A DNA stretch of 64,000 nt from Burkholderiales bacterium (GTDB taxonomy: Bacteria > Pseudomonadota > Gammaproteobacteria > Burkholderiales > Burkholderiaceae_C): NCBI GenBank assembly GCA_028868995.1, contig JAGWTH010000002.1, positions 62,001 to 126,000 of the forward strand, read 5' to 3'. Every line of letters starts with the position of its first letter. Positions within the stretch are counted from its first letter, which is position 1. Under the pieces are notes generated by a model. It saw only the letters and a program-made list of their open reading frames with translations. It was not told where the DNA came from and did no database searches. This document shows positions 1-64,000 of the stretch, piece after piece. The position numbers and the translations under genes were made by a program.

Positions 1-214
1 CCAGGGCCATGGGGTCGTCGGTGTCGACCCGCTTCCAGGCGGCCGGATGGCGTACCCGCACGACGACGCCGGCCGAGCCGGGCAGGCCCCGGCTGCTGAA
101 TTCCTTCCAGTCCTGCGCCTGGGCGCCGGCCGGTGAAGCCCAGGCGAGCGCCAGCGCCGCCGCCAGAACGCGGAGCATCGCCTTGCGCGGGGGGGCGTCG
201 GCCAGGGTCGGCAT
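1..214 (-). CDS. Exported hypothetical protein, N-terminal part only (cut by window edge)
   Basis: Reverse-strand reading from CAT at 212-214 gives MPTLADAPPRKAMLRVLAAALALAWASPAGAQAQDWKEFSSRG..., a signal-peptide-like start; no stop before the edge. Confidence 0.55.
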   Translation of the reverse strand, partial: MPTLADAPPRKAMLRVLAAALALAWASPAGAQAQDWKEFSSRGLPGSAGVVVRVRHPAAWKRVDTDDPMAL

Positions 215-270
215 GGGTCGGGCCGATCATATAGTCGATACTTTCGCCCGCCCCCGACCCGGAGATTCGA

Positions 271-1446
271 ATGCACCAGGCCCAAAGGATGGAGCGCGTC
301 GACGCGCCCATCATCCCCACCATCGCCGCCCTGACGCGGGCGACGCCCGGCACCATCTCGCTGGGCCAGGGCGTGGTGAGCTACGGGCCGCCCGTGGAGG
401 CGGTGGCGCGGCTGCCGGCCCTGCTGGCCGACGGCCAGCTGCACAAGTACCAGCCGGTCGCCGGCTACGCGCCGCTGCTGGAGGCCATCCGTGCCAAGCT
501 CGCCGCCGAGAACGGCCTGCGCACGGAGGGCGTGTCGCAGGTCATGGTGACGGCCGGCAGCAACATGGCCTTCCTGAACAGCGTGCTGGCCGTGTCCGAC
601 CCGGGCGACGAGTTCATCCTGCCGCTGCCCTTCTACTTCAACCAGGAGATGGCGGTGCGCATGTGCGGCTGCGTGCCGGTGCCGGTGCCCACCCGCGCCG
701 ACTGGTCGCTGGACGTCGACGCGCTGGCCGCCGCCATCACCCCGCGCACGCGCGCCATCGTGACGGTGTCGCCCAACAACCCCACGGGCGCCGTCTACGC
801 CGAGGCCGACCTGCGGGCGGTGAACGCCCTGTGCGCGCGCGCCGGCATCTACCACTTCAGCGACGAGGCCTACGAGTACTTCACCTTCGAAGGCGTCCGG
901 CATTTCTCCCCCGGCTCCCTCCCCGGGGCGCACGAGTACACGCTTTCGTTCTATTCCATGTCCAAGAACTACGGCATGGCCAGCTGGCGCGTGGGCTACG
1001 TCGTGTTCCCGGCGCACCTGGCCGCGGCGATGGACAAGGTGCAGGACACCAACCTGATCTGCGCGCCCGTGCCTTCGCAGCTGCTGGCGCTGGAGGCGCT
1101 GCGCCTGGGCAAGGCCTGGGTGCGGCCGAAGGTGGAGGAGCTCGCCCGCGTGCGGTCGGCCGTGCACGCCTCCCTGGCCGATCTCGGCGACCTCGTGCGC
1201 TTCCCGCGCACCCAGGGCGCCTTCTACGTCCTGATGCGCCTGCCCGGCGTGGACGATGCGCTGGCCTTCAACCGCGCGATGATCGAGAAATACAAGGTCG
1301 CCACCATTCCCGGCTTCGCCTTCGGCCTGACCGACACGCGCCGCGACAACTACCAGCGGCTGTCCTTCGGCGCGCTCGATGCGGCCACGGTGGCCGAGGG
1401 CGTGCAGCGCTACGTGGCGGCGGTGAAGGACTGGTACGCGGCCTGA
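271..1446 (+). CDS. Class I/II pyridoxal-phosphate aminotransferase
   Basis: 391 aa; SPNNPTGAVY and SMSKNYGMASWRVGY (PLP lysine region) motifs. Confidence 0.9.
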   Translation: MHQAQRMERVDAPIIPTIAALTRATPGTISLGQGVVSYGPPVEAVARLPALLADGQLHKYQPVAGYAPLLEAIRAKLAAENGLRTEGVSQVMVTAGSNMAFLNSVLAVSDPGDEFILPLPFYFNQEMAVRMCGCVPVPVPTRADWSLDVDALAAAITPRTRAIVTVSPNNPTGAVYAEADLRAVNALCARAGIYHFSDEAYEYFTFEGVRHFSPGSLPGAHEYTLSFYSMSKNYGMASWRVGYVVFPAHLAAAMDKVQDTNLICAPVPSQLLALEALRLGKAWVRPKVEELARVRSAVHASLADLGDLVRFPRTQGAFYVLMRLPGVDDALAFNRAMIEKYKVATIPGFAFGLTDTRRDNYQRLSFGALDAATVAEGVQRYVAAVKDWYAA

Positions 1447-1459
1447 GCCGTTCCGTCCC

Positions 1460-2683
1460 TCATCCCGCGCTCGCCTGCGGCAGCCGCTGCAGCCCGTTCA
1501 TGCTCGACGCCAGGATGATCCCCGCCTGCAGCACGAAGCCCGCCAGCGCCAGCCACAGGCACGCGGGCTCGCCCCACAGGCCGCCCACGAGCGCGCCGAT
1601 GCCGGCGCCCACCGGCCGCGCGCCGGCATTCACCGTGAGGAACACCGAGCCCACGCGCCCGAGCATCGCGCCGGGCGTGATCGCCTGGCGCAGCGTGGTG
1701 GTGGTGATGGTCCAGACGATGGGGCCGGCGCCGAACAGGAAGAAGGACAGGCCCGCGAGGAGGCCGCTCGGCGCCGCCAGCGTCGCCACCATGGCGCCGA
1801 TCGCGAGCACCGACACGGCGGGCCCCAGCTGGATCGCCCGGCCGAACGCCATCGCGCCGATCACGCGCGGCGCGAGCAGGGCACCGCTCACCATGCCCGC
1901 GCCATAGCAGCCCATGGTGAGGCCGACCGCCTGGGGCGACAGCCCGAGCACGCGCACGGCATAGGGCACGTAGGCGGCCTGCAGCACGAACCAGGCGATG
2001 TTCCAGGCGATGCCGGTCAGCAGGATCGGGCGCAGCAGGGGGTCGTGCCAGGCGAACCGGGCGCCTTCGCGGATGTCCAGCCACGCATGGCGCGCGGGCA
2101 CCGGCGCGCGCGGCGGCTCCGACACCCGCCGCAGCAGGGCCACGGCGGACAGCGAGAGCATCGTGGCCAGCACGAAGGCCGAGGCCGCGCCGGCCCAGGC
2201 CACCAGGGCGCCGGCGAGCGCGGGCCCGCCGGCGTAGGCGGCGCTGCGCGCCAGCTCCAGCCGGCCGTTGGCGCGCGCGTGCAGCTCGCGCGGGACCAGC
2301 GACGGCACCAGGGCCGGCGCCGCGACGGTGAAGCCCACGGTGCCCAGCGCGCCGATGAATCCCAGCACGGCGAGCCCGGCGAAAGTGGTCCGGCCCGACG
2401 CCACCATCAGGAGCAGCAGCAGCAGGGACGCCGCGCGCACCGCCTCGGAGACCAGCATCACGCTGCGCCGCGGCAGGCGGTCGGCCAGCAGGCCGACGGG
2501 GATGGACAGCAGCAGGAAGGGCAGCGTCTGCATCGCGCCCAGCAGGCCGATCTCGCCGGCCCCCGACCCGAGCGCGAGCACCGCCACCAGCGGCACGGCC
2601 GCCAGGCTCAGCTGTTCGGCGGACTGCGCGCCCAGGTTGGCGGCTGCCAGGAGCCGGAAGGGTTGGGTGAGCCGGTGCTTCAT
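1460..2683 (-). CDS. MFS transporter
   Basis: Start at MKHRLTQPFRLL (CAT 2681-2683); multiple hydrophobic segments, MFS-like GLLADRLPRRSVM loop. Confidence 0.85.
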   Translation of the reverse strand: MKHRLTQPFRLLAAANLGAQSAEQLSLAAVPLVAVLALGSGAGEIGLLGAMQTLPFLLLSIPVGLLADRLPRRSVMLVSEAVRAASLLLLLLMVASGRTTFAGLAVLGFIGALGTVGFTVAAPALVPSLVPRELHARANGRLELARSAAYAGGPALAGALVAWAGAASAFVLATMLSLSAVALLRRVSEPPRAPVPARHAWLDIREGARFAWHDPLLRPILLTGIAWNIAWFVLQAAYVPYAVRVLGLSPQAVGLTMGCYGAGMVSGALLAPRVIGAMAFGRAIQLGPAVSVLAIGAMVATLAAPSGLLAGLSFFLFGAGPIVWTITTTTLRQAITPGAMLGRVGSVFLTVNAGARPVGAGIGALVGGLWGEPACLWLALAGFVLQAGIILASSMNGLQRLPQASAG

Positions 2684-2924
2684 GTCCGGGATCATGCCCG
2701 GGCCCGGAGTCCCTCGCACGCCGGTTCCGGACATGCGATCGCAGGGCCCGCAGGATGCGGTGATCCGGCGGTCGACGCGCGGCGCAGCAGCAGGAGGGCT
2801 GCTCCCGGCCTGAAGCTGTTCTCCTCCGGCCGCAACGGCACCCCCTCGGGATTGGTCGTCCCGGGTAGGTCGCCTCCCAAGTCTGAACGTCGTACAGTCC
2901 ATCGCCCGTGCCCCCAGTGCAGGG

Positions 2925-3404
2925 ATGGAGCGCAGGATGGTGGATCGCACCCAGCCCGACCGGGTGACCTTCGAGCAGGCCGTGGCCTACGCGTGCAGCA
3001 GCGGGCACGCGGCGTTCGCGGCGACGCCCGTCTTCGGCGACGATCAGGAGCGGGCGGAAGGCCTTCGCCTCTTCATCATCGAAGGTGATGGGCAGGGGGG
3101 GCGCAAGATCCGCTTCATCGCCGGCCCCTTCTTCTCGGCGGCGCTCGCTGCCAACGAAGTCCTGGCGGACGACGAGATCCCCGATGGCGTGCGCGAAATG
3201 CTCTTCCTGCCGAGCAGCTTTTCCGAGGAGTGGCTCTCGGACCCGATCCAGGTCCTGGTCGCGCGACTCGTCCAGGCGGCGGAGATCGTCGCTCCCGAGA
3301 TGCCGAACTATCTCGACGCGAAGACTGCTCGCAGCGCGCCGGAGGTCACCTTCCCGATTCGCGCGATCGGCCGCGCCTCGCCGCGTCGTGGCGACGACTC
3401 CTGA
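2925..3404 (+). CDS. Hypothetical protein
   Basis: 159 aa ORF MERRMVDRTQPDRVTFEQAVAYACSSG...; no family recognised. Confidence 0.55.
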   Translation: MERRMVDRTQPDRVTFEQAVAYACSSGHAAFAATPVFGDDQERAEGLRLFIIEGDGQGGRKIRFIAGPFFSAALAANEVLADDEIPDGVREMLFLPSSFSEEWLSDPIQVLVARLVQAAEIVAPEMPNYLDAKTARSAPEVTFPIRAIGRASPRRGDDS

Positions 3405-3493
3405 GCCCGCGGCTCCTGATCGCGGGTAGCCATGGCCAGGCACAAGGGCCCGTGCGGCACAATGGGGCGGTCACCCTGGCCTGGAGCCCCCCC

Positions 3494-4717
3494 ATGCCCC
3501 TGGAGTCCGTGCACAAGCCCATCCCCGGACTACGCCAGATGGCCTCCGATTCCGGCGGCCTCTACCTCGCGAACGCGCTGATCGGCTTCATCTTCGCTGC
3601 CTCGGGGCCGGTCGCCATCATCCTGGCGGTCGGCGCGCGTGGCGGCCTGAGCGAGTCCGACCTGTCGTCGTGGATCTTCGGCGCGTTCTTCGTCAATGGA
3701 CTGATCACGCTCCTGTTCTGCGCGCTGTACCGGCAGCCGCTCGTCTTCTTCTGGACCATCCCCGGCACGGTCCTGGTGGGCCCGGCGCTGGGCCACCTTC
3801 GGTGGGCCGAGGTCGTCGGTGCCTTCCTTGCCACGGGATTGCTGATGTTCGTGCTGGGCCTCTCGGGCTGGGTGCGGCGCGCCATGCGGGCCGTGCCGAT
3901 GCCGATCGTGATGGGGATGGTGGCCGGCGTGTTCCTTCGCTTCGGCCTGGGGCTGGTCTACGCCTTGCGCGACGACGTCTGGATCGCGGCACCGATGGTG
4001 GTCGCCTTCGTTGCGCTCGGCGCTTCGGCGACGCTGTCGCGCCGGCTGCCGCCCGTGATCGGCGCACTCCTCGTCGGCGCGGCGGCGATCGCACTGCTTG
4101 GACGATTCCATTCCAGCGGCGCGGCGCTGCACGCCTTCGCGCATCCCACGCTGTACGCCCCCGAGTTCTCATGGCGCGCCATGGTCGAACTCGTGCTGCC
4201 GCTCGCGATCACCGTGCTCGTGGTGCAGAACGGGCAGGGATTCGCTGTGCTCGATGCCGCCGGGCACAAGCCGCCGATGAACGCGATCACGGTCGCCTGC
4301 GGTGTGGGGTCCATGATCGCGGCGCTGGTCGGCACCGTGTCCACCTGCCTCACGGGACCGGTCAACGCCATCATCTCCGGGTCCGGCGAGCGGCGGCGGC
4401 ACTACACGGCGGGGCTGGCGGTGGGCGCGTTGGCGCTGGCGTTCGGCTTGTTCGCGCCCGTGTTCACCCGGCTGATGCTCGCGGCGCCACCCGCGTTCAT
4501 TGCCACGCTCGCCGGAATTGCGATGCTGCGCGTCCTGCAGACGGCGTTCAACGTGGCGTTCCGCGAGCGGTTCACGCTCGGCGCGCTCGTCACGTTCATC
4601 GTCACGGTGGCCGACGTTGCCATCTTCAACGTCGGCGCGCCGTTCTGGGGCCTCGTGATCGGCTACGCCGTGTCGCGCCTGCTCGAGCCGCAGGACTTCA
4701 GCGCCGCTGCCTCTTGA
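3494..4717 (+). CDS. BenE-family benzoate/H+ symporter-like membrane protein
   Basis: Start MPLESVHKPIPGLRQ; FWTIPGTVLVGPAL and multi-TM pattern typical of BenE. Confidence 0.8.
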   Translation: MPLESVHKPIPGLRQMASDSGGLYLANALIGFIFAASGPVAIILAVGARGGLSESDLSSWIFGAFFVNGLITLLFCALYRQPLVFFWTIPGTVLVGPALGHLRWAEVVGAFLATGLLMFVLGLSGWVRRAMRAVPMPIVMGMVAGVFLRFGLGLVYALRDDVWIAAPMVVAFVALGASATLSRRLPPVIGALLVGAAAIALLGRFHSSGAALHAFAHPTLYAPEFSWRAMVELVLPLAITVLVVQNGQGFAVLDAAGHKPPMNAITVACGVGSMIAALVGTVSTCLTGPVNAIISGSGERRRHYTAGLAVGALALAFGLFAPVFTRLMLAAPPAFIATLAGIAMLRVLQTAFNVAFRERFTLGALVTFIVTVADVAIFNVGAPFWGLVIGYAVSRLLEPQDFSAAAS

Positions 4718-4833
4718 GGCACGCTTGCGGCAGCTTGTGGTCGAAAGCGTTCATCTTCCGCAAAGTCCCTCACCGTGAGGCGATCGCCCGTTCCAGGCGC
4801 ACGCCGGGGGGCCGATTGGGACAAAATGATCTG

Positions 4834-5826
4834 ATGCAACACGTTCGATTCGGCCGCACCGGCCTGAAGGTGTCCCGCCTGTGTCTCGGCACCATGACTT
4901 TCGGCCTGCAGTGCGACGAGGAGACCTCCCGCGCGATCATGGACCGGGCGTTCGAGGCCGGCATCGACTTCTTCGACACCGCGGACGTCTATCCGCTGGG
5001 CGGCGGGGTGGAACTCGCCGGCCGCACGGAGGAAGTGGTCGGCCGCTGGATGCAGGGGCGCCGCCAGAGCCTGGTGATCGCCACCAAGGCAGCCGCGCGC
5101 GTCGGCGACCGCGCCTGGGACGAAGGCAACTCGCGCAAGCACCTCCTCGACGCGATCGACGCGTCCCTCGCGCGGCTGGGCACCGACTACGTGGACCTCT
5201 ACCAGCTGCACTGGGACGACCCGGGCACCCCGCTGGACGAAACCCTGGAGGCCCTGGGCGTGATCGTGCGTTCGGGACGCGCGCGCTACGTCGGCGTGTC
5301 GAACTTCGTGGCCTGGCGCCTGGCGAAGATGCTCGGGCGCGCGGACTTCCTACGGGTGGCGAGGCCCGTTTCGGTCCAGCCGCGCTACAGCCTGCTGTTC
5401 CGGCAGTTCGAGCGCGACCTGCTGCCGCTGGCCCAGGAGGAAGGCCTGGCCGTCATTCCCTACAACCCGCTGGCCGGCGGCATGCTCACCGGCAAGTACA
5501 AGGTGGGCATGCAGCCGCAGGAGGGCACGCGCTTCACCCTGGGCAAGGCGGCGAGAACGTACCAGGAGCGCTACTGGCACGAGCGCGAGCTGTCGGCTTC
5601 GACGAGCTTCGCCGAGATGGCGCAGCAGCACGGGGTCGTGCCGGCCCAGGCTGCGATCGCCTGGGTGCTGGCGAACCCGGCGATCACCAGCGTCATCATC
5701 GGGGCGAGCCGGGCCGAGCAGCTCGCCGACAGCATCGCCGCCGCCGACCTGACCCTGCCGCCGGAGCTCGCGGCACGGCTCGAAGAGTCGACCCGCGAAT
5801 TCCGCTACGGGGACGCCGTGCGCTGA
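4834..5826 (+). CDS. Aldo/keto reductase
   Basis: Start MQHVRFGRTGLKVSRLCLGTMTFG; FDTADVYPLGG, YVDLYQLHWDD motifs. Confidence 0.92.
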   Translation: MQHVRFGRTGLKVSRLCLGTMTFGLQCDEETSRAIMDRAFEAGIDFFDTADVYPLGGGVELAGRTEEVVGRWMQGRRQSLVIATKAAARVGDRAWDEGNSRKHLLDAIDASLARLGTDYVDLYQLHWDDPGTPLDETLEALGVIVRSGRARYVGVSNFVAWRLAKMLGRADFLRVARPVSVQPRYSLLFRQFERDLLPLAQEEGLAVIPYNPLAGGMLTGKYKVGMQPQEGTRFTLGKAARTYQERYWHERELSASTSFAEMAQQHGVVPAQAAIAWVLANPAITSVIIGASRAEQLADSIAAADLTLPPELAARLEESTREFRYGDAVR

Positions 5827-5918
5827 GCGCGGGGATTGACGGGCCCGTTCCGCCCGGGTAGCGTGATCCGACCGGGCGGCGCCTGCGCCGGCTGGGCGCA
5901 TCGCGCAGGGGGTCGACC

Positions 5919-7634
5919 ATGGAGCAGGAACGCTTGCCCCGGCAGATCGTGGTCTGCTGCGACGGCACGAACGGCACGCTCACCGGCGGCCAGGAAGACA
6001 CCAACGTCGTCCTGCTGCACAACCACGTCGCGGGCCAGCCGGCACCGTCTGGCATCCGTCGCTTCCTCTACTACGACCCCGGCGTGGGCTCGGCCGGGGC
6101 CCTGCCCCCGACCGGTCCGGTGGAGTTGATGGCGCGGACCTGGGACCGCATGATGGGCCTGGCCTCGGGCGAGGGCGTGTACGACAACATCGCCCAGGCC
6201 TACCTGTTCCTGATGCGCCACTGGCGCGACGACGCGGACCGCATCTACCTGTTCGGCTTCTCCCGCGGCTCCTTCACCGTGCGCGCGGTGGCCGGTATGG
6301 TCAACCTGTTCGGCATCGTGAGGCCCGAGTACGAGGCCCTGGTGCCGACCCTCGTGCACATCTACTTCACGCCGCCCGACGAGTCGCGTGGCACCTACGT
6401 GCAGCGCACGACGCGGGCTCTCCATCGCTTCGCCACCCGCCGCAGCCCGGGCCGGCGCGATGCGCTGGCCGAGGAGGTGCGGCGCGACTTCGCCGGGCCC
6501 GGGTGCCGCGATGCCTGGGTCCACTGGATCGGCGTGTGGGACACGGTGGAATCCGTGGGCCTGCCGGGACCGCTGTCGCGCGTCAATCCCACGCCGCCCA
6601 CCGTGCACGACAAGCGCTATCGCAACGTGCGCCATGCGCTGTCGCTCGACGAGCACCGCTGGGCCTTCCTGCCGCGGCTGTACGAGGAACCCGCGGACCT
6701 GCCCGCGCCGCGGGCGCATGCGCAGGCCGGGCGCACGCTCAAGCAGCGCTGGTATCCGGGGGCGCACGCGGACGTGGGAGGCGGCTACGCGCAGGGCCGC
6801 AACGGCATCGCCGACGCCAGCCTGCGCTGGATGGTCGACGAGGTGGCGCCGGACCTGGGCATCGTCCCCATTCCTCCCGCGCAGGCCCAGGCCTGGATCC
6901 ACGACCCGCTGTACGGCAACTGCTTCTGGGCGCTCGCGGGCATGACCGTGCGCCGCATGCATCCGCAGCGTCCCGCCGGCTTCCAGGCGATCGCGGCCGG
7001 GAACCTGCCCGAAGGTCCCGTGGCCAGCGACTGGAACGACGGACCGTACCGGTCCGTGGGATCGCTCCTCGCGGCCGTGGTGGCCGGCCTCGCGCTGCTG
7101 ACGGCCTCGGGCATCGCCCTGGTCGGCGACGGCGCGGCGGACTCCGGCGGCGCCTGGGCGGCCTGCATCGCCAGCTGGCGCGCGGCCCAGGGCTTCGCCG
7201 ACCTGCAGCTCGCGTCGCTGGGCCTGGGCGGACTCCTCGCGCCCGGCTCACGCCCCTGGGAGCTGGCGGGCCACCCCGGCTGGGCGATGTTCTGGGACCT
7301 GCCGTTCATCGCGTGCTGGGGCTACGTGCTCGGTCGCATCACCTCGCGGTCCTTCGCCTGGCTGGCGGGCCGGCGCTCGGTGCATTCCCCCCGGCCCTGG
7401 TGGCTCTGGTTCGGCTTCGCGCCCATGCTGGCCGTGATGGGCGACGCGGGCGAGGATCTGGCCCTGTGGTCCGCGCTCGCGCTGCACTGGGCGGGAACGG
7501 AAGCACTCGCCCTGCTGGCCCTGTGGTTCGGCGGCCTCGGCTCGCTGCTCAAGTTCGTCGGGCTCGCGGGCTGCGCACCGCTGGTGCTGGTGCGCTGCGT
7601 GGCGTGGCGGCGCGGGAGAGTCGCGGGTGCCTAG
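5919..7634 (+). CDS. DUF2235-type alpha/beta hydrolase with C-terminal membrane region
   Basis: VVCCDGTNGTLTGGQEDTN start, YLFGFSRGSFTVRAVAG nucleophile elbow, several hydrophobic segments after about residue 375. Confidence 0.85.
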   Translation: MEQERLPRQIVVCCDGTNGTLTGGQEDTNVVLLHNHVAGQPAPSGIRRFLYYDPGVGSAGALPPTGPVELMARTWDRMMGLASGEGVYDNIAQAYLFLMRHWRDDADRIYLFGFSRGSFTVRAVAGMVNLFGIVRPEYEALVPTLVHIYFTPPDESRGTYVQRTTRALHRFATRRSPGRRDALAEEVRRDFAGPGCRDAWVHWIGVWDTVESVGLPGPLSRVNPTPPTVHDKRYRNVRHALSLDEHRWAFLPRLYEEPADLPAPRAHAQAGRTLKQRWYPGAHADVGGGYAQGRNGIADASLRWMVDEVAPDLGIVPIPPAQAQAWIHDPLYGNCFWALAGMTVRRMHPQRPAGFQAIAAGNLPEGPVASDWNDGPYRSVGSLLAAVVAGLALLTASGIALVGDGAADSGGAWAACIASWRAAQGFADLQLASLGLGGLLAPGSRPWELAGHPGWAMFWDLPFIACWGYVLGRITSRSFAWLAGRRSVHSPRPWWLWFGFAPMLAVMGDAGEDLALWSALALHWAGTEALALLALWFGGLGSLLKFVGLAGCAPLVLVRCVAWRRGRVAGA

Positions 7635-7671
7635 CCGCGACCAGGGATCCCGGGTTTCACCAGCATCGCTT

Positions 7672-8865
7672 TCATGCGCGCTCAGCGGCCCGCGACACAT
7701 CCGCACTCAACACCCCCTTGGCCACCGTGTTGCGCTGGATCTCGCTGGTGCCGGTGACGATCCGGTACATGCGCAGCCGGCGGAAGATGAATTCGACGGG
7801 GTGGTTGCGGGTCACGCCCACATTGCCGTGGATCTGCACGGCCTTGTCGGCGATCTCGAAGCAGCGCTCCGAGACGAACAGCTTGCACATGGAAGCCTGT
7901 GTGCGGATATCCTCCCCGCGATCGGCGCGCGCCGCGGTGGCGAGCACCATCTGCTCGCAGGCGTACAGCGCAGTCGCCATGTCGGCGACCATGTGCTGGA
8001 TCGCCTGGAAGCGGCTGATGGGGCCGCCGAACTGCCGGCGGCGGTGGGCGTAGTCGATCGTGTGCCGCAATGCCTGCCGTGCCAGGCCAATCATCGTGGG
8101 ACAGTGCAGCAGCCGGTTGACGCTGATGCGGTCCATCGCGATGCGGAAGCCATCGCCCTCGGCGCCGATCAGGTTGGCGGCCGGCACGCGCACCTGGTCG
8201 AACAGGATGTCGGCATCCACGAACTGTCCCGTCATGGGGACGCAGTCGTAGTCCAGTCGCACGCCGGGCACATCGAGCGGCACGAACAGGGCGGAGATCC
8301 CCTTGGCCCCGGCCTCGGGATCGGTCACGCACATGGTGATGGCGACGTCGGCGAAGGTGGAGGCGCTGATGTAGTGCTTGTGGCCGGTCACGACGAAGTG
8401 GTCACCGTCCCGCACCGCCCGGGTCCGGATGCTGGCCGCATCCGAGCCGCTGTGCGGCTCGGTCATCGCGAAGCAGATCCCCATTTCGCCCCGGATCACC
8501 GGGGTGACGAATCTTTCCACCTGGTCCGGCGTCGCGTGCTGCACCAATGAGCCGATCCGCGACGGGCCGCCCCAGTCGCCTAGGACATGCGGGAACAGGA
8601 TGGCGCCCGATGCCGCCACGTCGTCCTTGAGCAGGCAGAGGTCCGTGAGCGGGATGCCCCGGCCTCCGAGCGCCTCGGGCAAGTGGATGCCGTAGAAGCC
8701 CAGCTCCCGGCAGCGCCGCCAGACGGATCGGATAAGCTCGCGCGGGAAGCGGTCCTCGTAGCCGAGGCCGAGCTGGCGCTCCAGCGGGACCAGCTCCTCC
8801 TGCAGGTAGCGGCCCAGGGCCTCGCGCAGCGTGTCGATGGAGGAGGGTGGGTGAATCGCTTGCAT
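7672..8865 (-). CDS. Acyl-CoA dehydrogenase
   Basis: 397 aa; GICFAMTEPHSGSDAASI and GNVGVTRNHPVEFIFRRLRMYRIVTGTSEIQRNTVAKG motifs. Confidence 0.93.
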   Translation of the reverse strand: MQAIHPPSSIDTLREALGRYLQEELVPLERQLGLGYEDRFPRELIRSVWRRCRELGFYGIHLPEALGGRGIPLTDLCLLKDDVAASGAILFPHVLGDWGGPSRIGSLVQHATPDQVERFVTPVIRGEMGICFAMTEPHSGSDAASIRTRAVRDGDHFVVTGHKHYISASTFADVAITMCVTDPEAGAKGISALFVPLDVPGVRLDYDCVPMTGQFVDADILFDQVRVPAANLIGAEGDGFRIAMDRISVNRLLHCPTMIGLARQALRHTIDYAHRRRQFGGPISRFQAIQHMVADMATALYACEQMVLATAARADRGEDIRTQASMCKLFVSERCFEIADKAVQIHGNVGVTRNHPVEFIFRRLRMYRIVTGTSEIQRNTVAKGVLSADVSRAAERA

Positions 8866-8894
8866 GGCTTCGGCGGCTTTCTGGCGGAAAGAAA

Positions 8895-9800
8895 ATGAGA
8901 CTGGAAGACTTGCGCTACTTCGTGGCCGTGGCCGAGGAAGGACACGTCGGTCGCGCCGCGCAACGCCTGGGTGTGACCCAGCCCGCGCTGACCAAGGGCG
9001 TGCAGCGGCTGGAGCACAGCCTCGACCTGCGGCTGTTCGAGCGCGGACCCAAGGGCATGACGCTCACCAGCGTGGGCAGTGTCTTCTTCGAGCGGGCCCG
9101 CCACCTGTGCGTGGGGCTGGACGAAGCGGTGCAGGAGGCCGGCGACTTGCACCTGGGTGCCATTGGCACGATCCGCGTCGGCGTTTCGCCCCTGTTCGCC
9201 GACGGCCTCGTCGGCGAGACGTTCGCGCAGTTGCTGCGGCAGCGTCCGGGTGCCAGGGCGCGCCTGACCATCAGCCTCAACGACTCGCTGCTCGGTTTGC
9301 TGCGGCTCGGTGATCTCGACCTGTCCGTGAACGCACTGCAGGAGGCGACCCCGGACGACCTAGACCAGCGGCCGCTGTTCGATGACGAGCTTTGCGTGGT
9401 GGCCCGGGAGGGCCATCCCCTGCTGGCGCGCTCCCGGCTGCGCCTGGAAGACCTGGCAGACACCGGCTGGGCGCTGCCCGGCCCCGAGGTGCTGGCGCGG
9501 CGACGGGTCGAGTCCCGGCTGGCGGAGCACCGCATGGCACCGCCGCGCGTGGTGCTGCGGCTGGACAACTCGGTCACCCTGTCGACGTCCGTGCTGCGGG
9601 GCAGCGACCTGCTCGGTGTCATGAGCCGCTTCTCGCTGCGCTCGCCGGCCGGCAGCGGGCTGGTGCCGCTGCCCATCGCCGATGCCACCTGGCCGCGGAC
9701 CATCGGCGTGGTGACCCGGCGCGGCGCATACCTTTCGCCGCTGGTGACCCGCTTCATCGAACTGCTCCAGGAGCGTTCCGGGGAGTTCAGGGCGGGCTGA
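8895..9800 (+). CDS. LysR-family transcriptional regulator
   Basis: MRLEDLRYFVAVAEEGHVGRAAQRLGVTQPALTKGVQRLE. Confidence 0.93.
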   Translation: MRLEDLRYFVAVAEEGHVGRAAQRLGVTQPALTKGVQRLEHSLDLRLFERGPKGMTLTSVGSVFFERARHLCVGLDEAVQEAGDLHLGAIGTIRVGVSPLFADGLVGETFAQLLRQRPGARARLTISLNDSLLGLLRLGDLDLSVNALQEATPDDLDQRPLFDDELCVVAREGHPLLARSRLRLEDLADTGWALPGPEVLARRRVESRLAEHRMAPPRVVLRLDNSVTLSTSVLRGSDLLGVMSRFSLRSPAGSGLVPLPIADATWPRTIGVVTRRGAYLSPLVTRFIELLQERSGEFRAG

Positions 9801-9803
9801 CCG

Positions 9804-10778
9804 TCACGACGCCAGGTTCAGCTTGCGGATGAGGGGCGCGTAGCGCTGTGCCTCGTCCAGCATGAACTGGCGCATCTGTGCCGGGGTGTCCGGGATCGCG
9901 ACGAAACCTTCTCGGTCGAACAGCTGGCGCACCTCGGGCGCGGCGAGCGCGGCGCGCACCGACTGGTTGAGCCGCGCGACCACGTCGGGCGGCGTGTTGC
10001 GCGGCGCGACCAGCCCGGACCAGCTTCCGGCATCGAAGTCGGGCTGGCCGAGTTCGGAGATGCTGGGCACCTGGGGCAAGGTGGGCGCGCGCTTGCGACT
10101 GGTGACGGCGAGCGGCACGACCTTGCGGGTGCGGATGAAGGCCAGGGCCGGGCCGACTGCGATGATGCCCAGGTCGATCTGCCCGCTGATCAGGTCGGTC
10201 AGCACGTTGGCCCCGCCCTTGTAGGGCACATGGAGTAAGTCCATTCCGAAGCGGTCCTTGACCATCTCCATGGCCAGGTGCATGGAGGTGCCCACGCCGG
10301 GGGAACCGTAGGACAGCCGGCCGCCCTTGGCGCGCTGCTGCAGCTGCGCGAAACTGGTGATGCCCGAGCGGGGGGAGGCCAGGATCACGTGCGGGGCGAT
10401 GCTCATGCGCGAGATCGGCGCGAAGTCCTCCAACGGGTCGTAGTCGAGGTGCTTGTAGAGGCTGCGCGCGACGGCCAGGTTGCCGCCGTACATCAGCAGG
10501 GTCAGGCCGTCGGGCCGGGCCCGGGCGACGCGGCTGGCAGCGATGTTGCCGCCCGCTCCTGCCACGTTGTCGATGATCACCGGCTGCCCCAGGTCGGATG
10601 CCATGGCCTTGCCCACCAGGCGGGCGACGGCGTCGAACTGCCCGCCTGCGGAGAAGGGCACCACGATGGTCACCGGTCCGGATGGATAGGGGGAGGCCGC
10701 GCGCGATGCGAGCGGGATGGCCCCGGCGGCGGCCATGAGGCCCAGGATCCATTGGCGGCGCTGCAAAGTGACGGTCAT
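9804..10778 (-). CDS. Tripartite tricarboxylate transporter-type substrate-binding protein (Bug family)
   Basis: MTVTLQRRQWILGLMAAAGAIPLASRAASPYPSGPVTIVVPFSAGGQFD; Bug signature regions. Confidence 0.92.
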   Translation of the reverse strand: MTVTLQRRQWILGLMAAAGAIPLASRAASPYPSGPVTIVVPFSAGGQFDAVARLVGKAMASDLGQPVIIDNVAGAGGNIAASRVARARPDGLTLLMYGGNLAVARSLYKHLDYDPLEDFAPISRMSIAPHVILASPRSGITSFAQLQQRAKGGRLSYGSPGVGTSMHLAMEMVKDRFGMDLLHVPYKGGANVLTDLISGQIDLGIIAVGPALAFIRTRKVVPLAVTSRKRAPTLPQVPSISELGQPDFDAGSWSGLVAPRNTPPDVVARLNQSVRAALAAPEVRQLFDREGFVAIPDTPAQMRQFMLDEAQRYAPLIRKLNLAS

Positions 10779-10857
10779 GTCGTCTCCTGTTCGTTGTTCT
10801 GCCCTGGCAGTGTGAACGCGCAGCGCCGCCCGTTCGATACCGAGGGTCGTGAATTCG

Positions 10858-10907
10858 ATAACGCCGCGGAATCGCACCGGCCATAACGCCGCGGCATCGG
10901 GCCGGCC
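10858..10907. repeat. Two abutting imperfect 25-bp direct repeats in divergent intergenic region
   Basis: ATAACGCCGCGGAATCGCACCGGCC (10858-10882) followed immediately by ATAACGCCGCGGCATCGGGCCGGCC (10883-10907); 22/25 identical. Confidence 0.85.
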
Positions 10908-10971
10908 GGTTTGCTTATCGGCCCGCGGCGCGGCGGCTCCTAGCATCCCGGCTGCTTCACAGGAGACTCGA

Positions 10972-12528
10972 ATGAACCAGGGCCGCTTCATCAGCCGCAA
11001 CGCCAGATATTTCCCGGACCATCCGGCGGTCATCTTCGAAGACCGCGTGATGACCTTCCGGCAGCTCGACGAACGCTCCAACCGCCTTGCCAACGCCTTG
11101 ATCGGCCTGGGGCTGCGCAAGGGGGATCGGGTGGCGTTCCAGATGTCCAACCGGCCGGCCATCGTCGAGATCGAATGCGCGTTGTACAAGGCCGGCCTGG
11201 TCCGCGTCCCGCTCAACGCGCGGCTCGCGCCGGCTGAAGTGGTGGACGTCATCGCCAACGGCGACCCGAGGGTGTTCATCGTCGGTGACTCGCACGCGGG
11301 GGCCGTGCAGGAGCTGCTCGGCCAACTGGGATCCGTGGAACATTTCGTCTCGGCGGGCAACCGGGTAGCCGGCTGGCATGAATACGAAGGCCTGCTGGCC
11401 CGAGCCGCGGTCATCAATCCCGATATCCCCATGCAGCCGGAAGACCTGGCCGTGCTGCACTACACCTCCGGCTCCACGGGCAAGCTGAAAGCCGCGATGC
11501 AGACGGTGGGCAACCGCATGTCGCACCTGCGCAAGGTGGCCATGCACCGCATGCGCGTGGCGCCCGGCGACGTTCTCCTGCTCAGCGGACCGCTCACCCA
11601 CGCGAGCGGTATGTTCCTGCAGCCCTTCCTGTACCAGGGCGGCGCGATCCTGATCCAGGAGCGCTTCGATCCCGAGGCCCTGCTGGCGGCCGTGGAGCGC
11701 TGGCGGGTGACCTATACGTTCATGGTGCCCACGATGCTGAACCGGCTCGCCACCTTTCCGCAGCTGCACCGCCACGACCTCGCCAGCCTCAAGCAGGTCG
11801 CATACGGCGGCGCGCCCATGGCGCCGGCGCGCATCCGCGAAGCCTGGGAGGCGATCGGGCCGGTGCTGTCCCAGGGCTACGGCGGCGGCGAGACGACCGG
11901 CGGACTGATCCTGCTGTCGACCGGTGACCATGCCGGCGCGGTGCGCGGCGCGCCGCAACGCCTCGCCTCCTGCGGGCGGCCGATCGGCGAATCCGAGGTG
12001 CGCGTGGTCGACGAGCAGGGAATCCCCGTGCGCGGGGATGCGGTCGGCGAGATCGTGGTTCGCGGGCCGGACGTCTTTGCGGGCTACTGGCGCGAGCCGG
12101 AGCTCACGCGCGGCGCGTTCGATGCCGACGGCTGGCTGCACACCGGCGACCTGGCCCGGGTGGACGACGAGGGCTACATCTACATCGTCGACCGCAGCAA
12201 GGACATGATCATCTCCGGCGGCTTCAACGTCTATCCCACCGAGGTGGAGCAGGCGCTGTACAGCCATCCGGCGGTCTACGAAGCCTGCGTCGTGGGCGTG
12301 CCGGACGACACCTGGGGCGAAGCGGTCAAGGCAGTGGTGGTCCTGCGGCCCGGACAGGATGCCTCCGAAGCGGACCTCGTGCGCCACTGCCGCGAGTTGC
12401 TGGCGGACTTCAAGAAGCCGCGCTCGGTCGAATTCGTCGCGGACCTGCCCCGCAACCCGAACGGCAAGCTGTCGCGCAAGCTGGTGCGCGAGCCTTTCTG
12501 GGCTGGGCGCGATCGACGCGTGGGCTAA
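10972..12528 (+). CDS. AMP-dependent acyl-CoA synthetase/ligase
   Basis: MNQGRFISRNARYFPDHPAVIFED; HYTSGSTGKLKAAMQ, SGGFNVYPTEVEQAL, NPNGKLSRKLVRE motifs. Confidence 0.93.
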   Translation: MNQGRFISRNARYFPDHPAVIFEDRVMTFRQLDERSNRLANALIGLGLRKGDRVAFQMSNRPAIVEIECALYKAGLVRVPLNARLAPAEVVDVIANGDPRVFIVGDSHAGAVQELLGQLGSVEHFVSAGNRVAGWHEYEGLLARAAVINPDIPMQPEDLAVLHYTSGSTGKLKAAMQTVGNRMSHLRKVAMHRMRVAPGDVLLLSGPLTHASGMFLQPFLYQGGAILIQERFDPEALLAAVERWRVTYTFMVPTMLNRLATFPQLHRHDLASLKQVAYGGAPMAPARIREAWEAIGPVLSQGYGGGETTGGLILLSTGDHAGAVRGAPQRLASCGRPIGESEVRVVDEQGIPVRGDAVGEIVVRGPDVFAGYWREPELTRGAFDADGWLHTGDLARVDDEGYIYIVDRSKDMIISGGFNVYPTEVEQALYSHPAVYEACVVGVPDDTWGEAVKAVVVLRPGQDASEADLVRHCRELLADFKKPRSVEFVADLPRNPNGKLSRKLVREPFWAGRDRRVG

Positions 12529-12549
12529 CTGCGCGGCGAGGCGCCGGCG

Positions 12550-13206
12550 CTAGCCCTGGTCCGGTTCCTTGCCCGACGACCAGCGCGGCAACGTGAAGCC
12601 GGTGACGAGCGCCGTCACGCGCAGGCCGGTGGCCACGGCCGCGCCCACCAGCAGCGCGGGCCCGGGCTGCACGCCCGCCTGCTGGGAGAGCACCAGCACC
12701 CATCCCCCCGCGAAAGCGCAGACCGCATACGGTCGGTGATCGCGCAGGGCCGTGGGGATCTCGTTGCAGACGATGTCGCGCAGCACGCCGCCGAAGGTGG
12801 CGGTGATCACCCCCATCAGCACGGCCACGATGCCGGGCAGGCCCTGGGCCAGCGCGAGCTGCGTGCCGGTGGCGCTGAACAGGCCCAGGCCGAGGGCGTC
12901 CGGCCACTGCATCGCCCTCTCGGTCGGGGCGAAATGGCGGGCGCGCAGGAAGGCCATCGCCGCCACGGTCAGCCCCAGCAGGGCCCACAGCCATTCCGAA
13001 TGCTCCACCCAGAAGAAGGGGCGCCGATCGAGCAGCACGTCGCGCAGCGTGCCGCCGCCGAACGCGGCCAGGCCCGCGACCACGCCCACGCCGACGGCGT
13101 CCAGCCGCTTGCGGGCCGCCTCGAGCAGGCCCGACAGCGCGAAGGCAAGGGTGGCGGCGGCCTCGACGAGGGTCTGCAGCAGGGTCAGGAGGGGAGGGTG
13201 GGGCAT
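12550..13206 (-). CDS. TRIC/UPF0126-family cation channel membrane protein
   Basis: MPHPPLLTLLQTLVEAAATLAFALSGLLEAARKRLDAVGVGVVAGLAAFGGGTLRDVLLDRRPFFWV. Confidence 0.85.
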   Translation of the reverse strand: MPHPPLLTLLQTLVEAAATLAFALSGLLEAARKRLDAVGVGVVAGLAAFGGGTLRDVLLDRRPFFWVEHSEWLWALLGLTVAAMAFLRARHFAPTERAMQWPDALGLGLFSATGTQLALAQGLPGIVAVLMGVITATFGGVLRDIVCNEIPTALRDHRPYAVCAFAGGWVLVLSQQAGVQPGPALLVGAAVATGLRVTALVTGFTLPRWSSGKEPDQG

Positions 13207-13333
13207 GGCGGGATTGTCCCTGTCCCGCAGGCAGGCCGCCAGGGACCCGGTCCGGCGCCGATGGTGATAGCGTTCGGGGTGTCGCGGCCGCACCGGACGC
13301 CGGCCGCACCCAGCAACCCAAGGAGACCCCCGC

Positions 13334-13789
13334 ATGATCGCGACCCGCCCCCTGTTCGAACTGAGACTGCACGTGCCGCAGGTGCTGGACATCGGCGACA
13401 CGCCGCAGGGCCGGCGGCGCATCGCCACCGTGGCGGGCGGCGAGTTCCACGGCGAGCGCCTGCGGGGCGTGGCGGTGGGCGCGCCGGGCGGCGACTGGAT
13501 GGTCGTGCGCAACGACGGTGTCACCGTGCTCGACGTGCGCGTGCTGCTGCGCACCGACGACGGCGAGCACATCTACATGTCCTACCGCGGCGTGCGCCAC
13601 GGGCCGGCGGACGTGATGGCGAAGCTGGCGGCCGGCGAAGCGGTCGACCCGGCGAGCTACTACTTCCGCATCACGCCGATCTTCGAGACGGCGTCGAAGA
13701 AGTACGACTGGATCAACAAGATCGTCGCGGTGGGCACGGGGCGGCGCGAGCCGACCGGGCCGATCTACACCGTCGAGGAAGTGCTGTAG
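13334..13789 (+). CDS. DUF3237 domain-containing protein
   Basis: LFELRLHVPQVLDIGDTPQGRRRIATVAGGEFHGERLRG...YYFRITPIFETASKKYDWINKIVAVGTG. Confidence 0.85.
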   Translation: MIATRPLFELRLHVPQVLDIGDTPQGRRRIATVAGGEFHGERLRGVAVGAPGGDWMVVRNDGVTVLDVRVLLRTDDGEHIYMSYRGVRHGPADVMAKLAAGEAVDPASYYFRITPIFETASKKYDWINKIVAVGTGRREPTGPIYTVEEVL

Positions 13790-13831
13790 CCGGCCCGCCT
13801 TTCATCCACCTTCCACCCGGAGAACCAGACC

Positions 13832-14323
13832 ATGGATTTCGTCCTTCGCAGTTCCAGCTTCGTGGAGCAGGGCAGCCTGCCCAGGGAACAGGTCCACCAC
13901 GCCATGGGGGCCGGCGGCCAGAACGTGTCGCCCGACCTGAGCTGGAGCGGCGCCCCCGCCGGCACGAAGAGCTTCGCGCTCACCCTGTACGACCCCGACG
14001 CCCCCACCGGCTCCGGCTGGTGGCACTGGGTCGTCTACGACCTCCCGGCCAGCGCCACCGGCCTGCCCAAGGGCGCCGGCGCCGCCGGCGGTGCGCAGCT
14101 GCCCCAGGGCGCGAAGCAGGGCCGCACCGACTTCGGCAGCAAGGAATACGGCGGCGCCGCGCCGCCGCCCGGCCACGGGCCGCACCGCTACATCTTCACG
14201 CTGTACGCGCTCAACGTCGACAAGCTCGACGTGCCCGAGGACGCATCGGCCGCCTACGTGGGCTTCATGATCCACTTCGCGAAGATCGGCGAGGCGAAGC
14301 TGACGGCGCGGTACGAGCGGTAG
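13832..14323 (+). CDS. YbhB/YbcL-family (PEBP / Raf kinase inhibitor-like) protein
   Basis: NVSPDLSWSGAPAGTKSFALTLYDPDAPTGSGWWHWVVYDLPA; GPHRYIFTLYAL. Confidence 0.9.
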   Translation: MDFVLRSSSFVEQGSLPREQVHHAMGAGGQNVSPDLSWSGAPAGTKSFALTLYDPDAPTGSGWWHWVVYDLPASATGLPKGAGAAGGAQLPQGAKQGRTDFGSKEYGGAAPPPGHGPHRYIFTLYALNVDKLDVPEDASAAYVGFMIHFAKIGEAKLTARYER

Positions 14324-14333
14324 CCGAGGAGGG

Positions 14334-14777
14334 ATGCGAACGCTGCGTTTCCTCGAACGCTTTGCCTGGCACAACCTCGGCAGGGTGGCGATCGCCGCCC
14401 TGCTGGCGGTGCTGGCCGGCTGTTCCACCGTGCGGCAGGGGCCGGTGTCCGCGCCCGACGCGCCGCCCTCGTCCAGGCCGTCGGGCGTCGAGATCGGCCG
14501 CGGCACGGCGTCCTGGTACGGGCCGGGGTTTCGCGGCAGGCGCACCGCCAGCGGCGAGCCCTTCGACGACAGCGACCTGACCGCCGCACACCGCACGCTT
14601 CCCTTCGGCAGTCGCGTGCTCGTGCGCAATGTGCGCAACGGCCGGGAGGTGGTCGTGCGCATCAACGATCGCGGGCCCTGGAAGCGGGGCCGCATCATCG
14701 ACCTGAGCAGGGCGGCGGCCGCGGCGCTGGACATGCTGCAGGCCGGCGAGGCTCCCGTCGTCCTGCTGACACCTTGA
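14334..14777 (+). CDS. RlpA-like double-psi beta-barrel lipoprotein
   Basis: Lipobox LLAGC; GTASWYGPGFRGRRTASGEPFD, VVVRINDRGPWKRGRIIDLS. Confidence 0.9.
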   Translation: MRTLRFLERFAWHNLGRVAIAALLAVLAGCSTVRQGPVSAPDAPPSSRPSGVEIGRGTASWYGPGFRGRRTASGEPFDDSDLTAAHRTLPFGSRVLVRNVRNGREVVVRINDRGPWKRGRIIDLSRAAAAALDMLQAGEAPVVLLTP

Positions 14778-15046
14778 ACCCGCCGTCCTACTGGCTCTAC
14801 CTGCTCGAATGCGAGGGGGGCGTCTACTACGCCGGTATCGCTCTGGACGTGGAGCAGCGCTTCTATCGGCACCTGTTCGGCGTCGGCGCGAAGTTCACGC
14901 GGGCGAGGCCGCCCGTGCGGGTGGTGGCGGCGAGGGAGTACCCGAACAAGTCGCAGGCACTGCGCGCGGAGCTGCAGCTGAAGGCCCTGCCCCGGTCCGC
15001 CAAGGTCGCCTTCTTCTCGCTCCCGCCTGCGGTCGGCCAGGGTTAG
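14774..15046 (+). CDS. GIY-YIG nuclease family protein
   Basis: TTG start overlapping the RlpA stop (TTGA); YWLYLLECEGGVYYAGIALDVEQRFYRHL. Confidence 0.85.
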   Translation: MNPPSYWLYLLECEGGVYYAGIALDVEQRFYRHLFGVGAKFTRARPPVRVVAAREYPNKSQALRAELQLKALPRSAKVAFFSLPPAVGQG

Positions 15047-15074
15047 CCGGCCCGCGTCGTCCGGCGCAGGTGCT

Positions 15075-16211
15075 TCAGTCGATCGGCCAGGGCATCTGCT
15101 TCGGCAAGCCGTCCAGCGCGGGCACGGAGGGCTCGCGGCCGGGAGCGTCGGGGCGCGGCGCACGTCGGTCGACCCCGCGCCACCACGGCTCGACGGCCTG
15201 CGCATGCGCAGGTTCCACGGCTTCTCCGAGGCGGGGCATCACCAGCTGCGCCCCGAGCTTCGGCGCCAGCTCCAGCAGCGTTTCGGCGGGTTCGTCCCAG
15301 GCATGCATCGCCAGGCTGAAGGTGCCCCAGTGGACCGGCAGCAAGGGCGCGCCACCCAGCAGCCTCTGGGCCTCCAGCGCGTTCTGGGGACCGAGGTGGA
15401 TGTCGCCCCAGGCCGGATGGAAGGCGCCGACTTCCAGCATCACGAGGTCGAACGGCCCCAGGCGCTCGCGAATGGAGGCGTATTCCGTGGTCAGGCCGGT
15501 ATCGCCGCTGAAGAACACGCCGTGGCGCTGCGTGCGCAGCACCAGGGAAGACCAGAGCGTCGCGTTGCGGTCCTTCAGTCCGCGGCCCGAGAAGTGCTGC
15601 GAGGGCGCGGCCGTCACCGTCAGGTCCGTTCCGGGCAGGCGGTGCGACTCCCACCAGTCCAGCTCGGTGATGCGTTCGGTCGGCACACCCCAGGCCTGGA
15701 GGTGTACGCCGACCCCGAGCGAGGTGACGAAGGGCACGTCGACGAGGGCCAGCTCGCGGATGGTGGCGTAGTCCAGGTGGTCGTAGTGGTCGTGCGAGAC
15801 CAGCACCAGGTCGACCGGCGGCATCTTGCGCAGGGGCACCGGCACGGGCTGGAAGCGCTTCGGACCGGCGAAGCGCGAGGGCGAAGCGCGCGGACCCCAG
15901 ACCGGATCGGTGAGCACCCGCAGGCCGTCGATCTCGACCAGCAGCGTGGAGTGTCCGAGCCAGGTCACGCGCAGGCCGCTGGCCGGCGCACGCGACCAGG
16001 TGTCCCGCGGATCCATGGCGGGCAGCGGCGCGGCCGGCACCCGACGTTCCCCGCCGCAGAGGAAGTCCTTGAGCGAGGGCATCGTGGCCAGCGGATCGCG
16101 CAGCCCGGCCAGCACCGGATGCACGTTGCGGAAGCGGCCGTCGGCCCACAAGGGCGAAGCCTGCATGCGTTCCAGCCGCGCACCTGCGGCCCTGCTGCCG
16201 AGCGATTTCAT
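15075..16211 (-). CDS. MBL-fold metallo-hydrolase (NAPE-PLD / UlaG-like)
   Basis: SHDHYDHLDYATI, LGHSTLLVEIDGLRVLTDPVWG; start chosen at MKSLGSRAAGARLERMQ. Confidence 0.9.
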   Translation of the reverse strand: MKSLGSRAAGARLERMQASPLWADGRFRNVHPVLAGLRDPLATMPSLKDFLCGGERRVPAAPLPAMDPRDTWSRAPASGLRVTWLGHSTLLVEIDGLRVLTDPVWGPRASPSRFAGPKRFQPVPVPLRKMPPVDLVLVSHDHYDHLDYATIRELALVDVPFVTSLGVGVHLQAWGVPTERITELDWWESHRLPGTDLTVTAAPSQHFSGRGLKDRNATLWSSLVLRTQRHGVFFSGDTGLTTEYASIRERLGPFDLVMLEVGAFHPAWGDIHLGPQNALEAQRLLGGAPLLPVHWGTFSLAMHAWDEPAETLLELAPKLGAQLVMPRLGEAVEPAHAQAVEPWWRGVDRRAPRPDAPGREPSVPALDGLPKQMPWPID

Positions 16212-16373
16212 GGATTCCCCGTGCATGGACGCGCAGCTCGCGTCCGTGGCCCACAGGATACGCGCGCGCGTGAATTCGTGGGCATCATGAACCCGGGCCA
16301 TTCGCGGGCCTGCGCTCGTCCCGCGCAGGACTGCGATACATTCGTCGCCGGTATCCACCCACCGAGAGAATCC

Positions 16374-17276
16374 ATGGCTATCCTGTCCGTCCTGAAAGCC
16401 ACGGTGGTCGCACTGGCCGTTGCCGCCTGTGCGCCGCTCCTTGCGCAAGGCACGCCCATCGATGCGGCGGCCTTCGACGCGCTGGTCGCGCACGGCCCCG
16501 TTGCCGACCCCGCCACCATCGCGGCGAACCAGTGGGCCAGCAAGATCAAGCAGGCCGGCACGCTGCGCCTGGGCGCCACCCAGACGTCGAACCTCTTCTC
16601 GCAGCTCAACGAAAAGGACGGCCGGATCCGCGGTTTCGATGCGGGCCTGGCCCAGCTCCTGACTCGCTACATCCTGGGCGACGGGTCCAGGTACCGTTTC
16701 ACGCAGGTCACTTCGTCCACGCGCGAACAGGTTCTCGTCAACGACCAGGTGGACATGGTGCTGGCCACCTATTCGATCACCCCGGCCCGCGCGGAGAAGA
16801 TTTCCTTCGCCGGGCCTTACTACACCTCGCAGGCGGGGGTGCTGGTCAAGTCAGGCAACCAGGCGATCCAGTCCTATCACGATCTCGCCGGCAAGAGGGT
16901 CGCCACCCAGGCCGGGTCGACGGGGCCCGCGATCCTTGCGCAGTTCGCGCCCAAGGCCGTCGTGCAGGAGTTCCAGACCCACCAGGAAGCCCTCGACGCC
17001 CTGCGCCAGGGACGCGTGGACGCCTACGTGACCGACTACACGCTGCTGCTCAATGCCTTGAGCCTCGGCACGGGCGATACGCATCTGGCGGGCGCACCCT
17101 TCGGTCCGCAGGACCCGTACGGCATCGGGCTGCCCAAGGGCTCGGACGGCGTGGCCTTCGTCAATGCCTTCCTGAAGAAGATCGAGGCGGACGGCACCTG
17201 GGCCAGGCTGTGGAAGGTGACCATCGGGCAGCGCACCGGCAGCACGAACGTTCCGGCGCCGCCCCCGCTTCCTTGA
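16374..17276 (+). CDS. Glutamate/amino-acid ABC transporter substrate-binding protein
   Basis: MAILSVLKATVVALAVAACAPLLAQG signal peptide; RGFDAGLAQLL, Bac-SBP3 pattern. Confidence 0.88.
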   Translation: MAILSVLKATVVALAVAACAPLLAQGTPIDAAAFDALVAHGPVADPATIAANQWASKIKQAGTLRLGATQTSNLFSQLNEKDGRIRGFDAGLAQLLTRYILGDGSRYRFTQVTSSTREQVLVNDQVDMVLATYSITPARAEKISFAGPYYTSQAGVLVKSGNQAIQSYHDLAGKRVATQAGSTGPAILAQFAPKAVVQEFQTHQEALDALRQGRVDAYVTDYTLLLNALSLGTGDTHLAGAPFGPQDPYGIGLPKGSDGVAFVNAFLKKIEADGTWARLWKVTIGQRTGSTNVPAPPPLP

Positions 17277-17279
17277 CCG

Positions 17280-17942
17280 ATGGGCAGTGTCATCCGGCTC
17301 CTGGCCGAGGACGGGCCGGCCTTCGGTCAGGCCCTTTTGCTCACATGGAAGCTCACGGCCCTGTCGTTCGTGGCCGGCTTCGCGCTGGGCCTGGTCGTGA
17401 CGGTGGCCCGGCTCCTGCCGCTGCGGCCGCTTCGTTTCGTGCTCACGGCCTACGTCGAGGTCTTCCGCAACATTCCGAGCGTCGCGCTGCTGATCTTCAT
17501 CGTGTTCGCGCTGCCGGATCTGCAGGTCCTGATCGACTATGAGCCGAGCGTGATCCTGACGCTCGCCCTGGTGTGCTCCGCGTTCACGGCGGACTACCTG
17601 CGCACGGGCATCAACACCGTCGGTCGCGGCCAGGTGGAGGCCGCCCGCAGCCTGGGCATGCGGCCGCTGGCCATCGTCACTTCGGTCTTGCTGCCGCAGG
17701 CGCTGCGCTCGGTGGTGCAGCCGATGACCTCGCTGCTCATCGCGCTGATGCTGTCGACTTCCCTGGCCTCGCAGGTCCCCCTCCCCGGCCGGGAACTCAC
17801 GGCGCTGGTGGCGAAGATCGCCAACGACTCCGCCGCCGGGATCTCCGCGTTCGCGGTGGCTGCCGCGATGTACCTGGCATCGGGCCTGCTCATTGCCTGG
17901 GCGGGCGCCCTCCTGGAAAAGAAGGTGCGGATCCTGCGATGA
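17280..17942 (+). CDS. Amino-acid ABC transporter permease
   Basis: EVFRNIPSVALLIFIVFALPDL; EAARSLGMRPLAIVTSVLLPQALRSVV EAA loop. Confidence 0.9.
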   Translation: MGSVIRLLAEDGPAFGQALLLTWKLTALSFVAGFALGLVVTVARLLPLRPLRFVLTAYVEVFRNIPSVALLIFIVFALPDLQVLIDYEPSVILTLALVCSAFTADYLRTGINTVGRGQVEAARSLGMRPLAIVTSVLLPQALRSVVQPMTSLLIALMLSTSLASQVPLPGRELTALVAKIANDSAAGISAFAVAAAMYLASGLLIAWAGALLEKKVRILR

Positions 17943-18739
17943 GCCGCGCCCTGGAAGACATCCTCTTCGGCGACCTCACTCCCGGGGCGCAGGCCATCAC
18001 CCGGGCCGCGAGCATGACCGTCGCGGCGCTGCTGCTCGTGATGGCCGCAGGGATCGTGGTCCGGTTCCATGCCGCGGGCCAGTTCGCAGGGCGGCTCTGG
18101 GAATTCTTCGCCTGGGAGACGACTTGGGTCTTCCTGGGCAAGGGCCTGCTGGGAACGCTGGCATCGGCGGCATCGGCGGCGGTCATCGCGCTGGGCCTCG
18201 GGCTGGTGCTGCTGGTGGGCCGGCTGTCCCGGCTGCGGCTGGTGCGCTGGCCGGCCGTCGCGGTCATCGAGTTCCTGCGCGGCGTGCCGACCCTGCTGCT
18301 CATCTACGTGTGCTTCCTGGTCCTGCCGTCGGTCGGTATCAGGCTGAGTGCCTACTGGATGCTGACCTTGCCCGTCGGACTCAGCACCGCCGCCGTGGTG
18401 GCCGAGGTGTACCGCGCAGGCGTGCTCGCGGTTCCCCGCGGCCAGACGGACGCGGCCCGGGCGCTGGGCCTCAACGACGCAAGAGTCTTCGCCCATGTCG
18501 TGTTTCCCCAGGCGCTGCGCTACATCGTCCCGGCACTGGTGGCACAGCTGGTCATCGTGGTCAAGGACACCACCTTCGGCTACGTCGTCACCTACGGCGA
18601 ATTGATGCAGAACGCGAAGGTGCTGATCTCCAACTACCGCTCACTGGTGCCCGTGTACCTGGCGGTGGCGATCCTCTACTGCTCGGTGAACTACGCCATT
18701 TCGAGAGCAAGCCGACGGCTCGGCCGGCCGGTGCATTGA
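17939..18739 (+). CDS. Amino-acid ABC transporter permease
   Basis: EFLRGVPTLLLIYVCFLVLP; DAARALGLNDARVFAHVVFPQALRYIVPALV; ATGA overlap with upstream gene. Confidence 0.9.
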   Translation: MSRALEDILFGDLTPGAQAITRAASMTVAALLLVMAAGIVVRFHAAGQFAGRLWEFFAWETTWVFLGKGLLGTLASAASAAVIALGLGLVLLVGRLSRLRLVRWPAVAVIEFLRGVPTLLLIYVCFLVLPSVGIRLSAYWMLTLPVGLSTAAVVAEVYRAGVLAVPRGQTDAARALGLNDARVFAHVVFPQALRYIVPALVAQLVIVVKDTTFGYVVTYGELMQNAKVLISNYRSLVPVYLAVAILYCSVNYAISRASRRLGRPVH

Positions 18740-18776
18740 CCGTCTGCACAGTCGACGCGGCGACGGCGGGGCCGCG

Positions 18777-20336
18777 CTACACCACCTGCCGCTCGCGTCC
18801 TTCCCAATAGGGCTTGCGCAATTCCTTCTTCAGGACCTTGCCCGTCGGATTGCGCGGCAGGGCGTCCACCACGGCCAGGGTCTTGGGGCACTTGAAGGCG
18901 GCGATGCGTTCGCGGCACCACGCCACCACTTCGTCCGGGTCGAGGGTGGCGCCCGGGCGGGCGACCACCACGGCCTTGGGCACCTCGCCCCAGCGCTCGT
19001 CGGGGACACCGATCACGGCGACATCCTGGATCGCCGGGTGTTCGGCCAGCACGCGCTCGATCTCGGCCGGGTAGATGTTCTCGCCCCCGCTGATGATCAG
19101 GTCCTTGATGCGGTCGGTGATGTAGATGTAGCCGTCCGCGTCCATGTGCCCGCCGTCGCCGGAGCGCAGCCAGCCCTCGGGCGTGATGGCGGCGGCGGTC
19201 GCCTCCGGCTTGCCCCAGTAGCCGCCCATGCGCTGGTCGCTGCGCACCCAGAGTTCGCCCGGCGTGCCGGCCGGCAGGCGCTCCCCCGTGGCCGGATCGC
19301 GGATCTCGATCTCCACGCCCGGCATCGCCTGGCCGGCCGAGACCAGCCGGTGGGCGACGGCCGGATCCTCGTGGTCCCGCGGGCCCAGCAGGCTCACGGC
19401 GCCGGACTGCTCCGTCATGCCGTAGACCTGGTACAGCACGCCGGGAAACAGCGCCAGCGAGGCGCGCAGCACGGGCAGCGGCATCGGCGATGCGCCGTAG
19501 CAAAGCACCTCCAGGCCGGAGTAGTCGCGGGAAGCGGCCCCGGGCACCTGGTTCAGGACCGCCAGGAGCGCCGGCACGAGGAACGTGTGCGTGATCTTCT
19601 CGGCCTCCAGCAGCTGCAGCACGGCGGCCGGATCGGGCGTGCGCATCAGGACGACCCGTGCGCCGGCCTCCAGGGCGGCCAGCGAGGTGCTCATTCCGCC
19701 GACATGGAACAGGGGCATCGCCACCTGCACACGAGAAACCGTCCGGTAGGCCGACGGGGTGGAGTTCAGGTGCCGCGAATGCGCGAGCATGCCGCGGTGG
19801 GTCAGCATGGCCCCCTTCGGGAACCCGGTGGTCCCCGACGTGTACAGCTGCAGGAAGCAGTGGCCGGGATCCGCCGGGTAGACGGCGGCATCGGGCTCGT
19901 GCGCCGCGAGCCAGGCTTCGTATTCGTCCTCGGCGCCGCCGACCCGGATCACCCGTTCGAGCGTGGGCAGCGAAGGGCGCAGCGCATCGACCGCCGCCGC
20001 GAACTCCGGGCCGACGAACAGGACGCGCGCCTTGGCGTCGTTGATCACGTAGGCGATCTCGGCGGGCGCCAGGCGGAAGTTGACCACGGCGTTCGCCGTG
20101 CCGACCTGCGCGCAGGCGAGCGTCAGTTCGAGGCACGAGGGGTGGTTCAGGTCGAGGACGGCGACCCGGTCGCCCGGCGAGAGGCCCGCCGCGCGCTGGG
20201 CCGCGGCGTTGCGGCGGACCCGGCGCGCGAGCTCCGCCCAGGTCCGGTCGGTGCCGGCGAAGCGCAGTGCGATCGCGTCGGGCTGCCGCGCCTCCCAATG
20301 GGCGAGGATGGCGGCGACGTGGGTGAACTCGGACAT
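18777..20336 (-). CDS. Acyl-CoA synthetase (AMP-binding)
   Basis: MSEFTHVAAILAHWEARQPD; LYTSGTTGFPKGAMLTH, SGGENIYPAEIERVL, NPTGKVLKKELRKPYW. Confidence 0.93.
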   Translation of the reverse strand: MSEFTHVAAILAHWEARQPDAIALRFAGTDRTWAELARRVRRNAAAQRAAGLSPGDRVAVLDLNHPSCLELTLACAQVGTANAVVNFRLAPAEIAYVINDAKARVLFVGPEFAAAVDALRPSLPTLERVIRVGGAEDEYEAWLAAHEPDAAVYPADPGHCFLQLYTSGTTGFPKGAMLTHRGMLAHSRHLNSTPSAYRTVSRVQVAMPLFHVGGMSTSLAALEAGARVVLMRTPDPAAVLQLLEAEKITHTFLVPALLAVLNQVPGAASRDYSGLEVLCYGASPMPLPVLRASLALFPGVLYQVYGMTEQSGAVSLLGPRDHEDPAVAHRLVSAGQAMPGVEIEIRDPATGERLPAGTPGELWVRSDQRMGGYWGKPEATAAAITPEGWLRSGDGGHMDADGYIYITDRIKDLIISGGENIYPAEIERVLAEHPAIQDVAVIGVPDERWGEVPKAVVVARPGATLDPDEVVAWCRERIAAFKCPKTLAVVDALPRNPTGKVLKKELRKPYWEGRERQVV

Positions 20337-20444
20337 GCGGGCTCCTCCGGCGGGAAGGGTGGGAGCAAGGGTCGGCGCAGTATAGGGGGGTACCGCTGCC
20401 GGGTCCATCGCCCGCCTTCGGCCGGGAGCCGCGAACGTGTCCGG

Positions 20445-20996
20445 CTAGGACTTGTCGCCAGAGGGCGCGGTCGTGACCACTTGCCCGTCCTTCACCGGCA
20501 GCTTCGGGCCGGGCTTGAAGGACATCCGCGCGACACCCTCCTTGCCGTCCAGGCGATAGGTGACGTTGTAGCCGACCACCTTCTGCGACCTTTCGCTCAC
20601 GGTCCTGCAGCGGTGCTCGGTGGACGTGACGACATCCTTCTCCTGCATGTTCTTCTGGACCTGGTTGCCGGCATAGCCGCCCGCGGCGGCGCCCGCCACG
20701 GTGGCCAGGGTCTTGCCCGTTCCGCCACCGACGGCGCTTCCCAGCAGTCCGCCCGCCAGGCCGCCCAGCACCGTTCCGGCAATGCGATGCTGGTCCTTCA
20801 CCGGAGCCTGATGCTGCACCTGCACGTCTTCGCACTTCTCCCGTGGCGTGACCACGGTCTCGAAGACGTCCTTCACCGCGACGACGTCGGCAAACTGCGG
20901 CTTCGACATCGCCCTGTAGCCGCCGACCGCACCGGCGCCGAGCACCACCATGGCGATACCGCCAACGGTCATTCCCTTGATCATGGACGTGTTCAT
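20445..20996 (-). CDS. Glycine-zipper 2TM domain protein
   Basis: MNTSMIKGMTVGGIAMVVLGAGAVGG; GTVLGGLAGGLLGSAVGGGTGKTLATVAGAAAGGYAGNQVQ. Confidence 0.85.
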   Translation of the reverse strand: MNTSMIKGMTVGGIAMVVLGAGAVGGYRAMSKPQFADVVAVKDVFETVVTPREKCEDVQVQHQAPVKDQHRIAGTVLGGLAGGLLGSAVGGGTGKTLATVAGAAAGGYAGNQVQKNMQEKDVVTSTEHRCRTVSERSQKVVGYNVTYRLDGKEGVARMSFKPGPKLPVKDGQVVTTAPSGDKS

Positions 20997-21222
20997 CCGG
21001 CCATCTCCCTTGTCAAAGACCGAAATTCTCGCCGGAACCGCCGACCTTTTTGCGAGACTCCGCATCCATTCGTATCAGCTTGTTCGTCGCGGGATCCGGA
21101 GCCGCCGCGCCACCCGGCAACGCAAACCTTGAAGCCCTGTCACCTATCTCTCGGGCCGGTCACCCGAATCGGGCGAGGCATGCCTGCGCTTCGTGCGCGC
21201 GCGACCGCGACGCGATCTGCGC

Positions 21223-22167
21223 TCAGGGGTTCGCAGCGGCAAAGCCTTCGAGGAAGGTCACCAGCGATCCGGCCGCCACCGTCAGCTCGCGCTCCGGAAC
21301 CAGCAGCCCGAGAGCATCGAAGGGGGATTCCCCTTCGATGTCCAACGCCACCAGCTGCCCATCGAATACGAGCTGCCGCACGACGCTGAATGGAACGATC
21401 GACAGGAGCGGCCTGGCTCGCAGCATCGCCGAGGTCAGGGAGGAAACCCTGGTGATGATCTGGCATGTCTTCACGGGCGCCGGGCTGTCGTGCGCCAGCC
21501 GATCGAAGGCTTCTCGAGCGGCACTCGGAAGGGGCGCCGGCAGCCAGGTTTCGCCAGCGAGGCTGCTCAGGCGAACACGGCGCCGGCGGGCAAGGCGGTG
21601 CTGGGGTCCGCACACCACGACGAAGCGATCCGGCAGAAGCGGCCGGAACTTCCACCCTTGCGGCACGACCTTGGGCTGCCTGCACCCCACGAGATCGACG
21701 CTGCCCTGCGCGACCAGCTTGGCCCAGGCGTCGACGTCGGTCTCGGTGACGTGCACCTGGATGCCCGGATGCTCGCAGGCGAAGGGTGGCAGCGCGCGCG
21801 TCAGCAGGCCGGAAATCACACCGGTGATCGCAGCCAGGCGGACCACGCCCTCGCCATCGTTCTTCATGGCCACGAGGGTGTCGCTGCCTTCGGCGACGGT
21901 GTCCAGGATGCGCCGCGCCAAGGGCGCAAGCGCCGCACCGGCCGCGGTAGGGCGCAGGCCACGCACGTGCCGTTCGAACAGCGGCATCTCCGCCAGCCGT
22001 TCCAGGTCTGCCAGCAGCTGGGTGACAGCCGGCTGGCTGATGTGAAGCGCATCGGCCGTTCGCTTCGCACTGCCGAGTTCTGTCAGCTTCACGAGCACCT
22101 GGATGTGACGCAGGCGCCCCTTGGCAAGCAGGCGGTTCAGGAGGACAGAAGCGCTCAGGGTGCTCAT
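21223..22167 (-). CDS. LysR-family transcriptional regulator
   Basis: GRLRHIQVLVKLTELGSAKRTADALHISQPAVTQLLADLERLAEMPLFERH. Confidence 0.92.
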   Translation of the reverse strand: MSTLSASVLLNRLLAKGRLRHIQVLVKLTELGSAKRTADALHISQPAVTQLLADLERLAEMPLFERHVRGLRPTAAGAALAPLARRILDTVAEGSDTLVAMKNDGEGVVRLAAITGVISGLLTRALPPFACEHPGIQVHVTETDVDAWAKLVAQGSVDLVGCRQPKVVPQGWKFRPLLPDRFVVVCGPQHRLARRRRVRLSSLAGETWLPAPLPSAAREAFDRLAHDSPAPVKTCQIITRVSSLTSAMLRARPLLSIVPFSVVRQLVFDGQLVALDIEGESPFDALGLLVPERELTVAAGSLVTFLEGFAAANP

Positions 22168-22174
22168 GCCGATG

Positions 22175-22200
22175 AAGCAATGCTTATACCGAAGGCTTCG
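22175..22200. promoter_or_regulatory. Two short palindromes in LysR/Bug divergent promoter
   Basis: AAGCAATGCTT (22175-22185) and CGAAGGCTTCG (22190-22200), centres 15 bp apart. Confidence 0.5.
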
Positions 22201-22268
22201 ATTCTATTGGACGTTTATAGGCCGGTGCCCACAATGAGCCATCGCACATCCAGACAGGAGACAAGACG

Positions 22269-23252
22269 ATGCGTTCATCCTTTCCGAATCAGGGCCGCAG
22301 GCGGGCGTTGGCCACCTTGGCGGCTTTCGCGGCGACGCCCGCGTTTGCGAGCGGCAGCTATCCGGACCGGCCGATCTACCTCATCGTGCCGAACGCGCCG
22401 GGAGGACCTGCCGACAACCTCGCTCGCGACCTGGCGCAAGAGCTTGGCAAGCGCCTGCAGCAGACCGTGGTGGTCGAGAACGCACCGGGGGCATCGGGTG
22501 TCATCGCAGCGCAGAAGGTGCTGCGGTCCCCTGCCGACGGCTACACGCTCCTGTTCGGCACCACCACCGAGGTGGTGGTCACGCCCATCGCCATCCCGAC
22601 GGCGGGATACACGTCCAGGGACTTCACTCCGGTTGCCGAGGTGGGCGTGACGCAGATGACGCTGGTCGCGCGGCCCGGCCTGGGCATCTCCAACGCCGAC
22701 CAGCTCGCCGCGCTCGCCAGGCAAAAGCCCCGCGCGCTGACCGTCGGGACCACCGGGAATGCGTCGCTCCAGGCGTTTGCCACGATGGCCCTCCAGCGTG
22801 CCGGGGGCATCGAACTGCTGCCCGTGCCCTACAAGGGTGGGGCCATCGTGATGAACGACCTGCTCGGCGGGCAGTTGGATCTGGCCGTGGTGGCGCTCCC
22901 GGGTGCACTGCCCTACGTGCGGTCCGGCAAGCTCAGGATGATCGGCATCCTTTCGGACAAGCGCGCCCCGGCGGCGCCCGACCTTCCCACGATCAACGAG
23001 TCGCGCTCCTTCAAGGAAGTCGCGGTTGAAATCTGGGCGGGCCTGGTGGGCCCCTCGCACCTGCCGCCTGCTGTCGTCGACCGGCTGAGCCAAGCGGTCA
23101 AGGAGGTGCTCGCGGACAAGGCCTTCAGCGAGCGCCGGACCCGGAATGGCGACATGCCCGTGCCCTACGCGCCGCCGGCCCAGTTCGGCAGCTTCATCCT
23201 GTCGGAAGAGGAGCGCTTCCGGTCGCTCGCGACGGGACTGAAGCTGCAATGA
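22269..23252 (+). CDS. Tripartite tricarboxylate transporter-type substrate-binding protein (Bug family)
   Basis: SYPDRPIYLIVPNAPGGPADNLARDLAQELGKRLQQTVVVENAPGASGVIAAQKV. Confidence 0.92.
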   Translation: MRSSFPNQGRRRALATLAAFAATPAFASGSYPDRPIYLIVPNAPGGPADNLARDLAQELGKRLQQTVVVENAPGASGVIAAQKVLRSPADGYTLLFGTTTEVVVTPIAIPTAGYTSRDFTPVAEVGVTQMTLVARPGLGISNADQLAALARQKPRALTVGTTGNASLQAFATMALQRAGGIELLPVPYKGGAIVMNDLLGGQLDLAVVALPGALPYVRSGKLRMIGILSDKRAPAAPDLPTINESRSFKEVAVEIWAGLVGPSHLPPAVVDRLSQAVKEVLADKAFSERRTRNGDMPVPYAPPAQFGSFILSEEERFRSLATGLKLQ

Positions 23253-24130
23253 TGGGTCCGCACCATGAGCGTCGAGACATCGAACGGGAGAGATTGAGGC
23301 GCGTGGAGATCGCCGGGGGGCTCGAGTTCCACTACGTCGAGGCAGGCCAGGGGCTGCCGCTCGTGTTCGTCCACGGCGTGCTCGGAGACTGGCGAACCTG
23401 GGCCCCGCAATGGCCGGCGTTCACGCCTGCCTTCCGTTGCATCTCCTACAGCCGGCGCTACAGCACTCCGAACCGGAACATGCATCCGTCGCCGGACCAC
23501 TCGGCCCTGGTCGAGGCCACGGATCTCGCCGCACTGCTTCAGGAGTGGGGCACCGCGCCGTCCGTCCTGGTCGGCTCCTCGTACGGGGCCTACACTTCCC
23601 TGGCGCTCGCGGTCGCCAGGCCGGATCTCGTCCGGGCCATGGTGCTGGTGGAGCCCCCGATGCTCGGTTGGGCCGATTTCACTCCGGAAGGACGCGCGGC
23701 GCGGTCGGACTTCGAGGAGCGGGTCCGCTTGCCGGCGCGGCGTGCCTTTCTCGAAGGCCGGAATGAATACGCGGTGCGGCTCCTGACCGGCGGGATCGTC
23801 GGCGAAGGGACTGCGACGAGCCTTTCCGCTGAAGCGATGCAGCGGCGCATGGAGAACTATCGGTCCATTCGGATGCTCACGCTGTCCACGGACGAATTTC
23901 CCATGATCGCGCCCGAGGCCTTGGCAGGAATCCGCTGCCCGACGCTGCTGCTGGCCGGCGAGCGGACGCCGGCCATCCACGCCACGGTCTTCGAATCCAT
24001 CTGCAGGGCGATGCCGAACGCCGCGTGTGGGCGGATCCCGGCCGCCGGACACGGGGCGGCGAGAGACAATCCGGACGAATTCAACCGGACGGCACTGGAG
24101 TTCCTGCGCCGCCATCAGCTTTGCGATTGA
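23249..24130 (+). CDS. Alpha/beta hydrolase
   Basis: LPLVFVHGVLGDWRTW, VLVGSSYGAYTSLALAVARPD nucleophile elbow; ATGA overlap with upstream gene. Confidence 0.9.
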   Translation: MMGPHHERRDIERERLRRVEIAGGLEFHYVEAGQGLPLVFVHGVLGDWRTWAPQWPAFTPAFRCISYSRRYSTPNRNMHPSPDHSALVEATDLAALLQEWGTAPSVLVGSSYGAYTSLALAVARPDLVRAMVLVEPPMLGWADFTPEGRAARSDFEERVRLPARRAFLEGRNEYAVRLLTGGIVGEGTATSLSAEAMQRRMENYRSIRMLTLSTDEFPMIAPEALAGIRCPTLLLAGERTPAIHATVFESICRAMPNAACGRIPAAGHGAARDNPDEFNRTALEFLRRHQLCD

Positions 24131-24188
24131 ACGTGCTCGCCAAGGGTGCGTCACGCGCTTGATTGAATCAACAGGGAGGGAGCAGCCC

Positions 24189-24686
24189 GTGTCCTTCAGC
24201 GAAGACGCAGCGTTGCGCGACCTGGCGCGGGAGATGCCGGTTTCCACGCCCCGTGCCGTGCTCGTCTGGAGTGCCGTGGTCGAAATCGCGGCGCGTGAAT
24301 CCCTGGGCGCCTCGCCCCTGGGTGAGCGCTGGATCGTGCCGATCACCGGCGGCGCCTTCTGGGGAGGTCCGAGCTTCGATGCCGTCAGCGGCCACGTCCG
24401 GCCGGGTGGTGCCGACCGCCAGCTGCTGCGGCCGGACGGCGTCAAGGAGCTGTGCGCCGAATACGAGATGCAGACATTCGACGGGGCGGTCCTCAGCGTA
24501 CGCAACGAGGTCATCGTTGACGAGCGAGTCCAGCCGGACCGCTATGCCATTTCGCGCATCCGGGTGACTGCGCCGGCCGGTGTTCACGACTGGATGAATC
24601 GGCGTCTTTTCGTCGGCACTTTGCAGAGCCTGCGGCCACAGCGCGCCGCTGTATTGATCCGCGGATTCATGCTTCACGCCTCGTGA
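24189..24686 (+). CDS. DUF3237 domain-containing protein
   Basis: GTG start VSFSEDAALRDL; ERWIVPITGGAFWGGPSFDAVSGHVRPGGADRQLLRPDG, DUF3237-like. Confidence 0.75.
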   Translation: MSFSEDAALRDLAREMPVSTPRAVLVWSAVVEIAARESLGASPLGERWIVPITGGAFWGGPSFDAVSGHVRPGGADRQLLRPDGVKELCAEYEMQTFDGAVLSVRNEVIVDERVQPDRYAISRIRVTAPAGVHDWMNRRLFVGTLQSLRPQRAAVLIRGFMLHAS

Positions 24687-24712
24687 GGCACGGCTGTCGG
24701 ACCGATCGCTGC

Positions 24713-25642
24713 TCAACTGGCTCCGGCGCCACGCGGCCGGCGCGACCGCGTGCCGCGGAGGGTCATGAACAGGTCGAACAGTTGCTGGGCGGCCGGTGAG
24801 AGGGACCGCCCGCGCCTGCGGATCAGGCCGATCTTGCGCGTGACGACCGGGTCCACCAGGGGCACGCTCACCAGCAGGGGGTGATCCGGCCCCGGCATGG
24901 CCATGGCCGGCACCGCGGCGACCCCGAGCCCGGCTTCGACCAGGCCCAGGGTGGTGGTGACGTGCTGCGTCTCGTAGATGCTCTGCGGCCGATGCTCCAC
25001 GCCGGCCAGGGCCTGGTCCAGGAGCACCCGGTTGCCGGACGAGCGCGCCACGGAGATGAAGTCGTGCCGCGCCAGCTCCGCCCAGCTCACGCGCCGCATC
25101 TTCGCGATGGGATGATCGCGCCTGCAGGCCGCGACGAACCGTTCTTCGCCCAGGGGCTTGAACTCCAGCTCGCCTTCCTGCGCCCCCATGAAGTTGAGGC
25201 CGAAGTCCGCCTCGCCGCGGGCGACGCAGGCCAGCACCTCGTTCGCGCCGGCGTCCATCACCTTCACCCGCACCTTGGGGCTCAGCTCGTGGTAGCGGCG
25301 GATCACCTCGGAGAGGTAGTAGTAGACCGTCGACGGCACGCAGGCGATGGTCACTTCGCCCATGCGCGTGGCCGCCACGCCGCGGATCCCGAGCAGGGTG
25401 CTGTCCAGGTCGTCGAGCAGCTCGCGGACCTTGCGCTCGAACTCGCGCCCCACGGCGGTGAGCGTCACGCGCCGCGTTGTGCGTTCCAGCAGCCGCACGC
25501 CCAGCGCCTGCTCCAGCTTCTCGATGCGCCGGCTGAAGGCCGGCTGCGAGAGATGCACGGATTCCGCGGCCTTGCGGAAATTCGCCAGCTCCGCCACGGC
25601 GCGGAAGGCGAGGAGGTCGTTGAGGTCGAAAGGGATGGCCAT
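24713..25642 (-). CDS. LysR-family transcriptional regulator
   Basis: MAIPFDLNDLLAFRAVAELANFRKAAESVHLSQPAFSRRIEKLEQALG; start chosen at CAT 25640-25642. Confidence 0.92.
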   Translation of the reverse strand: MAIPFDLNDLLAFRAVAELANFRKAAESVHLSQPAFSRRIEKLEQALGVRLLERTTRRVTLTAVGREFERKVRELLDDLDSTLLGIRGVAATRMGEVTIACVPSTVYYYLSEVIRRYHELSPKVRVKVMDAGANEVLACVARGEADFGLNFMGAQEGELEFKPLGEERFVAACRRDHPIAKMRRVSWAELARHDFISVARSSGNRVLLDQALAGVEHRPQSIYETQHVTTTLGLVEAGLGVAAVPAMAMPGPDHPLLVSVPLVDPVVTRKIGLIRRRGRSLSPAAQQLFDLFMTLRGTRSRRPRGAGAS

Positions 25643-25660
25643 CGATTGATGCCTATGGTG

Positions 25661-25672
25661 GATCAATTGATC
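25661..25672. promoter_or_regulatory. Perfect 12-bp palindrome in LysR/prpF-like divergent promoter
   Basis: GATCAATTGATC. Confidence 0.5.
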
Positions 25673-25720
25673 TTAAAGATGCAATTCACATTGTCAATCC
25701 ACCGGCCGATGATCCCGGCC

Positions 25721-26821
25721 ATGAACTACGCCATTCCCTGTGTGCTGATGCGTGCCGGCACCTCGCGCGGACCGTTCTTCCTGAGCGACTGGCTGCCGCA
25801 GGACAAGCCCTCCCGCGACGCGGCCCTGATCGCGGCCATCGGCGCCGCGGACGAACTGCAGGTCGACGGCCTGGGCGGCGGCAGCACCCTGACCAGCAAG
25901 GTCGCGATCGTCTCCCGCTCCACGCATGCCGGTTGCGACGTGGACTACCTGTTCGCGCAGGTCGGTGTCGGCACGCGCACGGTGGACACGCGGCCCAATT
26001 GCGGCAACATGCTCTCGGGCGTGGCGCCCTTCGCCATCGAGCAGGGCCTGGTGAAGGCGGCCGACGGAGAGACCTGCGTGCGCGTCTTCAACGTGAACAC
26101 CGGCTCGCGCATCGACGTGACGGTGCTCACGCCCGGCGGCAAGGTCGTCTACGACGGCGCCACGGGCATCGACGGAGTCGCCGGGAAGGCCGCCCCCATC
26201 CGCCTGGACTTCCTCGACGCCTGGGGAGCGGTGACGGGTGCGCTGTTCCCGACCGGCCAGCGCATCGACGTCATCGACGGCCTGCCGGTCACCTGCATCG
26301 ATGCCGCCATGCCGCTGGTGCTCTTCCGGGCGGCCGACCTCGGCCTGGCCGGCGACGAAGCGCCTGCCGTGCTCGATGCCAACGCCGACCTGCTCGCCCG
26401 CATCGAAGCCGTGCGCCGGGCCGCCGGCCAGCGCATGGGCCTGGGCGACGTCTCGGCCAGCGTGGTGCCCAAGCCGGTGATCGTCAGCCCGGGGCAGGCG
26501 GCCGACAGCATCACCTCGCGCTACTTCACCCCGTGGCGCTGCCACGCCTCGCATGCGGTGACCGGAGCCATCGGCGTCGCCACGGCGCACGCCCTGCCGG
26601 GCACGGTGGCGAGCGGCGACGTGGCGGCCACCGGCCGGCGCGTGATCGACGTCCTCCATCCGCAAGGCCGCATCGGGATGGAGGTCGACGTCCGCGGCAG
26701 CGGCAGCGACGCGCGCGTCGAGCGTGCCGCGCTGCTGCGCACGGCCCGCAAGATTCTCGAGGGGGAACTGCATCTTCCCCCGTACGTTTTCCAGGACATC
26801 CAGCAAGGAGACATGGCATGA
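25721..26821 (+). CDS. PrpF-family aconitate/oxalomesaconate-type isomerase
   Basis: MNYAIPCVLMRAGTSRGPFFL; DGLGGGSTLTSKVAIVS; RPNCGNMLSGVAPFAIEQG. Confidence 0.9.
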   Translation: MNYAIPCVLMRAGTSRGPFFLSDWLPQDKPSRDAALIAAIGAADELQVDGLGGGSTLTSKVAIVSRSTHAGCDVDYLFAQVGVGTRTVDTRPNCGNMLSGVAPFAIEQGLVKAADGETCVRVFNVNTGSRIDVTVLTPGGKVVYDGATGIDGVAGKAAPIRLDFLDAWGAVTGALFPTGQRIDVIDGLPVTCIDAAMPLVLFRAADLGLAGDEAPAVLDANADLLARIEAVRRAAGQRMGLGDVSASVVPKPVIVSPGQAADSITSRYFTPWRCHASHAVTGAIGVATAHALPGTVASGDVAATGRRVIDVLHPQGRIGMEVDVRGSGSDARVERAALLRTARKILEGELHLPPYVFQDIQQGDMA

Positions 26822-27771
26822 AAAAGCTCGGCGCATTCGCGCTGTCCATCTGCATCGCGGGGGCCGCCCTGGCCGCCTACCCGGAACGGGCGATCACGAT
26901 CGTGGTCCCGACGGCGCCCGGCGGCGGCAACGACGTGATGGCCCGCACGGTGGGACAGAAGATGTCGGCGCTGCTCGGCCAGCCGGTGATCGTGGAGAAC
27001 AAGGCCGGCGCCAACGGCGCCATCGCCAGCGAGTTCGTCGCCCGCGCGCCCGCCGACGGCTACACGCTGATGCTCGGGTACGTCGCCACCCACGCGATGA
27101 ACCCGGCACTGCAGAAGCTGCGTTACGACCCGGTGGCCGACTTCGCGCCGATCGGCCTGATCGCCACCTCGCAGACGCTCATGGTGGCCAACACGAAGGC
27201 AGGCATCCAGGGCGCGCAGGACCTCGTCGCGCAGCTGCGCGCCAAGCCGGACAAGTTCGCCTATGCGTCCGCCGGCAACGGGACGGCCCCGCACTTCGCG
27301 GCGGAGCTGTTCAAGATCAGCACGGGCGTGAGCATGCTGGGGGTGCCGTACAAGGGAGCGGCCCCCGCCGTCACGGACACCATCTCGGGCCAGACGCAGG
27401 TGATGTTCCCGAGCCTGTTCACCGCGCTGCCCTTCGTGAAGAGCGGCCAGCTCAAGGCCATCGGCGTTGCCGGCCCGAAGCGCTCGCCCCTGCTGCCCGA
27501 CGTGCCCACCCTGAAGGAGCAGGGCATCGAGGGCGTCGACGTGCAGCAGTGGTACGGCCTGTTCGCGCCCGCGCGCACGCCTCCCGAGATCGTCAACGCG
27601 CTCAACAAGGCGCTGAGGCAGGCGCTGGCCGACAAGGAGATCGCGCGGCGCCTGGCCGCGCACGGGGCCGACGCGGAGTCCAGCACGCCCGCGCAGTTCG
27701 GCGAACTCGTGAAGACCGAGCTCGCCAAGTGGCGCGGCGTGGTGCAGCGCGCGCAGATCCGGGTGGATTGA
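26818..27771 (+). CDS. Tripartite tricarboxylate transporter-type substrate-binding protein (Bug family)
   Basis: MKKLGAFALSICIAGAALAAYPERAITIVVPTAPGGGNDVMARTVGQKM; ATGA overlap with PrpF. Confidence 0.93.
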   Translation: MKKLGAFALSICIAGAALAAYPERAITIVVPTAPGGGNDVMARTVGQKMSALLGQPVIVENKAGANGAIASEFVARAPADGYTLMLGYVATHAMNPALQKLRYDPVADFAPIGLIATSQTLMVANTKAGIQGAQDLVAQLRAKPDKFAYASAGNGTAPHFAAELFKISTGVSMLGVPYKGAAPAVTDTISGQTQVMFPSLFTALPFVKSGQLKAIGVAGPKRSPLLPDVPTLKEQGIEGVDVQQWYGLFAPARTPPEIVNALNKALRQALADKEIARRLAAHGADAESSTPAQFGELVKTELAKWRGVVQRAQIRVD

Positions 27772-27871
27772 GGCGCCGGGCGTTGACAGCGGCGTCCGCC
27801 CGCTCCTAGCATCGACCGCATCGCGCGCCGGCGCTGTCCGAGGCGGCGCGATGTTCATGCGAGGAGACCGA

Positions 27872-28765
27872 ATGAGCACGAGCGAGATCGGGGCCAGTGT
27901 GCGCGGCCGGGTGGCTTACGAGCCCATTCACACGAGGCCGCCGCTCGCGCTGCCCGGCGGCGCGCGGGTGGCGGTGTGGACCATCGTCAACGTGGAGAAC
28001 TGGAGCCCGCAGGGCGCGATGCCGCGCGCCGTGCTGCCGCCGCCCATGGGGCAGCCGCTGCTGCCGGACGTCCCGAACTGGAGCTGGCACGAGTACGGCA
28101 TGCGCGTCGGCTTCTGGCGCTTCGTGGAGGCCCTGGGCTCGCGCGGACTGAAGGCGACCTTCGCCGTCAACGGCTCCGCGTGCTCGGTGTACCGGCAGGC
28201 GTGCGCCGCCGCCCGGGACGCCGGCTGGGAGTTCATGGGCCACGGCTTCGCGCAACGGCCCATGCACAAGGTCGAGGACCAGGCCGCGGCGATCGCCGAC
28301 ACGATGAAGGCGATCGGCGACTTCACCGGCCGCAAGCCCCGCGGCTGGGAGAGCCCCGGCCTCACCGAGACGGACGAAACGATCGACCTGCTGGCCGAGG
28401 CGGGCGTCGAATACGTCGCGGACTGGGTTCTGGACGACCAGCCCGTGCCGATCCGCACCCGCGCGGGCGAGGTCGTCTCGGTGCCGTACACGGTGGAGAT
28501 CAACGACGTGGTGATCAGCGCGGTGCAGCAGCAGCCCTCGGACGAGATCCTGCGCCGCGGCCGCGACCAGTTCGACCGCCTCTACCTGGAAGGCGCGCAG
28601 TCGGCCCGGGTGATGGCAATCTCGATCCATCCCTATCTCACGGGCGTGCCGCACCGCATCAAGTACCTGGAGGCGCTGTACGACTACATCCTCGGGCACG
28701 AGGGGGTCGTGATGTGGACCGGGGAGCAGATCCTCGACTGGTACAGGTCGGCGCGCGTCCGCTGA
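27872..28765 (+). CDS. Polysaccharide deacetylase-family protein (PuuE-like)
   Basis: GSRGLKATFAVNGSACSVYRQACAAARDAGWEFMGHGFAQRP; PRGWESPGLTETDETIDLLAEAG. Confidence 0.85.
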   Translation: MSTSEIGASVRGRVAYEPIHTRPPLALPGGARVAVWTIVNVENWSPQGAMPRAVLPPPMGQPLLPDVPNWSWHEYGMRVGFWRFVEALGSRGLKATFAVNGSACSVYRQACAAARDAGWEFMGHGFAQRPMHKVEDQAAAIADTMKAIGDFTGRKPRGWESPGLTETDETIDLLAEAGVEYVADWVLDDQPVPIRTRAGEVVSVPYTVEINDVVISAVQQQPSDEILRRGRDQFDRLYLEGAQSARVMAISIHPYLTGVPHRIKYLEALYDYILGHEGVVMWTGEQILDWYRSARVR

Positions 28766-28776
28766 ATCCCGGCGCC

Positions 28777-29682
28777 TCAGCTCCCGCGCGGCGACTCCAC
28801 GCGGGGCACGTCGACGCGGGTCCGGGCGCCCCGCAGCAGGGCCAGCCCCGCCGCCACGAGCAGCACGATGCCCGCCAGCGCCATCGCGTTCGGCACGTTG
28901 CCCCAGACGAGGTAGCCCAGGGCGAGGGCCACCAGCAGGCCGGAGTAGCGGAAGGGCGCGACGACGCTCATTTCGCCGTGCCGCATGGCCGCGGCGATCA
29001 GGAAATTGCCGGCGCTGAGGATGGCGGCCGCGCCGGCCAGCAGCGCCAGGGGCGGCCAGGCCAGGGGATGCCAGGGCTGCATCAGGCTCCAGCCGCCGGC
29101 CAGCAGCGTCACGGCGATCGAGGTGCCGAGGGTGATGACGAGCACGGGGATGCCCCGGGCGATGGTGCGCGTCAGCACGTCCCGGCTCGCGTTCAGGAAG
29201 GATGCCAGCACGCACAGCAGCGCCCAGGCGTTGAAGCCCTCGCCGCGGGGCTGCACGACCAGCAGCACGCCCAGGAAGCCCGTGCCCACGGCCAGCCAGC
29301 GGCGCGCCGCCACGCGTTCACCGAACAGCGCGATGGCGTACAGCGTGACGAACAGCGGTGCGGCCATGTTGATGGCCGTCGTGTTCGCCAGCGGCAGGTG
29401 GAACAGCGACAGCAGGTACGCGATCGTCGCGACCCCGTCCACGGCCGCCCGCAGCAGCACCCGACCATCCAGCAGCCGGGGCAGGTGGCGCGCGCCGCCG
29501 GTGGCCCAGATCACCGCGAGCAGCAGGGCGATCGAGATCAGGCCGCGCACGAAGATCAATTGCGCGGCCGGCAGCGATTCGCTGACGACTTTCACGAGCG
29601 CGTCGCTGCAGGCGAGGCTCGCCATCGCGGACGCCATGGCCGCCACGCCGCGGCGGTTGCTGTCGGGGGTTGGGGGATTCAC
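28777..29682 (-). CDS. DMT-family (EamA) transporter
   Basis: FVRGLISIALLLAVIWATGG; LANTTAINMAAPLFVTLYAIALFGERVAARRW. Confidence 0.9.
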   Translation of the reverse strand: MNPPTPDSNRRGVAAMASAMASLACSDALVKVVSESLPAAQLIFVRGLISIALLLAVIWATGGARHLPRLLDGRVLLRAAVDGVATIAYLLSLFHLPLANTTAINMAAPLFVTLYAIALFGERVAARRWLAVGTGFLGVLLVVQPRGEGFNAWALLCVLASFLNASRDVLTRTIARGIPVLVITLGTSIAVTLLAGGWSLMQPWHPLAWPPLALLAGAAAILSAGNFLIAAAMRHGEMSVVAPFRYSGLLVALALGYLVWGNVPNAMALAGIVLLVAAGLALLRGARTRVDVPRVESPRGS

Positions 29683-29786
29683 GCAGTCCGATCGGGATGA
29701 GCCCGGCGCGGAGCTTACAGCCCGGCTCGCGGGGGGTGGAAGTCGGGTACGCTTTGCCCTCCTGTTCCGTTCGAGAGGGCCCGGCC

Positions 29787-30158
29787 ATGAGCATTCCCGT
29801 CGATTTGCCCGGACTGGCGGAGGTCATGGGGCGCTACCGCTTCGCCTACCTGCTGACGTCCAACGAGCGCGGCGCACCGCATGCGGTGGCAGTGACACCG
29901 GTGCTGCAAGGCGGCGAGCTGCTCGTGCACGAGACCGGGCGCCGCACCCGGGACAACGCCCTGCAGCGGCCGGACGTGGCCCTAGTGTGGCCGCCGCAGT
30001 CGGAGTCGGACTATTCCCTGATCGTCGACGGGCGGGCCGAAGCGGCAGGCGGCGCTTTGCGCATCACGCCGACCCGCGCGGTGCTGCACCGGCCCGCACC
30101 GCCGCGCGAACCTGCCGCACCGGGCGCCTGCGGCTCCGACTGCGTGGAAATCGCCTGA
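29787..30158 (+). CDS. Pyridoxamine 5'-phosphate oxidase-family protein
   Basis: MSIPVDLPGLAEVMGRYRFAYLLTSNERGAPHAVAVTPVLQGGELLVHETGRRTRDNALQRPDVALVWPP. Confidence 0.75.
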   Translation: MSIPVDLPGLAEVMGRYRFAYLLTSNERGAPHAVAVTPVLQGGELLVHETGRRTRDNALQRPDVALVWPPQSESDYSLIVDGRAEAAGGALRITPTRAVLHRPAPPREPAAPGACGSDCVEIA

Positions 30159-30266
30159 GCCGCACCCCGGGCGCAGTCCCGCGGACCGGGTCGTCGCCGA
30201 TCGCCCCGCCGCCGGCCGCCGCCGGCCCCCGCCTGCTACATTGCCTCGATCTCACAAGGAGTCACC

Positions 30267-30410
30267 ATGCCCAAAGGCGAGCAACGCAGCAACAAGATGG
30301 TCAAGAAGCCGAAGAAGGACACCTCTCCTCCCAAGGAGGGCTCGTCCGACCGGCCGATGCCGCCCACCACGACGGTGCTGCCGAAAGGCAAGCTGAAGAA
30401 CAAGGGCTGA
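30267..30410 (+). CDS. Small basic hypothetical protein (47 aa)
   Basis: ATG preceded by AAGGAG; MPKGEQRSNKMVKKPKKDTSPPKEGSSDRPMPPTTTVLPKGKLKNKG*; below the ORF-track length cutoff. Confidence 0.7.
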   Translation: MPKGEQRSNKMVKKPKKDTSPPKEGSSDRPMPPTTTVLPKGKLKNKG

Positions 30411-30440
30411 CCTCGGGAATTCCCCGCGCGCGACCTTCCC

Positions 30441-30743
30441 ATGTCCCTCATCCTCTCCCACCCGATCCTGGACGAGCTCCTGCAGCGCCACCGGATCAAG
30501 TCCAATGACCTGGCCGGCATCGACAAGCTGTTCGGAGGCGCCGACGGCTACTATTGGTACCACACGCTGCGGCACATGTGCCCCAGGAATGAAGTGATCA
30601 CCTGGCCCGACGAGGAGGCCATGCGCGCGGCGGTGCAGAACCACGAGAACGAGACGGCCGCGGAGGACGAGGTGAAGCCGCAGGTCCTCGGCGACGTGCA
30701 CGTGGCCGCCATCGCCCGGCTGCTGGCAGCGCCCGGCGGATGA
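30441..30743 (+). CDS. Hypothetical protein
   Basis: 100 aa MSLILSHPILDELLQRHRIKSNDLAGIDKLFGGADGYYWYHTLRHMCP...; ATGA overlap with downstream gene. Confidence 0.65.
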   Translation: MSLILSHPILDELLQRHRIKSNDLAGIDKLFGGADGYYWYHTLRHMCPRNEVITWPDEEAMRAAVQNHENETAAEDEVKPQVLGDVHVAAIARLLAAPGG

Positions 30744-31495
30744 GGGAGCCCGGCTCGGGCGCGCCGCCCGCCGCGCCGGCCCCCGGCGAGGCCCGGCGCC
30801 TGTCCAAGGTGGTCGCGGCCCTGGTGCCCTGCTCGCGCCGCGAGGCGGAGCAGTACATCGCCGAAGGCTGGGTGCGTGTGGACGGTCAGGGCGTGGCCGA
30901 GCCGCAGGTGCGCGTCACCGCGGACCAGCGCGTCGAGGTCGATCCGCGGGCGCGCCTGCAGCCCGCCGTGCCGGCCACGTTCCTGGTCCACAAGCCGGCG
31001 GGCATGGATCCGGAGGCGGTCAGCCAGCTGCTCACGGAGGCCGGCCACTGGGGCGGGGACACCTCAGGCATCCGCCGCAGCAGGACCCACCAGGCCGGGC
31101 TGCAGGCACTGCTGCCGCTGCCGGCGCAGGCGAGCGGGCTGTGCGTCCTCAGCCAGGACTTTCGGGTGGTGCGCAAGCTGACCGAGGACGCGGCGTTCGT
31201 CGAGCAGGAACTCGTCGCCGAAGTGCAGGGAACGATCGCGCCCGACGGCCTGGCGCGCCTGGGCCGGGGGCTGGTGCGGAACGGTCGGCCGCTGCCGCCG
31301 GCGCGGGTGAGCTGGCAGAGCGAGACGCGCCTGCGCTTCGCCGTGAAGGGCATCGATCCGGACTGGATCGCGTGGATGTGCGCGCAGGTCGGCCTGGAAC
31401 TGGTCGCGCTGCGGCGCATCCGCATCGGGCGCATCCCGATGGCGGCCCTGCCGCCGGGACAGTGGCGCTACCTGCCCGCGGGCGAGCGGTTCTGA
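30740..31495 (+). CDS. S4-domain RluF/RsuA-like rRNA pseudouridine synthase family protein (catalytic motif not conserved)
   Basis: RLSKVVAALVPCSRREAEQYIAEGWVRVDG S4 domain; FLVHKPAGMD; VALRRIRIGRIPMAALPPGQWRYL C-terminus. Confidence 0.85.
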   Translation: MREPGSGAPPAAPAPGEARRLSKVVAALVPCSRREAEQYIAEGWVRVDGQGVAEPQVRVTADQRVEVDPRARLQPAVPATFLVHKPAGMDPEAVSQLLTEAGHWGGDTSGIRRSRTHQAGLQALLPLPAQASGLCVLSQDFRVVRKLTEDAAFVEQELVAEVQGTIAPDGLARLGRGLVRNGRPLPPARVSWQSETRLRFAVKGIDPDWIAWMCAQVGLELVALRRIRIGRIPMAALPPGQWRYLPAGERF

Positions 31496-31564
31496 CGAAG
31501 GTGGCAGGCGCCGCCAGCCCGGCCCGGCCTGCCGACCCCTGTCGACCCTTTGTCCCGCGCCGGG

Positions 31565-32530
31565 TCAATCCAGCAGGACGCCCGCGCCTTTCACGACCGC
31601 CCAGCGGCGCAGATCCGCGGCCTGGGCGGTGGCCAGCTCGGACGCCGTCGATCCGACCGGTTCGAAACCGGCGCTGCTGACTTTCTCGCGCATCCGGGGA
31701 TCGTGGAGCGCCCTCGCGACGGCTTGTTCCAGCGTCGCCTGCTCGGGGGCGGCCAGCCCCGCGGGCGCGTACATCGCAAACCAGCCGTCCGCCTGCATGT
31801 CCACGCCCGCTTCCTTCAGGGTGGGAACATCGGGGACCTGGGGATCCCGCTGGTCGCCCATCACCGCGAGGATGTGGACTTTCCCGGCACGGTGGAAGGG
31901 GGCCGTCTCGCTGACCACGTCGAACTTGTAGTTGATCACGCCGCCGAGAAGCGCATTGTTGGCGGGACCCCCACCCTGGAAGGGGATGTGCTGCAGCGGC
32001 ACACCGGTCGTGTGCGAAAACATGACGCCCAGGAGGTGCGGCAAGGTCCCCTGCCCGGGACTGCCGTAGGTGCCGGTGCGCGGGTCGGCCTTGACCTTGG
32101 CGATCATCTCCGAAACAGTCCTGGCGCCGCTGCCCGGTCCTGCGACCACGCCGAACTGGAAGCGTGCGATCAGGGATACCGGGGTGAAGTCCTTGACCGG
32201 GTCGTAGTCCAGTTTGCGATAGATGTAGGGAAACAGGACCATGGGCCCGTTGGGCATGATGATCACTGTCCGACCGTCCGCTTTGGCATGCATCAGCGCA
32301 CGGATGGCGATGCGGCCGGCGGCCCCGGGACGATTCTCCACGACGACGGGCGAAAAGTCGTTGCGCAGTCCGTCGGCGACCAGGCGCGAGATGGTGTCGG
32401 CGGAGCCGCCGGGGGGAAAGCCGACGATGATGGTCAGGGGCTGCTTCTCCTTCGCATGGGCGGGCAGCGCCGGAAGGCCGGTCAGGGCACTGGCGGCCAG
32501 TGCGGCGAGGAGCAAGGATCGTCGGTACAT
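31565..32530 (-). CDS. Tripartite tricarboxylate transporter-type substrate-binding protein (Bug family)
   Basis: MYRRSLLLAALAASALTGLPALPAHAKEKQPLTIIVGFPPGGSADTISRLVADGLRNDFSPVVVENRPGAAGRIA. Confidence 0.92.
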   Translation of the reverse strand: MYRRSLLLAALAASALTGLPALPAHAKEKQPLTIIVGFPPGGSADTISRLVADGLRNDFSPVVVENRPGAAGRIAIRALMHAKADGRTVIIMPNGPMVLFPYIYRKLDYDPVKDFTPVSLIARFQFGVVAGPGSGARTVSEMIAKVKADPRTGTYGSPGQGTLPHLLGVMFSHTTGVPLQHIPFQGGGPANNALLGGVINYKFDVVSETAPFHRAGKVHILAVMGDQRDPQVPDVPTLKEAGVDMQADGWFAMYAPAGLAAPEQATLEQAVARALHDPRMREKVSSAGFEPVGSTASELATAQAADLRRWAVVKGAGVLLD

Positions 32531-32582
32531 GCAGAACTCCGAAGGGGTGAGACCGGCCCGATGCTAGGGAACCGCTGTCCCA

Positions 32583-32595
32583 TTGTTGAAAACAA
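32583..32595. promoter_or_regulatory. Candidate MarR-type operator
   Basis: TTGTT-GAA-AACAA perfect inverted repeat 53 bp upstream of the Bug start, adjacent to a marR gene. Confidence 0.45.
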
Positions 32596-32681
32596 CGAAG
32601 GCCCTGGAAAACCCTGATCGGGTCTGCAGATCGTCGAACAGGTGCTTCGGCCGGACCACGCTCCGATCGTGCCGCGCCGCC

Positions 32682-33200
32682 TCAGCGGGGGCGGGCTCTT
32701 GCGCCGAGACGGCGCAGCGCCTTGGGAACCTCGATATCCATCGAAAGCCTCTCCGCGCGCTTGTGGATCACCTGCAGCGCCTCGTCCAGCACGGCGAGCT
32801 GATTCGCGTCCAGGTCCTGGAGCAGCTTCGCGTTGATCTGCGACGTCAGCGGAAACAGCTCGGCGTGCAGGGCGGCTCCGGCTTCCGTGAGGGTCACGAT
32901 CAGCCGCCGGGAGGCACCGCGTCTCTTCTCGACCAGCCGCTTGTTCGCGAGCGAGGTGACTGCGCGCGACAGCCGCGCCTTGTCCAGCTCCGCCCGCGCG
33001 ACGAGTTCGGTCCACGTCAGGGACGCCTGCGGAGCGAGCAGTGCGATCACCATCCATTCGCGTCGCGTGATGCCGAAACGCCCTTCGCAGAGCCGCGTCA
33101 CCAGGCTGCCGCCCAGCGACAGGACCCTGCTCAGGCGGAACAGGAGCAATGAACGGATCTCTTCAGGGTGCGCGAGAGGCGAGTCGGCCACGCCCGGCAT
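32682..33200 (-). CDS. MarR-family transcriptional regulator
   Basis: FGITRREWMVIALLAPQASLTWTELVARAELDKARLSRAVTSLANKRLVEKRRGASRRLIVTLTEAG. Confidence 0.92.
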   Translation of the reverse strand: MPGVADSPLAHPEEIRSLLLFRLSRVLSLGGSLVTRLCEGRFGITRREWMVIALLAPQASLTWTELVARAELDKARLSRAVTSLANKRLVEKRRGASRRLIVTLTEAGAALHAELFPLTSQINAKLLQDLDANQLAVLDEALQVIHKRAERLSMDIEVPKALRRLGARARPR

Positions 33201-33216
33201 TGTCCGACATCGGGCG

Positions 33217-33519
33217 TCAGGGCGAGCGGTGCAGCCGCGGCGCCGACAGCGCCTGGAGGCTGTCGGCGACCGCCGCGTCCACGTCCTTCCATCGGCCCGC
33301 CAGCCGCTCCTTCGCGAGGGCCTTCTCCAGTGCCCGAAGGTCCTTCACGCTGGGGGCGACCTTGATCTGGGCGATCGCCGCCGCCGGATTGCCGGCACGC
33401 AGCAGCGCGATCACCTTGTCGGGCCAGGGGCTGGGTCGTGCCAAGAGGGTTTCCTTGCTGGGGGATACCGCATTTTCCGCCTTTGCGACCTCGGCGTGCG
33501 GCCAGCGACAATCCGGCAT
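33217..33519 (-). CDS. Hypothetical protein
   Basis: MPDCRWPHAEVAKAENAVSPSKETLLARPSPWPDKVIALLRAGNPAAAIAQIKVAPSVKDLRALEKALAKERLAGRW...; start overlaps the divergent arfB start. Confidence 0.45.
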   Translation of the reverse strand: MPDCRWPHAEVAKAENAVSPSKETLLARPSPWPDKVIALLRAGNPAAAIAQIKVAPSVKDLRALEKALAKERLAGRWKDVDAAVADSLQALSAPRLHRSP

Positions 33520-33916
33520 GCCTTCCCGGATCCGCGAGGACGAAGTCGAATGGACCGCCGTGCGCTCGCAGGGCCCGGGCGGGCAGAACGTCAACAAGGT
33601 CTCCAGCGCGGTGCACCTGCGCTTCGACATCCGCGCGTCCTCGCTGCCGCCCGAGGTGAAGGAGCGACTGCTGGCCCTGCCGGGCCGCCGCGTGACCAAG
33701 GAGGGGGTCCTCGTCCTCAAGGCGCAGTCCGCGCGCACCCAGGAGCAGAACCGTGCCCTGGCCCTGGCACGCCTGGAGGAGCTCGTGGAGCAGGCTTCGC
33801 AGGTGCAGGCCGTCCGGCGGCCGACGAAGCCGACCTACGGCTCGAAGCAGCGCCGGCTGCAGGGCAAGGCGATCCGGTCGCAGGTGAAGGCGGGGCGGGG
33901 CAGGGTGCACGAGTAG
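33518..33916 (+). CDS. arfB: Alternative ribosome-rescue factor ArfB / class I release factor-like protein
   Basis: VRSQGPGGQNVNKVSSAVHLRFDI GGQ motif, basic C-terminal tail. Confidence 0.9.
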   Translation: MPSRIREDEVEWTAVRSQGPGGQNVNKVSSAVHLRFDIRASSLPPEVKERLLALPGRRVTKEGVLVLKAQSARTQEQNRALALARLEELVEQASQVQAVRRPTKPTYGSKQRRLQGKAIRSQVKAGRGRVHE

Positions 33917-33992
33917 ACCCCCGGAATTTTTCTTCCGCCCCCGGAAGACACTCTCCCTGGCGCCCTGGGGCGCGCGCTCGCAAGATGGGCGC

Positions 33993-35294
33993 ATGTCCGA
34001 TCTCGTCATCCACGGCGGCGCGCCCCTGCGAGGCCGTGTCGTCCCCTCGGCGAACAAGAACGCCGTGCTGCCGGTGCTGTGCGCGACGCTGCTGACGCGC
34101 GAGCCCGTGCGGCTGCACCGGGTGCCCGACATCACCGACGTGCGCAAGATCCTCGACGTGTTCCGCCGGCTGGGCAGCAGCGTGGCCATGGATTTCGAGA
34201 CGGGCGTGCTCGACCTGCACCACGCCGACACCCGCTTCGATCCCGCGCGGGACCACCTGCCCGAGCAGATGCGCAGCTCCATCCTGCTGGTGCCCGGCCT
34301 GCTGGCGCGCTTCGGCGCCGCGCGCATCGAGGGCGACGTCAAGGGCTGCACCCTCGGCGCCCGCGAGATCGATCCGCACGTGGAGGTGTTCGAGCGCTTC
34401 GGGGCCTGCGTCGAGCGCGATGGGCCCAGCCTGGTGCTGCGGGCGGACCGGCCGCTGCGCGGCAACGATCACTGGACCGACTACGCCTCCGTCACCACCA
34501 CCGAGAACTTCGTGCTGTGCGCGGCGCTGGCCCGCGGCACGTCGACGCTGACCAATGCCGCCGGCGAGCCGCACGTGCAGGAGTTCTGCCGCTTCATGGA
34601 GCAGCTGGGCGCCCGCATCGAGGGCATCGGCACCTCGCGGCTGACCGTCCATGGCGTGGACCGGCTGGGTGGGGGCGAGTTCAGCTTCACCGAGGACTTC
34701 CACGAGGTCGTCACCTTCCTCGCGCTGGGCGCCATCACCGGCGGCGACGTGCGGGTGAGGAACGCGCAGCCGGAGCACTTCCCGCTGATCGACCGCAACT
34801 TCGCCAAGTTCGGCGTGCGCGTCGTGCACGACGACGGCTGGTCGCGCGCCGTCCTGGACGGCCCGCTGAAGGTGCGCGAGCCCTTCACCCGCAACATCCT
34901 GCAGAAGGTCGAGGCCGCGCCCTGGCCCTACCTGCCGGTGGACCTGCTGCCGATCTTCATCGCGCTGGGCGTACGCTCCGAAGGCAGCGTGATGTTCTGG
35001 AACAAGGTCTACGACGGCGCGCTCGCCTGGACCGGCGAGCTGTCGAAGTTCGGCGCGCAGGCCTTCCTGTCGGACCCGCACCGGCTCGTGACCTTCGGCG
35101 GCAAGGCGCTGGGGCCGGCCGAGGTGGAGAGCCCCTACATCATCCGCGTGGCGATCGCGCTGCTGATGGTGGCCGCCAGCATTCCCGGCCGGTCCGTCAT
35201 CCGCAACGCGGCGCCGGTGCGCCGGGCCCATCCGCGGTTCGCGGAGAACATCACGCGGCTGGGCGCGCGGGTGGAGTGGGTCGAGGCCGGCTGA
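33993..35294 (+). CDS. MurA-like UDP-N-acetylglucosamine 1-carboxyvinyltransferase paralog (EPT family)
   Basis: SANKNAVLPVLCATLLTREPV; VKGCTLGAREIDPH; GTSTLTNAAGEPHVQEFCRFMEQLGARIEGIGT. Confidence 0.85.
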   Translation: MSDLVIHGGAPLRGRVVPSANKNAVLPVLCATLLTREPVRLHRVPDITDVRKILDVFRRLGSSVAMDFETGVLDLHHADTRFDPARDHLPEQMRSSILLVPGLLARFGAARIEGDVKGCTLGAREIDPHVEVFERFGACVERDGPSLVLRADRPLRGNDHWTDYASVTTTENFVLCAALARGTSTLTNAAGEPHVQEFCRFMEQLGARIEGIGTSRLTVHGVDRLGGGEFSFTEDFHEVVTFLALGAITGGDVRVRNAQPEHFPLIDRNFAKFGVRVVHDDGWSRAVLDGPLKVREPFTRNILQKVEAAPWPYLPVDLLPIFIALGVRSEGSVMFWNKVYDGALAWTGELSKFGAQAFLSDPHRLVTFGGKALGPAEVESPYIIRVAIALLMVAASIPGRSVIRNAAPVRRAHPRFAENITRLGARVEWVEAG

Positions 35295-35392
35295 GCAGTC
35301 GCCATCGCCGTAAGTCGCAAGTTCGCATCGGTCCCGATCGGGAACCTGCGCGCAGCCGGCCGCCTCCTACCCGTACCGACTGGAGGCCCACG

Positions 35393-36544
35393 TTGCCAGT
35401 TCCTGTATCCCTGAGCCAGTCCGCCAAGGCGCTGGTGCTGCAAGGCGGCGGTGCCCTCGGTGCCTACCAGGCCGGCGTGTACGAGGCGCTGGCGCAGAGC
35501 GACGGCCGCCTCGACTGGGTGGCCGGCGTCTCCATCGGCGCCATCAATGCCGCCCTGATCGTGGGCAACGCGCCGGAGCACCGCGTGGCCCGGCTGCGGG
35601 AGTTCTGGCGCCAGGTGTCCTCCGCGCCGGCGCAGAACGTGCCGCCGGCCTTGGGCGCCCGGGCCCTGCAGGGGCAGTGGAGCGCCGCCGCGGCGGCGCT
35701 GGTGGGCATCCCGGGATTCTTCCGGCCGCGCGTCGACCCGACGCTGCTGCTGGGCGGCGCGGCCCCGGTGCTGAGCTACTACGACACGGCGCCGCTGAAG
35801 TCCACGCTGGAACGGCTGGTGGACTTCGACCGCATCAACCGCGGCGAGGTGCGCCTGAGCGTCGGCGCGGTGAACCTGCGCTCGGGCAATTCGACCTACT
35901 TCGACAACACCCTCCAGCGCATCGGCGCGGAGCACATCATGGCCAGCGGCGCGCTGCCGCCGGGCTTCGCGCCGATCCATATCGACGGCGAGGACTACTG
36001 GGACGGCGGCATCCTGTCCAACACGCCCCTGCAGTACGTGCTGGACGCGCATGCGGGCGACCGTCCGCTGGTGGTGCTGCAGGTCGACCTGTTCGGAGCG
36101 CGCGGCCCCATGCCGCGCACCCTGTCGGAAGTGCTGGAACGGCAGAAGGACATCACCTATTCCAGCCGCACCCGCATGAACACCGACGCGCTGGGCGCCA
36201 ACGCCAACCTGCGCCACGCGCTCGCCGACCTGGTCGAGCGGCTGCCGGCGCGGCTGCGGTCCGACCCGGCACTCGTGACCCTCCTGCAGGGGATGGAGCC
36301 CCGGCCGATCGACATCGTGCACCTGATCTACCGCGACAAGCCCTACGAGCTCGACACGAAGGACACCGAGTTTTCCCGCGCGATGGTCGAGGAACACTGG
36401 AACGCCGGGATGCGCGACATGCACGCCACCATCGCGCATCCCGAGTGGCTGCGCAAGGCCACCCGCTGCGGCGTCACCACCTACGACCTGGCCGGCCCCG
36501 AGGCCCGGGTGCGCCGGCCCGGCCGCCCCGCGGCCGGACCCTGA
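35393..36544 (+). CDS. Patatin-like phospholipase family protein
   Basis: [49 protein letters not shown] start with TGGAGG upstream. Confidence 0.9.
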
Positions 36545-36612
36545 AACGCCGCGGCCCGCAGCGCGCCCGGCCCGCGGCGCTCGCCTTCCCATTTCATCAC
36601 CAGGAGCATCCC

Positions 36613-37395
36613 ATGCAATTGAAGGACAAGGTGGCATTCATCACCGGCTCGGCCAGCGGCATCGGCAAGGAGATCGCGACCGTGTACGCCCGCGAGGGCG
36701 CTGCCATCGTGATCGCTGACCTGAACCGTCAGGCGGCCGAGGCGACCGCGGCGGAGCTGGCGGCGACCGGCGCCAAGGCGATCGGCGTGGCCGTGGACGT
36801 GACCGACGAGGCGCAGGTCGAGGCCGCCGTGGAGCGGGCCGTGGCGGCCTTCGGCGGCATCGACATCCTGGTGAGCAACGCCGGCATCCAGATCGTGCAT
36901 CCGCTGGAGGAATTCTCCTTCGCCGAGTGGAAGAAGCTGCTCGCCATTCACCTGGACGGCGCCTTCCTCACCACGCGGGCCTGCCTGAGGCGCATGTACG
37001 CCCAGGGCCGTGGCGGCTCGGTGATCTACATGGGCTCGGTGCACTCGAAGGAGGCCTCGCTGCTGAAGGCGCCGTACGTGACCGCCAAGCACGGGCTGAT
37101 CGGCCTGTGCAAGACCGTGGCCAAGGAGGGCGCCGCGCATAACGTGCGGGCCAACGTGATCTGCCCGGGCTTCGTGCGCACCCCGCTGGTGGAAAAGCAG
37201 ATTCCCGAGCAGGCGAAGACCCTGGGCATCACCGAGGCGGAAGTGGTCCGTAACGTCATGCTGAAGGAGACCGTGGATGGCGAATTCACGACCACGGACG
37301 ACGTGGCCCGCGTCGCGCTGCTGTTCGCCGCCTTCCCCACCAACGCGCTCACCGGCCAGTCGCTGGTGGTGAGCCACGGCTGGTTCATGCAGTAG
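36613..37395 (+). CDS. 3-hydroxybutyrate dehydrogenase (SDR family)
   Basis: [69 protein letters not shown]-type C-terminus. Confidence 0.9.
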
Positions 37396-37424
37396 CGGCG
37401 GGCTCCCCCGCCGGCCGGCCCGCC

Positions 37425-38024
37425 TCACACCGTGGGCGAATAGCGCCCCGGCCGGTGGTTGAAGGCCAGCACCCCGTTGACGAAGACGACCGCCACCAGC
37501 GAGGCCGGCAGCCGGCCGAAGTCGCCGAGCGCGGCGCAGCCGCCGACCAGGATGGTGGCGTCCAGCACCAGCTGCAGCAGGCCGGGGCTGAGCCTCCAGC
37601 GCTGCTGCGCGTACAGCACCACCACGTTCAGCCCGCCCAGGCTGGCGGTGTGCCGGAACAGCACCAGCAGGCCCACGCCGGTGAGCGTGCCGCCCACCAC
37701 GGCCGCCACCAGCGGCGAAACGTGCGCGAGCTCGAAGCCGCGCGGCAGTGCGTGCACGATCAGCGCGGTGACGGCGGCCGCCAGCACGGTCTTGGTGGTG
37801 AACTCGCGTCCCAGGCGGAACACGGCGAACAGGTAGAAGGGCAGGTTGACGACGACCAGCATCAGGCCCAGGTCCGCGCCGCTCAGGTAGCTCGCCAGCA
37901 GCGACAGGCCCACGGTGCCGCCCGCGAGCAGGCCGCCCGCCTTGAAGATGACGACGCCGACGGCCGCGAGCAGGCTGCCGGTGAGCAGCGCCTGGATGTC
38001 CTCGTAGACGTTGTGGCCGGCCAT
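37425..38024 (-). CDS. YitT-family membrane protein
   Basis: GSLLAAVGVVIFKAGGLLAGGTVGLSLLASYLSG. Confidence 0.85.
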   Translation of the reverse strand: MAGHNVYEDIQALLTGSLLAAVGVVIFKAGGLLAGGTVGLSLLASYLSGADLGLMLVVVNLPFYLFAVFRLGREFTTKTVLAAAVTALIVHALPRGFELAHVSPLVAAVVGGTLTGVGLLVLFRHTASLGGLNVVVLYAQQRWRLSPGLLQLVLDATILVGGCAALGDFGRLPASLVAVVFVNGVLAFNHRPGRYSPTV

Positions 38025-38261
38025 GCAAGCAGCTTAGGGGGGCCTCGGGCGACGCTTTCTGACCCGCGTCAAGGAGCGGTCCGAATCCGGGAGCGCGCGG
38101 AACGCCCTCGGGCCGGCCGGGCGGTGGCCCGAACCGCCCGACGCGCGGCGGTGCCCGCGAGACCCTTCGGCAAGTATCGCGCGACCCTCGGGCCAGACAA
38201 CGGTTGGGGCACGACTGAAGATGCGCCCAGGCACATCGCCCGCCCGTTCAAGGAGTCGTCC

Positions 38262-39296
38262 ATGCCAGCACTGCAACATCCCAAACTGCGGGTGGCCGCC
38301 GTCCAGGCCGCCCCCGAATTCCTCGACCTCGAGGCCACCATCGACAAGGCGATCGCGTACATGGAGACCGCCGCCGGCCAGGGCGTGCAGTTCATCGCCT
38401 TTCCCGAGACCTGGATTCCCGGCTATCCCTGGTGGATCTGGCTGGCGGCGCCCGCGATCGGGATGCAGTACGTGCAGCGCTACTTCGACAACTCGCTGGC
38501 GGTCGGTTCGCCCGAGTTCCAGCGCCTGTGCGACGCGGCGCGCAAGCACGGCCTGTGGCTGGCCATCGGCTACAGCGAACGCGCCGGCGGCAGCCTGTAC
38601 ATGGGCCAGGCGCTGATCGACAACACCGGCACCGCGCTGCTCACCCGCCGCAAGCTGCGCCCGACGCACGTCGAGCGCTCGGTCTTCGGCGACGGCGACG
38701 GCTCCGACCTCGCGGTCATGACCACCCCGGTCGGCAACGTGGGCATGCTGAACTGCTGGGAGCACCTGCAGCCGCTCAGCAAGTACGCGATGTACGCGCA
38801 GAACGAGCAGATCCACGTGGCTTCGTGGCCCAGCTTTTCGCTGTACCGCGGCGGCGCCTATGCGCTCGGCCCCGAGGTCAACAACGCCGCGAGCCGGATC
38901 TACGCCGTCGAAGGCGGCTGCTTCGTCCTCGCGCCTTGCGCCACGGTGTCGGCCAGGATGCAGGAGATGCTGTGCGGCGACGACATGCAGCGGCAGTTCC
39001 TCCTGCAGGGCGGCGGCTTCGCGCGCATCTATGCACCGGACGGCCAGGAACTGGGCAACCGCCTGGGGGAAACGGAAGAAGGCCTGGTGGTGGCCGACAT
39101 CGACCTCGGCATGATCGCCCTGGCCAAGGCGGCGGCCGATCCCGCCGGCCACTACGCCCGGCCGGACGCCACCCGACTGCTGCTGAACAAGACGCCGGGC
39201 GCGCGCGTGGTGTCCCAGGTGCCGGACGGCCCGGGCTTCCGCGAGGTTCCGGCGGCCGTGTCGCCTGCCGCGGTCGCCGCCGCCGTCGCCGAGTAG
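38262..39296 (+). CDS. Nitrilase (carbon-nitrogen hydrolase family)
   Basis: FIAFPETWIPGYPWWIWL, RRKLRPTHVERSVFGDGDGSDL, GNVGMLNCWEHLQPL (catalytic Cys). Confidence 0.93.
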   Translation: MPALQHPKLRVAAVQAAPEFLDLEATIDKAIAYMETAAGQGVQFIAFPETWIPGYPWWIWLAAPAIGMQYVQRYFDNSLAVGSPEFQRLCDAARKHGLWLAIGYSERAGGSLYMGQALIDNTGTALLTRRKLRPTHVERSVFGDGDGSDLAVMTTPVGNVGMLNCWEHLQPLSKYAMYAQNEQIHVASWPSFSLYRGGAYALGPEVNNAASRIYAVEGGCFVLAPCATVSARMQEMLCGDDMQRQFLLQGGGFARIYAPDGQELGNRLGETEEGLVVADIDLGMIALAKAAADPAGHYARPDATRLLLNKTPGARVVSQVPDGPGFREVPAAVSPAAVAAAVAE

Positions 39297-39457
39297 CGCG
39301 GGCCGCTCCCGGGGCGCTTGCCTCCAACGCGCCCCATCCTTGACCCAGCCTCTCCTCCCCGGGGTTTCCGGCATTTGACTTGCTTGCCCGCTGCGCTGAA
39401 ATGTCCGCAGCTGGAAGCAGCGCCCGCACCCCGGCGGGCGATTCGAGGAGAGGCACG

Positions 39458-40435
39458 ATGAGACATGTCCTGACCACGCAGGCCGTCACGCCACGGGAGC
39501 GCGTCTCGTACTGGGTCGACATGATCTGTTCGACCTACGTGAAGCTCGAGTGCGATCCGGCGCTGGACGGCGCGGGCGGCTTCGACGGTTCCATCGAGTC
39601 GCACCAGTTGCCGGGGCTGCACCTGTCGGTGGTGCGTTCCGGCCCCCAGACGGTGCTGCGCACCCGCTCGGCGATCGCCCGCGACCCGGAGGACTGCTTC
39701 CTGATCGTGTCGCAGGTCCGGGGCCACGGGATGGTGGAGCAGGACGGCCGCGAGACGCTGATGGCGCCCGGCGACTTCTCGATCTACCACAGCACCCGGC
39801 CCTACACGCTGCGCTTCGGCGACGACTTCGAGGAGTTCGTGCTCAAGGTCCGGGGCGACGCGCTCCGGGCGGCCGTCCGCGATGTGGAAACCTTGACCGC
39901 CACCAAGGTGTCGGGCACGAGCGGACCCGCGCGCATCCTGCACGGCATGCTGCAGACGCTGCGCGCCGACGTCGACACCCTGCCGGCCGCTTCGGCCCGA
40001 CCCATCTGCGACAGCCTGGTCAGCCTGGTCGCCGCCGGCCTCGGCACGCTGCACGGCGCCTCGCGCGTCGAGTCGACCGCCTTGCGCTCCTACCACCTGG
40101 AGCGCATCCGCCGCCACATCGACGAACACCTGCGTGACCCGGGCCTCACCATCGAGTCCGTCGCGCACCAGCTGGGCATGTCGGTCAGCCACCTGCACCG
40201 CCTGTTCGCGGGCGAGCCGCAATCGCCGGCGCAGTACCTGTGGCACCGCCGCATGGAGCAGTGCAGCCGCGACCTGCTCGACCCCCGGCTGGCGGCACGC
40301 CCGGTTTCCGAGATCGGCTACCGCTGGGGCTTCAACGACGCCGCGCACTTCAGCCGCTCCTTCCGTGAGAAGTTCGGCTGCCCGCCGCGCGAGTGGCGCC
40401 AGCGCGCACGGGGCACCGCGAACGACATTCACTGA
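39458..40435 (+). CDS. AraC-family transcriptional regulator (FeaR/NphR-like)
   Basis: N-terminal VTPRERVSYWVDMI; C-terminal HTH TIESVAHQLGMSVSHLHRLFAGEPQSPAQYLWHRRMEQC. Confidence 0.92.
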   Translation: MRHVLTTQAVTPRERVSYWVDMICSTYVKLECDPALDGAGGFDGSIESHQLPGLHLSVVRSGPQTVLRTRSAIARDPEDCFLIVSQVRGHGMVEQDGRETLMAPGDFSIYHSTRPYTLRFGDDFEEFVLKVRGDALRAAVRDVETLTATKVSGTSGPARILHGMLQTLRADVDTLPAASARPICDSLVSLVAAGLGTLHGASRVESTALRSYHLERIRRHIDEHLRDPGLTIESVAHQLGMSVSHLHRLFAGEPQSPAQYLWHRRMEQCSRDLLDPRLAARPVSEIGYRWGFNDAAHFSRSFREKFGCPPREWRQRARGTANDIH

Positions 40436-40501
40436 GGGGCGCCCGGCCCGCGCCGGGATTTGCGATGATCGCGCCGTCTTCCATCCGGCAAGGAGCCTCC
40501 C

Positions 40502-41275
40502 ATGCTCTCAGGCAAGACCCTCATCGTCACCGGCGCCTCGTCGGGCATCGGCGCGGCCACGGCGGCGCTCGCGGCGGCGCAGGGCGCCGACGTCATCTCG
40601 GTGGACATCAACCCACCGGCCCGGCCGGTGGGCCGCTTCGTCCGTGCGGACCTGGCGGACCGGGCCTCGATCGACGCGCTGGTCGACGCCCTGCCGGCCG
40701 GGGCCCATGGGCTGGCCAACATCGCGGGGCTGCCGCCGACGCGACCCCCGGCGCAGGTGGTCAAGGTCAATCTCGTCGGCCTGAAGTACCTCACCACCCG
40801 GCTGGTGCCCAAGCTCGCCGACGGCGCCTCGATCGTGAACCTGGCCTCGCTCGCGGGCCTGGGCTGGGCGGACGCGAAGGAGACGATCCGGGCCAGTGCG
40901 GACCTCGGCTTCGACGGGGTCGAAGCCTTCTGCCGCGACCGCGCCATCGAAGGCGCCCGCAGCTATTTCTTCTCCAAGGAGGCGCTGATCGTGTGGACCC
41001 TGCAGAACCGCTGGACCTGGCGCGAGCGCGGCATCCGCATGAATGCCGTGAGCCCCGGCCCGGTGGACACGCCGATCCTGAAGGACTTCCTGCAGACCCT
41101 GGGGGCGCGCGCGGAGGAGGACATGAAGACCATGGACCGGCCCGGCACGCCGGCCGACATCGCGCCGGTCGTGTGCTTCCTGCTGTCCGACGGCTCGGCC
41201 TGGATCCGCGGGACCAACTTGCCGGTGGACGGCGGGATGTTCTCCAACATCCTGTGCCAGATGAACGGGCTGTGA
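40502..41275 (+). CDS. SDR-family oxidoreductase
   Basis: MLSGKTLIVTGASSGIGAATAAL; YFFSKEA active site; GTNLPVDGGMFSN. Confidence 0.92.
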   Translation: MLSGKTLIVTGASSGIGAATAALAAAQGADVISVDINPPARPVGRFVRADLADRASIDALVDALPAGAHGLANIAGLPPTRPPAQVVKVNLVGLKYLTTRLVPKLADGASIVNLASLAGLGWADAKETIRASADLGFDGVEAFCRDRAIEGARSYFFSKEALIVWTLQNRWTWRERGIRMNAVSPGPVDTPILKDFLQTLGARAEEDMKTMDRPGTPADIAPVVCFLLSDGSAWIRGTNLPVDGGMFSNILCQMNGL

Positions 41276-41315
41276 CGTCGAACGGGGCGTGGCGCCTGCA
41301 CGCCGGCCCCGGACA

Positions 41316-41861
41316 CTAGGGCGCCACCAGGCTCTGCGCCACGACCACGGTCTGCGGCGACGCGTCGACTGGCTCGATGCCCGGCGGCATGAAGGCGCAG
41401 GGCAGGTTCGGCTTGCCGACGAAGGTGCGCAGCACGTCGCAACGCTCGGCCAGGCGGCGTTCGCGCGCGCTCTCGTTCCAGGTCTTCAGTCCCCAGGCCA
41501 TCCCGACCGCGACGCAGGCCGGCACGAGCACGCCGCCCGAAAGCGCCGACGCGGTGGCGCAGACATTGGTGGCGGCGCCACCCTGCCAGGTGGCCGCCGC
41601 GAAGGCGTAGGCGCCGGGGCGCTCGGTTTCGGGCAGGCCCTCGGCGTACCGGAGGGACGCCGCCTTGACGCCCAGGTCGGCGAGGGGCAGCAGCGGGTTG
41701 ACCGCGATGGCACCCGTGGCGACACCCACCACGGACGACACGCCGTCCGCGACCGCGCCGGTGCGTGCCTGGTCCTCTGACTGCTGGGCGTGACCGACCC
41801 CCAGCGCCGCCATCAGCACCGCTGCCGCAAGGGTCGTACGAGCCGGACCGTGGTTGCGCAT
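41316..41861 (-). CDS. Exported hypothetical protein
   Basis: Start at MRNHGPARTTLAAAVLMAALGVGHAQ signal peptide. Confidence 0.6.
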   Translation of the reverse strand: MRNHGPARTTLAAAVLMAALGVGHAQQSEDQARTGAVADGVSSVVGVATGAIAVNPLLPLADLGVKAASLRYAEGLPETERPGAYAFAAATWQGGAATNVCATASALSGGVLVPACVAVGMAWGLKTWNESARERRLAERCDVLRTFVGKPNLPCAFMPPGIEPVDASPQTVVVAQSLVAP

Positions 41862-42003
41862 CTGCCTCCTCTCCGGCAAGCAGTAGAGCAGCGCGCGGTC
41901 CGCGCAACGAGGGCGCCGGTCAGCGCGCGGGCACCGGCCGTCGCGCCCAACTGTGAGCGGGTGTGAAGGGTGAGCGCACGCTGACCGGCGCGCGCCCCGT
42001 GGC

Positions 42004-43359
42004 TCAGGGCGCGTCGGGCCCCGGCGGACCGGGCTCGGGCGGCGCCTCTTCCTCGCGCGGGTGGTTCTCCTCGCGCGGCAGCGACAGGACGCCGGTGTTG
42101 TAGTCGTACTCGAACACCTCGCCGTGGCGGGCCCAGGAGATCACGGTCTGCAGCACCCGCTCCGCCTCCGCCTCGTCCAGCCGTTCCTGCAGCAGCTTGA
42201 GGAAGGGGCCGTCGGGCAGCTCGCCGTCCGCCTCCTGCTCCAGGCTGTGGCGGATGTGCGCGGCCAGCGGCACCTGCGCGAGCAGCTGTTCGCCGAAGAT
42301 GGCCTGCCGGTGCCCGTGGTCGCCGTCCACGTAGCGGCGACCCAGGGCCGTCAGCTGCAGGTCGCCGGACTCCAGCTGCGCCAGGCCCACCAGCGCCAGC
42401 GCGTGCGCCACCGGCAGCAGCTCGCTGTCGGTGAGCTCGGTCTCCTCGGCCAGCTGCGGCAGGTCGGCGCGGCCGCTGAAGGGCGGCTCGGACAGCAGCT
42501 CCAGCACGTCGTCCATGCGCGCCACGTCGGCCTCGGGCAGGCGTTCGGTGAGCGGCGAGGCCTCCACGACGCCGGCCGCGCGCGCGGGCCGGCGGGCGGC
42601 GGCGGTCATGAGCATGTACACCTCGTCGATCAGCGCGCGCGAGCCGTGGTGCTCCGGGTCGCGCGGGCGCCGCAGCTGCACGGACAGCTGCGACCGCACC
42701 CGGCCCGGGTCGCTGCCGAAGACCAGGACGCGGTCGGCCATCATCACCGCCTCCTCGATGTTGTGCGACACCACCAGGATGGCCTTGGTCGGCAGCCTGC
42801 CGCTGCCCCACAGCTCCAGCACGTCGTCGCGCAGGCGCTCTCCGGTCAGCACGTCCAGCGCGGAGAAGGCCTCGTCCATCAGCAGCACGTCGGGCTCGGT
42901 GACCAGGGCGCGGGCGATGCCCACGCGCTGCTTCATGCCGCCCGAGAGCTCCCGCGGCAGGGCGCCCTCGAAGCCGGCCAGCCCGATCAGGTCGATCACG
43001 GCGCTGGCGCGTTCCGCCCGCTCGGCCGCGGCCATGCCGCGCGCCTCCAGCCCCAGCTCCACGTTCTGCTGCACGGTCAGCCAGGGGAACAGGGCGAAGG
43101 ACTGGAACACCATGCTGATCGCCCGCGCCGGGGCGTACAGGGGCTGGCCCCGGTAGCGCACCGAACCCGAGTCCGCCGGCACCAGGCCGGCCATGATGCG
43201 CAGCAGCGTGCTCTTGCCCGAGCCCGACTGGCCCAGCAGCGCGACGATCTCGCCCTCGCGCAGGGTGAAATCCACGGTGTCGAGCACCGTGCGGGTGTGG
43301 CCGTCCGCCGAGCGGAAGGTCTTGGTGACGGCCTGGAGTTCGATGACGGGCGCGCTCAT
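42004..43359 (-). CDS. NitT/TauT-type ABC transporter ATP-binding protein with extra C-terminal (AAA-associated) domain
   Basis: VALLGQSGSGKSTLLRIMAG Walker A, LSGGMKQRVGIARAL signature, DVLLMDEAFSALD; about 190 aa C-terminal extension. Confidence 0.92.
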   Translation of the reverse strand: MSAPVIELQAVTKTFRSADGHTRTVLDTVDFTLREGEIVALLGQSGSGKSTLLRIMAGLVPADSGSVRYRGQPLYAPARAISMVFQSFALFPWLTVQQNVELGLEARGMAAAERAERASAVIDLIGLAGFEGALPRELSGGMKQRVGIARALVTEPDVLLMDEAFSALDVLTGERLRDDVLELWGSGRLPTKAILVVSHNIEEAVMMADRVLVFGSDPGRVRSQLSVQLRRPRDPEHHGSRALIDEVYMLMTAAARRPARAAGVVEASPLTERLPEADVARMDDVLELLSEPPFSGRADLPQLAEETELTDSELLPVAHALALVGLAQLESGDLQLTALGRRYVDGDHGHRQAIFGEQLLAQVPLAAHIRHSLEQEADGELPDGPFLKLLQERLDEAEAERVLQTVISWARHGEVFEYDYNTGVLSLPREENHPREEEAPPEPGPPGPDAP

Positions 43360-43369
43360 CTCCTGCCCC

Positions 43370-45100
43370 TCAGAAATGCATGCGTTCCTCGGCCAGCCGG
43401 TACAGCCGGCGCCAGAGGAGGTGGTTGAGTCCCATGACGAAGATGCACATGACCGAGATGCCCAGGGCGATGCGCGGGAAGTCGCCCGCCGCCGTCATGT
43501 GCGCGATGTAGCTGCCCAGGCCGTGCGCCTCCAGGGTGGTGTCGCCCCAGCTCACGTACTCCGACACGATGCTGGCGTTCCACGAACCGCCGCTGGCGGT
43601 GATGGCGCCGGTGACGAAGGCCGGGAAGATCGCCGGCAGCAGGTAGCGGCGCCAGCGCAGCCAGCCGGTGAGGCCCAGGTTGCGCGCGGCCAGCCGCAGC
43701 TCGGTGGGGATGCTGGAGGCGCCGGCGATCACGTTGAACAGGATGTACCACTGGGTGCCGAACACCATCAGCGGCGACAGCCAGATGTCCGGGTTGAGCT
43801 TGAAGCGCACCAGCACCACCACGACCACCGGGAACAGCAGGTTGGCCGGGAAGGCGGCGAGGAACTGCGCCACCGCCTGCAGCCGGCCGGACCAGCGCGG
43901 GTTCATGCCGATCCACACGCCCACCGGCACCCACACCAGGGCCGCCAGGCCGATCAGCAGCAGCACCCGCAGCAGCGTGGTCAGGCCCAGCAGGAACACG
44001 TGGCCCACCTCCGCGAAGCCCACCTCCGCGTTGACGAACAGGGCGAGCCGCGCCACGGCGAACATCACGATGGCGGCGATGGCCGCGTCCCAGGCGCGCT
44101 GCCACTTGGCGGCGGTCGCGCGCGGGCGGGCCCGGATGGAGGTGCCGTCGTAGGGCCGCACGAAGAAGGTGAAGCTGCGCTCCAGCTTCGCCAGGCCCCA
44201 GTCGGCCAGGCGCTGGACGGCCTCCGCCCGGCGCAGCCAGGACAGGAGCCAGGAGCGCGGCGCGTCCTCGCCGCCGCTCTCCTCGAAGCGGAACTTGTCG
44301 GCCCAGGCCACCAGCGGGCGGAACAGCAGCTGGTCGTAGGCCAGGATGCCGGCCAGCATGGTGGCGATGGCCCAGCCCACCGCGCCCAGGTCCTTGGCCT
44401 CGATCGCCATGGCGATGTAGGAGCCCACGCCGGGCAGCTTGATGTCCTGGTTGGACACCGAGATCGCTTCCGAGGCCACCACGAAGAACCAGCCGCCGGA
44501 CATCGACATCATCATGTTCCACAGCAGGCCCGGCATGGCGAAGGGCAGCTCCAGCCGCCAGAAGCGCTGCCAGCCGGAGAGCTGGAACACGCGCGCCGCC
44601 TCGCGCAGCTCGGTCGGCACGGTGCGCAGCGACTGGTACAGGCTGAAGGCCATGTTCCAGGCCTGCGAGGTGAAGATCGCGAAGATCGCCGCGCATTCCA
44701 CGCCCAGCAGGTTGCCGGGGAACAGCGCGATGAAGCCGGTGACCGTGATCGACAGGAAGCCCAGGATGGGGATGGACTGCAGGATGTCCAGCATGGGCAC
44801 CAGGATCTTCTCCGCCGCCCGCGACTTGGCGGCCAGCACCGCGAAGGCGCAGGCGAACACCAGCGAGGCGCCCAGCGCCAGGAACATGCGCAGGGAGGTG
44901 CGCAGCAGGTAGTAGGGCAGCAGCAGCGGGTCCAGCGAGATCGGCAGGGGCTGGCCGACCTGGTAGGGCTTGGCCATCTGCGCCGCGCCCCACCCGAGCA
45001 CCACCAGGATCGCCAGGACGACCGGCAGCAGGGCCCAGTCCCAGCGGTTGGGACCGGCCTCGATCGAGGGTCGCAGGAAGAAGTGCCGGATGTTCTGCAT
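43370..45100 (-). CDS. ABC transporter permease, tandem (fused) double permease
   Basis: Two EAA-loop repeats: ELREAARVFQLSGWQRFWRLELPFAMPGLLWN and ELRLAARNLGLTGWLRWRRYLLPAIFPAFVTG; start MQNIRHFFLRP (alternative 45124). Confidence 0.9.
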   Translation of the reverse strand: MQNIRHFFLRPSIEAGPNRWDWALLPVVLAILVVLGWGAAQMAKPYQVGQPLPISLDPLLLPYYLLRTSLRMFLALGASLVFACAFAVLAAKSRAAEKILVPMLDILQSIPILGFLSITVTGFIALFPGNLLGVECAAIFAIFTSQAWNMAFSLYQSLRTVPTELREAARVFQLSGWQRFWRLELPFAMPGLLWNMMMSMSGGWFFVVASEAISVSNQDIKLPGVGSYIAMAIEAKDLGAVGWAIATMLAGILAYDQLLFRPLVAWADKFRFEESGGEDAPRSWLLSWLRRAEAVQRLADWGLAKLERSFTFFVRPYDGTSIRARPRATAAKWQRAWDAAIAAIVMFAVARLALFVNAEVGFAEVGHVFLLGLTTLLRVLLLIGLAALVWVPVGVWIGMNPRWSGRLQAVAQFLAAFPANLLFPVVVVVLVRFKLNPDIWLSPLMVFGTQWYILFNVIAGASSIPTELRLAARNLGLTGWLRWRRYLLPAIFPAFVTGAITASGGSWNASIVSEYVSWGDTTLEAHGLGSYIAHMTAAGDFPRIALGISVMCIFVMGLNHLLWRRLYRLAEERMHF

Positions 45101-45178
45101 CGTGAGCGCGCGAAGAGGCGCCATTAGAACATCCGGTCGTGACAGGCCCGCGACCGGCCCCCGGGGTCCGCGCTCAGC

Positions 45179-47630
<2,452 letters not shown>

Positions 47631-47691
47631 TTGGACGAGCGCGGATTGCGAAAGCATTCGTAGCAAACCAATCACACAACAAGGAGATCCC

Positions 47692-49179
47692 ATGAGCGTA
47701 CGTATCGCGTTCCCCTGGTGCGTCCTTCGCGTTCCGCGGCAGTGGCTGGCCTGGCTTGCCTTCGGGCTGGCCGCGCTGGCCGCGGCGCCGCCCGCGTCCG
47801 CACTGCCCCTGTTCGCCCGGCAGACGGGTCAGAACTGCATGGCCTGCCATGCCGGCGGCCAGTTCCCCGAGCTCACCCCCTACGGCCGGATGTTCAAGAT
47901 GACCGGCTACACCATCGGCCAGCGCACGGTGCCGCTGTCGGCCATGGCGGTCCTGAGCAATTCGAGGGTGGCCAACACCTCGAAGAGCGACGATCCGGCA
48001 TCCGACTTCCACGAGAACAGCGCCACCATCCTGGCGACCGCGAGCATCTTCGCCGGCGGCAAGATCACCGACAACGTCGGTGCCTTCGCCCAGGCGACCT
48101 ATGACCCGTACTCGATCCAGAACGCCGACGGCAGCTTCTCCGGGCGCACGGTGGCCGACAACATCGACCTGCGCTACGCGGACCGCCGCATCGATCCGTC
48201 CTCCGACCTGATCTGGGGCGTGTCGGTCAACAACAACCCTTCCGTCTCCGATCCCTGGAACACGGCGCCGGCCTGGATGCAGTACGTCCCGGTCCCGTCG
48301 CCGACCAGCAGCCAGTTCGTCGACGGCAATGCACCCTATCCGGGTTACGCGGCGGGTTCCCCCCTGGCGGGCATCACGGCCTACACCTTCTGGAACCGGA
48401 CGCTCTACGCGGAGCTCGGCGGCTACGGGACGGCGCGCGGGGTCTTCTCGGTCTTCCACGCCGGCCTGCACGACGACGAGGTGCCCAAGCTCGACGGCGT
48501 CAACCCCTACTGGCGGCTCGCCTGGAACCATGAATGGGGCCCGCATGCCCTGATGATCGGCACCGGCGGCATGACGGCGCGCTACTACAACGACCCGCTG
48601 AACCCGACCGACCCGACGACGCTGCACCACACGCGCGACATCCTGTTCGACACGCAGTACCAGTACCTGCTCGACCCGTATTCGTTCACGGCGCAGCTGG
48701 TCTACGAGCACAGCACGCACCACTATCCCGACGGCCTGGCCAACCAGTCCGTGTCCTTCGTCGACGTGTTCGGCAACGCGCTGCCGGTGACCAACTCGGA
48801 AGACTCGACCAACCTGCTGCGCGCCAAGATGACCTTCGTGTACCAGGCGAAGTACGGCGGCAGCGTCGGCTTCTTCAACCTGACCGGGTCGACCAACACG
48901 GCGAACCAGACCTCGGGCTACAGCCCCGACACGGGGACCGTCACCAGCGACCCGAACGCGCAGGCGCCGTCGACGCGCGTCAGCGGCAACTTCAGCGGCA
49001 ACCCCGCCACGCGCGGCACGACCCTGGAGGCCTTCTGGACGCCGATCCAGTACATGCGCGTCGGGGTCCAGTACACCGCGTACAGCAAGTACAACGGCGC
49101 CGCGACCAACTACGACGGCTTCGGCCGCAACGCCAGCGACAACAACACGCTGTTCTTCTACGTGTGGGCCGCGTACTGA
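47692..49179 (+). CDS. Monoheme cytochrome fused to predicted outer-membrane beta-barrel (Cyc2-like fused cytochrome-porin)
   Basis: Signal peptide, LPLFARQTGQNCMACHAGGQFPELTPYGRMFKMTGYT heme-binding domain, then alternating amphipathic strands ending in ...LFFYVWAAY*. Confidence 0.75.
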   Translation: MSVRIAFPWCVLRVPRQWLAWLAFGLAALAAAPPASALPLFARQTGQNCMACHAGGQFPELTPYGRMFKMTGYTIGQRTVPLSAMAVLSNSRVANTSKSDDPASDFHENSATILATASIFAGGKITDNVGAFAQATYDPYSIQNADGSFSGRTVADNIDLRYADRRIDPSSDLIWGVSVNNNPSVSDPWNTAPAWMQYVPVPSPTSSQFVDGNAPYPGYAAGSPLAGITAYTFWNRTLYAELGGYGTARGVFSVFHAGLHDDEVPKLDGVNPYWRLAWNHEWGPHALMIGTGGMTARYYNDPLNPTDPTTLHHTRDILFDTQYQYLLDPYSFTAQLVYEHSTHHYPDGLANQSVSFVDVFGNALPVTNSEDSTNLLRAKMTFVYQAKYGGSVGFFNLTGSTNTANQTSGYSPDTGTVTSDPNAQAPSTRVSGNFSGNPATRGTTLEAFWTPIQYMRVGVQYTAYSKYNGAATNYDGFGRNASDNNTLFFYVWAAY

Positions 49180-49184
49180 GGGAG

Positions 49185-49829
49185 ATGACCATGCAACGCT
49201 TTCTTCTTGCCGGCGCCGCCCTGGCGGCCCTGCTCCTGTCGGGCTGCGCCGATGTCTCGCGGTCCCGCGACCTGGGGAACCCGCGGGTGCCGGGGATGAC
49301 CCTGGCGCAGCAGGTCTGTTCCAACTGCCACGGCATCACCGGCGTCACCATCTCGCCGAACTTCCCGAACCTCGCGGGCCAGCAGCCCGAGTACCTGGTC
49401 GCGCAGCTGAAGGCCTTCAAGAGCCACGGCCGGGACGACCCGGCGGGCTTCGAGTACATGTGGGGCATCAGCCGCAGCCTGACCGACGAACAGATGAAGC
49501 AGCTCGCGAGCTACTACGCGGCGCAGAAGCCCGCCGTGCCGACCGGCGAGAAGGACGCCGGCATCGAGCGGGGCAAGGCGATCTTCCACTCGGGCGTGAA
49601 GGACCACGTGCCCGCCTGCGCGAGCTGCCACGGCGACGCGGGCCAGGGCAACGGCACCTTCCCGCGCGTGGCCGGCCAGCATGCCGACTACGTGATGAAG
49701 CAGCTCATGGTCTTCCAGCGCACGGACGAGCGCCCGGATGGCGTGGCCATGAAGGCCATCACCCACGAGCTGAAAGAGGATCAGATGCGGGACGTGGCCG
49801 CGTACCTGCAGGCCATGCCGGCGAACTGA
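49185..49829 (+). CDS. Diheme c4-type cytochrome c (lipoprotein)
   Basis: Lipobox LLLSGC; CSNCH and CASCH heme motifs; NFPNLAGQQPEYLVAQLKAFK and FPRVAGQHADYVMKQL repeats. Confidence 0.9.
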   Translation: MTMQRFLLAGAALAALLLSGCADVSRSRDLGNPRVPGMTLAQQVCSNCHGITGVTISPNFPNLAGQQPEYLVAQLKAFKSHGRDDPAGFEYMWGISRSLTDEQMKQLASYYAAQKPAVPTGEKDAGIERGKAIFHSGVKDHVPACASCHGDAGQGNGTFPRVAGQHADYVMKQLMVFQRTDERPDGVAMKAITHELKEDQMRDVAAYLQAMPAN

Positions 49830-49876
49830 AGGCCCCGGGGCGGTGCCGGCGCGCATCGCCCTGGACCTGCGTGATG

Positions 49877-49897
49877 CCGGGGGCAGGAGTCCCCCGG
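49877..49897 (+). terminator. Possible transcription terminator after c4 cytochrome gene
   Basis: CCGGGGG-CAGGAGT-CCCCCGG 7-bp stem followed by ATTAATTT (weak T-tract). Confidence 0.45.
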
Positions 49898-49940
49898 ATT
49901 AATTTCGCGCAAGCGTCATCCGCGGCTTCGCCCCTAAGGT

Positions 49941-50674
49941 GAGCGCAGTCCGCCGCCCACGCGCTCGCCGCGCTGCGCGCCGGCGCCCGTCCGCAGGAGC
50001 TGGGCGCGGCCCGGGCCGCGGTGCAGCAGGCCCAGGCCGACGCCGCCTTCGCGAACGAGCAGGTCGAGCGCGACCGCAAGCTGGTGGCACAGAACTTCCT
50101 GTCGCCGCAGCAGCTGGAGAAGGACAGGAGCCTGGCCGCCATGGCCGATGCGCGGGTGGAGCAGGCGAAGCAGAACGAGGCCCTGCTCCGGGCGGGGGCG
50201 CGCAAGGAGGACATCGAGCGCGCCGAGGCCGACGTGAAGGCCGCCGACGACGCGGTCCGCTCGGCGCGCGAGCAGCTCGCGCACGTGCGCGTCGAAAGCC
50301 CGGTCGACGGCGTCGTGAGCGTGCGCATGGCCGAGGCCGGGCAGGTCGTCTCGGCGGGGCAGCCGGTGTTGCGCATCACCGAGCTCGGGCACCCCTGGGT
50401 CCGGATCTACCTGGCCGAGGCGGACCTGCCGCGCGTGCAGCTGGGGCAGGCCGCGCAGGTGCGGGTGGACGGCCTGCCGGGCCAGGTGTTCGCAGGCCAT
50501 CTCGCCTTCGTCTCGCCGGAGGCGGAGTTCACGCCCAAGACGGTGGAGACCAAGGCGCTGCGGGTGGACCTGGTGTACCGCGCCAAGGTGGAGGTGGACG
50601 ATCCCGGCGGGCTGCTCAAGATCGGCATGCCCGCCGACGTCACGCTGCCGCTCGCCGCGCGCAACCCGTCATGA
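49941..50674 (+). pseudogene. HlyD-family membrane fusion protein, 5'-truncated
   Basis: In-frame stop TGA at 49940-49942 directly precedes HlyD-like AQSAAHALAALRAGARPQELGAARAAVQQAQADAAFANEQVERDRKL...; only 110 nt to the preceding cytochrome stop, so the signal/TM and first lipoyl half are absent. Confidence 0.75.
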
Positions 50675-51612
50675 CCTTGCCGACCGAGCCGGCGGTCCTG
50701 ACGCAGGGCCTGCGCTAGGAGGCGGGGGGCCGCCGCCCGGTGGACGGGGTCGACCTCGCCGTCGCCCCCGGCGAGATCTTCGGCATCGTCGGCGCCGACG
50801 GCGCGGGCAAGAGCACGCTGCTGCGCCTGCTCACCGGCCAGCTCGCGCCGAGCGCGGGCACGGTGCAGGTGCTGGGCCGGCCCGCCGGCGACCCGTGGGT
50901 GCGCGAGCGCGTCGCCTACATGCCGCAGTCCTTCGGCCAGTACCCGGACCTGAGCGTGCGGGAGAACCTGCGTTTCTACGCCGCGCTGCACGGGCTGCGC
51001 GGCGCCGCGGCGGCCACGCTGGTGGCGGACCTCACGGCCCGCGCCGGCCTGCGCGGCTTCGAGGACCGGCGCGCCGGCCAGCTCTCGGGCGGCATGATGC
51101 AGAAGCTCGCGCTCGCCTGCGCGCTGGTCACGCATCCGCGCGCGATGTTCCTCGACGAGCCCACCACCGGCGTCGACCCGGTTTCGCGCCGCGCCTTCTG
51201 GCAGCTGCTGGAGGGCGTGCGCGCGGAGGGCGTGGCGATCGTCTGCGCCACCGCCAACATGCAGGAGGCCGAGCGCTGCGACCGCATGGCCGTGATGGAG
51301 CAGGGCCGCTTCGTGCATGGGGGGCGGGCCACCGAGCTGATCGCCGCGGTGCGCTCGCGCCTGTACGCCACCTCGGGCGACGACGCGCGCGCGCTGGTGC
51401 CGCAGCTGCGGCAGCGCCCGGAGGTGGAGCTGGCGTTCCCGGTGGGCCGCCAGGCGCGCGTGTGGCTGCGCCCGGACGCCGATCCCTTGCCGCTGGAACG
51501 GGCGCTGGCGCTCGCCGGCCATCCGCTGAAGCTCACGCCCGTGGTGGCCGGCCTGCACGACGTCACCCTGCGCGAGCTGGCGCTGCAGCAGCGGGAGGCC
51601 GCCCATGCCTGA
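50671..51612 (+). pseudogene. ABC transporter ATP-binding protein (YbhF-like, N-terminal-half type) with in-frame amber codon
   Basis: ATG 50671 (ATGA overlap with HlyD) MTLPTEPAVLTQGLR-TAG(50716)-EAGGRRPVDGVDLAVAPGEIFGIVGADGAGKSTLLRLL; rest intact from GTG 50740. Confidence 0.7.
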
Positions 51613-52555
51613 GGCCGCGATCTCCGCGCGCGGCCTGGCGCGCCGCTTCGGCAGCTTCCAGGCGGTGCGCGATTTCGACCTCGACGTGGCGCACGGCGAG
51701 GTGTTCGGCCTGCTGGGCGCCAATGGCGCGGGCAAGACCACGGCGATCCGCATGCTGTGCGGCACGCTGGAGCCCAGCGCCGGCGCGATCACCGTGGCCG
51801 GCGTGGACATGCTGCGGCACCGCCGCCGCGCGCGCTCGCGCATCGGCTACGTGACCCAGCGCTTCACGCTGTACGCCGACCTCACGGTGCGCGAGAACCT
51901 GCAGCTGCAGGCCGGCCTGTACGGCCTCGAGCGCGAGCGCGTGCCCGGGCGCATCGCCTGGGCGGAGGGGCGCCTGGGGCTGGCGCAGGCCGCGTCCGAA
52001 CGGGCCGGCCCGCTGCCGCTGGGTTACCAGCGCCGGCTGGCCGTCGCGGCGGCGCTGCTGCACGAGCCGGACGTGCTGTTCCTGGACGAGCCCACCTCGG
52101 GCATCGACCCGCTGGCGCGCCAGGAGCTGTGGGAGCTGGTGTACGAGCTGGCCGCCACCGGCATCGGCGTGCTCGTCACCACGCACTACATGGACGAGGC
52201 GCTGTTCTGCGACCGGCTGGCGCTGATGGACCGCGGCCGCATCATCGCCGGCGGCACGCCGGACGAACTGGCGGCGCGGCCGCTGCCCTCGCCCATCGTG
52301 GAGGTGCGCAGCGGCGACGAGGCCGCCGGCGGCGCCTGGCTGGCCGGGCGGCCGGAGGTGATGGAGGTGCTGCCGCGCGCCGGCTGCCACCGCGTCCGGC
52401 TGCGGGCCGGCATCGAGGCCGGGGCGTGGGCGGCCGAAGCCGCGGCGGCGGCGCGCGGGCAGGGGCTGGCGCTGCGCATCGACACCGAGCCGGCGCGGGA
52501 GCTGGAGGACGTGTTCGTCGCGCTGCTGGAGCAGGCGGAGTCGCAGGCGCCATGA
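51605..52555 (+). CDS. ABC transporter ATP-binding protein (efflux, YbhF C-half-like)
   Basis: FGLLGANGAGKTTAIRMLCG, LPLGYQRRLAVAAALLHEPDVLFLDEPTSGID. Confidence 0.92.
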   Translation: MPEAAISARGLARRFGSFQAVRDFDLDVAHGEVFGLLGANGAGKTTAIRMLCGTLEPSAGAITVAGVDMLRHRRRARSRIGYVTQRFTLYADLTVRENLQLQAGLYGLERERVPGRIAWAEGRLGLAQAASERAGPLPLGYQRRLAVAAALLHEPDVLFLDEPTSGIDPLARQELWELVYELAATGIGVLVTTHYMDEALFCDRLALMDRGRIIAGGTPDELAARPLPSPIVEVRSGDEAAGGAWLAGRPEVMEVLPRAGCHRVRLRAGIEAGAWAAEAAAAARGQGLALRIDTEPARELEDVFVALLEQAESQAP

Positions 52556-53655
52556 ACCTCGGCCGCGTGCTCACCGTCGCGGCCAAGGAGGTCCGGCACC
52601 TGCTGCGCGACCTGCGCAGCCTGGCGCTGATGTTCCTGCTGCCGGCCATGATGCTGTTGATCTACGGCTACGGCATCCGGCTGGACCTGCGGGCGGCGCC
52701 GATCGGCATCCTGCAGGAAAGCCAGGACGCCGACAGCCGCGAGCTCGCGGCGCACTTCGCCGCCAGCCCGGCCTTCCAGGTGGTGCGGCGCTTCCAGGAT
52801 CGCGGTGCGTTGCGCGCGGCGATCGACACGCACCAGGTGTGGGCGGCGCTCGTGATCCCGCACGACTACCCGCGCGCGCTGCAGCAAGGCGGCGCGTCGG
52901 TGCAGCTGATCCTGGACGGCATGGACGCGAACACGGCGCGCCTGCTGCGCAACGAGGTGCTGCAGGTCGTCAACAACCTCGCGCAGGCGCGGGGCCGGCC
53001 GTCCGCCATGGTGACGGTGGAGATGCGCACCTGGTTCAACGAGACCAACGAGAGCCGCTACGCCATCATCCCGGGCGTCATCGTGATGGTGATGGGCGTG
53101 GTCGGCACGCTGATGACCGCGCTGACCATCGCGCGCGAGATGGAGTCCGGCAACGTGGTGCTGCTGCGCACGACGCCGCTGACCCGCGGCGAGTTCCTGG
53201 CCGGCAAGCTGCTGCCGTACTTCGTCGTGGGCATGCTGGACGTCGCAGCCTCGGTGGTCGCGGCGATCGCCGTCTTCGACGTGCCGCTGCGCGGCTCGCC
53301 GCTGGAGCTGGCCGGCGTGTCGGCGCTGTTCCTGCTGGTGGTGATGGCCCAGGGCGCGCTCATCTCCCTGAGCGCGGGCAACCAGGTGCTGGCCTCGCAG
53401 ATGGTGCAGGTGACGACCTTCCTGCCGGCCTTCCTGCTGTCGGGGGCGATCTACGCCATTGCCAACATGCCCGAGCCGGTGCAGCTGGCGACCCTCGCCG
53501 TGCCGGCCCGCTACTTCGTGGCGCTGAGCAAGGCGATCTTCATCAAGGGCACCACGGAGGGCGTGCTGTGGGTGAACGTGGGCGCGCTGTCGGTGCAGCT
53601 GGCCATCCTCGGCTTCGCCTTCCTGCGGCGCGGCCGCGTGCTGGGGCTGCGCTGA
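52552..53655 (+). CDS. ABC-2 type transporter permease (YbhS-like)
   Basis: VLTVAAKEVRHLLRDLRSLALMFLLPAMMLLIYGYGI; ATGA overlap. Confidence 0.92.
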   Translation: MNLGRVLTVAAKEVRHLLRDLRSLALMFLLPAMMLLIYGYGIRLDLRAAPIGILQESQDADSRELAAHFAASPAFQVVRRFQDRGALRAAIDTHQVWAALVIPHDYPRALQQGGASVQLILDGMDANTARLLRNEVLQVVNNLAQARGRPSAMVTVEMRTWFNETNESRYAIIPGVIVMVMGVVGTLMTALTIAREMESGNVVLLRTTPLTRGEFLAGKLLPYFVVGMLDVAASVVAAIAVFDVPLRGSPLELAGVSALFLLVVMAQGALISLSAGNQVLASQMVQVTTFLPAFLLSGAIYAIANMPEPVQLATLAVPARYFVALSKAIFIKGTTEGVLWVNVGALSVQLAILGFAFLRRGRVLGLR

Positions 53656-54740
53656 TGCCGCGCCGCCTCGCGCGATCCCTGCGGCGGCTGGCCGCGCTGC
53701 TGCGCAAGGAGTTCCTGCACCTGCTGCGCGACCCGCGCATGCGCTTCGTGCTGGTGGCGCCGCCGCTGATCGAGCTGGTGCTGTTCGGCTATGCCGCCAC
53801 CTTCGACGTGCGCCACGCCGACATCGCCGTGGTGAACCACGACACCAGCCGGGTGAGCCGCGACCTGATCGCGGCCATCCGCGCGACGGGGCACTACACC
53901 CTGCACGTGCTGCCGGACATGCGCTCGGCCGGCGCCGCGATGGACCGCGCCGAGGTGCGGGTGATCCTGCAGATGCCCGAGGACCTCACCCGCCGGCGCG
54001 TGGTGCAGCTGGTGGGCGACGGCTCCGACCCGAACAGCGCGCAGCTGATCGCCGGCGAGCTGGCCCAGGTCATCGCCCAGGCGTCGCTGGCGCAGGCGGG
54101 CCAGCGGCCGGCGATCACGGTGGAGGAGCGCGCCTGGTTCAATCCCAACCTGGAGGACCGCTGGTACTTCATCCCCGGCATCCTCGGCAACGTGGTGTTC
54201 GTCGCCACCATGATGCTCAGCGCCATGGTGGTGGTGCGCGAGCGCGAGTTCGGCACGCTGGAGCGGCTCCTGGTCACGCCGGTGGGCCGGCTCGAGTTTC
54301 TGGTGGCCAAGATGGTCCCGGTGGCCTGCGTGGGCCTGTTCGACACCCTGCTGATCACGGCGGTGGCCGGCGGCTGGTTCGGCGTGCCGCTGCGCGGGGA
54401 CCTGTCGGCGCTGGTGGGCGCGACGCTGTTGCTGCTGGTCGGCACCCAGGGCCTCGGGCTGCTCGCATCCACCCACGCGGCCACGCAGCAGCAGGCCATG
54501 ATGTGGGGGGCCTTCTTCATCATGCCCATGATCGTGCTCTCGGGCTTCGCCTTCCCGATCCACAACATGCCGGCCCTGCTGCAGTGGCTCAGCTGGGCCG
54601 ACCCGCTGCGCTACTACATGGTGGTGGTGCGCGACCTGTTCCTCCAGGGCGGCACCCTCGCCAGCCATCCCTTCGAGTACGCGATGATGGCGCTGCTCGG
54701 GGGCGTGGCGCTGGCGCTGGCCCTGCGGCGCCTGCGCTGA
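53655..54740 (+). CDS. ABC-2 type transporter permease (YbhR-like)
   Basis: LLRKEFLHLLRDPRMRFVLVAPPLIELVLFGYAATFDV; PLRYYMVVVRDLFLQGG. Confidence 0.92.
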   Translation: MPRRLARSLRRLAALLRKEFLHLLRDPRMRFVLVAPPLIELVLFGYAATFDVRHADIAVVNHDTSRVSRDLIAAIRATGHYTLHVLPDMRSAGAAMDRAEVRVILQMPEDLTRRRVVQLVGDGSDPNSAQLIAGELAQVIAQASLAQAGQRPAITVEERAWFNPNLEDRWYFIPGILGNVVFVATMMLSAMVVVREREFGTLERLLVTPVGRLEFLVAKMVPVACVGLFDTLLITAVAGGWFGVPLRGDLSALVGATLLLLVGTQGLGLLASTHAATQQQAMMWGAFFIMPMIVLSGFAFPIHNMPALLQWLSWADPLRYYMVVVRDLFLQGGTLASHPFEYAMMALLGGVALALALRRLR

Positions 54741-54818
54741 GGCGGCGCGACGATAGAATCGCGCGCCAGGACACCCTGCCGGCCGCCCGCCCGCGCGCGG
54801 TGCCGTGGAGGAGATGAC

Positions 54819-55745
54819 ATGGACCGGCTCCAGGCCATGGAAATGTTCGTGCGGGTCGTCGAGACCGGCAGTTTCTCGCAGGCGGCGAAGGAATTCGCCA
54901 CGACGCAGCCGACCGTGACCAAGCAGGTCGCGGCGATCGAACGGCGGCTGCAGGTGCGCCTGCTCAATCGCAACACGCGCGGCGTGAGCCCGACCGAGGC
55001 GGGCGGCCTCTACTACGAGAAGTGCAAGTCCATCCTGCGCGAGGCGGAGGAGGCCGACAGCGTGGTGCGGCTGGCGCAGCAGCAGCCGCAGGGCCTGCTG
55101 CGCATCGGCAGCTCGGTGGCCTTCGGCCGGCGCGTGCTGGTGCCGCTGGTGCTGGAGTTCATGGCGGCCCACCCGGAGCTGCAGGTGGACCTGAGCTTCG
55201 AGGACCGCTACACCGACCTGGTGGGGCAGGGCATCGACGTGGCGGTGCGCATGGGCAAGCTCGCCGACTCCAGCCTGGGCGCGCGCTTCCTGGGCATCAA
55301 TCCCTGGCTGCTGGTCGCCGCGCCGGCCTACCTGCGCAGCGCGGGCGCGCCCGCGCAGCCCATGGACCTGGAGCGGCATGCGGCCCTGATCTACAGCAGC
55401 GTGCAGGGCAACGACGTGTGGCGCGTGCGCGCTCCCGACGGCGAAACGGCGACCGTGCCGGTGCGCAGCGCCCTGCGCTCCAACAACCTGTCGGCGGTGC
55501 TGGCGGCCGCCCGCGCGGGCCTGGGGGTGGCGGCGCTGCCCTGGTACGTGGCCAACGACTCCCTGCGCTCGGGCACCCTGCAACCGGTGCTGGCCGGCCA
55601 CAGCCTGCCGGAGCAGGAGATCCACGCGGTGTTCCCCTCGCCCAAGCTGGTGCCGCGCAAGGTGCAGGCCTTCATCGCCTTCCTGCAGGGGCGCTTCGAC
55701 GGTGCCTGGTGGCAGGCGCTGCCCCCTCATTCCACCCGCGAATAG
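54819..55745 (+). CDS. LysR-family transcriptional regulator
   Basis: MDRLQAMEMFVRVVETGSFSQAAKEFATTQPTVTKQVAAIERRLQVRLLNRNTRGVSPTEAG. Confidence 0.93.
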   Translation: MDRLQAMEMFVRVVETGSFSQAAKEFATTQPTVTKQVAAIERRLQVRLLNRNTRGVSPTEAGGLYYEKCKSILREAEEADSVVRLAQQQPQGLLRIGSSVAFGRRVLVPLVLEFMAAHPELQVDLSFEDRYTDLVGQGIDVAVRMGKLADSSLGARFLGINPWLLVAAPAYLRSAGAPAQPMDLERHAALIYSSVQGNDVWRVRAPDGETATVPVRSALRSNNLSAVLAAARAGLGVAALPWYVANDSLRSGTLQPVLAGHSLPEQEIHAVFPSPKLVPRKVQAFIAFLQGRFDGAWWQALPPHSTRE

Positions 55746-55791
55746 GTGATATCGCCGCCGGCGGCGTTCCCGCCGGGCCCGGTCCTGCCAA

Positions 55792-55810
55792 GAATCCGCC
55801 CCCAGGATTC
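55792..55810. promoter_or_regulatory. Inverted repeat just upstream of gcl
   Basis: GAATCC-GCCCCCA-GGATTC, ending 20 nt before the gcl ATG. Confidence 0.4.
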
Positions 55811-55830
55811 CTCAGGAAAAGGAGCGAGCG

Positions 55831-57621
<1,791 letters not shown>

Positions 57622-57633
57622 GGAGCGCGCGCC

Positions 57634-58419
57634 ATGCCCCGATTCGCGGCCAACCTCACCATGCTGTTCAACGAGGTGCCCTTCCTGGAGCGCTTCGAGC
57701 GCGCCGCGCGCGCCGGCTTCGAGGCGGTGGAGTTCCTCTTCCCCTACGAGCATCCGGCCGCGGAGATCCGCCAGCGGCTGGACGCGTACGGCCTGCGGCT
57801 CGTGTTGCACAACCTGCCCGCCGGCGACTGGGCCGCGGGCGAGCGCGGCATCGCCTGCCATCCGGACCGCGTGGAGGAGTTCCGCGCCGGCGTCGGCACC
57901 GCCCTGCGCTATGCGCGCGAGCTGGGCGTGCCCCAGCTCAATTGCCTCGCGGGCAAGGCGCCCGCGGGCGTCGCACCCGAGCTGCTGCGCCGCACGTTCG
58001 GGGCCAACCTGCGCTACGCGGCCGACCGGCTGCAGTCCGCGGGGCTGAAGCTGCTGGTGGAGCCGATCAACACCTGGGACATCCCCGGCTTCTACCTGCA
58101 TCGCACGGACCAGGCGCTGGCCCTGCTGGACGAGGTGGGCGCCGACAACCTGTTCCTGCAGTACGACCTCTACCACGCCCAGCGCACCGAGGGCGAGCTG
58201 GCCGCCACGCTGCAGCGGCACCTGCCGCGCATCGCGCACGTGCAGCTGGCCGACAACCCGGGCCGCAACGAGCCGGGCACCGGCGAGATCGCCTGGCCCT
58301 TCCTGTTCGCGCACCTGGACCGCATCGGCTACACCGGCTGGGTCGGCTGCGAATACAAACCCGCCGTCTCCACCGAGGCGGGCCTGGGCTGGCGCGAGGC
58401 CCTGGTCGCCGGCCGCTGA
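57634..58419 (+). CDS. hyi: Hydroxypyruvate isomerase
   Basis: MPRFAANLTMLFNEVPFLERFERAARAGFEAVEFLFPYE; VEPINTWDIPGFYL. Confidence 0.93.
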   Translation: MPRFAANLTMLFNEVPFLERFERAARAGFEAVEFLFPYEHPAAEIRQRLDAYGLRLVLHNLPAGDWAAGERGIACHPDRVEEFRAGVGTALRYARELGVPQLNCLAGKAPAGVAPELLRRTFGANLRYAADRLQSAGLKLLVEPINTWDIPGFYLHRTDQALALLDEVGADNLFLQYDLYHAQRTEGELAATLQRHLPRIAHVQLADNPGRNEPGTGEIAWPFLFAHLDRIGYTGWVGCEYKPAVSTEAGLGWREALVAGR

Positions 58420-58424
58420 AGGAG

Positions 58425-59333
58425 ATGCCCTTGACGTCCACTCCCCTGAAGATCGGTTTCATCGGCCTCGGCATCATGGGCGCGCCCCTGTGCGGCCACC
58501 TGATCCGCGCCGGCCACCAGCTGTTCGTGCACACGCGCGGGCGCGTGCCCGAGGCGATCGCCGCCAGCTCGGCCACCCAGTGCACCACCCAGCGCGGCGT
58601 GGCCGAGCGCGCCGACATCGTGTTCCTCATGGTGCCGGACACGCCCGACGTGGAGCAGGTGCTGTTCTCCGAGCGCGGCGTGGCCGCGGGCCTCACCCGC
58701 GGCAAGGTCGTGGTCGACATGAGCTCGATCTCGCCGGTGGCGACCAAGGAGTTCGCGCGGCGCATCGGCGAGCTGGGCTGCGCCTACCTCGATGCGCCGG
58801 TCTCCGGCGGCGAGGTGGGCGCGCGCAACGGCACGCTGTCGATCATGGTGGGCGGCGACGAGGCGGTGTTCCAGCGCGTGCTGCCGCTGTTCCAGCTGAT
58901 GGGAAAGAACATCAACCGGGTGGGCGGCAACGGCGACGGCCAGACCGCCAAGGTCGCCAACCAGATCATCGTGGCCCTCACCATCGAGGCGGTGGCCGAG
59001 GCGCTGCTGTTCGCGGCGCGGGCGGGGGCCGACCCGGCGCGGGTGCGCGCGGCGCTGATGGGAGGCTTCGCGTCGTCGAAGGTGCTGGAGGTGCATGGCG
59101 AGCGCATGATCCAGCGCAGCTTCGATCCGGGCTTCCGCATCGAGCTGCACCAGAAGGACCTGAACCTGGCGCTGGCCAGCGCGCGCCAGCTCGGGGTGGC
59201 GCTGCCGCACACCGCGAGCACGCAGGAACTGTTCAACGCCTGCGCCGCCCAGGGCGGGCGCGGCTGGGACCATTCGGCGCTGGTGCGGGCGCTGGAAAGC
59301 CTGGCCCACTTCGAGATCGGCCAGGCGGCCTGA
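58425..59333 (+). CDS. glxR: 2-hydroxy-3-oxopropionate (tartronate semialdehyde) reductase
   Basis: KIGFIGLGIMGAPLCGHLIRAGH; YLDAPVSGGEVGARNGTLSIMVGG; GGNGDGQTAKVANQI. Confidence 0.93.
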   Translation: MPLTSTPLKIGFIGLGIMGAPLCGHLIRAGHQLFVHTRGRVPEAIAASSATQCTTQRGVAERADIVFLMVPDTPDVEQVLFSERGVAAGLTRGKVVVDMSSISPVATKEFARRIGELGCAYLDAPVSGGEVGARNGTLSIMVGGDEAVFQRVLPLFQLMGKNINRVGGNGDGQTAKVANQIIVALTIEAVAEALLFAARAGADPARVRAALMGGFASSKVLEVHGERMIQRSFDPGFRIELHQKDLNLALASARQLGVALPHTASTQELFNACAAQGGRGWDHSALVRALESLAHFEIGQAA

Positions 59334-59452
59334 GGGGCGGCGGCCACGCCCGCGCGGCGACCGCCGGCTGGGCGTCGCGCGATGCTGGACGGTGGCCAGG
59401 GCCCGGCGCTAGACTGGCTGGCGCCCGCACCCGTCACCCTGCGCACCGCCTG

Positions 59453-60124
59453 ATGCAGCACCGTCCCGTCCTCATGGCCACCCTGCTGGCCGGCGTCGCC
59501 GGCTGGGTGGACGCGCTCGGCTTCTATGCGCTGGCGGGCGTGTTCACCGCGCACCTCACCGGCAACCTGGTGCTGCTGGGCGAGGAGCTGGTGCGCGGCG
59601 GCAGCGGCATGCTGCCCAAGATGCTGGTGTTCCCCGCCTTCTTCCTGGGCGTGGCCCTGGCGGCGGTGGTGCATGGGCACCGCAAGGCGCGCGGGCGTTC
59701 CTCGGTGCGCGCGGTGCTGCTCACCGAGGCCGTGGCCGTCGTCGGCTTCATGCTGGTGGGCCAGGCCTCCGGCCCGGTGGCCGACACGGCCGACATGGGC
59801 ACGCTGTCCCTGCTCGCCGTGCTGCTGGGAGCGGTGGCGATGGGCGTGCAGAACGCCGAGGGGCGGCTCGCGCTGCGCGAGCTGGGTTCCACCGCGGTGA
59901 TGACCAGCAACATCACCCAGTGCGTGCTGGACGCGGTGCATGCGCTGCGCGCCCGCGGCCCCGAGCGCACCCGCCACGCGCAGCGCGCGCGCCGGCAGTT
60001 CCTGCCGATCGCAGCGTTTTCGCTGGGGGCGCTCGTCGCCGCCTTCGCGTGGCGGGTGGCGGCGTTCTGGGGCCTGCTGCCGCCGATCGCCGCCCTGGTC
60101 GTGCTGGCCGCGCTGGCGGATTGA
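59453..60124 (+). CDS. DUF1275 (YoaK)-family membrane protein
   Basis: LLAGVAGWVDALGFYALAGVFTAHLTGNLVLLG; GVQNAEGRLALRELGSTAVMTSNIT. Confidence 0.9.
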   Translation: MQHRPVLMATLLAGVAGWVDALGFYALAGVFTAHLTGNLVLLGEELVRGGSGMLPKMLVFPAFFLGVALAAVVHGHRKARGRSSVRAVLLTEAVAVVGFMLVGQASGPVADTADMGTLSLLAVLLGAVAMGVQNAEGRLALRELGSTAVMTSNITQCVLDAVHALRARGPERTRHAQRARRQFLPIAAFSLGALVAAFAWRVAAFWGLLPPIAALVVLAALAD

Positions 60125-60127
60125 AAG

Positions 60128-60709
60128 CTAGATCAGCGCCGCCTCGATCTCGGCGAAGCCCTTGGCCTCGGCCGGCAGCTGCAGCGGCAGGCCCAGCTGG
60201 CGCGCGATCTGCGACAGCGAGAAGATGCCGCGCACCTCCTGCCGGCCGTCGGCGGCCGCCTGCACGACCAGCGCATGGTGGCGCCGCGCCTGCTGCAGGC
60301 TGGCCACGACCTGGCCCACCCGCGCCGATTGCACGGTGTGCATGTCGAAGGCCTCCAGCCGGTCGGCCGGGGTCATGACGTCGGCCACCAGGATGCCGTC
60401 ATGGCGGATGCGCCGCTCCTCCACCACCGCGACCGGCTTCTCGCCGAGGATGTCGTTGGTCGTGATGATGCCCGCCAGGTTCTGCTGCTCGTCCAGGGCA
60501 AGCAGCATGCGCACGCCGCGCTGCACCATGAAGGCGTGCGCCCGGTCCATCGTCTCCTGCGGCGAGATCACCGCGGCGGCGACGCGCTTGAGGTCGGTCA
60601 TGACCAGCAGGGCGGGGGAGTCGAGGGAGACGCCCGGTTGTCCCTGTTCGGGGCGGCACACGCGGATGGCACCGATGTGGGGCAGGACGGGCAGAGCACT
60701 GTGGGCCAT
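60128..60709 (-). CDS. CBS domain-containing protein
   Basis: MAHSALPVLPHIGAIRVCRPEQG; two CBS-like units (MVQRGVRMLLALDEQQNLAGIITTNDILG; VADVMTPADRLEAFDM...). Confidence 0.88.
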   Translation of the reverse strand: MAHSALPVLPHIGAIRVCRPEQGQPGVSLDSPALLVMTDLKRVAAAVISPQETMDRAHAFMVQRGVRMLLALDEQQNLAGIITTNDILGEKPVAVVEERRIRHDGILVADVMTPADRLEAFDMHTVQSARVGQVVASLQQARRHHALVVQAAADGRQEVRGIFSLSQIARQLGLPLQLPAEAKGFAEIEAALI

Positions 60710-60886
60710 GGACGGACCTCCTTGTCGTGTGCTTTGGAACGCATCTTCCGGCGATCGGTTCCCGCGCGCAAGCGGCCCGCCCGCGGCGGGCCCCGCACGT
60801 GGGGCACAATGCCCGCAACAAGGCGGTTCCCGCAGCGACATGGCATCCAACGGCAAGGGGGCTCGCGCCTCCGTTAGGTCAAAAGC

Positions 60887-61699
60887 ATGAGCAGTCCGGC
60901 GAAGGTGTTCGCGATCCTGGACCTGTTCAGCAGCGAGCGTCCCATCTGGCAGCCCGACGAGATCAACGAGGCGCTCGGCTACTCGCGCCCCACCGGCTAC
61001 CGCTACGTCAAGGAACTGGTCGAGGCCGGGATGCTGCAGAAGGTCTCCGCCGGGCGCTACTCGCTGGGCGGACGGATCATCGAGCTGGACTTCCAGCTGC
61101 GGCAGTCCGACCCGGTGCTGCTGGCCGCCGTGCCGGTCATGCAGAAGCTGGCGGCGCGCAGCGGCTTCGACGCCGTGCTCACCGTGATGTTCGCGGGCCC
61201 GCGGGTGATCGACATCCACCGGGCCGGCGCCGAGAAGGACCTGCAGCTGGCGTACGGGCGGGGCCGCCCCCGGCCGCTGTTCGTCTCGGGCGCGCCCAAG
61301 ATCCTGCTGGCGCACCTGGCGCGCGGTCCGCTGGTGAAGATCTACGAGGGGCATGCGCGCGAGATCGCCGCCAGCGGCATGGGTGGCGACTGGACGGCCT
61401 TCCGCACCGGGCTGGCGCAGGTCCGCAAGGCCGGCTGCTACCGCTCGCTGGGCGAGCTGGAGCCTTCGCTGGGATCGGTCTCCGTGCCGGTGTTCAACGG
61501 CGACGACGAATGCGTCGCCGCGCTGGCGCTGGTGGGTGGCGTGCAGCGCGTCGAGGCGCTGCCGGTGCAGCGGTTGCTGCGGCCCTTGCAGGAGGCCGCG
61601 CAGGCGATCCGGTCGGCGCTGGTGGAGTCCGCGCGGGCCGCCGCGCGGCAGGAAGCCGCGGCGAAAGCCAGGCCCGCCGGCCGGCGCCGTCGGGCCTGA
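60887..61699 (+). CDS. IclR-family transcriptional regulator
   Basis: VFAILDLFSSERPIWQPDEINEALGYSRPTGYRYVKELVEAGMLQKVSAGRYSLGGRIIEL. Confidence 0.9.
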   Translation: MSSPAKVFAILDLFSSERPIWQPDEINEALGYSRPTGYRYVKELVEAGMLQKVSAGRYSLGGRIIELDFQLRQSDPVLLAAVPVMQKLAARSGFDAVLTVMFAGPRVIDIHRAGAEKDLQLAYGRGRPRPLFVSGAPKILLAHLARGPLVKIYEGHAREIAASGMGGDWTAFRTGLAQVRKAGCYRSLGELEPSLGSVSVPVFNGDDECVAALALVGGVQRVEALPVQRLLRPLQEAAQAIRSALVESARAAARQEAAAKARPAGRRRRA

Positions 61700-61719
61700 G
61701 CGGGCTTCGCCGCGCCGGA

Positions 61720-62685
61720 TCAATCCAGCCGCACGCCGGCCTGCTGGATGATCCTGCCCCACATGGCGCGGTCCTTGCGGATGAACGCCGCGAATTCCGC
61801 GGGGCTGTCGCACACCAGCTCGCCGCCGTAGTCGGTCCAGCGCTTCGCCAGATCCACGTTCGCGGGCACCTGCTTCATGGCCGCCGCGAGGCGGTCGATC
61901 ACCGCCTTGGGCGTGCCGGCCGGGGCGAGCAGGCCCTGCCAGGCCACCGGCGTGTAGTCCTTGATCCCGAGTTCGGCGAAGGTGGGCGTGTCGGGGAAGG
62001 CGGGATGGCGCTTCGCCCCGGTGATGGCCAGCAGCTTGAGCTTGCCGCTGTGGATGTTGCCGGTGGCCGCGGGCAGGCCGTCGAACATCAGCTGCACCTG
62101 GTCGCCCACGAGGTCGCCGTAGGGACTGTTGCTGTTGTAGGGCACGAAGGCGAGCCGGGCGCCGGTGGCGGCGGCGAACCACAGCCCCGACAGGTGCGAG
62201 TAGCTGCCGACGCCCTGGGTGGCCACGTTCACCGACTGCGGGTCCTTCTTCAGCAGCGCCAACAGTTCCACGGCATTCTTCGCCGGCACCTTCGGGTTGG
62301 CGACCAGGCCGGTGTTGAGCGCGCCCAGCAGGCTGACCGGGATGAAGTCCTTCTCCGCGTTGAACGGCAGCTTCGTGTACAGGTAGGGCACCGTCGACAG
62401 CGTGCTGGTGGTGCCGATGTACAGCGTGTAGCCGTCGGGAGCGGCCTTGGCCGCCGCCTCGGTGCCGATGATGCCGGAGGCGCCCGGCTTGTTGTCGACG
62501 TAGACGGTCTGCCCGAGCAGCTTCGTCAGCTCCACGGCCAGTTCGCGGGCGTTCGCGTCGGGACCGGTGCCCGCGGCGAAGGGCGCGATGATGCGCACCG
62601 GCTTGGTGGGCCAGGCCTGGGCCAGGCCCAGGGCCGGCAGCAGGGCGAGCGCGGCCGCGCCCGCGAGGAATCGCAGAGCTTTCAT
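61720..62685 (-). CDS. Tripartite tricarboxylate transporter-type substrate-binding protein (Bug family)
   Basis: MKALRFLAGAAALALLPALGLAQAWPTKPVRIIAPFAAGTGPDANARELAVELTKLLGQTVYVDNKPGASGIIGTEA. Confidence 0.93.
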   Translation of the reverse strand: MKALRFLAGAAALALLPALGLAQAWPTKPVRIIAPFAAGTGPDANARELAVELTKLLGQTVYVDNKPGASGIIGTEAAAKAAPDGYTLYIGTTSTLSTVPYLYTKLPFNAEKDFIPVSLLGALNTGLVANPKVPAKNAVELLALLKKDPQSVNVATQGVGSYSHLSGLWFAAATGARLAFVPYNSNSPYGDLVGDQVQLMFDGLPAATGNIHSGKLKLLAITGAKRHPAFPDTPTFAELGIKDYTPVAWQGLLAPAGTPKAVIDRLAAAMKQVPANVDLAKRWTDYGGELVCDSPAEFAAFIRKDRAMWGRIIQQAGVRLD

Positions 62686-62715
62686 GGTGTCTCCTGGTCG
62701 GGGTCGGGTGGGGGA

Positions 62716-63567
62716 TCAGTCCTCGTCGGCGACCGGGTTGCGCAGCACGCCGATGCGGTCCACCTCGATCTCGACGACGTCGCCGGCCTTCATCCACACC
62801 GGCGGCTGGCGGCGCGCGCCGACGCCGCCCGGCGTGCCGGTGACGATCACGTCGCCGGGCTGCAGCGGCGCGATGGTGGACAAGTAGGCGATCTGCCGGG
62901 CGATGCCGTGGATCATCATGTCGGTGGTGGCGCGCTGCATCTCGCGGCCGTTCAGGCGGGTGAGCAGGGTCATGGGCGTGCCGAACGGGATCTCGTCGGC
63001 CGTCACCATCCAGGGGCCGAAGCCGCCGGTGCGCCAGAAGTTCTTGCCCGGCACCCACTGCGAGGTGTGGCGCTGCCAGTCGCGCACGCTGCCGTCGTTG
63101 TAGCAGGCGTAGCCCGCGATGTGCCGCGCGGCGTCCGCCTCGGCGATGCGCCGGCCGCCGCGGCCGATGATCACCGCGATCTCGGCCTCGTAGTCGAGCT
63201 GCACCGACTCCTTCGGCCGCACGATGGGCTGGCCGTGCCCGACCTGCGAATCCGCCACGCGCAGGAAGAAGGTCGGCTGCTCGGTGACTTCGCGGTTCGT
63301 CTCCCGCACGTGCTCGTGGTAGTTGAGGCCGCAGCACCAGATCTTGCCCGGCTGCGGGATCACGGGCAGCAGCGTCACGTCCGCCAGCGCGAAGTCCGCC
63401 TTGCGGCCGGCCGCGAGGCGTGCCGCCTCGCCCACCGCGTCGGCGGCCAGCAGCGCCTTCAGGTCGGCGTGGCGGCCCCCGAAGGCCGCGCCCAGGTCCA
63501 CGATGCCGTCGGCCGCGACGGCGCCGAAGCCTGCGCGGCCCTGCCGCTCGAAGCTCACCAGTTTCAT
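62716..63567 (-). CDS. Fumarylacetoacetate hydrolase-family protein
   Basis: MKLVSFERQGRAGFGAVAADGIVDLG; KIWCCGLNYHEHVRETNREV; LDYEAEIAVIIGRGGRRI; VIVTGTPGGVGARRQPPVWMKAGDVVEIEVDRIG. Confidence 0.93.
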   Translation of the reverse strand: MKLVSFERQGRAGFGAVAADGIVDLGAAFGGRHADLKALLAADAVGEAARLAAGRKADFALADVTLLPVIPQPGKIWCCGLNYHEHVRETNREVTEQPTFFLRVADSQVGHGQPIVRPKESVQLDYEAEIAVIIGRGGRRIAEADAARHIAGYACYNDGSVRDWQRHTSQWVPGKNFWRTGGFGPWMVTADEIPFGTPMTLLTRLNGREMQRATTDMMIHGIARQIAYLSTIAPLQPGDVIVTGTPGGVGARRQPPVWMKAGDVVEIEVDRIGVLRNPVADED

Positions 63568-63580
63568 TCTCGAAGGCCTT

Positions 63581-63624
63581 TCGTCATGAATTGCAAAATC
63601 CCAATATTCGAGATTTAATGACGA
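63581..63624. promoter_or_regulatory. Inverted repeat in divergent FAH/VOC promoter
   Basis: TCGTCAT (63581-63587) ... ATGACGA (63618-63624), in a locally AT-rich stretch. Confidence 0.45.
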
Positions 63625-63658
63625 ACCTCCGCGATCTGTCAACCTCCTGGAAATCCCC

Positions 63659-64000
63659 ATGACCCGCCCCGGCTTCCGCTTCAGCCACTTCGGCATGTTC
63701 GTCAACGACATCCCGAAGCTGGAGGATTTCTACGTGCGCCTCCTGGACTTCACCGTGACCGACCGCGGGCAGCTGCCCGGTCCGCACGGTCCGATGGACC
63801 TGGTGTTCCTCAGCCGCGACCCGGACGAGCACCACCAGCTGGTGCTGATCTCGGGCCGGCCGAAGGAACTGGCGTTCAACCCGATCAACCAGGTCTCGCT
63901 GAAGGCCGACAGCCTGGCCACGCTGTGCGCCATGTACCGCATGCTGATCGCCGAGCGGCTGCCGGACATCGCGCCGGTCACGCACGGCAACGCGGTGTCG
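63659..64000 (+). CDS. VOC-family (glyoxalase/dioxygenase-like) protein, N-terminal part (cut by window edge)
   Basis: MTRPGFRFSHFGMFVNDIPKLEDFYVRLLDFTVTDRG...PMDLVFLSRDPDEHHQLVLISGRP; open to window end. Confidence 0.88.
   Translation, partial: MTRPGFRFSHFGMFVNDIPKLEDFYVRLLDFTVTDRGQLPGPHGPMDLVFLSRDPDEHHQLVLISGRPKELAFNPINQVSLKADSLATLCAMYRMLIAERLPDIAPVTHGNAVS

What the first reader, a model, noticed from the sequence alone, without database searches (positions are those of the whole stretch)
47692..49829. Candidate outer-membrane electron conduit: Cyc2-like fused cytochrome-porin followed by a diheme c4 cytochrome
Sequence: the 495-aa protein has a signal peptide, one CxxCH (CMACH) in a compact N-terminal segment (FARQTGQNCMACHAGGQFPELTPYGRMFKMTGYT), then about 400 residues of alternating amphipathic strands ending in an aromatic residue (...LFFYVWAAY), as in outer-membrane barrels. 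The stop is 5 nt before a c4-type diheme cytochrome with a lipobox (LLLSGC). Knowledge: Cyc2 iron oxidases are single-heme cytochromes fused to a porin, and in the Acidithiobacillus rus operon cyc2 is followed by the c4-type cyc1. Inference: this is a related electron-transfer pair in a heterotrophic betaproteobacterium; its electron donor or acceptor is unknown. It is the best candidate in the window for an under-described system.
Basis: partly seen in the sequence, partly recalled or inferred. Interest (0 to 1): 0.75.

Follow-up and report, generated by a model that had tools for sequence, protein, structure and literature searches.

The report
Cyc2-type iron-oxidase-like porin-cytochrome pair
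Two adjacent genes encode an outer-membrane barrel with one built-in heme and a lipid-anchored two-heme partner; they belong to the known Cyc2/Cyc1 family of iron-oxidising bacteria, but form a separate, untested branch found in culturable soil and water bacteria, where their role could be tested by gene deletion.

Summary
Observation confirmed. Window 47692-49179 encodes a 495-aa Cyc2-type protein: signal peptide, one CMACH heme site, exact match to the published Cyc2 motif AxPxFAR[QK][TY], and a predicted 16-strand barrel (AlphaFold pLDDT 74.7; best PDB folds are OmpF/OmpC). The next gene (49185-49829) is a diheme c4 lipoprotein. Its closest solved relative, by 47 bits, is 1h1o, an A. ferrooxidans c4 that I identify as Cyc1/CYC41.

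A profile of 27 homologues aligns full-length to a Cyc2 inside a rus operon (E 1.7e-61). It matches a second Cyc2 group, probably Cluster 1, over the heme domain only. The window protein sits in a well-supported subfamily (100/99) of this Cluster-2-like half. There the c4 gene follows in 45 of 47 loci, and all 45 c4 proteins carry a lipidation cysteine with a non-Asp +2 residue. Most c4 partners of other Cyc2 branches have ordinary signal peptides. Flanking genes are not conserved.

One correction: the host is not simply heterotrophic. Its genome has a RuBisCO operon, SoxB and a NiFe hydrogenase, but no rusticyanin.

Most likely an inward outer-membrane electron conduit, with Fe(II) as likeliest donor; donor and direction are unproven. 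Known family, apparently undescribed lipoprotein-coupled variant.

The parts
47681..47686 (+). ribosome-binding site of the cyc2-like gene (AAGGAG)
   Evidence: sequence
47692..49179 (+). cyc2-like gene: fused single-heme cytochrome-porin, 495 aa
47692..47799 (+). signal peptide region (residues 1-36); predicted helix 16-31
   Evidence: sequence and model; no signal-peptide program was available
47800..47925 (+). N-terminal heme domain, residues 37-78: ALPLFARQTGQNCMACHAGGQFPELTPYGRMFKMTGYTIGQR
   Evidence: most conserved part of alignment A1; matches published Cyc2 motif (PMC8406198)
47836..47850 (+). CMACH heme-binding site
47935..49173 (+). 16-strand beta-barrel, residues 82-494
   Evidence: AlphaFold2 strands, Foldseek to OmpF/OmpC E 3.6e-11
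49185..49829 (+). diheme c4-type cytochrome, Cyc1-like (start may be 49191)
49245..49247 (+). lipidation cysteine of the c4 (LLSG|C, +2 residue Ala: predicted outer-membrane lipoprotein)
   Evidence: sequence; Cys with +2 A/S/T in all 45 subfamily partners
49317..49331 (+). first heme site of c4 (CSNCH)
49617..49631 (+). second heme site of c4 (CASCH)
49877..49897 (+). terminator-like hairpin after c4, bounding a two-gene unit
   Evidence: 1 found, 1.0 expected by chance: weak; local fold z -2.16

Best explanation
The two genes encode an inward electron conduit across the outer membrane. The first product is a Cyc2-superfamily protein of the Cluster-2-like half: a 16-strand barrel with a single-heme domain at the periplasmic mouth. 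A small reduced donor, most likely dissolved or weakly complexed Fe(II), enters the pore and reduces the heme. The electron passes to the second product, a Cyc1-like diheme c4 held at the inner face of the outer membrane by its lipid anchor. From there it goes through periplasmic carriers to a terminal oxidase or other respiratory acceptor, and in this genome it could support CO2 fixation alongside sulfur and hydrogen oxidation. Shown by computation: family membership, predicted barrel, Cyc1-like partner, conserved pairing, lipobox, lithoautotrophy genes. Inferred: outer-membrane location, direction, Fe(II) as donor, c4 as direct acceptor.
For: Cyc2 motif, single CxxCH, length over 365 aa and porin all present. 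Profile A1 aligns full-length (model positions 7-476) to Cyc2 of G263 at E 1.7e-61; that gene lies in an operon with COX2, COX1, CtaA, UbiA/CtaB and a rusticyanin-family protein. Tree: well-supported subfamily within the group holding the rus-operon Cyc2. c4 downstream on the same strand in 45 of 47 subfamily loci, against 11 of 42 other full-length and 2 of 18 N-terminus-only relatives (Fisher p 2e-12, which ignores relatedness). c4 closest to 1h1o, 144 bits against 97. Iron oxidation is shown for a member of each Cyc2 cluster (PMC8406198). Related Ramlibacter are reported in Fe(II)-oxidising enrichments (PMC11784278, PMC11366258), and a MAG named 'Ramlibacter sp. isolate BP03' carries a 74% identical copy. 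The host genome has RuBisCO large and small subunits, a CbbX-like protein and phosphoribulokinase, SoxB and NiFe hydrogenase.
Against: No member of this subfamily has been tested in any paper found. Published work declines to infer iron oxidation from a distant Cluster 2 homologue without context (Nitrotoga SL_21, PMC10734462). No rusticyanin in the host and no oxidase genes beside the pair. RuBisCO does not track cyc2 significantly within the genus (5 of 8 against 14 of 52, p 0.095), and SoxB and hydrogenase already explain autotrophy. The heme domain is modelled at low confidence (pLDDT 44-49).
Confidence: 0.6

Rival explanations
1. Same anatomy and inward direction, but the physiological donor is not Fe(II) for growth: another small one-electron donor, or iron/redox homeostasis, detoxification or sensing at the outer membrane.
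For: The family occurs in many genera not known as iron oxidisers: Roseateles, Duganella, Rugamonas, Ideonella, Polaromonas. Patchy, 8 of 60 species of the genus, and not significantly tied to RuBisCO. He et al. 2017 raise non-iron roles for such homologues (PMC5566968); Sideroxydans work suggests a sensing role for constitutive Cyc2 (PMC12442390).
Against: [quoted passage not shown] the heme domain is strongly conserved and the Cyc1-like partner is kept.
Confidence: 0.27
2. Outward conduit: electrons from the periplasm leave through c4 and the porin-cytochrome to an extracellular acceptor such as Fe(III) complexes or humics.
For: Direction cannot be read from sequence; c4-type carriers can be reversible (general knowledge).
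Against: One heme in a narrow barrel is described as suited to dissolved donors (PMC8406198), and biochemically tested Cyc2 proteins oxidise Fe(II).
Confidence: 0.08
3. Copper-linked function: the pair belongs to a copper-handling group with the upstream PCu(A)C chaperone and DUF2946 genes.
For: PCuAC (47012-47491, Pfam 2.2e-34) and DUF2946 (46533-46889) lie just upstream on the same strand.
Against: Neither gene recurs as a conserved neighbour in the 26 other loci compared; only the cyc2-like gene and c4 are widely conserved.
Confidence: 0.03
4. Inactive relic in this genome.
For: The HlyD-family gene just downstream appears N-terminally truncated (217-243 aa against 298-347 aa in relatives).
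Against: Both frames are intact, GC at third positions is 0.944 as in host genes, and all conserved residues are present.
Confidence: 0.02

Closest known systems
cyc2-cyc1 of the rus operon, Acidithiobacillus ferrooxidans (Cluster 2 Cyc2 and Cyc1/CYC41, PDB 1h1o)
   Same: Single-heme cytochrome fused to a porin, followed directly by a Cyc1-like diheme c4; c4 is closest to 1h1o among solved structures.
   Different: No cup, cox or rusticyanin genes beside it and no rusticyanin in the genome; c4 has a lipobox.
Cluster 2 Cyc2 homologues of Burkholderiales and other Proteobacteria without known iron oxidation (PMC10654088, PMC5566968, PMC13386937)
   Same: Same superfamily, same uncertain function.
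   Different: This subfamily has a nearly fixed adjacent lipoprotein c4 (45 of 47), which the papers found do not describe.
Cluster 1 Cyc2 of Mariprofundus and Gallionellaceae (Cyc2PV-1, verified iron oxidase)
   Same: Heme domain motif and 16-strand porin architecture.
   Different: Probable members (groups f218/f205; identity inferred) align over the first ~115 positions only, lie across a long branch, and rarely have the c4 beside them (2 of 18 in that group).
Caballeronia, Methylocystis, Acidiphilium plasmid cyc2 loci
   Same: Full-length homologues (about 30-39% identity) with adjacent c-type cytochromes.
   Different: Other carriers nearby (HiPIP; three c-type cytochromes); partner c4 not lipidated where checked (Caballeronia, Methylocystis).

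Membership tests
Cyc2 superfamily | single CXXCH near the N-terminus after a signal peptide | tested here: met
   one CMACH at residues 49-53; signal peptide judged by eye and helix 16-31 of the model only
Cyc2 superfamily | AXPXFAR[Q/K][T/Y] motif upstream and PXL downstream of CXXCH (PMC8406198) | tested here: met
   ALPLFARQT and PEL present; PXL comes 5 residues after the site, the paper says 4, and the column is an insertion relative to many relatives
Cyc2 superfamily | length of at least 365 aa | tested here: met
   495 aa
Cyc2 superfamily | fused beta-barrel porin, about 16 strands | tested here: met
   16 strands, mean pLDDT 74.7; Foldseek OmpF/OmpC. Prediction, not a solved structure
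Cyc2 superfamily | homology to Cyc2 in a known iron-oxidation gene context | tested here: met
   full-length profile match to rus-operon Cyc2, E 1.7e-61
Cyc2 Cluster 2 | assignment by FeGenie cluster HMMs or the published tree | not tested
   HMMs and reference sequences not available; own trees place it in the half with the rus-operon Cyc2
Cyc2 superfamily | outer-membrane location and Fe(II) oxidation | not testable with these tools
   needs experiment
Cyc1 (rus-operon c4) | diheme c4 cytochrome closest to A. ferrooxidans Cyc1 | tested here: met
   1h1o 144 bits; next 96.8. That 1h1o is Cyc1/CYC41 rests on my knowledge plus the naming in PMC8406198
Cyc1 (rus-operon c4) | non-lipidated, with an ordinary cleavable signal peptide (as in c4 partners of other Cyc2 branches; for A. 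ferrooxidans Cyc1 itself from knowledge) | tested here: not met
   lipidation Cys with non-Asp +2 in all 45 subfamily partners; not in most c4 partners of other branches
rus operon | rusticyanin and cox genes with cyc2-cyc1 | tested here: not met
   no rusticyanin match in G000; neighbours are unrelated genes

The most novel reading that the evidence does not exclude
A distinct branch of Cyc2 in which the porin-cytochrome and a Cyc1-like c4 are fixed as a two-gene cassette, the c4 being lipid-anchored to the inner face of the outer membrane, so that pore and first electron acceptor form a standing outer-membrane unit instead of relying on a soluble carrier. It would give facultative lithotrophs and ordinary soil heterotrophs an auxiliary use of Fe(II) or another extracellular donor.
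Probability: 0.4. Interest if true: 0.65.

Novelty: new variant of a known kind. Interest (0 to 1): 0.5.

Why it matters
Whether Cyc2 homologues outside known iron oxidisers oxidise iron is an open question stated in the literature (PMC5566968, PMC8406198, PMC10734462), and genetics in classical iron oxidisers is hard. This subfamily occurs in named cultured strains (Roseateles saccharophilus DSM 654, Ramlibacter ginsenosidimutans KACC 17527, R. aquaticus LMG 30558, Ideonella dechloratans CCUG 30977, Rugamonas, Duganella), so deletion tests look feasible. If it does oxidise iron, biological Fe(II) oxidation is wider among common soil and water bacteria than marker surveys assume; if not, cyc2 is shown to be an unsafe marker for this branch.

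Tried and rejected
Pfam and NCBIfam give no family for the 495-aa protein even at E 10, and PHROGs none; PDB sequence search gives nothing useful. No match in phage records. A recent foreign insertion was considered: GC3 of both genes (0.944) equals that of host genes, so there is no compositional sign of recent arrival, although patchy distribution (8 of 60 species) and one same-genus copy (L072) grouping with non-Ramlibacter sequences suggest transfer at some time. The copper-operon idea was rejected on non-conserved flanks. A universal heme ligand Met85 was considered: 80 of 89 in the full-length group but not in the N-terminus-only group, so at most group-specific. A link between cyc2 and RuBisCO in the genus is not significant. 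A named A. ferrooxidans chromosomal Cyc2 could not be reached; 'of' needs a genome handle.

Full report
WHAT IS THERE. Window 47692-49179 (+) encodes 495 aa: a hydrophobic N-terminal segment, one heme site (CMACH, residues 49-53), and a long beta-rich part ending in an aromatic residue. A ribosome-binding site AAGGAG lies 5 nt before the ATG. The next gene, 49185-49829, encodes a diheme c4 cytochrome with a lipobox; the ATG at 49191 may be its true start. A terminator-like hairpin follows at 49877-49897, but one such match is expected by chance, so it is weak support for a two-gene operon.

IS IT A CYC2? The published signature is AXPXFAR[Q/K][T/Y] upstream of CXXCH and PXL downstream, in a protein of at least 365 aa with a porin domain (PMC8406198). 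The protein has all of these, and the motif occurs once in six frames of the window. AlphaFold2 with 27 sequences gives 16 strands, mean pLDDT 74.7 and pTM 0.75; the heme domain itself is modelled poorly (block means 44-49). Foldseek's best PDB matches are the 16-strand general porins OmpF/OmpC, E 3.6e-11, at about 10% identity and TM 0.4-0.6. So the fold class is supported, the detail is not. Pfam, NCBIfam and PHROGs have no model that matches.

RELATIVES. A genome-collection scan found 27 loci, 39-75% identical, in Ramlibacter, Polaromonas, Roseateles, Rhizobacter, Rhodocyclaceae, a Gallionellaceae MAG, Herminiimonas, Rugamonas, Duganella and Janthinobacterium. Annotated plasmids added Ideonella (68%), and Paraburkholderia, Caballeronia, Polymorphobacter, Methylocystis and Acidiphilium (29-44%); a record labelled A. 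ferrooxidans YQ-N3 gives the same match values as A. cryptum. A profile of the window protein and 26 homologues found relatives in 58 of 369 genomes of the class and 59 of 250 of the order. Two kinds of match appear: full-length, and a second group matching only the first ~115 positions. He et al. 2017 report that A. ferrooxidans Cyc2 and Cyc2PV-1 share significant similarity only at the N-terminus (PMC5566968), which fits.

LINK TO THE RUS OPERON. To anchor the tree without a named A. ferrooxidans Cyc2, I searched the matching genomes for rusticyanin. G263 has a rusticyanin-family protein (E 1e-39, just under the curated cut-off) about 7 kb from one of its Cyc2 genes on the same strand. The stretch reads cyc2, an unassigned 195-aa gene, COX2, COX1, an unassigned 189-aa gene, CtaA, UbiA/CtaB, rusticyanin-like, which resembles the published rus layouts without cyc1 (PMC10654088). 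The profile aligns to that Cyc2 full-length at E 1.7e-61. Trees place the window protein in a subfamily supported 100/99 (37 of 75 rows; 47 of 107 rows in the larger quick tree), inside the same half as this rus-operon Cyc2.

THE PARTNER. The c4's best solved relative is 1h1o, 144 bits, against 96.8 for the next c4. I identify 1h1o as the A. ferrooxidans c4 CYC41/Cyc1 from knowledge, together with the naming in PMC8406198. The c4 is also closer to c4 proteins beside several other Cyc2 branches (147-163 bits) than to the host's own other c4 (96 bits). In the subfamily a c4 follows on the same strand in 45 of 47 loci, against 11 of 42 other full-length relatives (some of these matches weak) and 2 of 18 in the N-terminus-only group. 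All 45 have a cysteine with a lipobox-like context 24-28 residues before the first heme, +2 residue Ala, Ser or Thr, followed in most by a conserved SR[DN] stretch. My pattern scored 38 of them automatically; the other seven (SAGC, FGC, SSGC types) were read by eye from the same output. Partners of other branches mostly show ordinary signal peptides; one pattern match there (L112) looks spurious. By the +2 rule (general knowledge) this predicts an outer-membrane lipoprotein. Apart from these two genes the flanks are not conserved; YceI-like genes follow in three loci. The PCu(A)C and DUF2946 neighbours in the window are therefore probably incidental.

THE HOST. Within the genus 8 of 60 species carry the gene, each with the partner c4. 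The host genome has a Calvin-cycle operon on the same contig, 80-90 kb upstream: LysR regulator, RuBisCO large and small subunits, CbbX-like AAA protein, phosphoribulokinase. It also has SoxB over the curated cut-off and a NiFe hydrogenase large subunit. No rusticyanin was found. Within the genus, RuBisCO and cyc2 are not significantly associated (5 of 8 against 14 of 52, p 0.095), so lithoautotrophy genes are context, not proof.

MECHANISM. Most likely a small reduced donor enters the barrel, reduces the heme at its periplasmic mouth, and the electron passes to the lipid-anchored c4 and onward to a respiratory acceptor. Fe(II) is the best guess because a verified iron oxidase exists in each Cyc2 cluster (PMC8406198), and Ramlibacter have been reported in nitrate-reducing Fe(II)-oxidising enrichments (PMC11784278, PMC11366258). 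One MAG with a 74% identical copy is named 'Ramlibacter sp. isolate BP03'; that it comes from the enrichment called culture BP is my inference from the name. Against over-reading: authors in the field decline to infer iron oxidation for a distant Cluster 2 homologue without context (PMC10734462), and cyc2 expression does not track activity even in known oxidisers (PMC12442390).

NOVELTY. Cyc2 in bacteria not known to oxidise iron is already reported (PMC5566968, PMC10654088, PMC13386937). What I did not find in the held literature is the subfamily with its near-fixed lipoprotein c4; absence from open-access full text is not proof of novelty. I rate it a new variant of a known kind.

Noticed in passing
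window 50021-50674 (+): HlyD-family efflux protein appears to lack its N-terminus (217-243 aa against 298-347 aa in G424 and G398), directly after the cyc2-c4 pair.
   Followed up: partly
L144 (G000:C22:16000-30000): Calvin-cycle operon with RuBisCO large and small subunits, CbbX-like protein, phosphoribulokinase and a divergent LysR regulator, on the same contig as the window.
   Followed up: yes
G000:C22:35899-37593 (L150) and G000:C15:77581-79233 (L151): SoxB and NiFe hydrogenase in the host genome, so sulfur and hydrogen lithotrophy are plausible.
   Followed up: partly
residue 85 of P0001 (window 47944-47946): A Met conserved in 80 of 89 full-length relatives including the rus-operon Cyc2, but not in the N-terminus-only group; candidate group-specific sixth heme ligand.
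   Followed up: partly
L034 and hit H8: The Cyc2-like gene on a plasmid labelled A. ferrooxidans YQ-N3 gives the same match values as one on an Acidiphilium cryptum plasmid: plasmid transfer or a mixed assembly.
   Followed up: no
L035 6001-7255; L107: Cyc2-like genes split into two open frames (Acidiphilium multivorum pACMV3; G550): broken copies or sequencing errors.
   Followed up: no
L016, L017, L019, downstream of c4: YceI-like genes follow the pair in three loci, in tandem in two of them; YceI identified by eye.
   Followed up: no
[quoted passage not shown]
   Followed up: partly
window near 3820 (+): A further CxxCH (CLPCHG) in a 798-codon open stretch, possibly a shadow frame.
   Followed up: no
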